IMG/VR virus record: IMGVR_UViG_3300033992_000665
Span: 1-34,314 of that record
Length of the DNA: 34,314 nt
Origin: a virus
Reading direction: 5' to 3' (one strand)
Below are positions 1 to 34,314 of this stretch, one piece after another. Below the pieces are notes generated by a model, which ran no database searches, had not been told where the DNA came from, and saw only the letters and a program-made list of their open reading frames with translations. Numbering within the stretch: position 1 is the first letter of the stretch; every line of letters starts with the position of its first letter. A program made the translations under genes and the position numbers.

Positions 1-127
1 ACCCGTATACGTTCGCCATCCAATATTTGACCAGCGTGCGGAACCGCCCAGCCTGCGACGGGTGGGCATCGGTGGCCGAAACGACGTGAGGGAGAAACCG
101 GAGCTTGGGGAAGTTTTCCCACGCGCC
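1..127. repeat. Terminal direct repeat, left copy (circular-assembly overlap)
   Basis: These 127 bases are identical to the last 127 bases of the window. An exact overlap of odd length, ending inside the portal gene on both sides, is what a k-mer assembler leaves when a circular or circularly permuted molecule is closed. It is therefore probably not a biological terminal repeat. The unique genome length is 34,187 bp. Confidence 0.95.
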
Positions 128-694
128 TAGCTGATTGCGGAATTTGAGCCCGCCGGGGATGCGCGGGTAGCCGTACCAGCGAGCGCCCACGTTGACGGCG
201 TAGCGGGGCAAAATCCACTGCTGCCCATTCCAGTCCTGCAACCGATCATGCCAGACGATCTCCGCCACCGCATGCCCGACGATTGAGCCGCGAGCGAGGA
301 TTTTGAGTAACCCGTCGCGTCCGACTTCCCGGTTAGCGGGGTCGGGGCGAAGGTTCTTGAGGGCGAAATCGACAAGCTCCGCCTTCTCCTTCGCGGAGTC
401 GGTGACGGTCCCATCAGGCAACGCGGCAGGCTGAAACTCAAAAGGCGCGGAGCATAACGCATTCTCCACCGTCCGCATGTTGTCCGCCAGCCTGTCCCAC
501 GTATCGCAGGCGCTGATGAATAGGTTGATGGTGTCGCGCATGTCCCCGCCCCATGCGCCAGCGAGAACGCTTTCCGCAGTCGCGGGAAAAATAATCCGGT
601 TGACTGGATCGTCGTAGGCAGTCCCGGCGACGCCTGCGTCCGGTGAAGATACCGGAGCGGTGATGGGTTGAGCGAGTTTGCGACGTGCTGCCAT
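1..694 (-). CDS. Phage portal protein, N-terminal part (Mu gp29/DUF935-like), runs off the left end
   Basis: Portal subunit: a dodecameric ring at one capsid vertex through which TerL pumps DNA and to which the connector and tail bind. The frame opens at an ATG at 694 (MAARRKLAQPITAP...) and stays open to base 1, about 231 residues. It continues after the circular join to a stop at 33433, giving a protein of 482 residues. Near the join it reads LVKYWMANVYGFKW then FGTPFRW, resembling the DUF935 core, where a conserved aromatic stretch precedes a 'fGmP.R' motif. No Shine-Dalgarno precedes the start; the sequence just upstream is CGCCACCGA. It is the first gene of the structural operon, and protease/scaffold and capsid genes follow as in Mu. 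The family call rests on recognised motifs and gene order, not on a search. Confidence 0.88.
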   Translation of the reverse strand, partial: MAARRKLAQPITAPVSSPDAGVAGTAYDDPVNRIIFPATAESVLAGAWGGDMRDTINLFISACDTWDRLADNMRTVENALCSAPFEFQPAALPDGTVTDSAKEKAELVDFALKNLRPDPANREVGRDGLLKILARGSIVGHAVAEIVWHDRLQDWNGQQWILPRYAVNVGARWYGYPRIPGGLKFRNQLGAWENFPKLRFLPHVVSATDAHPSQAGRFRTLVKYWMANVYG

Positions 695-704
695 TCGGTG
701 GCGC

Positions 705-733
705 AAGTACGCTTATGCGGAAAATCTTGTCAA
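705..733 (-). promoter_or_regulatory. Weak candidate promoter for the structural operon
   Basis: On the minus strand a perfect TTGACA (733-728) lies in the AT-rich patch upstream of the portal ATG at 694. With 17 or 18 bases of spacing the -10 would be GTACTT or TACTTG, both poor. It is proposed only because the operon needs a start after the terminator at 962-989 and nothing better is visible. Confidence 0.3.
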
Positions 734-889
734 ATGGAAATAAAATGCTTGACGGGTGGGTGGGTTGTGGCTGGTTTGAGTGCTTGCGCCTGATGCGGCG
801 ACCATGGCCGGGCCCAGCCCGCGTGTCGTCTCAGGTGCAAAGCCCAAAGCAAGACGGCGAGGCTTTCTGTGTTTCACTCGCCCGAAGCG

Positions 890-930
890 GAAGCCCCGCT
901 GGCTCCATGCCGGTGGGGCTTCTTCGTTTT
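890..930 (+). terminator. Long hairpin with T-rich tail, plus-strand terminator
   Basis: The arms gaagcccc (890-897) and ggggcttc (915-922) extend inward through g-t, c-g, t-g and ggc/gcc pairs to a stem of 14 pairs with a five-base loop (tccat), followed by ttcgtttt. The tail is T-rich only on the plus strand. No plus-strand protein gene leads into it, so it would end an unannotated RNA. Confidence 0.6.
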
Positions 931-961
931 CCCGGCGTCGGGAAGATGATTCGCGGGCACG

Positions 962-989
962 AAAAAACCCACCCGGTGAGGGGTGGGTT
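962..989 (-). terminator. Rho-independent terminator after the 61-aa gene
   Basis: On the minus strand AACCCACCC, the loop CTCACC and GGGTGGGTT form a perfect nine-pair stem followed by more T residues (962-965). It lies about 20 bases past the stop of the 61-residue gene and should end both that unit and any read-through from TerL. Confidence 0.85.
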
Positions 990-1009
990 GGTTGGGGTGG
1001 GGTGGGGTT

Positions 1010-1195
1010 TTACCAGACCCCGAATCCGCCGCCCGCGACGGGTCGGCAGTCGTCTCTGGTGACTGGCGTTTCCATTCTTTCCACCGTTTCGCCCTGGGTG
1101 GCAAAACGCGCCGCCGTTTCGGCGGAGTCAAAGAGTCCAGTGTCGCCTTCGGCGGTGGTGGTGCAATGGGTGAGGGTGGCGGTGCAAGTGGTCAT
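1010..1195 (-). CDS. 61-residue protein of unknown function, single-gene unit
   Basis: Not recognised. The sequence starts MTTCTATLTHC and ends PVAGGGFGVW. It has a threonine- and cysteine-rich N-terminus (Cys4, Cys11, one later Cys), a central acidic/alanine stretch and no membrane segment. The start is well supported: the minus-strand repeat promoter (-10 at 1240-1245) lies 44 bases upstream, and the leader carries AACCGAAAACAAC directly before the ATG. A perfect terminator follows the stop, so the gene can be expressed on its own although it sits at the end of the TerL operon. That arrangement is typical of phage morons or small regulators. The product could be a host-takeover or regulatory factor, but nothing in the sequence shows which. 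Confidence 0.7.
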   Translation of the reverse strand: MTTCTATLTHCTTTAEGDTGLFDSAETAARFATQGETVERMETPVTRDDCRPVAGGGFGVW

Positions 1196-1239
1196 GTTGT
1201 TTTCGGTTGGTTGTTTTCGTTGCTAGTTGCAACACCGCC

Positions 1240-1276
1240 ATTCTGCCACCGATTCATCCCCGCGCAAGTCTTTTTT
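1240..1276 (-). promoter_or_regulatory. Repeated phage promoter, copy P1
   Basis: Minus strand: a run of six A (1276-1271), GAC, TTGCGC (1267-1262), a 16-base spacer ending GGTGG, CAGAAT (1245-1240), then GGCGGTGTTGCAAC. It matches three other copies in the window. It begins within about 10 bases of the TerL stop codon and drives the 61-residue gene. Confidence 0.8.
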
Positions 1277-1284
1277 CTGTCTTT

Positions 1285-2973
1285 TTATGGCCCCCACTGA
1301 ATCGCGCCCATTCCCGAAAACGCATCAAACACGTCATCCCTCCCGCCGACCATTGCCCCTTGAACGTCCTGCGCGGTCCACGAGCCAAACCCGCTGACGT
1401 AGTGTCCATGCAGCGCCAGCGCGATGCTCCAGAATCGGTCAGCATGGCCCTCGGCGGTTTTTGCGGCCGCAATGGACACCCTGTTGCCCGACTGCACCCG
1501 GTACGGCTTCCGCAGGTCGTCCAGCAAAACGGGGTCATCCGGCACCTCGATCAACCCGTCGTCAAACGCCCGCGCAAGGTCGATGGCCATCCGCTCCGGG
1601 ATTGGCATCGTCCCCCGTTTGTCCCCGTCGAGTCTCATCGCCTCATCAAGCTCCACGCTCCGCCCGAAGTGAACAGGCAGGATGAGACTGCCGTACCTGT
1701 CCGCCAGCTCCTCCGCCAGTCCGGTTCCGTTGCCGGTCATGTCGATGACGACCCGTTTGCACCGATGCCCCAACGATTTGATGAGCCGCTCCATCTGCCG
1801 CCTCTGCTCAGGCGTCGTCACGTCCCGCATCTCCAACCGTGCAACGTGGCGGAGTTTGCCTCCGACTAGCAGCAAAGACACAACGGAAAGGTCGCCTTGT
1901 CTGGCGAAATCCTGCCCGACGAGGATGTCCCCCATCGTCCGCGACAACATCTCAAGCGTGGAGTCCCCCCACGCGTTTCGATCCGGTGCAAAAAGTGGTG
2001 CCGCGCAACAACGGCGGATTGCTTCCCACGAGAGGATGGGGTTGTTGTTGCCGTCGTTGGGCTCGTTCTCATAGTTTTTGCGATATGTCAGGCGGTCAAT
2101 TGCCTCGGCCTCCCTCTCCTCCGGCGTGATTTCCAGCCCTCGACCGTCCGGTCCCATGCGCTTAATGGACATGCAGGAAATGGCATCCTGCGGCTGCGGC
2201 TTGCCTCCCGTCTGATCCCACCACCTGCCGCACGCTTCGGGGTCGATACGCTGCCACCGATCACGAAACGCCTCAATCTCCCCCCTGTCCCCGCGCCCCA
2301 TGCGCCACGCCTGCGACAGGGTGATGCTCGCCACCGGATAGTTGCCATCCCGAATCATCCTGGCAAACAGACAGTTTGGGGTGTTGTGCGTTGACGCAAT
2401 CCTGACTTGAAACTGAGCGTTGCTGGAAATGATAGGCTCGGCAGCGTCCCAGATGCGGTCAGCGTGTTCATGAAATGCAAACTCATCAAGGATCAGGTCG
2501 CCGCTGAATCCTCGCGCAGTCCGTGGTGATGCCGCAAGGATCAGAATCCGGCCCACCCGGTTTCCAATCCTAATCTCCATCCGCTGGAAAAAGTCCTCCA
2601 CCTCAACCGGCGGGAGGTCGCTGGTTGCGGCAAGCTCCGGGTCTGCGTCGGTGTCGAGCGTGCCACTGCTGCGGATCTCCGCATCGGCCACCCGCACCGC
2701 TTCCATGATTTCGCTCACCTTCTGACCGAATTCGATCCCGTTGGTGCGGGAGTTGGAGATGACGAAAATGCTCCAGTCGTATGCCTTCTTTGAACTGTCC
2801 GCCGTCTTCGCCTTGGTCGATGCCGCCAGCTTCCGCAGCATCCGCCGCACGGCCCAATTCGCCAGCGTGTGGCTCTTCCCCCGCTGCCGCGCAAACTCCA
2901 CCAACAATAGCTTGCCCTCGTATAACAAAACAGGGAGCTGGTATGTGCGGAGTGATAGGGCGGGGGTGGTCAT
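1285..2973 (-). CDS. terL: Terminase large subunit (Mu gp28-like)
   Basis: ATP-driven DNA packaging motor and headful nuclease, docking on the portal. The protein has 562 residues, normal for the family. The N-terminal ATPase has a Walker A-like RQRGKS at 29-34, a Walker B LILDEF at 160-165 with the catalytic Glu after Asp, and a coupling motif IASTHN at 192-197. The C-terminal RNase H-like nuclease has Asp355 (GQDFARQGD), Asp411 (VVIDMTGNG) and Asp512 (HADRFW), the expected three acidic positions. The start overlaps the stop of the 59-residue gene by ATGA. TerL is the last gene of the lysis/packaging operon, and its end abuts promoter P1. A Mu-type motor without a visible cohesive-end system suggests headful packaging, which fits the circular assembly. 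Confidence 0.95.
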   Translation of the reverse strand: MTTPALSLRTYQLPVLLYEGKLLLVEFARQRGKSHTLANWAVRRMLRKLAASTKAKTADSSKKAYDWSIFVISNSRTNGIEFGQKVSEIMEAVRVADAEIRSSGTLDTDADPELAATSDLPPVEVEDFFQRMEIRIGNRVGRILILAASPRTARGFSGDLILDEFAFHEHADRIWDAAEPIISSNAQFQVRIASTHNTPNCLFARMIRDGNYPVASITLSQAWRMGRGDRGEIEAFRDRWQRIDPEACGRWWDQTGGKPQPQDAISCMSIKRMGPDGRGLEITPEEREAEAIDRLTYRKNYENEPNDGNNNPILSWEAIRRCCAAPLFAPDRNAWGDSTLEMLSRTMGDILVGQDFARQGDLSVVSLLLVGGKLRHVARLEMRDVTTPEQRRQMERLIKSLGHRCKRVVIDMTGNGTGLAEELADRYGSLILPVHFGRSVELDEAMRLDGDKRGTMPIPERMAIDLARAFDDGLIEVPDDPVLLDDLRKPYRVQSGNRVSIAAAKTAEGHADRFWSIALALHGHYVSGFGSWTAQDVQGAMVGGRDDVFDAFSGMGAIQWGP

Positions 2974-3149
2974 TCCGGCTCAATCAAATACTCGCACTCA
3001 AACGCGATGACGGGCGGCGGCGCAATCCACGGGCCTTCCCCTTCCCTCGGTGCTGTCCTGCGCAAGCACGTCTCGCACCCCTCGCGCCATCCTTCGTCGT
3101 CGCTGCCGACGCCTGCGCATCGGGCTATGTCGTTGGGGAGGGTGGTCAT
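2970..3149 (-). CDS. 59-residue cysteine-containing small protein
   Basis: Unknown function. It begins MTTLPNDIARCAGVGSD, has a CETC motif near residues 25-28 and ends ECEYLIEPE. With a Cys near residue 11 and another near 51, it may bind one metal ion. The frame is held in place at both ends: its ATG overlaps the TerS stop (ATGA at 3146-3149), and its TGA overlaps the TerL ATG (2970-2973). Translational coupling to both packaging genes suggests co-expression with the terminase, but no role in packaging can be claimed. Longer frames over this interval on the same strand give arginine-rich, low-complexity proteins and are rejected. Confidence 0.8.
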   Translation of the reverse strand: MTTLPNDIARCAGVGSDDEGWREGCETCLRRTAPREGEGPWIAPPPVIAFECEYLIEPE

Positions 3150-3802
3150 GCTGCTTTTTTCTCCGGTTCAAACAAGTCTCCCCACAGGAATGATTGGATA
3201 GCGGAAACCTGCTTCTCAATCCCTCCGCCGTCTGCCGCTGCTCCATCCCTCACCGCCCTCAGCTTCGCCGCCATGTCTTCGCTGTTGAGCATGTCGAGGA
3301 ATTTGACGGCGACGGCTTTGCTGACTTCCTTCGCCGCTCGCTCCTCGGCCCTCTCTGCCCGCGCCTCGGCCCTCTCTGCTGTCCTCATCCGCTTCCATGC
3401 CGTCCACAGTGGCATCACCCGCTCGAGCGCATCCGGCCCCTCCGCGTCCTCAATCATGGACGCAAACCGCGCCACCATCATCCTGTCAATCAGCACCTCC
3501 AATGCGGTGCCGTCGTCGGTCGCGCCGTCAACGTGGGCGTCGAGTGCCGCCTGCCGAACCCGCGACTCCTCCCATTCAATTTTCAGTCGCTGCCGGATTC
3601 GGAAAATGTTGGAGGTCGTCGCCGGAAATCCCTTCTCCGTGCAGAAGTCCGCGACCTTCTGGAGTGTCTCCCCTTTTCTGATCGCCTCCGCTACCTCGTC
3701 CAGCAATCCCGCATCCTTTAGTTTGCCGTAAAGGCCGGGGTGGTGGCGGTCGCGGTTGCCGTCAATTGCCGTCAATGGGTTTTTTTCGGCGGTCGCGCTC
3801 AT
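3146..3802 (-). CDS. Probable terminase small subunit (gp27/DUF3486-like)
   Basis: Expected to recognise phage DNA and regulate TerL. The protein has 218 residues from the ATG at 3802, which overlaps the preceding stop by ATGA; an earlier in-frame ATG at 4009 would run through the 67-residue gene and is rejected. The N-terminal part, about residues 20-70, reads GKLKDAGLLDEVAEAIRKGE, then a segment ending NIFRIRQRLK, which looks like a helix-turn-helix. A long, highly charged alanine/glutamate/arginine helix around residues 130-165 is probably a coiled coil for oligomerisation. The C-terminus ends LFEPEKKAA. Placement directly upstream of TerL, with only the 59-residue gene between, supports the call. 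Similarity to DUF3486 is by pattern only. Confidence 0.7.
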   Translation of the reverse strand: MSATAEKNPLTAIDGNRDRHHPGLYGKLKDAGLLDEVAEAIRKGETLQKVADFCTEKGFPATTSNIFRIRQRLKIEWEESRVRQAALDAHVDGATDDGTALEVLIDRMMVARFASMIEDAEGPDALERVMPLWTAWKRMRTAERAEARAERAEERAAKEVSKAVAVKFLDMLNSEDMAAKLRAVRDGAAADGGGIEKQVSAIQSFLWGDLFEPEKKAA

Positions 3803-4002
3803 GGCCTTGGTTTGGCTTTCTCCCGCTCCTGCTTTGTCCGTGTCCAGTATTTTTGCACCTCCGCAGGGGCGCCGGTGATGGATTGCCAGCAATCGCATGT
3901 CATCCACCATCCATCCCTTGCGGCTCCCCATACCGGATCGGTACCGCACCCATTGCACGTTGGGGCGGCTTTGCCTCCGCGGATGGTTGGGTATTCGCTC
4001 AT
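3799..4002 (-). CDS. 67-residue zinc-ribbon-like protein
   Basis: Small protein with CNGCG near residues 16-20 and a second cysteine pair, CDC, near 36-38, separated by a tryptophan-rich stretch; the C-terminus is basic (TKQEREKAKPRP). Four cysteines at this spacing could hold one zinc. The start overlaps the endolysin stop (ATGA at 3999-4002), and the stop overlaps the TerS start (ATGA at 3799-3802). Function is unknown; nucleic-acid or protein binding is possible. Confidence 0.8.
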   Translation of the reverse strand: MSEYPTIRGGKAAPTCNGCGTDPVWGAARDGWWMTCDCWQSITGAPAEVQKYWTRTKQEREKAKPRP

Positions 4003-4520
4003 GGCTCAATCAGTCGAATGAACGCCCTCGCCTGCGACCGCGTCCGCACCCGCTCAAAGCACCCGTCGCCATCCCGCACACTGCCGTTCCCCGTGTTCGC
4101 CTCGATGGTGTAGACGCCTTTGCTGTCGTCGTCCCGCACAATCCCGATGTGGCTGATGTCGAAAACCATCAGGTCCCCAACCCGCAGCCGCTCCGTCGGT
4201 CGGTCGCTCAACACCTCCAACCTCCGCGCATTGGCCCAGTCAAGCCACGCAAACGCGGCTGGCGATTTGCAGCGCCAGCGTTCCGCGCCTGTGGGCGTCA
4301 TCTTCATCGCCGCCATCACCTCCGGGATTTTAAGCCACTCCCGGACCCACCATGCGACCGCAGCCGCGCAGTACGGTTGCCTGTCCGCGTGCCCGTTGGG
4401 GAGCGTGGTGGCTCCCCAGTACTTCGCAATCCACGGTGCCCGGTTCCGGGTGGTCTCGACCTTGCCAACATCGCGGCGTGCGATTTCAACAAGTTGCTGG
4501 CGTATGGCGAGGTTGCTCAT
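3999..4520 (-). CDS. CHAP/NlpC-P60-type endolysin
   Basis: Peptidoglycan amidase or endopeptidase that should cut the wall at lysis. It has 173 residues from the ATG at 4520, which overlaps the previous stop; longer in-frame starts run into the neighbouring gene. The fold signature is clear: Cys51 in QPYCAAAVAWWV (family: aromatic-C-a-a-F/V), then GDLMVF at 115-120, His124 in HIGIV, and TIEANTG at 138-144 supplying a polar third residue (Glu140 or Asn142). Helix EIARRDVGKVE precedes the catalytic domain. No signal peptide or membrane segment is visible, so release should depend on a holin. It lies among small membrane proteins and upstream of the terminase genes. Confidence 0.85.
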   Translation of the reverse strand: MSNLAIRQQLVEIARRDVGKVETTRNRAPWIAKYWGATTLPNGHADRQPYCAAAVAWWVREWLKIPEVMAAMKMTPTGAERWRCKSPAAFAWLDWANARRLEVLSDRPTERLRVGDLMVFDISHIGIVRDDDSKGVYTIEANTGNGSVRDGDGCFERVRTRSQARAFIRLIEP

Positions 4521-4756
4521 TCTGGTTCGGGGTTGGCTTTGAGTTCTGCAATCTGGTCGTCGGCTTGTATTCGGGCCATTTGTGCAACCTGGGCAAAATC
4601 CCACTGGAACCACTCGCGATTCGCACACAACCCCTGCATCGCCGCCATCGCAAACCGCTCGCGTTTGGTAAGTGGTTTGTCGGTGGTAGCGCATCGCAGC
4701 GGCGGATATGCCGACTCCGCGACCAGTGCGTCAAGAATTGGGGTTTTGGGGGTCAT
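4517..4756 (-). CDS. 79-residue conserved-type phage protein (LTKRE...AMAAMQGL motif)
   Basis: Begins MTPKTPILDALVAESAYPP and contains LTKRERFAMAAMQGL around residues 30-44, a pattern I recognise from short hypothetical proteins in many phages ('ltkREyfAamAmqGll'). The remainder is helical and ends QIAELKANPEPE. No catalytic motif or membrane segment is present. The start is fixed by overlap with the stop of the 29-residue membrane peptide; its own stop overlaps the endolysin ATG. Role unknown. Confidence 0.8.
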   Translation of the reverse strand: MTPKTPILDALVAESAYPPLRCATTDKPLTKRERFAMAAMQGLCANREWFQWDFAQVAQMARIQADDQIAELKANPEPE

Positions 4757-4842
4757 GGCGCAAAGGTGAAGATTTCCCGAAGGAACGCAAGGAAAAGGAG
4801 CGCGGCCCCGATGCCAAGAAAGATTGTGGCGGCTCGTTCCAT
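4753..4842 (-). CDS. 29-residue single-span membrane micropeptide
   Basis: A very short frame reading MERAATIFLGIGAALLFLAF then LREIFTFAP. About 20 hydrophobic residues form one transmembrane helix, with charged residues only at the ends. It lies between MazG (stop at 4845, two bases before its ATG) and the 79-residue gene, whose ATG overlaps its TGA. Exact fit between two genes in a fully coupled operon is the main support. Close to the endolysin, it could be a mini-holin, antiholin or lysis regulator. Confidence 0.65.
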   Translation of the reverse strand: MERAATIFLGIGAALLFLAFLREIFTFAP

Positions 4843-4844
4843 GG

Positions 4845-5186
4845 TCAAAACCCCTTCCCGTGGAGCCTCTCGCGAGTCTCGTTGTACGCCATCTTTGCAA
4901 CCAACGCCTCAGCCACGCGCCAGCCCATGCCTTCCGCGAGGTCCATAATCCTCAGAATCACATCAGCAGCTTCCTCGTCCGCGCAATTAAATCCGGGGAT
5001 TTTGGTGCTTTCTGGGTCGCCGTGTTTCAGCGCATCCAGAATCTCCGACACTTCGCCATGAATCTCGGCAAGTGCCGCTGGCGTATTCCGTTCCCCATCC
5101 CAGAAACCTTTGTTTCGGGCGTTGTCGTGGACTTGCTGCGCAACGGTTCGCCATGTGGCGATGAAAAACTCTTGTTCTGGTGTCAT
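4845..5186 (-). CDS. MazG-like nucleotide pyrophosphohydrolase
   Basis: An all-alpha NTP pyrophosphohydrolase, the family that hydrolyses (d)NTPs or alarmone-related nucleotides to monophosphate and pyrophosphate. It has 113 residues, right for a single-domain phage MazG. Metal-binding signature: EIHGEVSEIL at 41-50 (Glu41, Glu45, Glu48) and DEEAADVILRIMD at 70-82 (Glu71/Glu72, Asp75), followed by KMAYNETRER, matching the family's K...N..R end. In phages such enzymes may adjust the nucleotide pool or (p)ppGpp-type signalling; the substrate cannot be read here. The start overlaps the stop of the 20-residue frame (ATGA at 5183-5186). Confidence 0.85.
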   Translation of the reverse strand: MTPEQEFFIATWRTVAQQVHDNARNKGFWDGERNTPAALAEIHGEVSEILDALKHGDPESTKIPGFNCADEEAADVILRIMDLAEGMGWRVAEALVAKMAYNETRERLHGKGF

Positions 5187-5245
5187 TTGGTTCTGATCGT
5201 GATTGGTTTGCCCTCGATTGTGATTGGGTCTGACAGAATGCTCAT
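5183..5245 (-). CDS. 20-residue micro-ORF with a strong Shine-Dalgarno
   Basis: Reads MSILSDPITIEGKPITIRTK and stops. Minus-strand sequence upstream is GGAGGTGACAAAATG, the best Shine-Dalgarno in the window. It sits inside the end of the lipoprotein gene, whose TGA overlaps this ATG; its own TGA overlaps the MazG ATG. Either the peptide is functional, or the frame exists to hand ribosomes from the lipoprotein to MazG. Confidence 0.6.
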   Translation of the reverse strand: MSILSDPITIEGKPITIRTK

Positions 5246-5481
5246 TTTGTCACCTCCGGGAAAAGATCAGCCAGCGGCTCCGTCTGGTAGTCCGGGATTT
5301 TCGGCGGGTCTGGCAATTTCGGCCTCGCCAGCGGAATCCGGTAAAGCGGCACCTCCACCCGGATTGTCCCCTTGCCTCCCGGCAGGGTGTAAATGCCCTC
5401 AAAAGATCCGCCGGGTGAGACGCATGACGGGATTGCGGCAACGGCGATTGCGCCGATTGCGGCGAGTGTGAGTTGATTCAT
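5242..5481 (-). CDS. Proline-rich phage lipoprotein, possible outer-membrane spanin
   Basis: 79 residues. The N-terminus MNQLTLAAIGAIAVAAIPSC is a short, weakly charged signal sequence ending in a lipobox-like IPSC, so lipidation at Cys20 is likely. The mature part, about 60 residues, is proline-rich (ARPKLPDPPKIPDY). Small proline-rich lipoproteins next to holin and endolysin genes are typical of Rz1-type o-spanins, which help disrupt the outer membrane of Gram-negative hosts. No matching i-spanin with an N-terminal membrane anchor and periplasmic coiled coil was found beside it, so the role is inferred from context. The start overlaps the preceding stop by ATGA. Confidence 0.7.
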   Translation of the reverse strand: MNQLTLAAIGAIAVAAIPSCVSPGGSFEGIYTLPGGKGTIRVEVPLYRIPLARPKLPDPPKIPDYQTEPLADLFPEVTK

Positions 5482-5651
5482 GGCGTGGAGAGAAAATGGA
5501 TTGCAACCGCCAGCGCGGCCCCGACCGCCAGCACGGCGGCGAGCATTCGCATGTGCATTCGGTGGATCTGCCGTTCAATTTCGTCCGTGACCCTGCGCTG
5601 GTTTGCGAGGTCTTCGGCGGTCCATTCGTCTTCGGGTGGGTGTGATGTCAT
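5478..5651 (-). CDS. Small C-terminally anchored membrane protein, XhlA/holin-like
   Basis: 57 residues from the ATG at 5651. The N-terminal 35 residues are charged and helical (EDLANQRRVTDEIERQIHRM), followed by one membrane helix at about 37-53 (LAAVLAVGAALAVAIHFL) and a three-residue tail. This shape matches XhlA-type haemolysin/holin accessory proteins. The leader contains AACCGAAACACACCACT directly before the ATG and no Shine-Dalgarno. It is followed by the lipoprotein with an ATGA overlap, and the endolysin is 1 kb downstream, so a lysis role is reasonable. A longer in-frame start at 5702 would place the leader motif inside the protein and is less likely. Confidence 0.7.
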   Translation of the reverse strand: MTSHPPEDEWTAEDLANQRRVTDEIERQIHRMHMRMLAAVLAVGAALAVAIHFLSTP

Positions 5652-5691
5652 AGTGGTGTGTTTCGGTTCAAAGTTATCCCAGCCCAGCCCC

Positions 5692-5784
5692 TCAGTCTTC
5701 AATTTTCGTCCCCCTATTTTGGTAGGAGTTGCAGACTGTCCCCATCGCCAGATGGAGAGCGGTGGCGGGCCGGGAAATCGTCAT
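5692..5784 (-). CDS. Possible 30-residue micro-ORF
   Basis: Starts MTISRPATALHLAMGTVCNS and ends QNRGTKIED. Its ATG overlaps the stop of the 91-residue gene by ATGA, the same coupling seen across the operon; a 40-base gap with the leader motif follows before the holin-like gene. There is no recognisable domain. The overlap could be chance, so this call is weak. Confidence 0.35.
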   Translation of the reverse strand: MTISRPATALHLAMGTVCNSYQNRGTKIED

Positions 5785-6056
5785 GCGGTGGCGGCGGCGT
5801 ATTCGGCGGACGCGGCTTGATATTCAGCCATGTCGGCAGCGTTGATTGCGCGGGCCTCGTCCAAAGCCATGCCAAGATGCTCGACGAGGTTCGGCGTCTT
5901 GCTGAGTCGCAGTGCGGCAAACGTCGAGCCCGCCACCGGCTTCCCGGCTTCAATGTCTTGAGCAACCCCGTGAAACAAGGTCTGGACTGAATCTGGCAGG
6001 CGCTTGGCGATTTCGCGCTGCTTGGCGATGTAGGCGGTGAGGAGTGGCGTGTTCAT
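5781..6056 (-). CDS. 91-residue helical protein, first gene of the lysis/packaging operon
   Basis: Unknown family. It begins MNTPLLTAYIAKQREIAKRL, continues through a helical middle with VAGSTFAALRLSKTPNLVEH and ends alanine-rich (AEYQAASAEYAAATA). It is soluble with no cysteines. The start at 6056 is supported by the upstream promoter copy P2 (-10 at 6090-6095, 33 bases away) and by the leader AACCGAAATCAAAAAC directly before the ATG. A longer frame from 6101 would start inside the promoter and is rejected. As first gene of the operon it could act early in the lysis/packaging programme, but no function can be read. Confidence 0.75.
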   Translation of the reverse strand: MNTPLLTAYIAKQREIAKRLPDSVQTLFHGVAQDIEAGKPVAGSTFAALRLSKTPNLVEHLGMALDEARAINAADMAEYQAASAEYAAATA

Positions 6057-6089
6057 GTTTTTGATTTCGGTTGGATTTGCTGACACCGG

Positions 6090-6127
6090 ATTCTGCCACA
6101 TCCTTCAGCCCGCGCAAGTCTTTTTTT
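6090..6127 (-). promoter_or_regulatory. Repeated phage promoter, copy P2
   Basis: Minus strand: seven A (6127-6121), GAC, TTGCGC (6117-6112), a 16-base spacer ending GATGTGG, CAGAAT (6095-6090), then CCGGTGTCAGCAAA. It overlaps the last codons of the preceding gene, whose stop TGA lies in the spacer. It heads the lysis/packaging operon. Confidence 0.8.
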
Positions 6128-6344
6128 GCACTTTCTTCGTTTTGCTCGGTTTTGTCCCGCACGACAGGCATTTCCCGTTAGGCCCCTTCGGCACCTTAAG
6201 CCCGCACCCACCGCACGCAACCGGCGGCCTGCCGCGTCTGCCGGGTGGTCGGCCCTCGGCGATTGCGCGGGCGGCCTGTTTCGCTGCGACGTTGGCGCGG
6301 TTCCGGGCGGCTTGCTCTGGGGTTCTGGGTTTGCGTTCGGTCAT
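6105..6344 (-). CDS. 79-residue basic zinc-ribbon protein
   Basis: Strongly basic, alanine- and arginine-rich N-terminal half (RTPEQAARNRANVAAKQAAR, then GRPPGRRGRPP, an AT-hook-like GRP element). It is followed by a zinc ribbon CGGCG...CLSCG with four cysteines and a lysine-rich tail ending TKKVQKKTCAG. Together these suggest nucleic-acid binding, perhaps a small transcription factor. It is the last gene of the early operon, and its 3' end carries promoter P2 on the same strand. The start overlaps the preceding stop by ATGA. Confidence 0.8.
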   Translation of the reverse strand: MTERKPRTPEQAARNRANVAAKQAARAIAEGRPPGRRGRPPVACGGCGLKVPKGPNGKCLSCGTKPSKTKKVQKKTCAG

Positions 6345-6595
6345 GGTTTTTCTTCGTTAGGCTTGATCCTCCAAAAATCGAGGTCGGAAAGCAAGGACGG
6401 CCCCGCGCAATTTAGCGGCTCGTCGCACCAGCCCTGATTCCCCCAGTAATGCTGCCAGGTGCGGCCTTGGGCGAGTGCGGCAAAGTATTCGGCCACCTTT
6501 GCGGCTTTCGCCCGCACCTGCTCCTCTGTCATGTCCCAGCATGCCTTTTTCGGCCTGCTGCAATCGGGGTCTGGTTTTGTTTCGGTTGCTGTCAT
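6341..6595 (-). CDS. 84-residue protein, paralogue of the 98-residue gene at 12046
   Basis: Begins MTATETKPDPDCSRPKKACW. The C-terminal half, EEQVRAKAAKVAEYFAALAQ then GRTWQHYW, CDEPLNCAGPS and FWRIKP, aligns with the first 57 residues of the 98-residue protein at 12046-12342 (KAKSAEIAAFYTAKANGKTL, CVDCNGPS, WRVKP). This helix, small beta sheet and 'P..W/F R.KP' ending recurs in short phage proteins of unknown role. The start at 6595 overlaps the stop of the zinc-ribbon gene by ATGA; AACCGAAAC lies right after the start codon. Function unknown. Confidence 0.75.
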   Translation of the reverse strand: MTATETKPDPDCSRPKKACWDMTEEQVRAKAAKVAEYFAALAQGRTWQHYWGNQGWCDEPLNCAGPSLLSDLDFWRIKPNEEKP

Positions 6596-6786
6596 AACTG
6601 GAACACCGTCCCGCCTTTTTTCTCGCCTTGCAAGGGTTTTCTCGCGGTCCCGTTCCTCCGCGTCTCCGTCCCTCGGCACCATTGGCACACGTTGGTCAGA
6701 TGCACGCACATGTCATCCCCTGCGTATGCGCCCGGCTTCCGCGCCTTACCGCACCAGTCGCACCGGATTTTGTCGTCGTCATTCAC
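6592..6786 (-). CDS. 64-residue zinc-ribbon protein
   Basis: Has CDWCG at residues 9-13 and CQWCRG at 34-39, with His29 in CVHLTN between them. This is a compact four-cysteine zinc ribbon of the type seen in small phage DNA-binding or NinF-like proteins. The tail is basic (ARKPLQGEKKGG). The ATG overlaps the helicase-loader stop and the stop overlaps the next start. Likely early and nucleic-acid-associated, but without a specific assignment. Confidence 0.8.
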   Translation of the reverse strand: MNDDDKIRCDWCGKARKPGAYAGDDMCVHLTNVCQWCRGTETRRNGTARKPLQGEKKGGTVFQL

Positions 6787-7520
6787 TTGTCCTCCTCGGG
6801 TTTGTCATCGCACACGAAAACCTGCGGCTTTCCTCCAGAGTGCGGGCGCGTCAGGTCAACCATGCGGCGGATGATTGCGGGGCCGTGATCCAATCCCAGC
6901 CTCCCCTTCAACCACTCGCTGCTCCCGTTCATCGTCCAGAACGTCAACCGGTGCGACTTGTGCCGGTTGTCGAGGAGGTCGGAAAACGCCTCGTCCGCGG
7001 TTTCGTTCCTCGCGCTCTTGCCGATGTCGTCAAGGAGGAGCGCTTGGCACTGGTGCGCGTTGCGGATCGTTGCCACCGCTCCCCCCCGCACGCTGGGGTC
7101 GTTGTGGTGGCGATTTGCGACGGCTTGGCGAAACTCCGCTGCCGTCACCGCATACGGCGTCAAACCCCGCGCTGCGGCCTTCCTGAGCAGCGCAAAGGCC
7201 ACCCTGGTCTTTCCTCCCCCGCTGGCACCTGCAAATCCGACACCGGTTGAGCCGTCGAGGTCAATGGCGGGCCGGAGTTCGGGGGCGAGCAGGTACGGCT
7301 CAATCTTGCGGCGAAATTCGGCCGGCGTCACGTCCAGCCATGCGGCCAATGCGTCTTCGCGGCGGCGATTGATCCGCTTCCGCTCGCGTTCCGCAGCTTG
7401 GCACGGTTCGCATTCGGCCATTCGTTTCCCCCAAACGAGGAAGAACTGCACGTCTTGCCCGCATCCCGGGCATGGGCCGGTCCCGTCGGGCCGGAGTGTA
7501 TGTGAAAAGTCACCATCCAT
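6783..7520 (-). CDS. DnaC/IstB-like AAA+ helicase loader
   Basis: 245 residues. A four-cysteine zinc motif (CPGC at 17-20, CEPC at 37-40) precedes an AAA+ domain: Walker A GASGGGKT at 98-105, Walker B LLLDDIGK at 161-168, a sensor 1-like TFWTMNGS at 193-200 and IIRRM in the C-terminal part. This is the architecture of phage DnaC-type loaders, which place the replicative DnaB helicase at the origin. No phage DnaB, primase or DNA polymerase was found, so it probably captures the host helicase. Its start overlaps the initiator gene by about 10 bases in another frame; the paired organisation initiator-loader resembles lambda O-P and P22 18-12. Confidence 0.88.
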   Translation of the reverse strand: MDGDFSHTLRPDGTGPCPGCGQDVQFFLVWGKRMAECEPCQAAERERKRINRRREDALAAWLDVTPAEFRRKIEPYLLAPELRPAIDLDGSTGVGFAGASGGGKTRVAFALLRKAAARGLTPYAVTAAEFRQAVANRHHNDPSVRGGAVATIRNAHQCQALLLDDIGKSARNETADEAFSDLLDNRHKSHRLTFWTMNGSSEWLKGRLGLDHGPAIIRRMVDLTRPHSGGKPQVFVCDDKPEEDK

Positions 7521-8334
7521 TTTTTGAGAGGGGGTTGGGTTTGAAAATTCTGGCTTCTTCTTCGGTGGTCATCTTCCCGGATCGGGCTGGTGCGAACTCC
7601 TTCTGTCTCCTCGCCCACGCTCTCAACGTTGCCCTCCAGTCCGCCATGGGGTTTCGTCCGACCCTCCACCCGTTGCCTTCGTAGTAGTCCCATGCGCCCA
7701 ATGCCTGATTCTCCGCGAGCGGTTCCGGCATCGTTTTGGCGTAGGTCGTCCATTCGTCGATGGTTGGTTTGATGAACTTCTGCCGCTTTGGCTTTTCCGG
7801 AACGGGCGCGAGAGGCGCAGCCGACCCTTCTTCCAATTCCAGTTCTCTTTCCTTTGTTCCTTCCTGTTTCTCCTTACTCCTTCCACCTTCCCCTTCCACC
7901 TTACTCCTTACTCCTTCCGTAGGAGGTGAGCTACAAGCAGAATCGGTTTCTGCTACAAACTGTGCTACTGGCTGTGCTTTAGCTGAGCTTGTAGCTGTGC
8001 TACGATTCTGGGCCTTTGCCTGCCCTCCACGCTTTCCCGCCTCCCTTTTGGCGACAACCTCCAACTCCTTCTCCACCGGGTAGTTCCAGACGGTGAGGCT
8101 CCCTGTTCCGTCGAATGACCACAAGCCGCACTGGTCCCGCACCTCGTCCAGCGTAATGCCGCACCCGAAAAGCCACGCCCGCTCATTCCATCCGCCAGCG
8201 CCATGAATCACGCCGCCGTTTTCATGCTCGGAGCAGTACGCCAGCAATTTGAGCCACGTCGCCTGCTGTGTCGGGCTGGCTGAAATGTACTCCGATTCCC
8301 GGAGGGTTGTTGTCTTGATGTTGATCCAGATCAT
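7510..8334 (-). CDS. Replication initiator (O-like), with internal repeats
   Basis: 274 residues from the ATG at 8334; an upstream in-frame start at 8382 is disfavoured by the natural MIWINIKTTTLRESEYISAS beginning. The N-terminal domain (about 1-105) looks like a winged helix: TQQATWLKLLAYCSEHENGG, then NERAWLFGCGITLDEVRDQ and TVWNYPVEKELE. A low-complexity linker (about 110-185) is encoded by purine-rich and inverted repeats. The C-terminal domain (about 190-260) reads FIKPTIDEWTTYAKTMPE then NGWRVGRNPMADWRATLRAW, typical of phage initiator or DnaD-like helicase-recruiting modules. The neighbouring loader supports the role. The repeats inside the gene are a candidate origin. Confidence 0.78.
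   Translation of the reverse strand: MIWINIKTTTLRESEYISASPTQQATWLKLLAYCSEHENGGVIHGAGGWNERAWLFGCGITLDEVRDQCGLWSFDGTGSLTVWNYPVEKELEVVAKREAGKRGGQAKAQNRSTATSSAKAQPVAQFVAETDSACSSPPTEGVRSKVEGEGGRSKEKQEGTKERELELEEGSAAPLAPVPEKPKRQKFIKPTIDEWTTYAKTMPEPLAENQALGAWDYYEGNGWRVGRNPMADWRATLRAWARRQKEFAPARSGKMTTEEEARIFKPNPLSKNGW
7870..8003. repeat. Iteron-like repeat cluster inside the initiator gene, candidate origin
   Basis: Plus strand: the 15-mer ctccttactccttcc occurs at 7870-7884 and again at 7904-7918 within a long pyrimidine tract. The 9-mer ctgtgctac occurs at 7960-7968 and 7995-8003. gctacaagc (7930-7938) is the inverted complement of gcttgtagc (7987-7995). Lambdoid initiator genes keep their origin iterons at the same place, in the linker between the two domains. 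Confidence 0.55.
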
Positions 8335-8464
8335 TGGGCGTAAAAATCCCCACTCCCTCTGCCCGCGCTGAACCCCGGACATGCGACCGGACGCGGAAGA
8401 GGGGTGGGGTGATTCTTCATGTAATGCGAGGGGGTTCAGTTCCTCGGCGCTGTTGCGCTGCGGT

Positions 8465-8493
8465 ACTTAAACGCGGAGTTGCGCGTTTGTCAA
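8465..8493 (-). promoter_or_regulatory. Sigma70-like promoter upstream of the replication genes, with a palindrome
   Basis: Minus strand: perfect TTGACA (8493-8488), 17 bases, then TTAAGT (8470-8465). The -35 overlaps the methyltransferase stop codon. The spacer contains the palindrome AACGCG-N6-CGCGTT (8470-8487). This element is unlike the four-copy promoter, so the initiator/loader genes may have separate control. Confidence 0.5.
8470..8487. promoter_or_regulatory. Candidate operator palindrome in the replication promoter
   Basis: aacgcg (8470-8475) and cgcgtt (8482-8487) are perfect inverted repeats around six bases and fill the interval between the -35 and -10 of the promoter. A repressor bound here would block transcription; the zinc-ribbon/HTH protein encoded at 13922 is one possible ligand. 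Confidence 0.4.
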
Positions 8494-9473
8494 ATGTCGC
8501 ACTCCTCCGCAATCCCTGCCAGCAAGGGCACCTCCTCCCGGATGTTCCCGGCGGCGGCTTCCGCGCAATTCTTCACGGCTTGCAGGTAGTACGCCCGCTT
8601 GAGTTCGACGCCAATGGCGCGGCGTCCGTTGAGGATTGCCCCGTAGGCTTCCGATCCCACCCCCAGAAACGGTGTCAGCACGGTTTCGCCGGGATTTGAC
8701 CGCAGTACCACCACCCGCTCAATCACGTCCAACTGCAACGGGTGAACGTGTTTCTCGTCCTCGGGGTCTTTGCAGTCCTTGTACGGCAGCACCCGGCCAA
8801 TCCGCACGTCATCCCAGAAAGCGGATGCGTAGTTGCGCCAGATCCAATGCGAAAACCTGTTTTCTGTCTGCTTGCCAGTGTGACCCTTGTATTTCAGCAA
8901 CTCGGCGGGCATCTGCTTTTCTCCGGCGTAGGAGTGGAGTCCGGTCGGGTGTTCAACCGGCACTTTGTTCTGACCGTCTCGCCGAAACAAAAGGAGGTAG
9001 TCAGCGGATGCTACGTCGCAAAGGCTGGAGTCCTCAACAATCGTCTTGTGAGCCAGCCCTTTCGCCATCGTCCGCAACCGCACACCCAGCGGCTCCTTCC
9101 ACACGCAATGACGGGCGATGTACTTGAATCCCAGCCGCTCGTGTAGTCGGATGATGTCGCCCGGAAAATCTGTCAGGTGATTCCCAGCGTTGACTGAGCT
9201 TGGAATGTCCATGCAATGAACCGCCGTAATGCGTCCCGGCTTTGTCAGGCGTGCAATCTGACTGACGACGAATTCATAGTGCTTGAAAAACTCTTCGTAG
9301 CTTCCGCAGTTCGACAAATCCCGCTCGTCGCTGCTGTAGTTGTAAAGGCCGCAAAACGGCGGGCTGTAAATCGACAGGTCAACGCATTGATCCGGGAGGG
9401 TTGGCATGACTTGGCAACAGTCCCCGTTATATAGGGCGTACTTGTCCGTAATGACTTGGCTGGTTAAATCCAT
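8490..9473 (-). CDS. DNA adenine-N6 or cytosine-N4 methyltransferase (beta-class order)
   Basis: 327 residues. The catalytic motif IV is SPPF at 37-40, followed much later by the SAM-binding motif I FLGVGS at 269-274 and GVELK near 288-292, the motif order of beta-class amino methyltransferases. SPPF does not settle whether the target is adenine or cytosine. A region around 180-235 (KQMPAELLKYKGHTG, FSHWIWRNYASAFWDD) probably contacts DNA. It should protect phage DNA from host restriction or alter gene expression. No cognate restriction enzyme is present. The start overlaps the end of the helicase gene by 10 bases. Confidence 0.9.
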   Translation of the reverse strand: MDLTSQVITDKYALYNGDCCQVMPTLPDQCVDLSIYSPPFCGLYNYSSDERDLSNCGSYEEFFKHYEFVVSQIARLTKPGRITAVHCMDIPSSVNAGNHLTDFPGDIIRLHERLGFKYIARHCVWKEPLGVRLRTMAKGLAHKTIVEDSSLCDVASADYLLLFRRDGQNKVPVEHPTGLHSYAGEKQMPAELLKYKGHTGKQTENRFSHWIWRNYASAFWDDVRIGRVLPYKDCKDPEDEKHVHPLQLDVIERVVVLRSNPGETVLTPFLGVGSEAYGAILNGRRAIGVELKRAYYLQAVKNCAEAAAGNIREEVPLLAGIAEECDI

Positions 9474-10831
9474 GATGGCAATTCGGTTTGTGGTGTTTGT
9501 GCTTTGTGTTTCCTGACTTCCAATTCCTGACCCATGAGAGAGACAAGGCTTGAAAACATTTTCTCGGCGGCGTCCGCCTTGCGCTGAAGGTTCAGCATAA
9601 CGTCCCGCTCGCCCTCGCTGGTGATGATGTCAACGGTGACTGGTCGGGTTTGACCGAATCTCCATGATCGGCGGATTGCCTGATACCATTGCTCGAAGGA
9701 GTGCGACGGAAAAAAGGTCTGGTGATTGCAATGCTGCCAGTTCAGCCCAAACCCGGCAATCGTCGGTTTCGTGACCAGCACCTGAATCTGACCAGACTCA
9801 AACGCGGCGAATTTCTCTTCCTTCTCCTCGTCCGTGTCGCTGCCTGACACCTCAACCGCACCGGGTGTCATTTTGGCGAGCATTGCGGACTCGCTGTTGA
9901 GATAGCACCACTGCACCGATGACTTGCCCTCATGCGCTGCCACGCATTCAGCCGCTTTCTCGCATCGCTCTTTGATGGTGCGGCTGCGCTCCTTTCGTTG
10001 TTCCTGCAATCCGGCGGCGGGGAGTGAAAACAGAAACCCATCAGCGGGCGAGTTCGCCGCAACAACGTGCTGTTTCGTGATGAGTTCCGGGAGTGTCAGG
10101 TGGTTGTCGTCAAACCCGATGTCAGACGGACGGCGGATTGCTCGGGACCACGAGCAAACCCAGCGCCAGAAATCCCGCTCGGCGTGTCCGCGGAATCGGT
10201 AAATGCCGGACCTGTTTTCATCCTTGCGGCTGATCGTCGCCTCCGACTTCTTGAAGAATTTCCCCAGCATGTCCATATACCCCATGTAGCCTAGCGCCTC
10301 GGCGGACGTGCCTAGTTCAATGAAGTCATTAGGCGCGGCCGTTGCGGTGCATAGGAGCCGGTATGGGTGTTTGCGCATGAAGTCCGTCACGTTTTTTTTC
10401 GTGACGCCATCGAAGTTTTTGAGGATGCTGGACTCATCGCAGACGGTGCCCGCAAAATCGGACGGGTTGAACAAATGAATCCGCTCATAGTTCGCCACCA
10501 CAACGCGAGCGCCGGAGTGTTTGCCGTCCATCGACCGCACGGCATCAATCCCGAATTTCTCGGCTTCTTTGACCGTCTGGTGACCCACGGAAAGCGGCGT
10601 CAGGACAAGGACTGGTTTGTTTGTTTTCTGGATGACGTTTTGAGCAAACGACAATTCCATTAAGGTCTTTCCTAGTCCACAATCGGCAAAAATGGATGCG
10701 CGTCCTTTTTTTGTTCCCCAACCTATCAAGTGTTGCTGGAAGTCAAACGCCGCATCCGGCATGAAAACCGGATCAAACCCGTGATCGCCTCCGGTGTGGC
10801 TTTTCTGCGTGATGAATTCGTCGTATGTCAT
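9464..10831 (-). CDS. SNF2-type superfamily 2 helicase/translocase
   Basis: 455 residues. Motif I DCGLGKT at 50-56, motif Ia TPLSVG at 78-83, motif II DESS at 132-135 (in place of DEAH), motif III TATAAPN at 162-168. In the C-terminal RecA-like domain motif V reads GFGLNW, followed by HSFEQWYQAIRRSWRFGQ, where RRSWRFGQ corresponds to the Snf2 motif VI arginine-finger region. Phage members of this family remodel or translocate on double-stranded DNA; coupling to a methyltransferase is common. The leader is AACCGAAACACAA right before the ATG, after a 39-base gap. A DISARM or BREX system is not supported, because no other components are present. Confidence 0.9.
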   Translation of the reverse strand: MTYDEFITQKSHTGGDHGFDPVFMPDAAFDFQQHLIGWGTKKGRASIFADCGLGKTLMELSFAQNVIQKTNKPVLVLTPLSVGHQTVKEAEKFGIDAVRSMDGKHSGARVVVANYERIHLFNPSDFAGTVCDESSILKNFDGVTKKNVTDFMRKHPYRLLCTATAAPNDFIELGTSAEALGYMGYMDMLGKFFKKSEATISRKDENRSGIYRFRGHAERDFWRWVCSWSRAIRRPSDIGFDDNHLTLPELITKQHVVAANSPADGFLFSLPAAGLQEQRKERSRTIKERCEKAAECVAAHEGKSSVQWCYLNSESAMLAKMTPGAVEVSGSDTDEEKEEKFAAFESGQIQVLVTKPTIAGFGLNWQHCNHQTFFPSHSFEQWYQAIRRSWRFGQTRPVTVDIITSEGERDVMLNLQRKADAAEKMFSSLVSLMGQELEVRKHKAQTPQTELPSWI

Positions 10832-10870
10832 TTGTGTTTCGGTTGTGCCTTGCGGCGGGTGGTTGTGGTG

Positions 10871-11083
10871 CTATTTCGGGGGCGTGTCAAGGGTTTTTTC
10901 TTTCAAGCTCAAATACTCCGCAATCTCCCCCACGGCTCCGATGAGCAGGAAAAGCGCGTACTCAATGCGGGTCGTTGATTCGGGCGGGTCTGCCGCGCCG
11001 TCGATTACCTCCTTGCCCATCTTGCACGCCGTCTGCGCTCGCCACAGGCACCACTCCTCCTTTGTTTTGGGTGGGGTGTTCAT
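10871..11083 (-). CDS. 70-residue helical protein of unknown function
   Basis: Begins MNTPPKTKEEWCLWRAQTAC. The second half, IEYALFLLIGAVGEIAEYLS, is an amphipathic or weakly hydrophobic helix interrupted by glutamates, so a true membrane span is doubtful. The GAVGEIAEYL segment is faintly MazG-like but lacks the acidic metal sites. The start overlaps the RuvC-like stop by ATGA. No function can be assigned. Confidence 0.7.
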   Translation of the reverse strand: MNTPPKTKEEWCLWRAQTACKMGKEVIDGAADPPESTTRIEYALFLLIGAVGEIAEYLSLKEKTLDTPPK

Positions 11084-11580
11084 TTCGCATCTTGGAGTTG
11101 AGTGTCGTATGCCACCAGCACCGCATCAACAATGCCATCATGCAGCGCCTTTCCTGTCGGGGCTTTCGTGGGGAACGGATAGTCAGGCCACAGCTTCCGC
11201 ACAAGCGCCGCCGCTGCTTTCTTGTTCCCGCCCTTCGTCTGCCTGCCCAGCAACCGGCGCTGCCAGCCATCCAGCCGGTTCCCGCACGGCACCTCCACCA
11301 CGCGCAGCCCTGACAGTTTCGCGGCGTTGTAGAGGATGCCGTAGTTCATCGCAAAACTCCGCATCGTGTGCGCGGAGTCCATGTGGTCTGGGAGAAGTTC
11401 AAGGGCGACGATGGTATTTGACGGGTAAGAACAAAGCATGGTGTAAATCGCGTGGCCATGAACGCGCTTCCCGCATGATTCCAGGGGCATTTCCCATGCG
11501 TCAATGATCCCGTTTTCGTCCAGCGTGGCGATGCCGCCGCTCAGTCCGTTGTCGATCCCGATGTAGATGCGTCCTTTCAC
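11080..11580 (-). CDS. RuvC-like Holliday junction resolvase
   Basis: 166 residues with an RNase H-like fold signature: GIDNGLSGGIA with Asp10, then Glu61 in VALELLP, and KALHDGIVDAVLVA with Asp148 and Asp152. These are the four acidic positions used by RuvC-type nucleases to bind two metals. Between them is a basic loop, QRRLLGRQTKGGNKK (107-121), suited to junction binding. In phages these enzymes resolve branched DNA before packaging. It belongs to the recombination/replication part of the early operon and overlaps both neighbours by ATGA. Confidence 0.87.
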   Translation of the reverse strand: MKGRIYIGIDNGLSGGIATLDENGIIDAWEMPLESCGKRVHGHAIYTMLCSYPSNTIVALELLPDHMDSAHTMRSFAMNYGILYNAAKLSGLRVVEVPCGNRLDGWQRRLLGRQTKGGNKKAAAALVRKLWPDYPFPTKAPTGKALHDGIVDAVLVAYDTQLQDAK

Positions 11581-11858
11581 TTGATCCCTCCTAACTCATG
11601 CTCGTCCTTGAGCGCCTGATACGCCAGCCGGTCAACGTAGCTGTCCACATGGTCGGGAACGGTTTCAAGCCGTGCGGTCTTGAGTGCGATGAGGAATTGA
11701 TAGCCCTCGCCAATCGTCATCTGGCGTCCGGTCGTCTCACCGAAAATCTCACAGATGCGCGGCATGGATCGTTCCTGTGATTTGCCAGCGGTGTCGTATT
11801 CGGTGCCGCGTTGCTCGATGATGTCGGCTGCGCGGCGGAGTAGTTCTGGAGCGGTCAT
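11577..11858 (-). CDS. DUF6378-like phage protein
   Basis: 93 residues from the ATG at 11858, which overlaps the preceding stop. The pattern is familiar from phage proteins: LLRRAADIIEQRGTEYDTAG near the N-terminus, QERSMPRICEIFGE, then FLIALKTARL and DHVDSYVDRLAYQALKDE. The 'RG..YD', 'LK.aR' and 'hvDs..D..aY' elements match DUF6378 as I know it. The biochemical role is unknown; an all-helical nucleotide-binding fold is possible. Confidence 0.78.
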   Translation of the reverse strand: MTAPELLRRAADIIEQRGTEYDTAGKSQERSMPRICEIFGETTGRQMTIGEGYQFLIALKTARLETVPDHVDSYVDRLAYQALKDEHELGGIK

Positions 11859-12049
11859 AGTGGGAGTTCTGGTGTTTGTTCTTCTTTCTCGCGGCGTTGC
11901 TGGTCGCGAATCCATGCAACGGCGGAGCGGAGGTCTTCGATGAGGGTATCAGCAGCGCGGAGTGACATCGCTGTGCGGGCACTGACGAAAACGGTTGCGT
12001 CGCCGTCCGTGACCTCCGCCAACACGTCTCCCCAATTGCGGCGTTTCAT
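11855..12049 (-). CDS. 64-residue small protein of unknown function
   Basis: Reads MKRRNWGDVLAEVTDGDATV, then an amphipathic helix with RAADTLIEDLRSAVAWIRD, and ends EEQTPELPL. The length, charged helix and lack of cysteines are typical of early phage accessory proteins. The start at 12049 is chosen because it overlaps the preceding stop by ATGA; an upstream ATG at 12097 would overlap the 98-residue gene by 50 bases. Confidence 0.7.
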   Translation of the reverse strand: MKRRNWGDVLAEVTDGDATVFVSARTAMSLRAADTLIEDLRSAVAWIRDQQRREKEEQTPELPL

Positions 12050-12342
12050 GGCAGCACCTCCAGCCATTCGGTGACTTTCATTCCCTGCTGTTTCCATCTC
12101 GTTGCAACCGACTCATCAAAGGTGACGCCGGACACACCGATGCCGCACGGCGAAAGCCAGCACCGCCGCAGCTCTGGCTTCACGCGCCAGCGGGAAGGGT
12201 CGCTCTGCATACTCGGTCCATTGCAATCCACGCAATCCTTCCACCCGTCGCTGTATTCAACCTGCAACGTCTTCCCGTTCGCCTTCGCCGTGTAAAACGC
12301 CGCGATTTCCGCGGACTTGGCTTTGATTTCGTCTTGGTTCAT
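12046..12342 (-). CDS. 98-residue two-part protein, paralogue of the 84-residue gene at 6341
   Basis: Residues 1-57 (DEIKAKSAEIAAFYTAKANG, then CVDCNGPSMQ and SRWRVKPE) match the 84-residue early protein. Residues 58-98 add a second module, RRCWLSPCGIGVSGVTFDES then KVTEWLEVLP, which resembles small phage proteins ending 'vtefvEv'. It may be a fusion of two short phage domains. The sequence before its ATG, AACCCAAACAACACC, is a one-base variant of the leader motif and lies in the last codons of the HNH gene. Confidence 0.75.
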   Translation of the reverse strand: MNQDEIKAKSAEIAAFYTAKANGKTLQVEYSDGWKDCVDCNGPSMQSDPSRWRVKPELRRCWLSPCGIGVSGVTFDESVATRWKQQGMKVTEWLEVLP

Positions 12343-12887
12343 GGTGTTGTTTGGGTTGATAGCATTGATGAGAATTCTGCGTGCATTTTGATTTCTGCCT
12401 TATTTCTGGCGGCGGCTGCTTCTTCGAGTGTATCAAACAATCCTAGGTGATGAAGTTTTTTCTTAAACCCAATGTAGGCTTGCCACTTGTTGAGCTTTTT
12501 GTTCCAGCAGACCCCGCGTCTTTCGCTTGTGTTGGTGCGGTATTTTTTGGCGTTTTGGGTATTCTGCGACCTAGTTGCAAGTCTCAGGTTTGACGGGTGG
12601 TTGTTGAGTGGGTTTCTGTCAATGTGGTCTACGTCGTAACTCAACGGATCTTGCCCGTAATGGAGCAAATACACGACCCTGTGAGAGATTAGGCTTTTTC
12701 TCCTAATTTGAACATGGTAAAACTGATATGGTTTTTTGATGTTGGTTTTTTTGCATCCAGCAGGCAGGCCCCTAAATCTTGGCAGAACATGCTGACTGTG
12801 AGAATAGCGAAGACCGGATGGACATGATGGATCAATGACAAATCTTTCCTTGATTTCGTCAAGCGGAAGTGGTTGGTGGGTATGCAT
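12339..12887 (-). CDS. HNH homing endonuclease with AP2 DNA-binding domain
   Basis: 182 residues. HNH nuclease core at about 65-105: SHRVVYLLHYG, DVDHIDRNPLNNHPSNLRLA with His88 and Asn98 regions. This is followed by an AP2-type DNA-binding domain at about 124-168 (GVCWNKKLNKWQAYIGFKKK, GLFDTLEEAAAARNKAE). This fusion is typical of free-standing phage homing endonucleases, which spread by cutting cognate DNA lacking the gene. The gene is visibly AT-richer than its neighbours and has its own promoter, signs of recent insertion. It separates the SSB-tail gene from the 98-residue gene, and its last bases provide that gene's leader. Confidence 0.9.
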   Translation of the reverse strand: MHTHQPLPLDEIKERFVIDPSCPSGLRYSHSQHVLPRFRGLPAGCKKTNIKKPYQFYHVQIRRKSLISHRVVYLLHYGQDPLSYDVDHIDRNPLNNHPSNLRLATRSQNTQNAKKYRTNTSERRGVCWNKKLNKWQAYIGFKKKLHHLGLFDTLEEAAAARNKAEIKMHAEFSSMLSTQTTP

Positions 12888-12893
12888 GGTTAA

Positions 12894-12922
12894 TAAATAG
12901 CATTAACCGGAAATCAAGTCAA
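12894..12922 (-). promoter_or_regulatory. Candidate own promoter of the HNH gene
   Basis: Minus strand: TTGACT (12922-12917), 17 bases, TATTTA (12899-12894), six bases before the HNH ATG at 12887. The short distance implies a very short or nearly absent leader. The -10 is only a partial match. Independent promoters are common for free-standing homing endonucleases. Confidence 0.4.
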
Positions 12923-12925
12923 GGT

Positions 12926-13228
12926 CTAAAATGGAATGAAATCATCATCTTCCATTTCCGCAGTCGTCGGGAGTTTTTCGTAATTGGCTGGCGAAGCGGG
13001 CCGTGGTGCGTTTCGCCGCTCAATGATCCGGGCGTTGCCGATGATCTCCGGTTTTTCGTCCCTGCGGTCCTTGCCGAGGTCTTGCTTCACAATGGCGTCG
13101 TCTCCGTACTGGTTCCGGCCCTCTTTGTTCGGCCATACCGTAAGCGTTAGGTACGTGCCTTTGGCCCCTTTGTAGAGCGCCTCCTTGTCAATCTTGGTAA
13201 CGTCGATTTTGATGCTGAGTGGGTCCAT
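12926..13228 (-). CDS. Protein with SSB-type acidic C-terminal tip
   Basis: 100 residues beginning MDPLSIKIDVTKIDKEALYK, then GAKGTYLTLTVWPNKEGRNQ, a short beta-rich domain. The C-terminus is EMEDDDFIPF, very close to the DDDIPF tip by which bacterial SSB recruits repair and replication proteins. Similar short phage proteins with 'KidkskLykGkkGtYl' and acidic ends are known to me as uncharacterised. A role in binding single-stranded DNA or in mimicking the SSB tip to recruit host enzymes is inferred, and it fits the RecT, RuvC and helicase neighbours. The fold is shorter than a standard OB-fold SSB. Confidence 0.72.
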   Translation of the reverse strand: MDPLSIKIDVTKIDKEALYKGAKGTYLTLTVWPNKEGRNQYGDDAIVKQDLGKDRRDEKPEIIGNARIIERRNAPRPASPANYEKLPTTAEMEDDDFIPF

Positions 13229-13231
13229 GGG

Positions 13232-13492
13232 TCAATATGTGTCGGTGGTTTTTTCGTCTGCAAAGCGGGGGCGTGGTGAGACTTTCGCCCACCCGATTGG
13301 GATGATGCGGGTGTGCGGTGTCCGTTTTTGCTTGGGGATCTGCTGGTAAACGCGATGAGTATTCCCGCATGACGGCGCATGCGCCAGCTTGATGACGATG
13401 TCGAGTTGCGTCCGTTTCGTTCCCTCGTGGAGCATGTCGGGGTCAATCAATGCAACATCAATGTTGCCGAGGATATAGTCGTCGTCTAGCAT
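13232..13492 (-). CDS. 86-residue protein of unknown function
   Basis: Begins MLDDDYILGNIDVALIDPDM; the middle is mixed beta/alpha (LDIVIKLAHAP) and the C-terminus is basic and proline-containing. The start overlaps the end of the upstream gene by seven bases; the stop lies three bases before the SSB-tail start. No motif is recognised. Its operon position suggests a DNA metabolism accessory role at most. Confidence 0.65.
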   Translation of the reverse strand: MLDDDYILGNIDVALIDPDMLHEGTKRTQLDIVIKLAHAPSCGNTHRVYQQIPKQKRTPHTRIIPIGWAKVSPRPRFADEKTTDTY

Positions 13493-13704
13493 ATAAGGGT
13501 GGATTCGATGTTGTCAGCGGGGACTGCCATTCGCACATCTGTCATGGCGCGGATCTCGATTTCCCCGTTCCATCCGTCGTTGTCAGCGAGGCGTCCCAGC
13601 ACCTCGACGCCTTGGCCAGTCCGCAGCCAGTCGTACCTCTGCGGGCCGTCAATCGGGGTGACGACGGGGAATTTGCCGCCGGTGATGATGTGGCCGACCT
13701 TCAT
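13486..13704 (-). CDS. 72-residue beta-rich small protein
   Basis: Begins MKVGHIITGGKFPVVTPIDG, with YDWLRTGQGVEVLGRLADN and DVRMAVPADNIESTLIC. Alternating hydrophobic residues suggest a small beta-barrel (SH3- or OB-like). The start at 13704 overlaps the preceding stop by ATGA, which is preferred over an upstream ATG at 13782. No known family. Confidence 0.7.
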   Translation of the reverse strand: MKVGHIITGGKFPVVTPIDGPQRYDWLRTGQGVEVLGRLADNDGWNGEIEIRAMTDVRMAVPADNIESTLIC

Positions 13705-13925
13705 GCCTCGTCCTCCGCGTTGATTTGCCGCACCCGTAGCGTGATCGCCGTCAGCAGGTTGCGTGGGATGGCAATGAGCCATGCCTGGACCATGCCAAGC
13801 TCATCCCATTCGTCCTGCGCTGCCTTCGGAAGCCTCCGGTAAATGTTATCAGGGTTTCGCCTCATGGCGTCTGACAGTTCGTTGCGCGTGGCAACGATTG
13901 ATCGTGTGAGTTCGGTTGGTGTCAT
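13701..13925 (-). CDS. 74-residue helical protein
   Basis: Begins MTPTELTRSIVATRNELSDA and contains PKAAQDEWDELGMVQAWLIA; helical throughout, soluble and with no cysteines. Its ATG overlaps the stop of the regulator gene, and the preceding 12 bases are AACCGAACA, the leader motif, inside the regulator's C-terminal codons. Function unknown. Confidence 0.7.
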   Translation of the reverse strand: MTPTELTRSIVATRNELSDAMRRNPDNIYRRLPKAAQDEWDELGMVQAWLIAIPRNLLTAITLRVRQINAEDEA

Positions 13926-14404
13926 TGTTCGGTTGGTTTCGGCTGTGAAGCGTAGGCGACAAGTCCGGGTTTGGTGACTAGCTTTGCAAACCGCTCTGTC
14001 GGGATGGTCAGTAGCGCCGGGTTGATTTTGAGGTACGCACAGGCTTTGTCAATAAATTCCTGATGCGGCTCAACAATTCCCCGTTCGATCTGGTCCACCG
14101 TGCCGTCGCTGACGTGGCACGCAAAACCCATGGCTTCCCGCGAAATGGCATCCTTGCCACCGTCAGGTGATTTGCATAGGCGAAGCCACCGGAGACGCAT
14201 GCCGACAGTGTGCTGGTGCGCGGGGTCGATCAGTTGCACCATCCAATTTTTCCGACTGGCGGCGGAGCATTTGGGCGAGCAGAACGCGATGCTGTCCCAG
14301 TGGGCGCGTTTTTGCTTGGCCTTGGGAACCATCACACAACGGCACCCTTTGCAAGTTTTCCGTGCGGTGTCGCGCCATGTGGGGGGTGTGGGGTTGGCTA
14401 TCAC
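13922..14404 (-). CDS. Zinc-ribbon plus helix-turn-helix regulator
   Basis: 160 residues. The start is taken as the GTG at 14404, whose GTGA overlaps the stop of the 106-residue gene; the ATG at 14467 would overlap that gene by 67 bases. The N-terminal 60 residues carry CKGC and FCSPKC cysteine pairs, a zinc ribbon. Downstream is an XRE-type HTH: MRLRWLRLCKSPDGGKDAIS, then REAMGFACHVSDGTVDQIE, then RGIVEPHQEFIDKACAYLKI. It is the only recognisable HTH repressor-type protein in the genome, so it is the leading candidate to bind the phage promoters or the palindrome at 8470. It lies inside the early operon rather than beside a divergent promoter, unlike classical CI. Confidence 0.78.
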   Translation of the reverse strand: MIANPTPPTWRDTARKTCKGCRCVMVPKAKQKRAHWDSIAFCSPKCSAASRKNWMVQLIDPAHQHTVGMRLRWLRLCKSPDGGKDAISREAMGFACHVSDGTVDQIERGIVEPHQEFIDKACAYLKINPALLTIPTERFAKLVTKPGLVAYASQPKPTEQ

Positions 14405-14721
14405 TCGCCCCTCCCTTCTGCCTTGGCGATGGCGTCTTTTGCTTTTAACGTCGGGTACATATTCCACTGAGCCTCAATGATGTGGGCGTCTTCAATAAAT
14501 GCTACGCACACCTTCAACGCCTCCAGCAACTCCGGCGCGGCGGCGATGAGGCGGGCGTTTGCTTCGCTGGGAATGCGGATGTGTGAGCCTGACATGACAT
14601 GGTGTCCGTTCCTGTCCACAAGAAAAGGGGCATGCTCGACGCCATCGTAGTCCGTCCACGGCATTGCGTCTTCGTCGTCCCAATACCATGGTCCCGGAGT
14701 GTGTTTCGGTTGTTCGCTCAT
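14401..14721 (-). CDS. Common phage protein with HTPGPW and ANARLIAAAPELL motifs
   Basis: 106 residues. The start MSEQPKHTPGPWYWDDED and the later ANARLIAAAPELLEALKVCV are signature segments of a widespread short phage family of unknown biochemical role. It is complete and of normal length. The start overlaps the nuclease stop by ATGA; AACCGAAAC-type sequence (CAACCGAAACAC) lies within the first codons. Confidence 0.82.
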   Translation of the reverse strand: MSEQPKHTPGPWYWDDEDAMPWTDYDGVEHAPFLVDRNGHHVMSGSHIRIPSEANARLIAAAPELLEALKVCVAFIEDAHIIEAQWNMYPTLKAKDAIAKAEGRGE

Positions 14722-15947
14722 TTGATTTTCTTGTTATAGGTAAGTTCGGTTTTCGTCTTCTGAGTCATCAGTTCGCCCAGCGTTTCAGCCAGTGCATCTT
14801 TCGCCTGCTTGGCGGTTATGTTATACCGGGTGGCGGATTTCATGCCGCTGGCTTTGTGGATCTCCTCTGTCAGCGTGGCCGCGCTGAGTTTCGCCGCCCG
14901 CATCAATGCGGCTTGCGCCCCGCCCTCCGCCTCTGCCAGCAACGGGGCGAGCAGAATCGCCGCCTTGTCGGGGTCGGTGATCTCCCGGTTGCCGTTTTCT
15001 TCCACCAATTCCCACCCGGCTTCGCGCAGTTCGTCCGCTGCCGCTCCACCCTCCTCCAACCGCCGACGGATTGCGGCCTTGATCGCTGCCGCGCCCCACT
15101 CCAGCATCTTCACGCGCTCGCCCATCTCCGCGAGGGTGGCGGTGTCGGTTTCGTAGGCGCGGGCAAACAACGCCTCCTTGATTTTGTCCGGTGGCAACCC
15201 GTCCCGAGTCAGCGGTGCGAGCGTCTGCGCGTTGTGGGCCGCGTAGGTGCGGCAGATTAAGCGGGCGGGGCAGTATTGGCACCATGGCCCAGCCTTCGTC
15301 TCCGTGGCGTCTGGGGCGTTTATCCATTGATGCACCAACCAATCGCGGGTTGTTTTGAGTGCGTGTCTGGAAAATACGGCAACGGTTGGCTGGCCGACCA
15401 TTGGCGCGACGATGGCAACGGTGACAGTTTCAGAGCGGAGGTAAAACGAGAGCGACGCCAGCCCTCGCAACTGGTCATTTGCGTCGGCTGGGGTGATGTC
15501 GCCGCGCCCGGTTTTGTAGTCGAGAATCAACAGGTGATCCCCGGCTTTCGCAATCAAGTCAACCTGCCCGCTACCAATCCATGGCAGGGGGCCGGAAATG
15601 TCGCCCGTCACCCCGAATGCAGTAATGCCGAAACGGCGCTCCCGCGTCTCCCACTCAATATTCCCGTGGCGCTTTGCGAAGTCTGCCAGCAGCCAGTTGC
15701 GCTGCCCTTGGCACAACGTCGCAGTGCGCTGCTCGTCATAGCTGAGTGCGGCCCAATCCTCATCCGATTCCGTCTCAAGCCAGCGGTGAATCCGGGTGCC
15801 GCTCGCCGCGTCGTCGCTGTCGTCGGGTGGTGCCATCCCGGCGGCGATGGCCTGCTTTGCTGCGCGGAATGATCCGGGACAGTTGACGAGACGGTGGAGG
15901 CTGCTGGCGGAGGGAAGTCCGCGGCGAGGGTCTGGTTCGGTTGTCAT
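14718..15947 (-). CDS. DUF2800 Cas4/RecB-like PD-(D/E)XK nuclease, probable Fe-S protein
   Basis: 409 residues. Nuclease motifs: His54 in TRIHRW, Asp130 in SGQVDLIA and Asp143-Tyr-Lys145 in LILDYKTGRG, the D...DxK core. Cys23 together with Cys223, Cys226 and Cys232 (CQYCPARLIC) gives the one-plus-three cysteine pattern that holds a 4Fe-4S cluster in AddB and Cas4. Such DUF2800 proteins are usually partners of phage annealases, resecting DNA ends to 3' tails for RecT, which lies directly upstream here. The C-terminal 150 residues are helical. The leader AACCGAAACCAAT precedes the ATG. Confidence 0.88.
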   Translation of the reverse strand: MTTEPDPRRGLPSASSLHRLVNCPGSFRAAKQAIAAGMAPPDDSDDAASGTRIHRWLETESDEDWAALSYDEQRTATLCQGQRNWLLADFAKRHGNIEWETRERRFGITAFGVTGDISGPLPWIGSGQVDLIAKAGDHLLILDYKTGRGDITPADANDQLRGLASLSFYLRSETVTVAIVAPMVGQPTVAVFSRHALKTTRDWLVHQWINAPDATETKAGPWCQYCPARLICRTYAAHNAQTLAPLTRDGLPPDKIKEALFARAYETDTATLAEMGERVKMLEWGAAAIKAAIRRRLEEGGAAADELREAGWELVEENGNREITDPDKAAILLAPLLAEAEGGAQAALMRAAKLSAATLTEEIHKASGMKSATRYNITAKQAKDALAETLGELMTQKTKTELTYNKKIK

Positions 15948-16027
15948 ATTGGTTTCGGTTAGTGTTGCGCGTTGGGAAGATGCGCGCCCCCTTGTATGCC
16001 TTCGCTCTGGTCAGCGCAAGCGATTAT

Positions 16028-16960
16028 TCACGGCGCTTCCGTGTATTGCGAAAGCGCGGAAACGAGGTGACCAAACCCGTTGAGGGCTGCGCGGGCTTCG
16101 TCGTCGGCGATGTCGTCAAATGTCGCGGCCTCAGTGACGGCTTGGCTGCGGAGGTATTCGGTGGCGTCCACAAGGCTAATCCCTGCCGACTCCAGCTTCG
16201 CCGCGAGCAATGCGACAGGCTTGTCAGTCGGAGCATCCACCGGCGCAAACAGCCCGGCGACCTGAGAGACCGGCGGAAGCTTGGCAGGCACCGGCGTAAC
16301 GTCGCGTTCAATTCGGTCGTCGTCGCGTTCTACGGCATCGGCAATCTCCACGGACAACGGGAGCAGCTTGATGAGGCGGCGGAGTGCGGTTTTCTTCGCC
16401 ATCTCGCCCCAGTCCGTAATCCATGGGTGAGATTTCTTGTTATTGCGGGCGTAGCTGTAGCCTTGCGAGCGGTCCCGAATGCCGTTGACTTCATCCAGCG
16501 TCATCACCGCCGTCTGAGTTTCCCCGCTTGCTAGTTTCGCCTCCGCGTAAACGGCTTGCACCTCGCCCCTGCTTTTCCGCCAGTCGATGCGGTGCGTGAT
16601 GGTGCCGTTTTCCCAATCGAATCCGTCATTTTCGCAGACGGTTTCGGCGCGGATTGCGGCAACGTCACCAGAACGCCGCACTAGCTCAATCAGGCCCTTG
16701 TAATCGATGATGAGGGTACACTGGTCTTTGTACGGGATCAGGTGCGCCCTCCGCCCGTCCGGTTCAATGCCGAGTGCGGAGCAATCCATGAGGCACCTGA
16801 GAAGGGATTCACGGGTGCAGTCTTGCAGCTTGGGATTGCGAGTAAGTGCCGTCAACGCTACACGCGCAAAACGGTCAGCAGTGAGGTGCTTGGGGAGCGC
16901 GGCGGCGCATTGCTCTTTGAATTTGTCAGATGCAATAAGTGATCGGATGTCTTGGCTCAT
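16028..16960 (-). CDS. recT: RecT-family single-strand annealing protein
   Basis: 310 residues. N-terminal segment FARVALTALTRNPKLQDCTR and LLRCLMDCSALGIEPDGRRA, then HLIPYKDQCTLIIDYKGLIE, the hallmark RecT/Red-beta core ('yGl.pdg...liPy....tliigYkGl'). WGEMAKKTALRRLIKLLPLS near 200-220 is the conserved basic end of the domain. The C-terminal 90 residues are acidic and less ordered. It anneals complementary single strands during phage recombination and repair, working with the Cas4-like nuclease next to it. The leader is A/C-rich with CCGAAACC about 25 bases upstream and no Shine-Dalgarno. Confidence 0.93.
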   Translation of the reverse strand: MSQDIRSLIASDKFKEQCAAALPKHLTADRFARVALTALTRNPKLQDCTRESLLRCLMDCSALGIEPDGRRAHLIPYKDQCTLIIDYKGLIELVRRSGDVAAIRAETVCENDGFDWENGTITHRIDWRKSRGEVQAVYAEAKLASGETQTAVMTLDEVNGIRDRSQGYSYARNNKKSHPWITDWGEMAKKTALRRLIKLLPLSVEIADAVERDDDRIERDVTPVPAKLPPVSQVAGLFAPVDAPTDKPVALLAAKLESAGISLVDATEYLRSQAVTEAATFDDIADDEARAALNGFGHLVSALSQYTEAP

Positions 16961-16978
16961 TTGGTGTGGTGTTTCTTG

Positions 16979-17134
16979 TTATGGTTTCGGGTGAGTTGTT
17001 GTGTTCGCCAGTGTTTTCGGCGCTGCAAGCATTTTGTTTGCCGCGATTGCGAATCTTGACATTGCGGCGCGTTCGTCCTTTGTGGGCTTCTCCTCGCCTT
17101 TGAGGATAAGGTGGATTTGGTATGATGTGGTCAT
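16979..17134 (-). CDS. 51-residue small protein
   Basis: Begins MTTSYQIHLILKGEEKPTKD, then ERAAMSRFAIAANKMLAAPK, and ends TTTHPKP. Probably a short beta strand followed by one helix. The ATG overlaps the stop of the zinc-ribbon gene (ATGA at 17131-17134), and the stop lies 18 bases before RecT. It fills a gap that would otherwise be empty in this packed operon. Function unknown. Confidence 0.65.
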   Translation of the reverse strand: MTTSYQIHLILKGEEKPTKDERAAMSRFAIAANKMLAAPKTLANTTTHPKP

Positions 17135-17526
17135 GGAGATTTGTGTACTGGGCAGTTTTCGCAGGGCCTCAAATAGCCGCTGCCGTCGGGGTTGTCAGAA
17201 ATGATGTCAGCGCCAGTCCATCCGCATTTGTGATTTTGTCCGAATTTGGTCACTCGAACAAGCGGACACCTAAGGTGATCGTGCGCAAAATCCAACCCGC
17301 ACGTCCCGCGCCCGTCCGTCGTCTTGAATTTGGGTAGGGCAATCTTAACGGTTTCCTCCGTACCGTTTTCGTAGATCCCATTGATCTCATCCCGTTCCCT
17401 CTGGCAGTCGGGGCAGAAATCGGTGGCATCATCGCGGAGGAGTGAGCCGCATTGTTCGCAGAACCAGTCGTCGTCACCCCGGTTGCAGTCCGGGGGTTCC
17501 ATGTCTTCGTGGCGTTGGGCGGTCAT
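17131..17526 (-). CDS. 131-residue multi-cysteine zinc-binding protein
   Basis: Two cysteine pairs near the N-terminus (CEQC, CPDC) form a zinc ribbon; further cysteines (CGLD, CPLV, CGW, CENC) in the second half may hold another metal. Between them is a beta-rich segment IYENGTEETVKIALPKFK. The start has a Shine-Dalgarno-like GGGAGG upstream and overlaps the previous stop by ATGA. The second half resembles no family I can name; a nucleic-acid-associated role is possible. Confidence 0.75.
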   Translation of the reverse strand: MTAQRHEDMEPPDCNRGDDDWFCEQCGSLLRDDATDFCPDCQRERDEINGIYENGTEETVKIALPKFKTTDGRGTCGLDFAHDHLRCPLVRVTKFGQNHKCGWTGADIISDNPDGSGYLRPCENCPVHKSP

Positions 17527-17729
17527 GGCTGAACCTCCCGGCGCAGGGTGTCGGCGATGTCGCGGAGGCGGAGAAATTCGGCGGTGGCCGGGTATGTGGA
17601 TGGCGTCGCGCCAAACCGCTGCATCATCGCTGCTGCTTCGTCTGCGATTTGTTGGAACTGATTGGCTGCGTAAGCCTTGTAGGCGTCCATGGCTGCGATG
17701 GCCGCTTTGCGTTTTTGTGATTCGTTCAT
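17523..17729 (-). CDS. 68-residue helical protein
   Basis: Begins MNESQKRKAAIAAMDAYKAY, helical through LRLRDIADTLRREVQP, with no cysteines. It follows a 12-base gap containing CATAACCGAACC directly before the ATG, a variant of the leader motif. No family recognised. Confidence 0.7.
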   Translation of the reverse strand: MNESQKRKAAIAAMDAYKAYAANQFQQIADEAAAMMQRFGATPSTYPATAEFLRLRDIADTLRREVQP

Positions 17730-17741
17730 GGTTCGGTTATG

Positions 17742-17984
17742 TTATCGGGTTGCGTATCGTGAATGCCTCCAGACGTGCGCCAGTGCGGCGTCTGGGTATG
17801 TCGGCGTGGGCCAGATGAGCTTCTGGCCGCACCTGACCAGAAATCCGTCGCCGGATCTGGTCAACGAGTATTCCCGTCCGCAGAAGCGGAATTGACAACC
17901 GGTTGCGTCGAAGCTGTGAACTTGCGCGTCCCAGCCGCGCTCTTGTAACCGCTGGCGGTGTTGGCGTTCGAGGAAAGTTTTCAT
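17742..17984 (-). CDS. 80-residue small protein
   Basis: Begins MKTFLERQHRQRLQERGWDA, then a beta-rich part, FRFCGREYSLTRSGDGFLVR, and ends VWRHSRYATR. A canonical Shine-Dalgarno, AAGGAGGCAG, stands before the ATG, one of the few in the genome, and the start overlaps the upstream stop. A competing longer frame covering 17737-18063 is low-complexity and crosses the upstream gene, so it is rejected. Function unknown. Confidence 0.75.
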   Translation of the reverse strand: MKTFLERQHRQRLQERGWDAQVHSFDATGCQFRFCGREYSLTRSGDGFLVRCGQKLIWPTPTYPDAALAHVWRHSRYATR

Positions 17985-18352
17985 TCTGCCTCCTTTTTTG
18001 CTTGGATTCTGGCTTTTGCGATCCTGCTGCGGATTTTGTCGCGGAATAGCGAAAGGGATTCAATCAATCCCTCCCAGTCAATTTCGGTGCTGTTCCATAC
18101 TTCCTCCGTGTTATCAAGAAACTCATCCATGGAAACCGTCACATGCTGATCCCCCAGCAAAAACCCGATGTTTGCCTCTTCGTTTGGATCATCTAGGTCA
18201 TCTTTGCATAGGCAAATCTGAATGCCGTCGTCTCCCGTTGTCTGCTCCCTAAAAAACTCCTCCATGCCGTCCACGTCTTCGGCTAGTTGCTTTCTGATTC
18301 CGTCAAAAATCAGCTTGATGTCTCCGGGGTCGTTTTTTGGTCGTGTCTTCAT
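17981..18352 (-). CDS. 123-residue acidic protein, first gene of the early operon
   Basis: Begins MKTRPKNDPGDIKLIFDGIR. The middle is strongly acidic (CLCKDDLDDPNEEANIGFLL, DEFLDNTEEVWNSTEIDWEG) and the C-terminus basic (RDKIRSRIAKARIQAKKEAE). The start at 18352 is supported by promoter P3 (-10 at 18393-18398, 40 bases upstream) and by two leader motifs in tandem, AACCGAAACCAAACCGA-ATG. An upstream in-frame ATG at 18397 lies within the promoter -10 and is rejected. Acidic first-expressed phage proteins are sometimes DNA mimics or host-takeover factors; this is only a suggestion. Confidence 0.75.
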   Translation of the reverse strand: MKTRPKNDPGDIKLIFDGIRKQLAEDVDGMEEFFREQTTGDDGIQICLCKDDLDDPNEEANIGFLLGDQHVTVSMDEFLDNTEEVWNSTEIDWEGLIESLSLFRDKIRSRIAKARIQAKKEAE

Positions 18353-18392
18353 TCGGTTTGGTTTCGGTTGTGCTGCCTCGTGGCAACACCGG

Positions 18393-18429
18393 ATCATCGC
18401 ACATTCCGCGTCGTGTGCAAGTCTTTTTT
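18393..18429 (-). promoter_or_regulatory. Repeated phage promoter, copy P3
   Basis: Minus strand: six A (18429-18424), GAC, TTGCAC (18420-18415), 16 bases ending ATGTGC, GATGAT (18398-18393), then CCGGTGTTGCC. It is the most divergent copy in the spacer but keeps the A-tract, exact spacing and downstream CCGGTGT. It heads the early operon. Confidence 0.75.
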
Positions 18430-18479
18430 ATTGCTGCGGTGCATTTTGTTCCCCTCCCCAGAAAAAGAGCGGCGTGATG

Positions 18480-18516
18480 AAAAAAGACTTGCGCGGGAGA
18501 CGAGGTGTGGTATTCT
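18480..18516 (+). promoter_or_regulatory. Repeated phage promoter, copy P4 (divergent)
   Basis: Plus strand: six A (18480-18485), gac, ttgcgc (18489-18494), 16 bases ending ggtgtgg, tattct (18511-18516). It is back to back with P3, with the two -35 elements 68 bases apart, and drives the 83-residue gene. The downstream part (cacgtcgtcagcaac) matches P2's end (gtcagcaa) better than CGGTGT. Confidence 0.8.
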
Positions 18517-18553
18517 CACGTCGTCAGCAACAACCAACCAACCGCATAACAAA

Positions 18554-18805
18554 ATGAACATGACCTTCGCAGCCGAAAACTACATCGCAACGGGCGACGC
18601 CGAAATCGCCCACAAAGCGGCCCTTAAGGCTTGGGACGCAGCGGAGGAAGCCCTTGCGGCAGCCGACGCCGAGTTCGTCTCGGCTGAAATGGGCGAGGCT
18701 AAGTACCTCGCAAACTTCAAATACAAAGCCGCACAGGCTGCGGCAAAAATGGCGGAGGAGATCGCCATGCAGACATGGAAGGAGACGTGGAGGGTCTCCC
18801 AATAA
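18554..18805 (+). CDS. 83-residue alanine-rich helical protein, the only plus-strand gene
   Basis: Begins MNMTFAAENYIATGDAEIAH and is helical almost throughout (KAALKAWDAAEEALAAADAE, NFKYKAAQAAAKMAEEIAMQ), ending TWRVSQ; probably a coiled coil. It has its own promoter copy P4, a leader of repeated AACC units (aaccaaccaaccgcataacaaa) and a perfect terminator right after the stop. This isolated, divergent, self-contained unit is typical of morons, antirepressors and inhibitors of host defence. No motif identifies which. A longer frame from 18287 would run through both promoters and is rejected. Confidence 0.82.
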   Translation: MNMTFAAENYIATGDAEIAHKAALKAWDAAEEALAAADAEFVSAEMGEAKYLANFKYKAAQAAAKMAEEIAMQTWKETWRVSQ

Positions 18806-18811
18806 CCCACC

Positions 18812-18839
18812 GCCCCACCCGAAACGGTGGGGCTTTTTT
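18812..18839 (+). terminator. Rho-independent terminator of the 83-residue gene
   Basis: gccccacc (18812-18819), loop cgaaac, ggtggggc (18826-18833), then six T. The eight-pair stem is perfect. Only the plus strand has the T run, but the same hairpin lies just past the stop of the minus-strand hub gene and might slow transcription from that side. Confidence 0.93.
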
Positions 18840-18845
18840 GTGCCG

Positions 18846-21296
18846 TCACGCCGCGATGTAGGGGAGGGTCACCACCGGGGCGGTAATCACGCCCTCGGTG
18901 TGCTGGGAAATCTTCATGATTGAATCAGTTATGGCGATGCTGCAAAGCAACACGTGCCCGACCGTCGCCGTATCCGTTGGCGGGGTGGTGGTCACGATGA
19001 TGTCGGCGCTGGAGCAATACCAGTATTTCACTCCGATGGTTGCCGTGGTCGGAAGGCTGAATGAGACCGTCTCCCCGTCGTCCCCCTCGTCACCGCTCGT
19101 GCCGTATCCGCCCGCTCCGCCGTCTCCGCCGTCCCCGCCGTTGCCGCCCGCAGCCGCACCGCCAACCGATCCCGCCGCAGGTCCGCCAGCGCCTCCAGTA
19201 TCGCCGCCCGCGCCCGTGCTGGTTGGCTGCCCCGCCGCCCCGTCCGCGCCGTTGCTGCCCGCTCCACCTCCGCCGCCGCCACCGCCACCCTTGCCCCCGC
19301 CACCACCACCGCCGCCGTCTCCACCCGTGCCGCCCGTGCCGCCCTTTCCGCCCGTGATCGAGACGGACGACGAGCCAGTCAATGCGCCCTCGCTGGTGTA
19401 CGCCGTCCCCGTGTAGGTGAGCCGCAGGTAAATCTTGCTCCCGTTGCTGACCGTCGCGGTCGGGCTGGCGTATTCAGCCTCAATCGTGTGCGCCGTGTAC
19501 GTCGGCGTCGGGTCGTTGGTCGGGCTGTCAATGTCCAGCAGTGTTGTCAGGACGACGCCGGGGTTGATGGTGACGGCTGTGGCTGTGGCTTGGTTGACGG
19601 AAAAATACCGCTGGGGATTCTGGCCGGTGGAGCGGACGCTGTTTCCAGTGCGCCCGGCAACCGCCCCTTCGACGTTGGAGGATCCGGTGACGGCTCCGCT
19701 GGTCCGCAATGCGCCGGGCGTGAGGGATGGTTTCACCGCCCGCTCTCCAGCCCGCTGCAAGGCGATGAAGTCGTCTGGACTGATGCGCGGATTGATCGGC
19801 CCGAAATTCACCGTCGTTCGGCCTGAGAAAATGTCGGCGGTGACGCTCTGGATGACGGCCCCGGTCAAAACGAACAAACCCGTAGTGGTCAGTTTTTTCC
19901 CTGGTACCAGTGTGCGGTCGATCTCGTCGCCCACGAATACGGCGGTGCCAGACGGCGACTCCGTTGAGATTGCGTCATAGTACGCCTGCGCGAGCCCTGC
20001 CGGTGCCGTTTCGCCGGTGGTCGATGCGCTGGTGCGGTACGTCGTGCTGGTGGCGTCGGTGCCAGTCAGTTCGCGGGTCAGCGTCAACAGCCCCGTCTCC
20101 TTGTCGAATAACTTGTAGAGGGCCGCGTTCGCCACCGTGCCGAGCCAGCGAAGGACAATGGTGATTGTTGCGGGGGCGGCGGAAATCCCAGCCTGCCATG
20201 GAGGGATTGATCCGCCGATCAGTTCGCGTGGGTATTTCGGTGATCCGCCCGGTTCGGGAACGTTGCCCAGCCCAACCTTCGCGGCAACGTCCACGGCCTG
20301 CGAGACGCTGACCACCTCGACGTTCCCCGCCACCGGGTCAGTCTCCGCCACGTCGGGAAAGTTTTTGATGATCCAGTTTCGTACATCTGTCAGGCTTGAG
20401 CTGTTGTCAATCAGGGGAGCGGTTAGCACCTGCTGCGATTGCGTCACCGTGTCGGTCCCTTTGAGGGTGATCGTGCGGCGGACAATATCCACTCCAGACG
20501 TTGCGCCCGCCGTCTGCTCTGTTAAGTCAATCCACTCGACGCCGTCCACCGTGTTCACCGTCTCAAATGTCAGCACCACGCCCCGCGTAATTCGCCGCCG
20601 AAGCGGCCTCTGGCGAATGAGCTTGCACCCGCTGGTGTTGCCTGACACCGCTTTCGTGATGGTCGAGAGCGCCGATGGCTTCGCGACGTTGAAGGTGCTG
20701 GCGACGTGATCGAACCAGCTCACGCAATCAGGATGCCACCGAAGCGGGGTTCGGATGCACTCCATGCAGGTCGAGTCAACCACCTCCTGCGATGGCACCG
20801 TCAACGCGACGCCTGACAGGATTGATCCGGTTGCGACGCCTGACGATTCCGTCGCCGCGTAGGTCAGCACATCCGCAATCGTCGTCGCTGTGGTCTGATT
20901 CGTGCCGCTGTTCGACACACCGAGTTGGCACCGTGTCTTGAAGGCGTAGGACTGGCTGGGCGTCGCTGGACCGATGGCGTACCGCTGGCGGTAGGTGATC
21001 CGGTTGAGGTTGCTGCTGAGTCCTGAGCATTGCACCGTCCACCCCTCGCGTCCGCCGTCAGCGAATGGCTCAACCCGGACGACGTAGCCCCGGAAGTAGA
21101 TGTTAGCGCCCTCGCGGATAATGACAGCATCGTTCTCGTCGGCGGGCGCGGTGGCGTTGGCGTTGAGGGCAAACGCAAGCTCAAGCGAATCTTCGCCACC
21201 TGCCTGTAGATTGACGATGGCGGATGTGATCTTGAGAGTTGAGAACGCAGTGGCGCTCCCTGCTCCGATTTGTGCTGTCCATGTGGTGCCTGGCAT
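18846..21296 (-). CDS. Tail hub/baseplate protein with C-terminal glycine-rich adhesin domain
   Basis: 816 residues, last gene of the structural operon. The first part (MPGTTWTAQIGAGSATAF, beta-rich, with VQCSGLSSNLNRITYRQRYA near 90-110) looks like a tail hub of the gp27/gpD type and follows the tape measure as hubs do. Residues about 520-650 form further beta domains. Residues 649-741 are a striking glycine-rich segment of GG, GGD, GGK and GGGGG units, then a small domain (742-816) ending VVTLPYIAA. Long glycine runs like these form polyglycine-II helices in phage S16-type adhesins, where the loops contact the receptor. Hub and adhesin on one chain would be economical for a short siphovirus tail. 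Confidence 0.7.
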   Translation of the reverse strand: MPGTTWTAQIGAGSATAFSTLKITSAIVNLQAGGEDSLELAFALNANATAPADENDAVIIREGANIYFRGYVVRVEPFADGGREGWTVQCSGLSSNLNRITYRQRYAIGPATPSQSYAFKTRCQLGVSNSGTNQTTATTIADVLTYAATESSGVATGSILSGVALTVPSQEVVDSTCMECIRTPLRWHPDCVSWFDHVASTFNVAKPSALSTITKAVSGNTSGCKLIRQRPLRRRITRGVVLTFETVNTVDGVEWIDLTEQTAGATSGVDIVRRTITLKGTDTVTQSQQVLTAPLIDNSSSLTDVRNWIIKNFPDVAETDPVAGNVEVVSVSQAVDVAAKVGLGNVPEPGGSPKYPRELIGGSIPPWQAGISAAPATITIVLRWLGTVANAALYKLFDKETGLLTLTRELTGTDATSTTYRTSASTTGETAPAGLAQAYYDAISTESPSGTAVFVGDEIDRTLVPGKKLTTTGLFVLTGAVIQSVTADIFSGRTTVNFGPINPRISPDDFIALQRAGERAVKPSLTPGALRTSGAVTGSSNVEGAVAGRTGNSVRSTGQNPQRYFSVNQATATAVTINPGVVLTTLLDIDSPTNDPTPTYTAHTIEAEYASPTATVSNGSKIYLRLTYTGTAYTSEGALTGSSSVSITGGKGGTGGTGGDGGGGGGGGKGGGGGGGGGAGSNGADGAAGQPTSTGAGGDTGGAGGPAAGSVGGAAAGGNGGDGGDGGAGGYGTSGDEGDDGETVSFSLPTTATIGVKYWYCSSADIIVTTTPPTDTATVGHVLLCSIAITDSIMKISQHTEGVITAPVVTLPYIAA
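19074..19352. repeat. GGN-repeat tract encoding the glycine-rich domain
   Basis: About 280 bases of imperfect GGN triplets on the minus strand (ccg, ccc, ccn on the plus strand), encoding hub residues 649-741. Codons for glycine vary, so it is selected protein sequence rather than a simple microsatellite, but it is prone to slippage and could vary in length between isolates. Confidence 0.8.
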
Positions 21297-21298
21297 GA

Positions 21299-22951
21299 TT
21301 ATTTCGCGGTGCGGAGGTCTTCGATTTCGGCTTCCAGCTTGTCCAGCTTGGATTTCGCCTGTTCGCTGAGTTTGCTAGAGTTGGCGGTGAGCTTCGCCAC
21401 CATGGCGATGAGTCGATTTAGACCGGCGTCGCTTCCCGCGCCTCCCGCTGCCTCCCTGAGCGAGTCGGCGAAACCGGGCGCGAGTCCATCCCCTGCGAGC
21501 GTGGACGCCAGCGAACCGCCCGCGCTGCCGACCTGCTTGAGGTTGGATGACCTGCGGTTCGCCTCGCGCTCCGCCTCTTTCGCTGCGCGTTCCCGTTCCT
21601 TCTCTGCCTCCTCCCGCTGCTTCGTCCGCTCCGCCTCGACCTGAGCCAGCGCCCCCATGCTGCCCGCGGCTTGGCGAAGGTTGAAAAGCTGCTGAGATTG
21701 CCGGATTCCGGTTTCCGTGCCCATGGCCTCAACCCGCAATCCTGACGCACGGCCCGCCCCTTCGTTTGCGGCCTTGGTTTGCTCCTCGATTGCTTTGTCC
21801 AGTTGCTCGCGGGATGTGAATTTGGTTTTTTTCTGCGCCACCTCGTCCGCCGTGATTTTGGCATTTTCCCTATCAAGGGCGAGTTGCATTTCGGCGTATG
21901 CGTCGCGCTCCTTTTGGAGCTTGTACTCATTCATCCGCCTGTCTTTGTCGATCATTGCCTCATTAAGAATGACTCCGCCAGCGCCAAGCATGCCGGATTT
22001 GAGGAATTGACTTCCAGTTAGGGCCTTGGCCGTTTCCTCCTGCGTGGCTCGTGATTGCTCCATGAACGCTTTGATGGAGTCACGGTTTTCTGTCGCAAGT
22101 TTCCGATCTTCTGGCGACAGGAGCCCAGCGCCAGCCGCACTAAGAGCGCCCGCAGCCGCCCTTGCCGCTCGCGCCTGCTGATCTTCAGCCGCCGCCTTGC
22201 GCCTGAGTTCTGCCGCTTTCGTTTCCTCTGCCAGCGTCAGCGCCGTTTGCTTCCGCGCTTCTGCCTCCACCCTCACCTTGTCCTTGGCAAAAATCGCCTC
22301 CTCCTTCGTCATTTTTCCCGTCGCCTCCATTAGCTGAATCCGCGCCATTTCCATTCCTGCCTGTGCATCTGCCAGCGCAATCTCCGCGTCCTTCTCTGCC
22401 TGCTTCTGCTTGATGATCTGATCTGATAGGGCGATGACGGCTTTGTAATGGCCCTCCGTCACCGCGAGCGCATCATTAAACTCCCGTTGCGCTGCTGCCT
22501 GAGCCTTCGTCGCCTCCGCCGCCTTGTACGCCGCGTTTGCGTCGGCCATGGTTTCCGCTGACAGTTCGGATGCTGCTTTTGCGGCCTCCTTCGCCTTCTC
22601 GCCAAACAAATCGACGTTTTTCAGCAGGAATTGCACCCCGACTGCCGCAATCTGGACGGCACCGGCAACCCCCATCCCCAACCCTAGTCCCGTGATGATT
22701 TGGGGAATGTTGTTGACCATGCCGCCGAATCCGTATTGCACGTCTTGAACCGCATTTGATAGGGCAAGCAGCCCCATTGCGCCGTTGTTGCCGCTCTTGG
22801 CGACCTTGTTTTGTGCATCCGCCAGCCCATTGGCCGTTACCGTGGCCTGCTTCCCCGCTGCCGTCACCTGATCCAATGCGGTTGCTGTCTGCTTCGCCCC
22901 GGCGGTGTCAGACGTGACCTTGATGCCGATGTTTAGGTTCTGGTCTGCCAT
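21299..22951 (-). CDS. Tail tape measure protein
   Basis: 550 residues. Begins MADQNLNIGIKVTSDTAGAK, the usual tape-measure start. Hydrophobic segment IPQIITGLGLGMGVAGAVQI, then AAVGVQFLL (about 81-110), followed by long alanine/glutamate/lysine coiled coils (AEKDAEIALADAQAGMEMAR, EKERERAAKEAEREANRRSS) and a helical end (SKLDKLEAEIEDLR). Using the familiar ratio of about 0.15 nm per residue, the tail would be around 80 nm, short for a siphovirus. The protein forms a scaffold setting tube length and is ejected with DNA. It lies between the tail completion candidate and the hub. The leader contains CACCGAACCCTGACAA. Confidence 0.87.
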   Translation of the reverse strand: MADQNLNIGIKVTSDTAGAKQTATALDQVTAAGKQATVTANGLADAQNKVAKSGNNGAMGLLALSNAVQDVQYGFGGMVNNIPQIITGLGLGMGVAGAVQIAAVGVQFLLKNVDLFGEKAKEAAKAASELSAETMADANAAYKAAEATKAQAAAQREFNDALAVTEGHYKAVIALSDQIIKQKQAEKDAEIALADAQAGMEMARIQLMEATGKMTKEEAIFAKDKVRVEAEARKQTALTLAEETKAAELRRKAAAEDQQARAARAAAGALSAAGAGLLSPEDRKLATENRDSIKAFMEQSRATQEETAKALTGSQFLKSGMLGAGGVILNEAMIDKDRRMNEYKLQKERDAYAEMQLALDRENAKITADEVAQKKTKFTSREQLDKAIEEQTKAANEGAGRASGLRVEAMGTETGIRQSQQLFNLRQAAGSMGALAQVEAERTKQREEAEKERERAAKEAEREANRRSSNLKQVGSAGGSLASTLAGDGLAPGFADSLREAAGGAGSDAGLNRLIAMVAKLTANSSKLSEQAKSKLDKLEAEIEDLRTAK

Positions 22952-22954
22952 TTG

Positions 22955-23563
22955 TCAGGGTTCGGTGAGTTTTTTGACGACGGTGGCGACAGTCTCAAAG
23001 TACTGCTGCGGCGTCGGGATGATTGATGGGTTCGGCGTCTGCGGCCCCACGCTCTTTTTCAGCGCGAACATGGCAACGTCGGAATCGGAGCGGGTGCCGC
23101 CGGATTTGGCGAAGAGTGCCGAGCCTTTCCGATAAAGGTCCACGCCCAGCGTCCGCATCATCGCCACGGTTTTCCCGTGGGCCGCTCCGTTGATTGGGAT
23201 GGTGAGATACTGAATCGGCTTTCCTGTGATTTCGCTGATGCGGCCGCTTGGTTTGATGGTGCCGCCGCCCGTGTAATGACGGCGAACGCCAACGACTTTC
23301 CCGACCTTCTCCACCACCTCGATGTTCACGACCGCGCCAGATGAAGTTGCTACCGTGTTGTCACCCGCATTGACCCAGTACCCAGTTGATGTTGCCCCGA
23401 ATTTGTTCGGATGCGCCGTGGCGTAGGTGTAGAAATGATCGGTGGTGATTTCCCGCGTCGGCTCCGTTGATGCCGTCGCTACTGCCTCGCCGCTCAGTCC
23501 CGCGAATTTCACAAGGGTCTGGTCGAGTTGCTCCTGTCCGTTGATGGAGATGGAGACGTTCAC
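22955..23563 (-). CDS. Putative tail completion/virion morphogenesis protein
   Basis: 202 residues. The start codon is GTG (23563), overlapping the MuF stop by GTGA. Begins NVSISINGQEQLDQTLVKFA, then HFYTYATAHPNKFGATSTGY and VRRHYTGGGTIKPSG; the alternation of helix and beta strands and the 'HP..fg' and 'RRHY.GG' elements recall Mu gpG-type virion morphogenesis or HK97 gp10-like proteins that finish the head-tail joint. The C-terminus ends FETVATVVKKLTEP. Position between MuF and the tape measure is consistent. The assignment is by pattern and place only. Confidence 0.5.
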   Translation of the reverse strand: MNVSISINGQEQLDQTLVKFAGLSGEAVATASTEPTREITTDHFYTYATAHPNKFGATSTGYWVNAGDNTVATSSGAVVNIEVVEKVGKVVGVRRHYTGGGTIKPSGRISEITGKPIQYLTIPINGAAHGKTVAMMRTLGVDLYRKGSALFAKSGGTRSDSDVAMFALKKSVGPQTPNPSIIPTPQQYFETVATVVKKLTEP

Positions 23564-24621
23564 AGCACAAGTTCCGCCAGATTTGCCAATGCGTCAACAA
23601 GCAGCAATCCGCCCACGATGCCCTCCGCGATTTCGATCCGGCGCGCCAGCATGTTGAAGCTGAAAAGCGTGTCGGTGCCTTCAAATAGCGTCTGCATCCG
23701 CTGCATCGCCTCCGCGTCACCACCGAGCTTTTTCCATTCCGCCAGCGCCTGCTTCTGGTGGTTCTCCGTCCCGTCCACATTCGGGCGCGGGAGGAGATTG
23801 GCGAGAACGGGAACGGGCCATGGACGCGAGCCGTTCGGGTCCGTCGCAACCAGTTTGTCGCCCACGAAAACGCCCATGCCGTTCAGCGTCTCCAACAATT
23901 CGCCGCGCTTCTCCGCCGGGATTTGATCCGCCGCCACCTCCAGCGTCGAGTTGAGCGAGCCGGGTGGCTTGACGGGCGGTGGTTCGCCGTTGGCTGGCAG
24001 CAATCCCCACTCCCGCGCCTGCGACTTGAACACCCCAACCTGCCGCATTCCGCTGCCCCACTTGAGCGGTGCGTATGGCACCCCAAAGTCTGACATGTAG
24101 AGCCAGATTGGGTCGTCGATCAGTGCCGCCATTCGGTCAGGGCTGGCTTTGCTGCCGGATGCCGCGACTGCCTGCGGCCAAATCCGTTCCGCCCAGATGC
24201 GCGGCTCGTTGGCGATGCGCCCCCTGACCAGTTTGAGAGCGGGCATCATCTTGGCGTTCTGTCGCCGCTTCACGTCGTTCGTCCATCCGTTAGCCAGCGC
24301 CACGTTGGTTCGGAGATTGATGAGTTGGCGGTGAATCGTGGACAGATCCTTGATGGTTCCCTCTTCGCCGGGTTTGGGCTTGTAGCCGGATTTCTCCAGC
24401 CCCTCTCGAATGATGCGCGTCGCCTCCGCCTCTCCCATTTCGCCGTCAAGAATCGCCTGCGCTGCACGTTGAAACGCGCCCGCAATCTGCACGTCCATCG
24501 TCGCAGCCATGAAAAACGACTGCTCTTTCAGCCACAACGGCAGAAGGTAGAAATCCTTGGAGCGGAGGTTCGTCGGCAGAACCGCCTTGCCCCGAAAATA
24601 CTCCTCTGCGCGAGGGTTCAT
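23560..24621 (-). CDS. MuF-like minor head/morphogenesis protein (gp30/gpF-like)
   Basis: 353 residues. Begins MNPRAEEYFRGKAVLPTNLR, with LKEQSFFMAATMDVQIAGAF, then helical IHRQLINLRTNVALANGWTN and VKRRQNAKMMPALKLVRGRI: the characteristic MuF pattern, in which a helix 'lr.Rtn...a...g....' is followed by the domain that reads the portal. MuF proteins sit inside the capsid near the portal and may be ejected. Here the gene lies in the tail cluster, 9 kb from the portal, instead of next to it. The C-terminus ends LVDALANLAELVL. Overlaps both neighbours. Confidence 0.65.
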   Translation of the reverse strand: MNPRAEEYFRGKAVLPTNLRSKDFYLLPLWLKEQSFFMAATMDVQIAGAFQRAAQAILDGEMGEAEATRIIREGLEKSGYKPKPGEEGTIKDLSTIHRQLINLRTNVALANGWTNDVKRRQNAKMMPALKLVRGRIANEPRIWAERIWPQAVAASGSKASPDRMAALIDDPIWLYMSDFGVPYAPLKWGSGMRQVGVFKSQAREWGLLPANGEPPPVKPPGSLNSTLEVAADQIPAEKRGELLETLNGMGVFVGDKLVATDPNGSRPWPVPVLANLLPRPNVDGTENHQKQALAEWKKLGGDAEAMQRMQTLFEGTDTLFSFNMLARRIEIAEGIVGGLLLVDALANLAELVL

Positions 24622-25019
24622 GCGATGTATCCGGTGATGCTGTAGGCGTAGACGACGGTGCAGCCCTGCACGGTTTCAACGGATGCGGCCACGAGGGCAC
24701 CAGTGAGCGTCAACCTCGTCGTCCCCCCGTTGTCCTTAAATGTCACCACACCCGTTAGGGTAAACTCATCCATCAAGCCCAACGCCGCCGTCTGCGCTGC
24801 GTCGATGGTCGAGTATAGCCACGTCGTCCGAAATGACGCGGAAACCGCCCTGTTTCCGCGCCGGAATGTCGCCGGGTATGCGGCCCCCACGATGTCCTCC
24901 ACACTGTCCGCGTCCCGATACGCGAGCGCCAGCCCCTGCGGATCGTCCGACAGGTCGGAGGCGACACCTGCGAGGTCAATCGAGGTGCCGCCTCCGGTGG
25001 GTGTGTAGGTGACGCGCAT
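24618..25019 (-). CDS. 133-residue beta-rich tail-region protein
   Basis: Begins MRVTYTPTGGGTSIDLAGVA and ends VVYAYSITGYIA. Regular beta strands (TLTGVVTFKDNGGTTRLTLT, GALVAASVETVQGCTVVYAY) suggest a tail tube-like or tail assembly fold. It lies between the tube protein and MuF, overlapping MuF by ATGA; siphoviruses often have a small chaperone or minor tail gene here. The ATG is preceded by TACCCATAACCC and no Shine-Dalgarno. No specific family recognised. Confidence 0.6.
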   Translation of the reverse strand: MRVTYTPTGGGTSIDLAGVASDLSDDPQGLALAYRDADSVEDIVGAAYPATFRRGNRAVSASFRTTWLYSTIDAAQTAALGLMDEFTLTGVVTFKDNGGTTRLTLTGALVAASVETVQGCTVVYAYSITGYIA

Positions 25020-25022
25020 GGG

Positions 25023-26300
25023 TTATGGGTAGCCGACCGTGAAGAGGGGTTGGCGAACGCCGCTTGAAAACGTCCGCAGCCCCTGCCAGACGAGGTCGCC
25101 GTTTCGCATGGTGGTGACGCCGTAGTTGGCAGCGCCTGCGGAAATGCTGGTGGACGTGATCTGGAAATCAACCACCCCGCCATCAAGGCGAATCCACAGC
25201 ATCATTGGGGTTGCCGCTTTCATCGATTGGCCGCGCAGTCGGCCTTCAAATCCGGCTCCCATGTCTTGCTGTAATAGCACCTTCTGCACCTCCTCATCAG
25301 TGACAAGCTCCCCGACTGGTTGCCCCGTCGCCGTCAAGGTGAGGTCGGTAAACTTGATGTCCACGAGCCCGCACGAATCGACAACGTGGTCATCAGTGCC
25401 AAGATTCAACGCCACCGTCATCCCGTTGGCGGTGCAAAAGTCTTTCCATGGCGCTGCCAGTGGATCGTTGTTCGCCCATGCGTCGTTACTGTCCGCCCCG
25501 TACCTGACTGCTGGCGGAGCTGTGAGGATAGAGTCAGGGTAAAAGTCGTCGAGCTGAGTTGATCCCGGCGTCGTCCATGTGCGGTAGTCAACAATCGCGT
25601 CCACCTGCTGCGCGTCCAGTTTCCTGTGATAGAGCGCAGTGAATGTTGCCGCCCCCAGCACCGTTTCCGTCGCGGAAAATGTCAGGGTCGGGAGTCCGGT
25701 CAATGCGACATTCTGGAACGTGATGATTTTCTCGGTGCCGCCGCTCTGGAAAAGCGGGTGGATGACGAGTGCGTTGGAGAACGATAGCGTTCCGTCCGTG
25801 GTCGGGTCGGTCGTGAATGCCACCGCGAGCTTGAGTTGAGTGGAACTGGTGACGGCTTCGATGCGCCACGTGCCGTTGTAGCCTGCGGTGGAACTGCCGG
25901 AAATGGTCACGTATTGCCCCACCACCATCCCGGAAGTGGATCCGATGGTGATCGTGGTCGCCGCGCCTGCGTCTGCCGTGGCGTAGCCAGTGATGGCTGT
26001 GGAATCCCATCGGAAAAGCGATTGGCCAGGTTTCGGTTCCGTCGCAGCGTCGGCGTACGGCTCAATCAAAATGGAAAAGTCAGTCGTCGCAGTCTCGTTT
26101 TTCGCAATCATGCCCGAAGGCGTGAAACTCACCGTGTGGCGCACGGTGTTGACTCGCTGGTCGGTGACTCCGAACGAGTCAACGGTGACGGGCGTCAAGG
26201 TGGTTTCCTTCGTGATAACAACATCGCCTTTGGAGCGGAACCAGTAGCCGCGCCATCCAACGAGGGCGGGTCCAGAAATAACTGTGCAATCGCAAGACAT
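25023..26300 (-). CDS. Major tail tube protein (probable)
   Basis: 425 residues. Begins MSCDCTVISGPALVGWRGYW, followed by a beta-sandwich tube domain (FRSKGDVVITKETTLTPVTV, VRHTVSFTPSGMIAK). A central inserted domain of about 100 residues (GAATTITIGSTSGMVVGQYV, then TGTWRIEAVTSSTQLKL) looks like an Ig- or carbohydrate-binding-like decoration on the tube surface, and is followed by a second tube part (SQDMGAGFEGRLRG region). The order tail terminator, tube, small protein, MuF, completion, tape measure matches a siphovirus tail module. The family is not identified by name. Confidence 0.65.
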   Translation of the reverse strand: MSCDCTVISGPALVGWRGYWFRSKGDVVITKETTLTPVTVDSFGVTDQRVNTVRHTVSFTPSGMIAKNETATTDFSILIEPYADAATEPKPGQSLFRWDSTAITGYATADAGAATTITIGSTSGMVVGQYVTISGSSTAGYNGTWRIEAVTSSTQLKLAVAFTTDPTTDGTLSFSNALVIHPLFQSGGTEKIITFQNVALTGLPTLTFSATETVLGAATFTALYHRKLDAQQVDAIVDYRTWTTPGSTQLDDFYPDSILTAPPAVRYGADSNDAWANNDPLAAPWKDFCTANGMTVALNLGTDDHVVDSCGLVDIKFTDLTLTATGQPVGELVTDEEVQKVLLQQDMGAGFEGRLRGQSMKAATPMMLWIRLDGGVVDFQITSTSISAGAANYGVTTMRNGDLVWQGLRTFSSGVRQPLFTVGYP

Positions 26301-26318
26301 AATGTGTGAGGGTGGAGG

Positions 26319-26864
26319 TTAAGGTGCGCCCGCCGGAGGTGATCCGTTCCGGCGGGTGAATGTGTTCAAGGTTCCCTGAGGGATGCTGAAAGTGACGTGG
26401 TAGGCTCGGCCCTGTGGATTCGGTGCGCCATCGGGGCCGCTCATCATGGCCGGCACGATGCCGGTGAACCGGTAGTTGCCCCCGCCGAATGTGGTGCCGT
26501 CCTCACGTTTTGCGGCAGGCGTGCCTGTCAAGATTCCGGCAATCTTCGACGCCACCCGCAAGCCGTTCTCTTGGATGCCGGATGGACTGCGGTTCACCGA
26601 AATCATCTCCAGCACCCGGACAACAAATTGCAGACTGGCCGTCAGACACCCGCCCGTCCCCGTGGCGCTTGCGGATTCCATGGCGATGGTGACGAGCAGC
26701 CCCCGCATCTGCACCATTTGAATGGCCTGCTGAATGTCCTGATTGACCTCCACCACCACCGGAATTGGCGCGGAGTTCGTCGGCGAGAAATATGCGTCAG
26801 CTTCCAGCGTGCCCTTCATCGTGAGAAGGCACTGCGTCAGGAAATCTTCGTTGTTCTCAGCCAT
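26319..26864 (-). CDS. Probable tail terminator/head-tail joining protein
   Basis: 181 residues. Begins MAENNEDFLTQCLLTMKGTL, then beta-rich APIPVVVEVNQDIQQAIQMV and ENGLRVASKIAGILTGTPAA; ends FTRRNGSPPAGAP. A short alpha/beta protein upstream of the tube gene is the usual position of the Mu gp37-like tail terminator, which caps the finished tail and binds the head. The start overlaps the stop of the 38-residue membrane protein by eight bases. The assignment rests on place, size and fold impression. Confidence 0.55.
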   Translation of the reverse strand: MAENNEDFLTQCLLTMKGTLEADAYFSPTNSAPIPVVVEVNQDIQQAIQMVQMRGLLVTIAMESASATGTGGCLTASLQFVVRVLEMISVNRSPSGIQENGLRVASKIAGILTGTPAAKREDGTTFGGGNYRFTGIVPAMMSGPDGAPNPQGRAYHVTFSIPQGTLNTFTRRNGSPPAGAP

Positions 26865-26973
26865 GTAGGTATCTCACAATTAGCTCCACAATCACCAGAA
26901 ACGCAAGGAGGAAGGCGGCGGCGGATGCGATGAAGCACCCGGTAGCTATGCTCTCCTCCTCGTCGTCTTTCAT
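26857..26973 (-). CDS. 38-residue single-span membrane protein
   Basis: Reads MKDDEEESIATGCFIASAAA, then FLLAFLVIVELIVRYLHG: an acidic N-terminus and one transmembrane helix of about 25 residues. The ATG overlaps the stop of the 87-residue membrane protein (ATGA at 26970-26973), and the stop overlaps the next gene. Paired with that protein, it could form a holin/antiholin pair in the structural operon, separate from the lysis genes near 5 kb. Confidence 0.65.
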   Translation of the reverse strand: MKDDEEESIATGCFIASAAAFLLAFLVIVELIVRYLHG

Positions 26974-27233
26974 GCGGCGTGGTCACGTTTGATAATCATG
27001 TCTCGAAGCGCCACACGGTCCTTCTCGCATTCCTCCGACCGTCGTTCGATTGCGCTGATCCGGGCATCGTATTGCAGTTTGAGTTCGCCCACGCGACTAT
27101 CAAACTGCGTCTTGACCTCGCGGACGACATAATAGACGGACGCGATGAGCAGCCCAGGCGTCCCCAGTGTGGTAAAAATGGTTCCTAGGTCTTGCACGGC
27201 TTCAATTTGTAATAGGGTGTGTAGCGTGTCCAT
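26970..27233 (-). CDS. 87-residue membrane-anchored coiled-coil protein, holin-like
   Basis: Begins MDTLHTLLQIEAVQDLGTIF. A hydrophobic helix at about 17-38 (GTIFTTLGTPGLLIASVYYV) is followed by a 45-residue charged coiled coil (REVKTQFDSRVGELKLQYDA, then RISAIERRSEECEKDRVALR). This N-terminal anchor with a cytoplasmic coil resembles BhlA/UviB-type phage holin-like proteins. A spanin inner-membrane subunit is an alternative, since the orientation cannot be told. Located in the tail cluster beside a second membrane micropeptide. Confidence 0.65.
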   Translation of the reverse strand: MDTLHTLLQIEAVQDLGTIFTTLGTPGLLIASVYYVVREVKTQFDSRVGELKLQYDARISAIERRSEECEKDRVALRDMIIKRDHAA

Positions 27234-27234
27234 T

Positions 27235-27534
27235 TCACGGGGCTGGCGTGGTTGGGGGCGGGGTGGTTGGCGGGACGGTGCCGAGTGGTGGACCGAGTGG
27301 AGGGATCGGCCCCATGGCGCGGAGTCCCTCGATGACCTTGTTAAGCAGCAGTTTAGCTAGAACGCCACCGACAGCACCAAGTGAGTCGATGGCATCCTGT
27401 ACGGCTTCGATGGCTTTCGCAATCTTCTCCAGTTGCTCTGGCGATAGCTGAACCATGGTCGGCTCCATGATAAATCCGCCTCCGGTTTTGATCGGCACGG
27501 GAGGGTCAATGGCGTTTCCAGTTTCCTCAGTCAT
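27235..27534 (-). CDS. 99-residue protein with proline/threonine-rich tail
   Basis: Begins MTEETGNAIDPPVPIKTGGG, then a helical segment QLSPEQLEKIAKAIEAVQDA, and LKLLLNKVIEGL-like helix, ending in a proline/threonine repeat (GPPLGTVPPTTPPPTTPAP). The alternate helix and proline tail suggest a flexible linker or virion surface protein. It lies between the fibre-associated gene and the membrane protein, with a one-base gap to the latter. Function unknown. Confidence 0.65.
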   Translation of the reverse strand: MTEETGNAIDPPVPIKTGGGFIMEPTMVQLSPEQLEKIAKAIEAVQDAIDSLGAVGGVLAKLLLNKVIEGLRAMGPIPPLGPPLGTVPPTTPPPTTPAP

Positions 27535-27540
27535 GATGTG

Positions 27541-27885
27541 TTATGGGTTGATGGTGATGGTTCCGTCTTCGTGGATGGTGTATGGGACTGGCGGAGTGTA
27601 CTCCTCTGGACTCATGCTGGCAATCGGTCGCCCGTTATGTGCCCCCAGCACGAACGCCACAGCGTCCCCGCCCCGCTGGAATAGCTCAAGCGCCCTCGGC
27701 CCGATCTTCGCCAAAATCTCCTGCGGCGTTGCATCCGGTGATTTCCACAACCTATCAAAACACCACTGCTGTGAATTGACGAAATCCACCCCAGCCTGTG
27801 TCATCCGTTGCAGGATCTCGCGGGCGGCTCGTTCATCCGGTGGCTCTGTCGGCGCATCGACTGTTGGTAGGAGCATTGATGGCAT
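27541..27885 (-). CDS. 114-residue protein downstream of the fibre, possible fibre chaperone
   Basis: Taken from the ATG at 27885, just after the fibre stop; the longer frame from 28098 overlaps the fibre and is low-complexity. Begins MPSMLLPTVDAPTEPPDERA. The middle is helical (REILQRMTQAGVDFVNSQQW, ALELFQRGGDAVAFVLGAHN), and the end PPVPYTIHEDGTITINP is a common form in tail-fibre assembly or attachment proteins ('...y.ihedGtitin'). A short gene right after a fibre is often its chaperone, but there is no direct evidence here. Confidence 0.65.
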   Translation of the reverse strand: MPSMLLPTVDAPTEPPDERAAREILQRMTQAGVDFVNSQQWCFDRLWKSPDATPQEILAKIGPRALELFQRGGDAVAFVLGAHNGRPIASMSPEEYTPPVPYTIHEDGTITINP

Positions 27886-27889
27886 AAGG

Positions 27890-30490
27890 TTAGGCGCGGA
27901 TGGTTTCGACGAAGGACACCTCTGCGGTCCAGTTGATGGTTGTGGCAGCGGCTCCGGTGACGGTGATGAGGAGGGCACCGACGCTGGAATTTTCAGCAGT
28001 GATAGAAACATCCCATGCCGTCGCGCCTGCGCTCTCAATGTCAGCGGTTGGTGACAGGACTGATCCAATGATTGCGGTGCTTGCAATGGTGCCATCACGC
28101 TTAATCAGCACCCGGCGCATATACGCTGCATTGTCGGTGCCGCTTGTTGATCTCGCCACAACGCGGATGTCGGCGAAGACTGCCTGATTATTGAGCAGGA
28201 CGAAATGCGTCGATGTCGTGATGCTGGCGCCGGTTGGTGCCGCCCCGTCGAGTGATAGGTTTGCGGGCGTTGCGTCAGTCGTCTGGCGACGCATGACGAC
28301 GGTTCCGCGTTGGGCGTCGCCGTCTGCTGAAAATCGCCCATTAGCTAGGGCCGACATCCCGATTCGGTTGGCGACAGACCTGTTGCCAAATGCCTGAGAG
28401 GCGCTGGCAGATGCAGTACAGCTGGCTCCATAGGCGAGGGAGTCCTGCGCCTGCGCGGCGCAAGCGGTTCCTCCTGCTGCGGACGCGTTTCCGCTGGCAA
28501 CATTAGACTGCCCGGAAAATACAGTGGCGTAAAAGTTAGATGCGGTGTTACTGTCCCCATTTAAGACGGTTGAACGAGTGCCCGTTGCGCTGTTTCCGCT
28601 CCCGTTTAGAATAACGGATCCCGACCCGGACGCTACGCTGGCCTGAGAACTCCTTAATCGCTGAAAGTCAACTGCGTTCGCCCCACGCACATTCCCTCCG
28701 GTCGTTGTTCCGTCCGGCTTCGGCCCCACGATGAATGCGCCCGTGCCTTTGGGGGTTATGACGACCGCGCTGTTAGTCGCCGGATCGACATTGCGGATTG
28801 CGACGTTTTGCTGCGTCGTGGCGTCAATGTCGTCGATGACGATGGATGAGCCTTGTACCGCCCCGCCTCCAGTCCCGTCCGCCCTGACAATGCCGTTGTC
28901 GGTGGTGCCTGACGTGCCGCTGATTTCCCCGCCTGACCCACTGGATGCCGCAGTTACTCGCCCTTTTGCGTCAACGGTGATGGATGCGCGGGTGTATGTC
29001 CCTGCCGTCACGCCGCTGTTTGCCAGCGTGGCCGCAAACGATCCGGTGCCCGAGCCGGTGACATCGCCCGTCAGGGTAATTGTCTGGTCGCCCGTGTTGG
29101 TGCCTGAAGATGTCCCGCTGAACGTGCCGCTTTGCGTGGCGAGCGACCCAAGACCAAGAGCCGTCCGCGAGTCTGACGCATTCTTCGACTCCCACAAGTT
29201 AGTGCTGGCGTTTTTGACGAGAAACGCAATCGCGCCAGTCACTCCGTCGCTGACGTTGTGGAGTTCACCCAATTCGTATCCGTCGTCAATCTTGATGAAG
29301 ACGCTTCCAACGGTCGCGTGGACACGCTCAACGTAGCCGAGCCGCACACCGTGCGCTGGTGCCGTTGGCTCTGTGACCGTCCACTCGCCTGCGGTTTCGG
29401 ATAGGAAAAGCAAAGCGCCAGCCGTGAGCCCGATTGTGTTGAGTGAGTACATCGGGCCGCTCGTCTGCACGAATCCTTCTGACCCTGCCGTGATCGACTG
29501 CGCCACAAATCCGATGGTCCCTGCGCTCGTTGACTGGCTGCTCGCATCTGACAGCGCCACCGACACCCGATTGCCCTGCGCCCCGTTGATGTAGACGACT
29601 TGGCCCTTTGTCAGCGTGCTGGCGGTGCTGTTGTAGACCCTGACATATTCCTGCACGCCGATTTTGAGGGTGATGCCGTCGATGCCGACCTCTGGCACTT
29701 TTTCCCCTGTGTCGTAACGGAAAATCCCGGTGCCTCCTGCGCCCGTCGGCGTGGTGGAGATTGCGAGCGTGTCGGCGGCGATTCCTCCCGTGTCGCTCAG
29801 GGTTGCGGTGCTGTTCTGGATGATCTTTCCGGTTGTCCCGTCAAACCGGGTGATGGCGTTGTCGGTCGAGGATGCAGGCCCTGTAACGTCTCCGCCCCCT
29901 CCTCCGCCGCCGCTAAACAACGTCCAGAACGTCGTCCAGCTCGCGCCTGTGCCGGGGCGGTTTGTGGTGCTGGATGTGTTGTTGGCGATGCAGACGTAGA
30001 TAGAGCCCGAGAGCGCCACCACGTCGTCGATCAGATAGTTCTCTGCGGTCTTCCATTTCGTGCCGCCGAGGTCCAAAAAGAGCGCCGGATCAGGCGGGGC
30101 AGGGGTGACTTGCGAGACGTTGTCGAATGTCAGGGTCAGGCCGATCTTGGCGAGAGTGAAGAGGTCGTCGGCGGCGTTCGTCGCGTAGACGACAAGCCAG
30201 AAATCTTCGGCAGAATCCGGGAGAACCGTCTGATTCATCTGCGCCCCCGAAAATTCAAGCTCCCACGGCCCCGTTGAGCCGCTTGTCATGTTGACCGTCG
30301 CCGTTGCCGCGAGTGGGGTTGTGGCCGGCGTCTGCGCGGCGTGCAGTTCCGCCCTCAACTCCATCGTCTCCGTCACCGACTCGCCCGTCGCCAGCGTGCA
30401 TTCCAGCGTCAGGGGGTTTGCCTGTGAGTGCCGCTCCGCCGTTTCGCGGGGGTCGCGCCTGAGTTTGACGGAGATTTTGCGGGCTTCCAT
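27890..30490 (-). CDS. Tail fibre with YadA-like head repeats
   Basis: 866 residues, long and beta-rich. Begins MEARKISVKLRRDPRETAER and has an N-terminal virion-attachment part up to about 150. A glycine run (FSGGGGGGGDVTGPAS, about 195-210) acts as a hinge. The mid-region has the fibre segment GTNTGDQTITLTGDVTGSGT, widely seen in tail fibres, then VTVDAKGRVT-like. Residues about 620-715 are repeated GSGNSATGTRSTVLNGDSNT, NVASGNASAAGGTACAAQAQ units, matching YadA/trimeric-autotransporter head repeats that form a left-handed beta-roll. The C-terminal 150 residues (to SFVETIRA) look like a trimerisation tip. It should bind the host surface. It sits directly after the connector, unusually early in the operon. 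Confidence 0.82.
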   Translation of the reverse strand: MEARKISVKLRRDPRETAERHSQANPLTLECTLATGESVTETMELRAELHAAQTPATTPLAATATVNMTSGSTGPWELEFSGAQMNQTVLPDSAEDFWLVVYATNAADDLFTLAKIGLTLTFDNVSQVTPAPPDPALFLDLGGTKWKTAENYLIDDVVALSGSIYVCIANNTSSTTNRPGTGASWTTFWTLFSGGGGGGGDVTGPASSTDNAITRFDGTTGKIIQNSTATLSDTGGIAADTLAISTTPTGAGGTGIFRYDTGEKVPEVGIDGITLKIGVQEYVRVYNSTASTLTKGQVVYINGAQGNRVSVALSDASSQSTSAGTIGFVAQSITAGSEGFVQTSGPMYSLNTIGLTAGALLFLSETAGEWTVTEPTAPAHGVRLGYVERVHATVGSVFIKIDDGYELGELHNVSDGVTGAIAFLVKNASTNLWESKNASDSRTALGLGSLATQSGTFSGTSSGTNTGDQTITLTGDVTGSGTGSFAATLANSGVTAGTYTRASITVDAKGRVTAASSGSGGEISGTSGTTDNGIVRADGTGGGAVQGSSIVIDDIDATTQQNVAIRNVDPATNSAVVITPKGTGAFIVGPKPDGTTTGGNVRGANAVDFQRLRSSQASVASGSGSVILNGSGNSATGTRSTVLNGDSNTASNFYATVFSGQSNVASGNASAAGGTACAAQAQDSLAYGASCTASASASQAFGNRSVANRIGMSALANGRFSADGDAQRGTVVMRRQTTDATPANLSLDGAAPTGASITTSTHFVLLNNQAVFADIRVVARSTSGTDNAAYMRRVLIKRDGTIASTAIIGSVLSPTADIESAGATAWDVSITAENSSVGALLITVTGAAATTINWTAEVSFVETIRA
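28345..28633. repeat. YadA-like repeat coding region in the fibre
   Basis: Encodes residues about 620-715 of the fibre, in which NxASG, NSATG and AxAxG units recur every 14 or so residues. The DNA repeats are diverged, so they are seen best at protein level. Confidence 0.65.
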
Positions 30491-30493
30491 GTG

Positions 30494-30937
30494 TTAGCGT
30501 AGGACTGAAAAATCAATGTACTCTTCGCCGCCGTAGCCGCCATCGTCAATGGCCGGGGTGTCGTTTGATGTGGTGTCGGATAGGGCGACCAGCAGTTCAC
30601 ACTTCGCCACCATCCGCAGTTCGGTCTTGGCTTCGCTCACTGTCATCCGCCGCCCTTCGTCCATGATGACTCCAGACGCCGGGAGGTTGGTTGCGATGTC
30701 CTCCATGAGGAGGGCCGTGGCTGCGCTGTGCAGTTCGTTCGGGATGGTCCCGTCTGGTCCTAGTGTGTTCTGGTGGCACGACCTGACGTAGCTCCTCACC
30801 CGCGCCGTCACCCGGTCAAGGCTCCGCTGAATCACATCACCGACACCCGCGTCCCGCGCCGTCGCAGTCATCGCCTCCCATTCGTAGATGGCGAAACGGG
30901 AAGCCGCGTCTTTATCGGTTAGAGTGATCCACGCCAT
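30494..30937 (-). CDS. Head-tail connector (gp36/DUF1320-like)
   Basis: 147 residues from the ATG at 30937, giving MAWITLTDKDAASRFAIYEW, the usual DUF1320 start 'MayiT..D'. The longer frame begins with a GTG 13 codons earlier inside the hairpin and is rejected. The helical region RSLDRVTARVRSYVRSCHQN, then SAATALLMEDIATNLP and ELRMVAKCELLVAL matches the connector fold, in which such a bundle sits below the portal. The C-terminus is acidic (DDGGYGGEEYIDFSVLR). It follows the major capsid gene, as gp36 follows T in Mu. Confidence 0.75.
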   Translation of the reverse strand: MAWITLTDKDAASRFAIYEWEAMTATARDAGVGDVIQRSLDRVTARVRSYVRSCHQNTLGPDGTIPNELHSAATALLMEDIATNLPASGVIMDEGRRMTVSEAKTELRMVAKCELLVALSDTTSNDTPAIDDGGYGGEEYIDFSVLR

Positions 30938-30957
30938 ATCAGGAAAGGGAAGGCACC

Positions 30958-30990
30958 GCCCCCGCCGCCACACCACAAGGCGACGGGGGC
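30958..30990 (-). terminator. Strong hairpin between capsid and connector genes, attenuator-like
   Basis: gcccccgccgcc (30958-30969), a nine-base loop, and ggcgacgggggc (30979-30990) form a 12-pair stem with one G-T wobble. The minus-strand sequence after it is TGCCTTCCCTTTCC, pyrimidine-rich but without a T run. It lies right after the major capsid stop, where phages often reduce downstream expression or stabilise the capsid transcript. Confidence 0.6.
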
Positions 30991-31005
30991 TTCATGCCGC
31001 AAGGA

Positions 31006-31959
31006 TTACGTGACGTTGAGGCGGAGAAGTGCGCTGGAATTGGCTGTGATGACCTTTTCAGACCAGCCCCACGTTGCCTCCTCAAACTCGCTGTCGTTGC
31101 CGTGCGCGAGCCGGTACTTTGGAATCAGGTCGTTGTCTCCGTACCCAACGAACAATTTGAGCGCCGATGGGTCTTCCGTGTTTGGCAGAGGAGAAACCGA
31201 CGCAATTAGGATGTTGGTATCCAGAGTGAACGCGGGGGTTGCCGTCTGCCCGATCGCGGCGGAGTTGAACACGCTGGTAGACTGCCGCACCTCGACTCCG
31301 TAGCCGATAATGTCAGCAACCTGCTGCTCCGTCGGGGTGCTGTTGTTCGTCTTCGTTGCGCCGCCATTGATTCGAGCCTGAACCGTGGGGTGGTTGCAGA
31401 ATTTGCGGAAGGCGGATGTCCCGAAGAGGATTTTGATGTTGCCCGAATTCAGCGATCCCTTGATTACGGTTTCAATGTATTCTTGAATCAGCGACACCGC
31501 TTTTGTTGCGTCGGTATCAAGCGGATAGGAGGTGCCTGCGCCACCAGCCGCAAGAGCCGCATCAATCACCCGCTTTGCCCGCCCGTTCATCATCATTTGC
31601 GTGGTCGAACGCGCCTGATTCTGAATCTTCATCAAGAGGTCAGCGTCAGTGACGCGAGGGCCGGTGTAGAAGATATCAGAGGTGCCACGGTGAACCTCCA
31701 GCGATCCAGTGACCTTCGATCCGCCGTAGGTGATGCGAGCGCCGACCGGATTATTGATCGTCGTGATCGTGTTTGGGATGGTGATAACGTCACCACGCTC
31801 AAACACTTGATACTCGAAATTGGAGCCGACGGGAACGCCGTTTCCAACGAGGAACATCGCGTCTCCGAGGGCGCGACTGCGGGCAAGATCGGAGGTAAAT
31901 CCGACTGCATAATTTCGCATCGCGTCCGTGGAGGCGACACTTTGAAGGCGGGTAGCCAT
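31006..31959 (-). CDS. Major capsid protein
   Basis: 317 residues, near the size of Mu gpT and within the HK97-fold range. Begins MATRLQSVASTDAMRNYAVG. The E-loop/P-domain area reads FEYQVFERGDVITIPNTITT, then DADLLMKIQNQARSTTQMMM (spine helix), and IPKYRLAHGNDSEFEEATW with SSALLRLNVT at the C-terminus. Placement after protease/scaffold and decoration genes and before the connector is the standard capsid position. No N-terminal delta-domain is evident in the first 30 residues, so scaffolding is probably supplied by the upstream protein. An expression hairpin follows. Confidence 0.85.
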   Translation of the reverse strand: MATRLQSVASTDAMRNYAVGFTSDLARSRALGDAMFLVGNGVPVGSNFEYQVFERGDVITIPNTITTINNPVGARITYGGSKVTGSLEVHRGTSDIFYTGPRVTDADLLMKIQNQARSTTQMMMNGRAKRVIDAALAAGGAGTSYPLDTDATKAVSLIQEYIETVIKGSLNSGNIKILFGTSAFRKFCNHPTVQARINGGATKTNNSTPTEQQVADIIGYGVEVRQSTSVFNSAAIGQTATPAFTLDTNILIASVSPLPNTEDPSALKLFVGYGDNDLIPKYRLAHGNDSEFEEATWGWSEKVITANSSALLRLNVT

Positions 31960-31993
31960 AGTGGGTGATTAGTCAGGGGTTGAGTTGAGGGGT

Positions 31994-32350
31994 TCAGTAG
32001 GGGTAGATGAGGATTGCGTCACCGGATGCGCCGCCCTCCGCCGCGAGGCCGATCTTGTCGCCAACGGCGGTTGCGGATGCCACTCCGTTTGCGGCTGCGT
32101 AAACCTCCTGCCCCGCTGTGACGGTGGATGCGATCTTGACGCGGAGTTGAGGCTTGAAGAGAACCACTTGCACGCGCTCGCCGCTGAGTGCGTCACTTTG
32201 GGCAATCCCGATTGCGCGGGTATTGGCACCAGTGGCGCGAATAACGGTGTTTGCGGTCGTGGTCCCGGTGACGAGATTGCCGTCCGAAATAGTGCCTCCC
32301 GCGAGCGGAAGTGGGTCGGAACCTTGGGTATTTTGGGTTGCCAATGGCAT
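31994..32350 (-). CDS. Capsid decoration/cement-like protein
   Basis: 118 residues, beta-rich. Begins MPLATQNTQGSDPLPLAGGT. The second half, VTAGQEVYAAANGVASATAV then GDKIGLAAEGGASGDAILIY, has the 'v.aGdevya..nG.v......G..vG.al..a..G....v' pattern of phage head decoration (DUF2190-like) proteins. Such proteins stabilise the shell at three-fold or pseudo-three-fold sites. It lies between the protease/scaffold and capsid genes. The leader is CAACCCACCCAAGCACT before the ATG. Confidence 0.72.
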   Translation of the reverse strand: MPLATQNTQGSDPLPLAGGTISDGNLVTGTTTANTVIRATGANTRAIGIAQSDALSGERVQVVLFKPQLRVKIASTVTAGQEVYAAANGVASATAVGDKIGLAAEGGASGDAILIYPY

Positions 32351-32374
32351 AGTGCTTGGGTGGGTTGGGTTAAG

Positions 32375-33436
32375 TTATTTGAGGAGTTCGCGGGTAGCCT
32401 GCGGATAGGCGTCGTCGTAGGAAATGGACTTGGACGCAGCGAGTTCGTGCGCCCGCTTCTCAATGCGGTCAGCAAGCGGGAGTTTGTCCGTCGTGGATTT
32501 GTCGCCTTGCCCTTCGTCCGTCAGTCGCTCGCTGCCGGGGTTGCTGGCGGTGAGTTCTGCGGCGTACGCCTTCGTCCCCTCCGGGTCGGCGAGGAAAGAC
32601 TTGCGGAGAAATTCCTTCCGGGTTTCCGACTTCGGCGGCACCTTGCCGGATGCGACCAGTTCCGCGACAAATGACTCAGCGGCCTCGGTGCGGGCGGCTT
32701 CCAGTTCGGCATTTGCCGCGGCTAGTTCTGCCTTGATGGCGTCGCGTTCGCTTTCGGCGGATGCCTTCGCGGCTTCCATCTTCATCAGCTTTTCGGGCAT
32801 CGCGCCAGCGTCCAGCTTTTTGCTCATGCCGCACATTGCCTCGAGCTTGCTCATCAGTTCCATTTCGTCCACGTCTTCGAGGTCGTCGGCATATCCTGCC
32901 ATTTTCATCAATCGCTTTTTGTCCATGATTTTAGGGGTTGGGGTGAGTGATGCGACTAGCGCAATCTGGGTAAAGGCGGGGTCGCTGACCAGTCCGCCGG
33001 CGGCGTTCCCGCTCGCCGCGTCCATGAGCCCGACGATGCGCCCGTTTGCGATGGCGCAGCGCGGGGAGAAGTACCGCACGCTTGGCAGGATGCCGTTGTC
33101 AGGGTCGGCCTTCGTCGCGGCCAGTCCTGCGGGGGTCCAGCGGACGCGAGCCCAGATGCCGTCATCCCTCCACTCAAACTCCTCTGGGTATGCGCTCGCC
33201 TCGCGTGCGTCGTGGTGGAGGTCGAAGAATGGCTGGCTTCCGGGGGTCGCCTTGCGTGCTTCAAGGTCGGATTGGAGCGCCTTGGCTGCCGCTTCGTCCA
33301 CCGTCACCGTGACCTTCGATGGGCGACCGTTGACCTTCGCGGAGATGTTATGCCGTCCTGCGGGGGCGAACATGATCCATTCCGGCGCGTTGCCGAGAAC
33401 CTGTTGTGCGAATGCGGCGATCAGTTCCATGCTCAT
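32375..33436 (-). CDS. Mu I-like prohead protease with scaffold domain
   Basis: 353 residues. The N-terminal half (about 1-170), MELIAAFAQQVLGNAPEWIM, then HNISAKVNGRPSKVTVTVDE and FFDLHHDAREASAYPEEF, SVRYFSPRCAI and ALVASLTPTPKI, matches the Mu I/Clp-like prohead protease. His in the LHHD segment and Ser in SVRYFSP are likely catalytic residues. The second half (about 170-353) is charged and helical, with long coiled coils (KLMKMEAAKASAESERDAIK, ELAAANAELEAARTEAAESF), the scaffold. In Mu the scaffold Z is made from an internal start in I; the ATG at 32926 (MDKKRLMKMAGYADDLEDVD) would give an equivalent of 183 residues. The start overlaps the portal stop by ATGA. Confidence 0.85.
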   Translation of the reverse strand: MSMELIAAFAQQVLGNAPEWIMFAPAGRHNISAKVNGRPSKVTVTVDEAAAKALQSDLEARKATPGSQPFFDLHHDAREASAYPEEFEWRDDGIWARVRWTPAGLAATKADPDNGILPSVRYFSPRCAIANGRIVGLMDAASGNAAGGLVSDPAFTQIALVASLTPTPKIMDKKRLMKMAGYADDLEDVDEMELMSKLEAMCGMSKKLDAGAMPEKLMKMEAAKASAESERDAIKAELAAANAELEAARTEAAESFVAELVASGKVPPKSETRKEFLRKSFLADPEGTKAYAAELTASNPGSERLTDEGQGDKSTTDKLPLADRIEKRAHELAASKSISYDDAYPQATRELLK

Positions 33437-34314
33437 GCGGCTTCCTTTCGGTCGGCGGTTTCCTGCTCGTCCATATCATCTTCCGCGTCCTTCGCTCCAT
33501 CCTCCACGGCGGCGGAGAGCATCGAGTTGACCAGCCGTTGCAGCACCTCGTTCTGCGTCTCCGCCTTTGCTGCCGTCAGGGATGCCGTGAGCGGCTGAAC
33601 CGGCGCAACCGCTTGCTCCACCACGTCCTCTCCCTCCGCGGGTGGTGGAACATCGTGGCGTTCATGCCACCATTTCCGCGGCATCCGCATGCCCGACCGG
33701 ATCAACACCTCGTCGCGTTCCGCTAGCAGCTTCGCGTCAATTGGTTCGGGGATCTCACAGACGACGGTCGGAATCTCCGTGAGCTCGCCGTAATTGGCGC
33801 GGATGACGTATTCCGCAAACTTCTGGAGCGTGACGACGGCGTCGTTGCAGTATCCCTGCATGGCCTCACGCCGCACGCCCGAAAACACCGCACCCGTGTT
33901 GCCCAGCCCGCCCGCGCCCTCGCTCCCGCTCGATGCCGTCTCCCCGCGGATCACGATGTCACAGGCTTGGTTGGTCATCCGAATAACCAAATCCTGCGGC
34001 AGGTCGCCCGCGTTCTTCGCGTCCAGAAGCTCGAGTTTCGTCCCCTCCGGGAACGCGCCATAGCCACTGCTGCCAAGGTTGGCTAGCATGTTGAGTAGCT
34101 GGGTCTTGACCTGCGCGTTGCGCTCCGCATACGTCGCCCAGCGGAACGGCGTCCCGAAACGCTGCGTGAACTCCATGAGCCATTTGAACCCGTATACGTT
34201 CGCCATCCAATATTTGACCAGCGTGCGGAACCGCCCAGCCTGCGACGGGTGGGCATCGGTGGCCGAAACGACGTGAGGGAGAAACCGGAGCTTGGGGAAG
34301 TTTTCCCACGCGCC
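33433..34314 (-). CDS. Phage portal protein, C-terminal part (continues from the circular join)
   Basis: C-terminal 257 residues of the portal from the join onward, read as MANVYGFKWLMEFTQRFG at the N-side (34206), with AERNAQVKTQLLNMLANLGS, FPEGTKLELLDAKNAG and ETASSGSEGAGGLG (crown and stem). The C-terminal tail is alanine/glutamate-rich (MLSAAVEDGAKDAEDDMDEQ, then TADRKEAA). The apparent ATG at 34206 is internal and is not the start: the same frame continues upstream through the join into bases 1-694. Bases 34207-34314 repeat the start of the window. The stop overlaps the protease start. Confidence 0.88.
   Translation of the reverse strand, partial: GAWENFPKLRFLPHVVSATDAHPSQAGRFRTLVKYWMANVYGFKWLMEFTQRFGTPFRWATYAERNAQVKTQLLNMLANLGSSGYGAFPEGTKLELLDAKNAGDLPQDLVIRMTNQACDIVIRGETASSGSEGAGGLGNTGAVFSGVRREAMQGYCNDAVVTLQKFAEYVIRANYGELTEIPTVVCEIPEPIDAKLLAERDEVLIRSGMRMPRKWWHERHDVPPPAEGEDVVEQAVAPVQPLTASLTAAKAETQNEVLQRLVNSMLSAAVEDGAKDAEDDMDEQETADRKEAA
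34188..34314. repeat. Terminal direct repeat, right copy
   Basis: Exact second copy of bases 1-127. Joining the ends here restores one uninterrupted portal reading frame: position 34206 equals position 19, and 19 is in frame with the ATG at 694. This supports circularity rather than chance similarity. Confidence 0.95.

Follow-up and report, generated by a model that had tools for sequence, protein, structure and literature searches.

The moron concept of Hendrix and Juhala describes accessory genes of phages that, in their classical form, are mainly known from prophages, while in the lambdoid phages mosaic exchange takes place at conserved boundary sequences. Morons are inserted between phage genes, have their own transcription signals, often deviate in GC content, which is a usual rather than an obligatory sign, and often occur in several phage classes (PMC2920897). 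The accessory loci of prophages lie in reverse orientation to the lytic genes (PMC7067206), and ydfA, a DUF1391 gene, opens the dicBF operon in the E. coli Qin prophage (PMC10448788). Here, we consider a small unit headed by a promoter, P4, which we judge, with a probability of roughly 0.8, to be a moron, i.e., a dispensable cassette of one gene with its own transcription, placed where insertions recur. As such, it belongs to a well-known class of optional genes, the less ordinary aspect being that a repeated promoter may serve as a shared site of exchange.

The window, i.e., the whole 34,314-base stretch of the virus record IMGVR_UViG_3300033992_000665, has a 127-base direct terminal repeat, with identical ends at 1-127 and 34188-34314. 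Since the portal gene spans these ends, the record is probably a circularly closed assembly, and the circle likely measures about 34,187 bases. The recognised genes include those for structure, packaging and lysis (a Mu-like portal, terminase, head protease, major head protein, scaffold and endolysin) and those for replication, recombination and other functions (a DnaC-like loader, methyltransferase, helicase, resolvase, HNH nuclease, exonuclease and RecT). All of them lie on the minus strand, in agreement with the initial annotation, which had all other genes running opposite to an 83-residue gene; in being reverse to the lytic genes, the P4 unit resembles the prophage accessory loci. Signs of lysogeny looked for in the window were not found, and a terminase profile scan of GTDB genomes retrieved no prophage. 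Positions 11577-11915 and 4845-5186 match PHROGs named phosphofructokinase and pyrophosphatase, respectively; the former match covers only 112 aa, and its name may mislead.

The P4 unit, together with the gene next to it, is laid out as follows:

18480-18485: A-tract immediately upstream of P4
18489..18516, plus strand: promoter P4, with -35 TTGCGC (18489-18494), a 16-nt spacer and -10 TATTCT (18511-18516)
18523..18553, plus strand: predicted A/C-rich leader with no evident Shine-Dalgarno sequence
18554..18805, plus strand: 83-aa orphan gene, with a second in-frame ATG at 18560
18812..18839, plus strand: intrinsic terminator, with a stem (18812-18833) of 8 pairs, 7 of them G-C, followed by T6
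18846..21296, minus strand: slot-edge gene, glycine-rich, closing the structural block, probably structural

The 83-residue gene had been described as possessing its own leader and terminator, and this picture stands, with P4, an A/C-rich leader, 83 codons and a strong terminator (dG -18 kcal/mol, z -2.6). As the opposite strand of 18812-18839 lacks a T-run, the terminator works on plus-strand transcription only. The ORF reaches a codon score of 0.565, whereas known genes average 0.31±0.13 and their wrong frames do not exceed 0.17. This is the top coding score among the 144 plus-strand ORFs, and no other plus-strand ORF lies near it. This coding signal speaks against the unit being mainly a regulatory antisense RNA that opposes read-through from the structural genes into the RecT operon, with the ORF being incidental. 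P4 does point antisense to any such read-through, and an equivalent unit in a relative (G021, below) retains promoter, leader and terminator though its ORF differs. However, that unit codes for a member of a curated family, DUF1391, the window is without an Rfam match, and the unit is missing from two relatives; we hold the antisense reading to be improbable.

The initial annotation could place the alanine-rich product in no family, and the homology, profile and structure searches all concur. No relatives were recovered in viral contigs, GTDB genomes, phages, plasmids, 22 related records or any of the fetched loci, and no Pfam, PHROG, NCBIfam or PADLOC model (the last representing defence rather than anti-defence) matched above cut-off. 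The protein is 30% alanine, and its 13 acidic against 8 basic residues indicate that it is no strongly acidic DNA mimic. A single-sequence model predicts a two-helix hairpin (mean pLDDT 85, against 66-75 in other models), for which Foldseek returned nothing under 0.001 among viral and PDB structures. The model distantly resembles a ROP-like hairpin in its fold, but not significantly (E 0.37); because helical hairpins resemble many unrelated proteins, such fold matches were not used to assign a family. A SecD-TM1 match (0.054, far below cut-off) was put down to alanine-rich helix composition, as were matches to designed toroids and FtsZ. The product is most likely a small helical-hairpin accessory protein, and its likeliest role is some accessory interaction with the host, the kind of which is a guess. 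A function against the host or against its defences is plausible; we would place the odds that the protein works in this way a little below even.

P4 is one of four promoters of a single family, the other three being:

1240..1267, minus strand: promoter P1, matrix score 41.3
6090..6117, minus strand: promoter P2, matrix score 51.3
18393..18420, minus strand: promoter P3 of the RecT operon, with -35 TTGCAC (18415-18420), a 16-nt spacer and -10 GATGAT (18393-18398)

The shared element AAAAGACTTGC occurs exactly at 18417-18427 (minus), 18482-18492 (plus), 1264 (minus) and 6114 (minus), and with at most one mismatch it has 5 matches in the window against 0.45 expected. The 16-nt spacer is common to all four promoters, with -10 elements CAGAAT, CAGAAT, GATGAT (P3) and TATTCT (P4). 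When a 40-nt matrix trained solely on eight sites from related contigs was run over the window, the four best sites were P2, P1, P4 (36.2) and P3 (33.8), the next best scoring 10.6 and the maximum in ten random genomes being 14.2; a textbook E. coli sigma-70 scan fails to pick up P4. Of the viral contigs returned by a promoter-pattern scan, three were relatives already known, and a fourth (L142) matched by chance within a gene. P3 and P4 diverge, their -35 cores starting at 18420 (minus) and 18489 (plus), and the previously stated separation of 68 bases between the -35 boxes is exact. The stretch between them yielded no particular operator-like palindrome, the main inverted repeat being the two promoters themselves.

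Two expectations that the initial annotation drew from this arrangement fared less well. It reasoned that a promoter in common with the early operon predicts simultaneous expression. However, promoters of the same consensus as P3 and P4 also stand ahead of the lysis and terminase genes (P2) and of the small gene that precedes the portal and structural genes (P1), and the window showed no distinct class of late promoters. Given the terminator of the P1 unit, P1 may not be what transcribes the portal genes. Promoter identity therefore cannot tell early from late, and the prediction is weak. An antirepressor, its second suggestion, has no support, as no repressor, integrase or transposase turned up in the genes scanned. 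A broader form of this idea would make the 83-aa protein a core early regulator, either an antirepressor or a transcription regulator, that acts on P3 and P4 and governs the expression programme. Its location at a divergent promoter pair and its small, predicted helical build, with the non-significant resemblance to ROP, would fit such a role; yet the gene is missing in relatives that retain P3 and replaced in G021, and no DNA-binding domain was found in the protein, such that we consider a core regulator unlikely.

The comparative evidence comes from a small group of uncultured phages, gathered by terminase, structural-protein and RecT-operon searches, among which the structural gene at 18846..21296 has counterparts of 81, 55 and 54% identity. 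From its stop codon to the -35 box of P3, the slot measures 426 nt in the window. This slot is empty in L062 (12 nt), which has the 81% identical structural protein, and in G022 (27 nt). In L144 it extends to 782 nt and holds an HNH endonuclease (PF13392, 2.7e-14), whereas the short stretch present at this place in G019, G020 and L064 shows no evident gene, and their promoter is a different one. The L144 endonuclease, at L144:525-1106, has a possible AP2 domain.

In G021, the slot measures about 965 nt and carries two plus-strand genes. One belongs to a P4-like unit that adjoins the structural gene, with a TTGCGC promoter, a AACCAACCGCAT leader, a 57-aa gene and a terminator with a 10-bp stem; in alignment, its leader and that of P4 share AACCAACCGCAT-ACAA-ATGAAC. 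The 57-aa product is a member of DUF1391/PHROG 751 (2.8e-19, 1.7e-20), the family of the YdfA prophage proteins, which thus has a representative in an equivalent unit. In contrast, the 83-aa protein does not belong to this family, as it has neither a match to PF07151 (DUF1391/YdfA) nor an alignment to the G021 protein, to which it is unrelated. The other plus-strand gene of G021 (L055:2945-3361) codes for 138 aa with an N-terminal hydrophobic stretch and a likely coiled coil, and falls in no family.

Since the slot is empty in two relatives and otherwise occupied in others, it presents itself as an insertion hot spot and the P4 unit as a moron in the comparative sense. What had been offered as an isolated unit, possibly a moron, is accordingly backed by relatives in which it is missing or replaced. 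The promoter family, the coding character of the ORF, the terminator, the presence and absence of the unit and its replacement in the slot are each read directly from the sequences. The absence of the unit from L062 and G022 suggests that it is dispensable for phage growth. In these same genomes, the structural and RecT blocks adjoin, so that the unit is, as in other phage morons, inserted between adjacent genes; with them it also shares its own promoter and terminator, as recognised by sequence, and the varied occupants of its hot spot. Unlike them, it has a GC content (57.9% for the ORF) that does not deviate from that of the genome (59.5%), comes with no evidence of lysogeny, and has a promoter of the same family as the phage's own operon promoters. 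Presence in several phage classes is seen for the DUF1391 occupant of G021 but not for the 83-aa gene, whose product matched no relative in the searches above.

The membership of P4 in the same family as P3 might instead hint at an ordinary early gene, formerly the first gene of the RecT operon, that was inverted along with its promoter. G022 and L144 indeed have here a small gene in the operon direction with its own promoter and terminator. Against this, the operon-head proteins (61 aa and 123 aa) are unlike the 83-aa protein. Moreover, the unit of G021 is equally reversed, so that this genome is not alone in having such an orientation. We regard such an inversion as highly unlikely.

Under the moron reading, the cassette was inserted in reverse past the 3' end of the structural operon, with P3 and the recombination (RecT) operon on its other side, at a hot spot whose occupant varies among related phages. 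We infer both that P4 is transcribed and that it is read by the host RNA polymerase with a sigma-70-type factor. The transcript would be translated from the A/C-rich leader and end at the intrinsic terminator, such that the cassette would neither depend on its neighbours nor read into them. Its product may then act on the host during infection, in takeover or in counter-defence.

Gene exchange is also seen behind P1 and P2, and relatives have other genes behind P3. The genes and the terminator concerned are:

966..989, minus strand: terminator of the P1 unit, a 9-bp stem followed by a T-run
1010..1195, minus strand: 61-aa orphan gene of the P1 unit, between terminase and portal
5781..6056, minus strand: first gene behind P2, 91 aa
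17981..18352, minus strand: first gene behind P3, a 123-aa orphan whose start was set at ATG 18352, as the upstream ATG 18397 falls within the P3 -10

P1 thus heads another promoter-gene-terminator unit, on the minus strand, so that the P4 unit is not the only self-contained one in the window. Contig L019 matches the window through P1, with identity stopping just past the -10 and a different short ORF following. The 61-aa gene of the P1 unit (966-1269) is replaced in L019, yet a similar terminator is kept. At P2, L020 matches the window with 98.7% identity over 6033-11005 and 89% over 5242-5793, yet the 91-aa gene in between is swapped from start to stop codon for an unrelated 100-aa gene (L020:4883-5250). 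At the P3 position, G022 and L144 have a 61-aa gene with its own terminator, in contrast to the 123-aa gene of the window. At the RecT position of G022, an annealing-type protein (L058:1442-2248) is 38% identical overall with a conserved C-terminus, likely reflecting a domain or gene exchange relative to the RecT of the window.

As judged from these comparisons, several accessory slots in this phage group are headed by copies of one promoter. The pattern recalls lambdoid mosaic exchange in that identity extends over promoter and leader until it is lost, either at the start codon or just past the -10. It differs in that the promoter, of which the genome has four copies, itself forms the conserved boundary. 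From a handful of genomes, we tentatively raise the possibility, which we consider less likely than not, that the repeated promoter is a docking sequence: P1-P4 would each head a rapidly exchanged small gene, with recombination, perhaps RecT-aided, joining at the promoter or leader, thereby making these loci homology-loaded accessory slots with ready-made expression signals.

These observations turn what was a guess from a single genome into a moron backed by comparison, and point to several accessory slots with the same promoter within one phage group. The swap behind P2, in which a 98.7% identical flank adjoins an unrelated gene, stands as a recent and clean example of accessory-gene exchange. 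More generally, such slots are a practical place to look for small orphan proteins with a possible action on the host or its defences.
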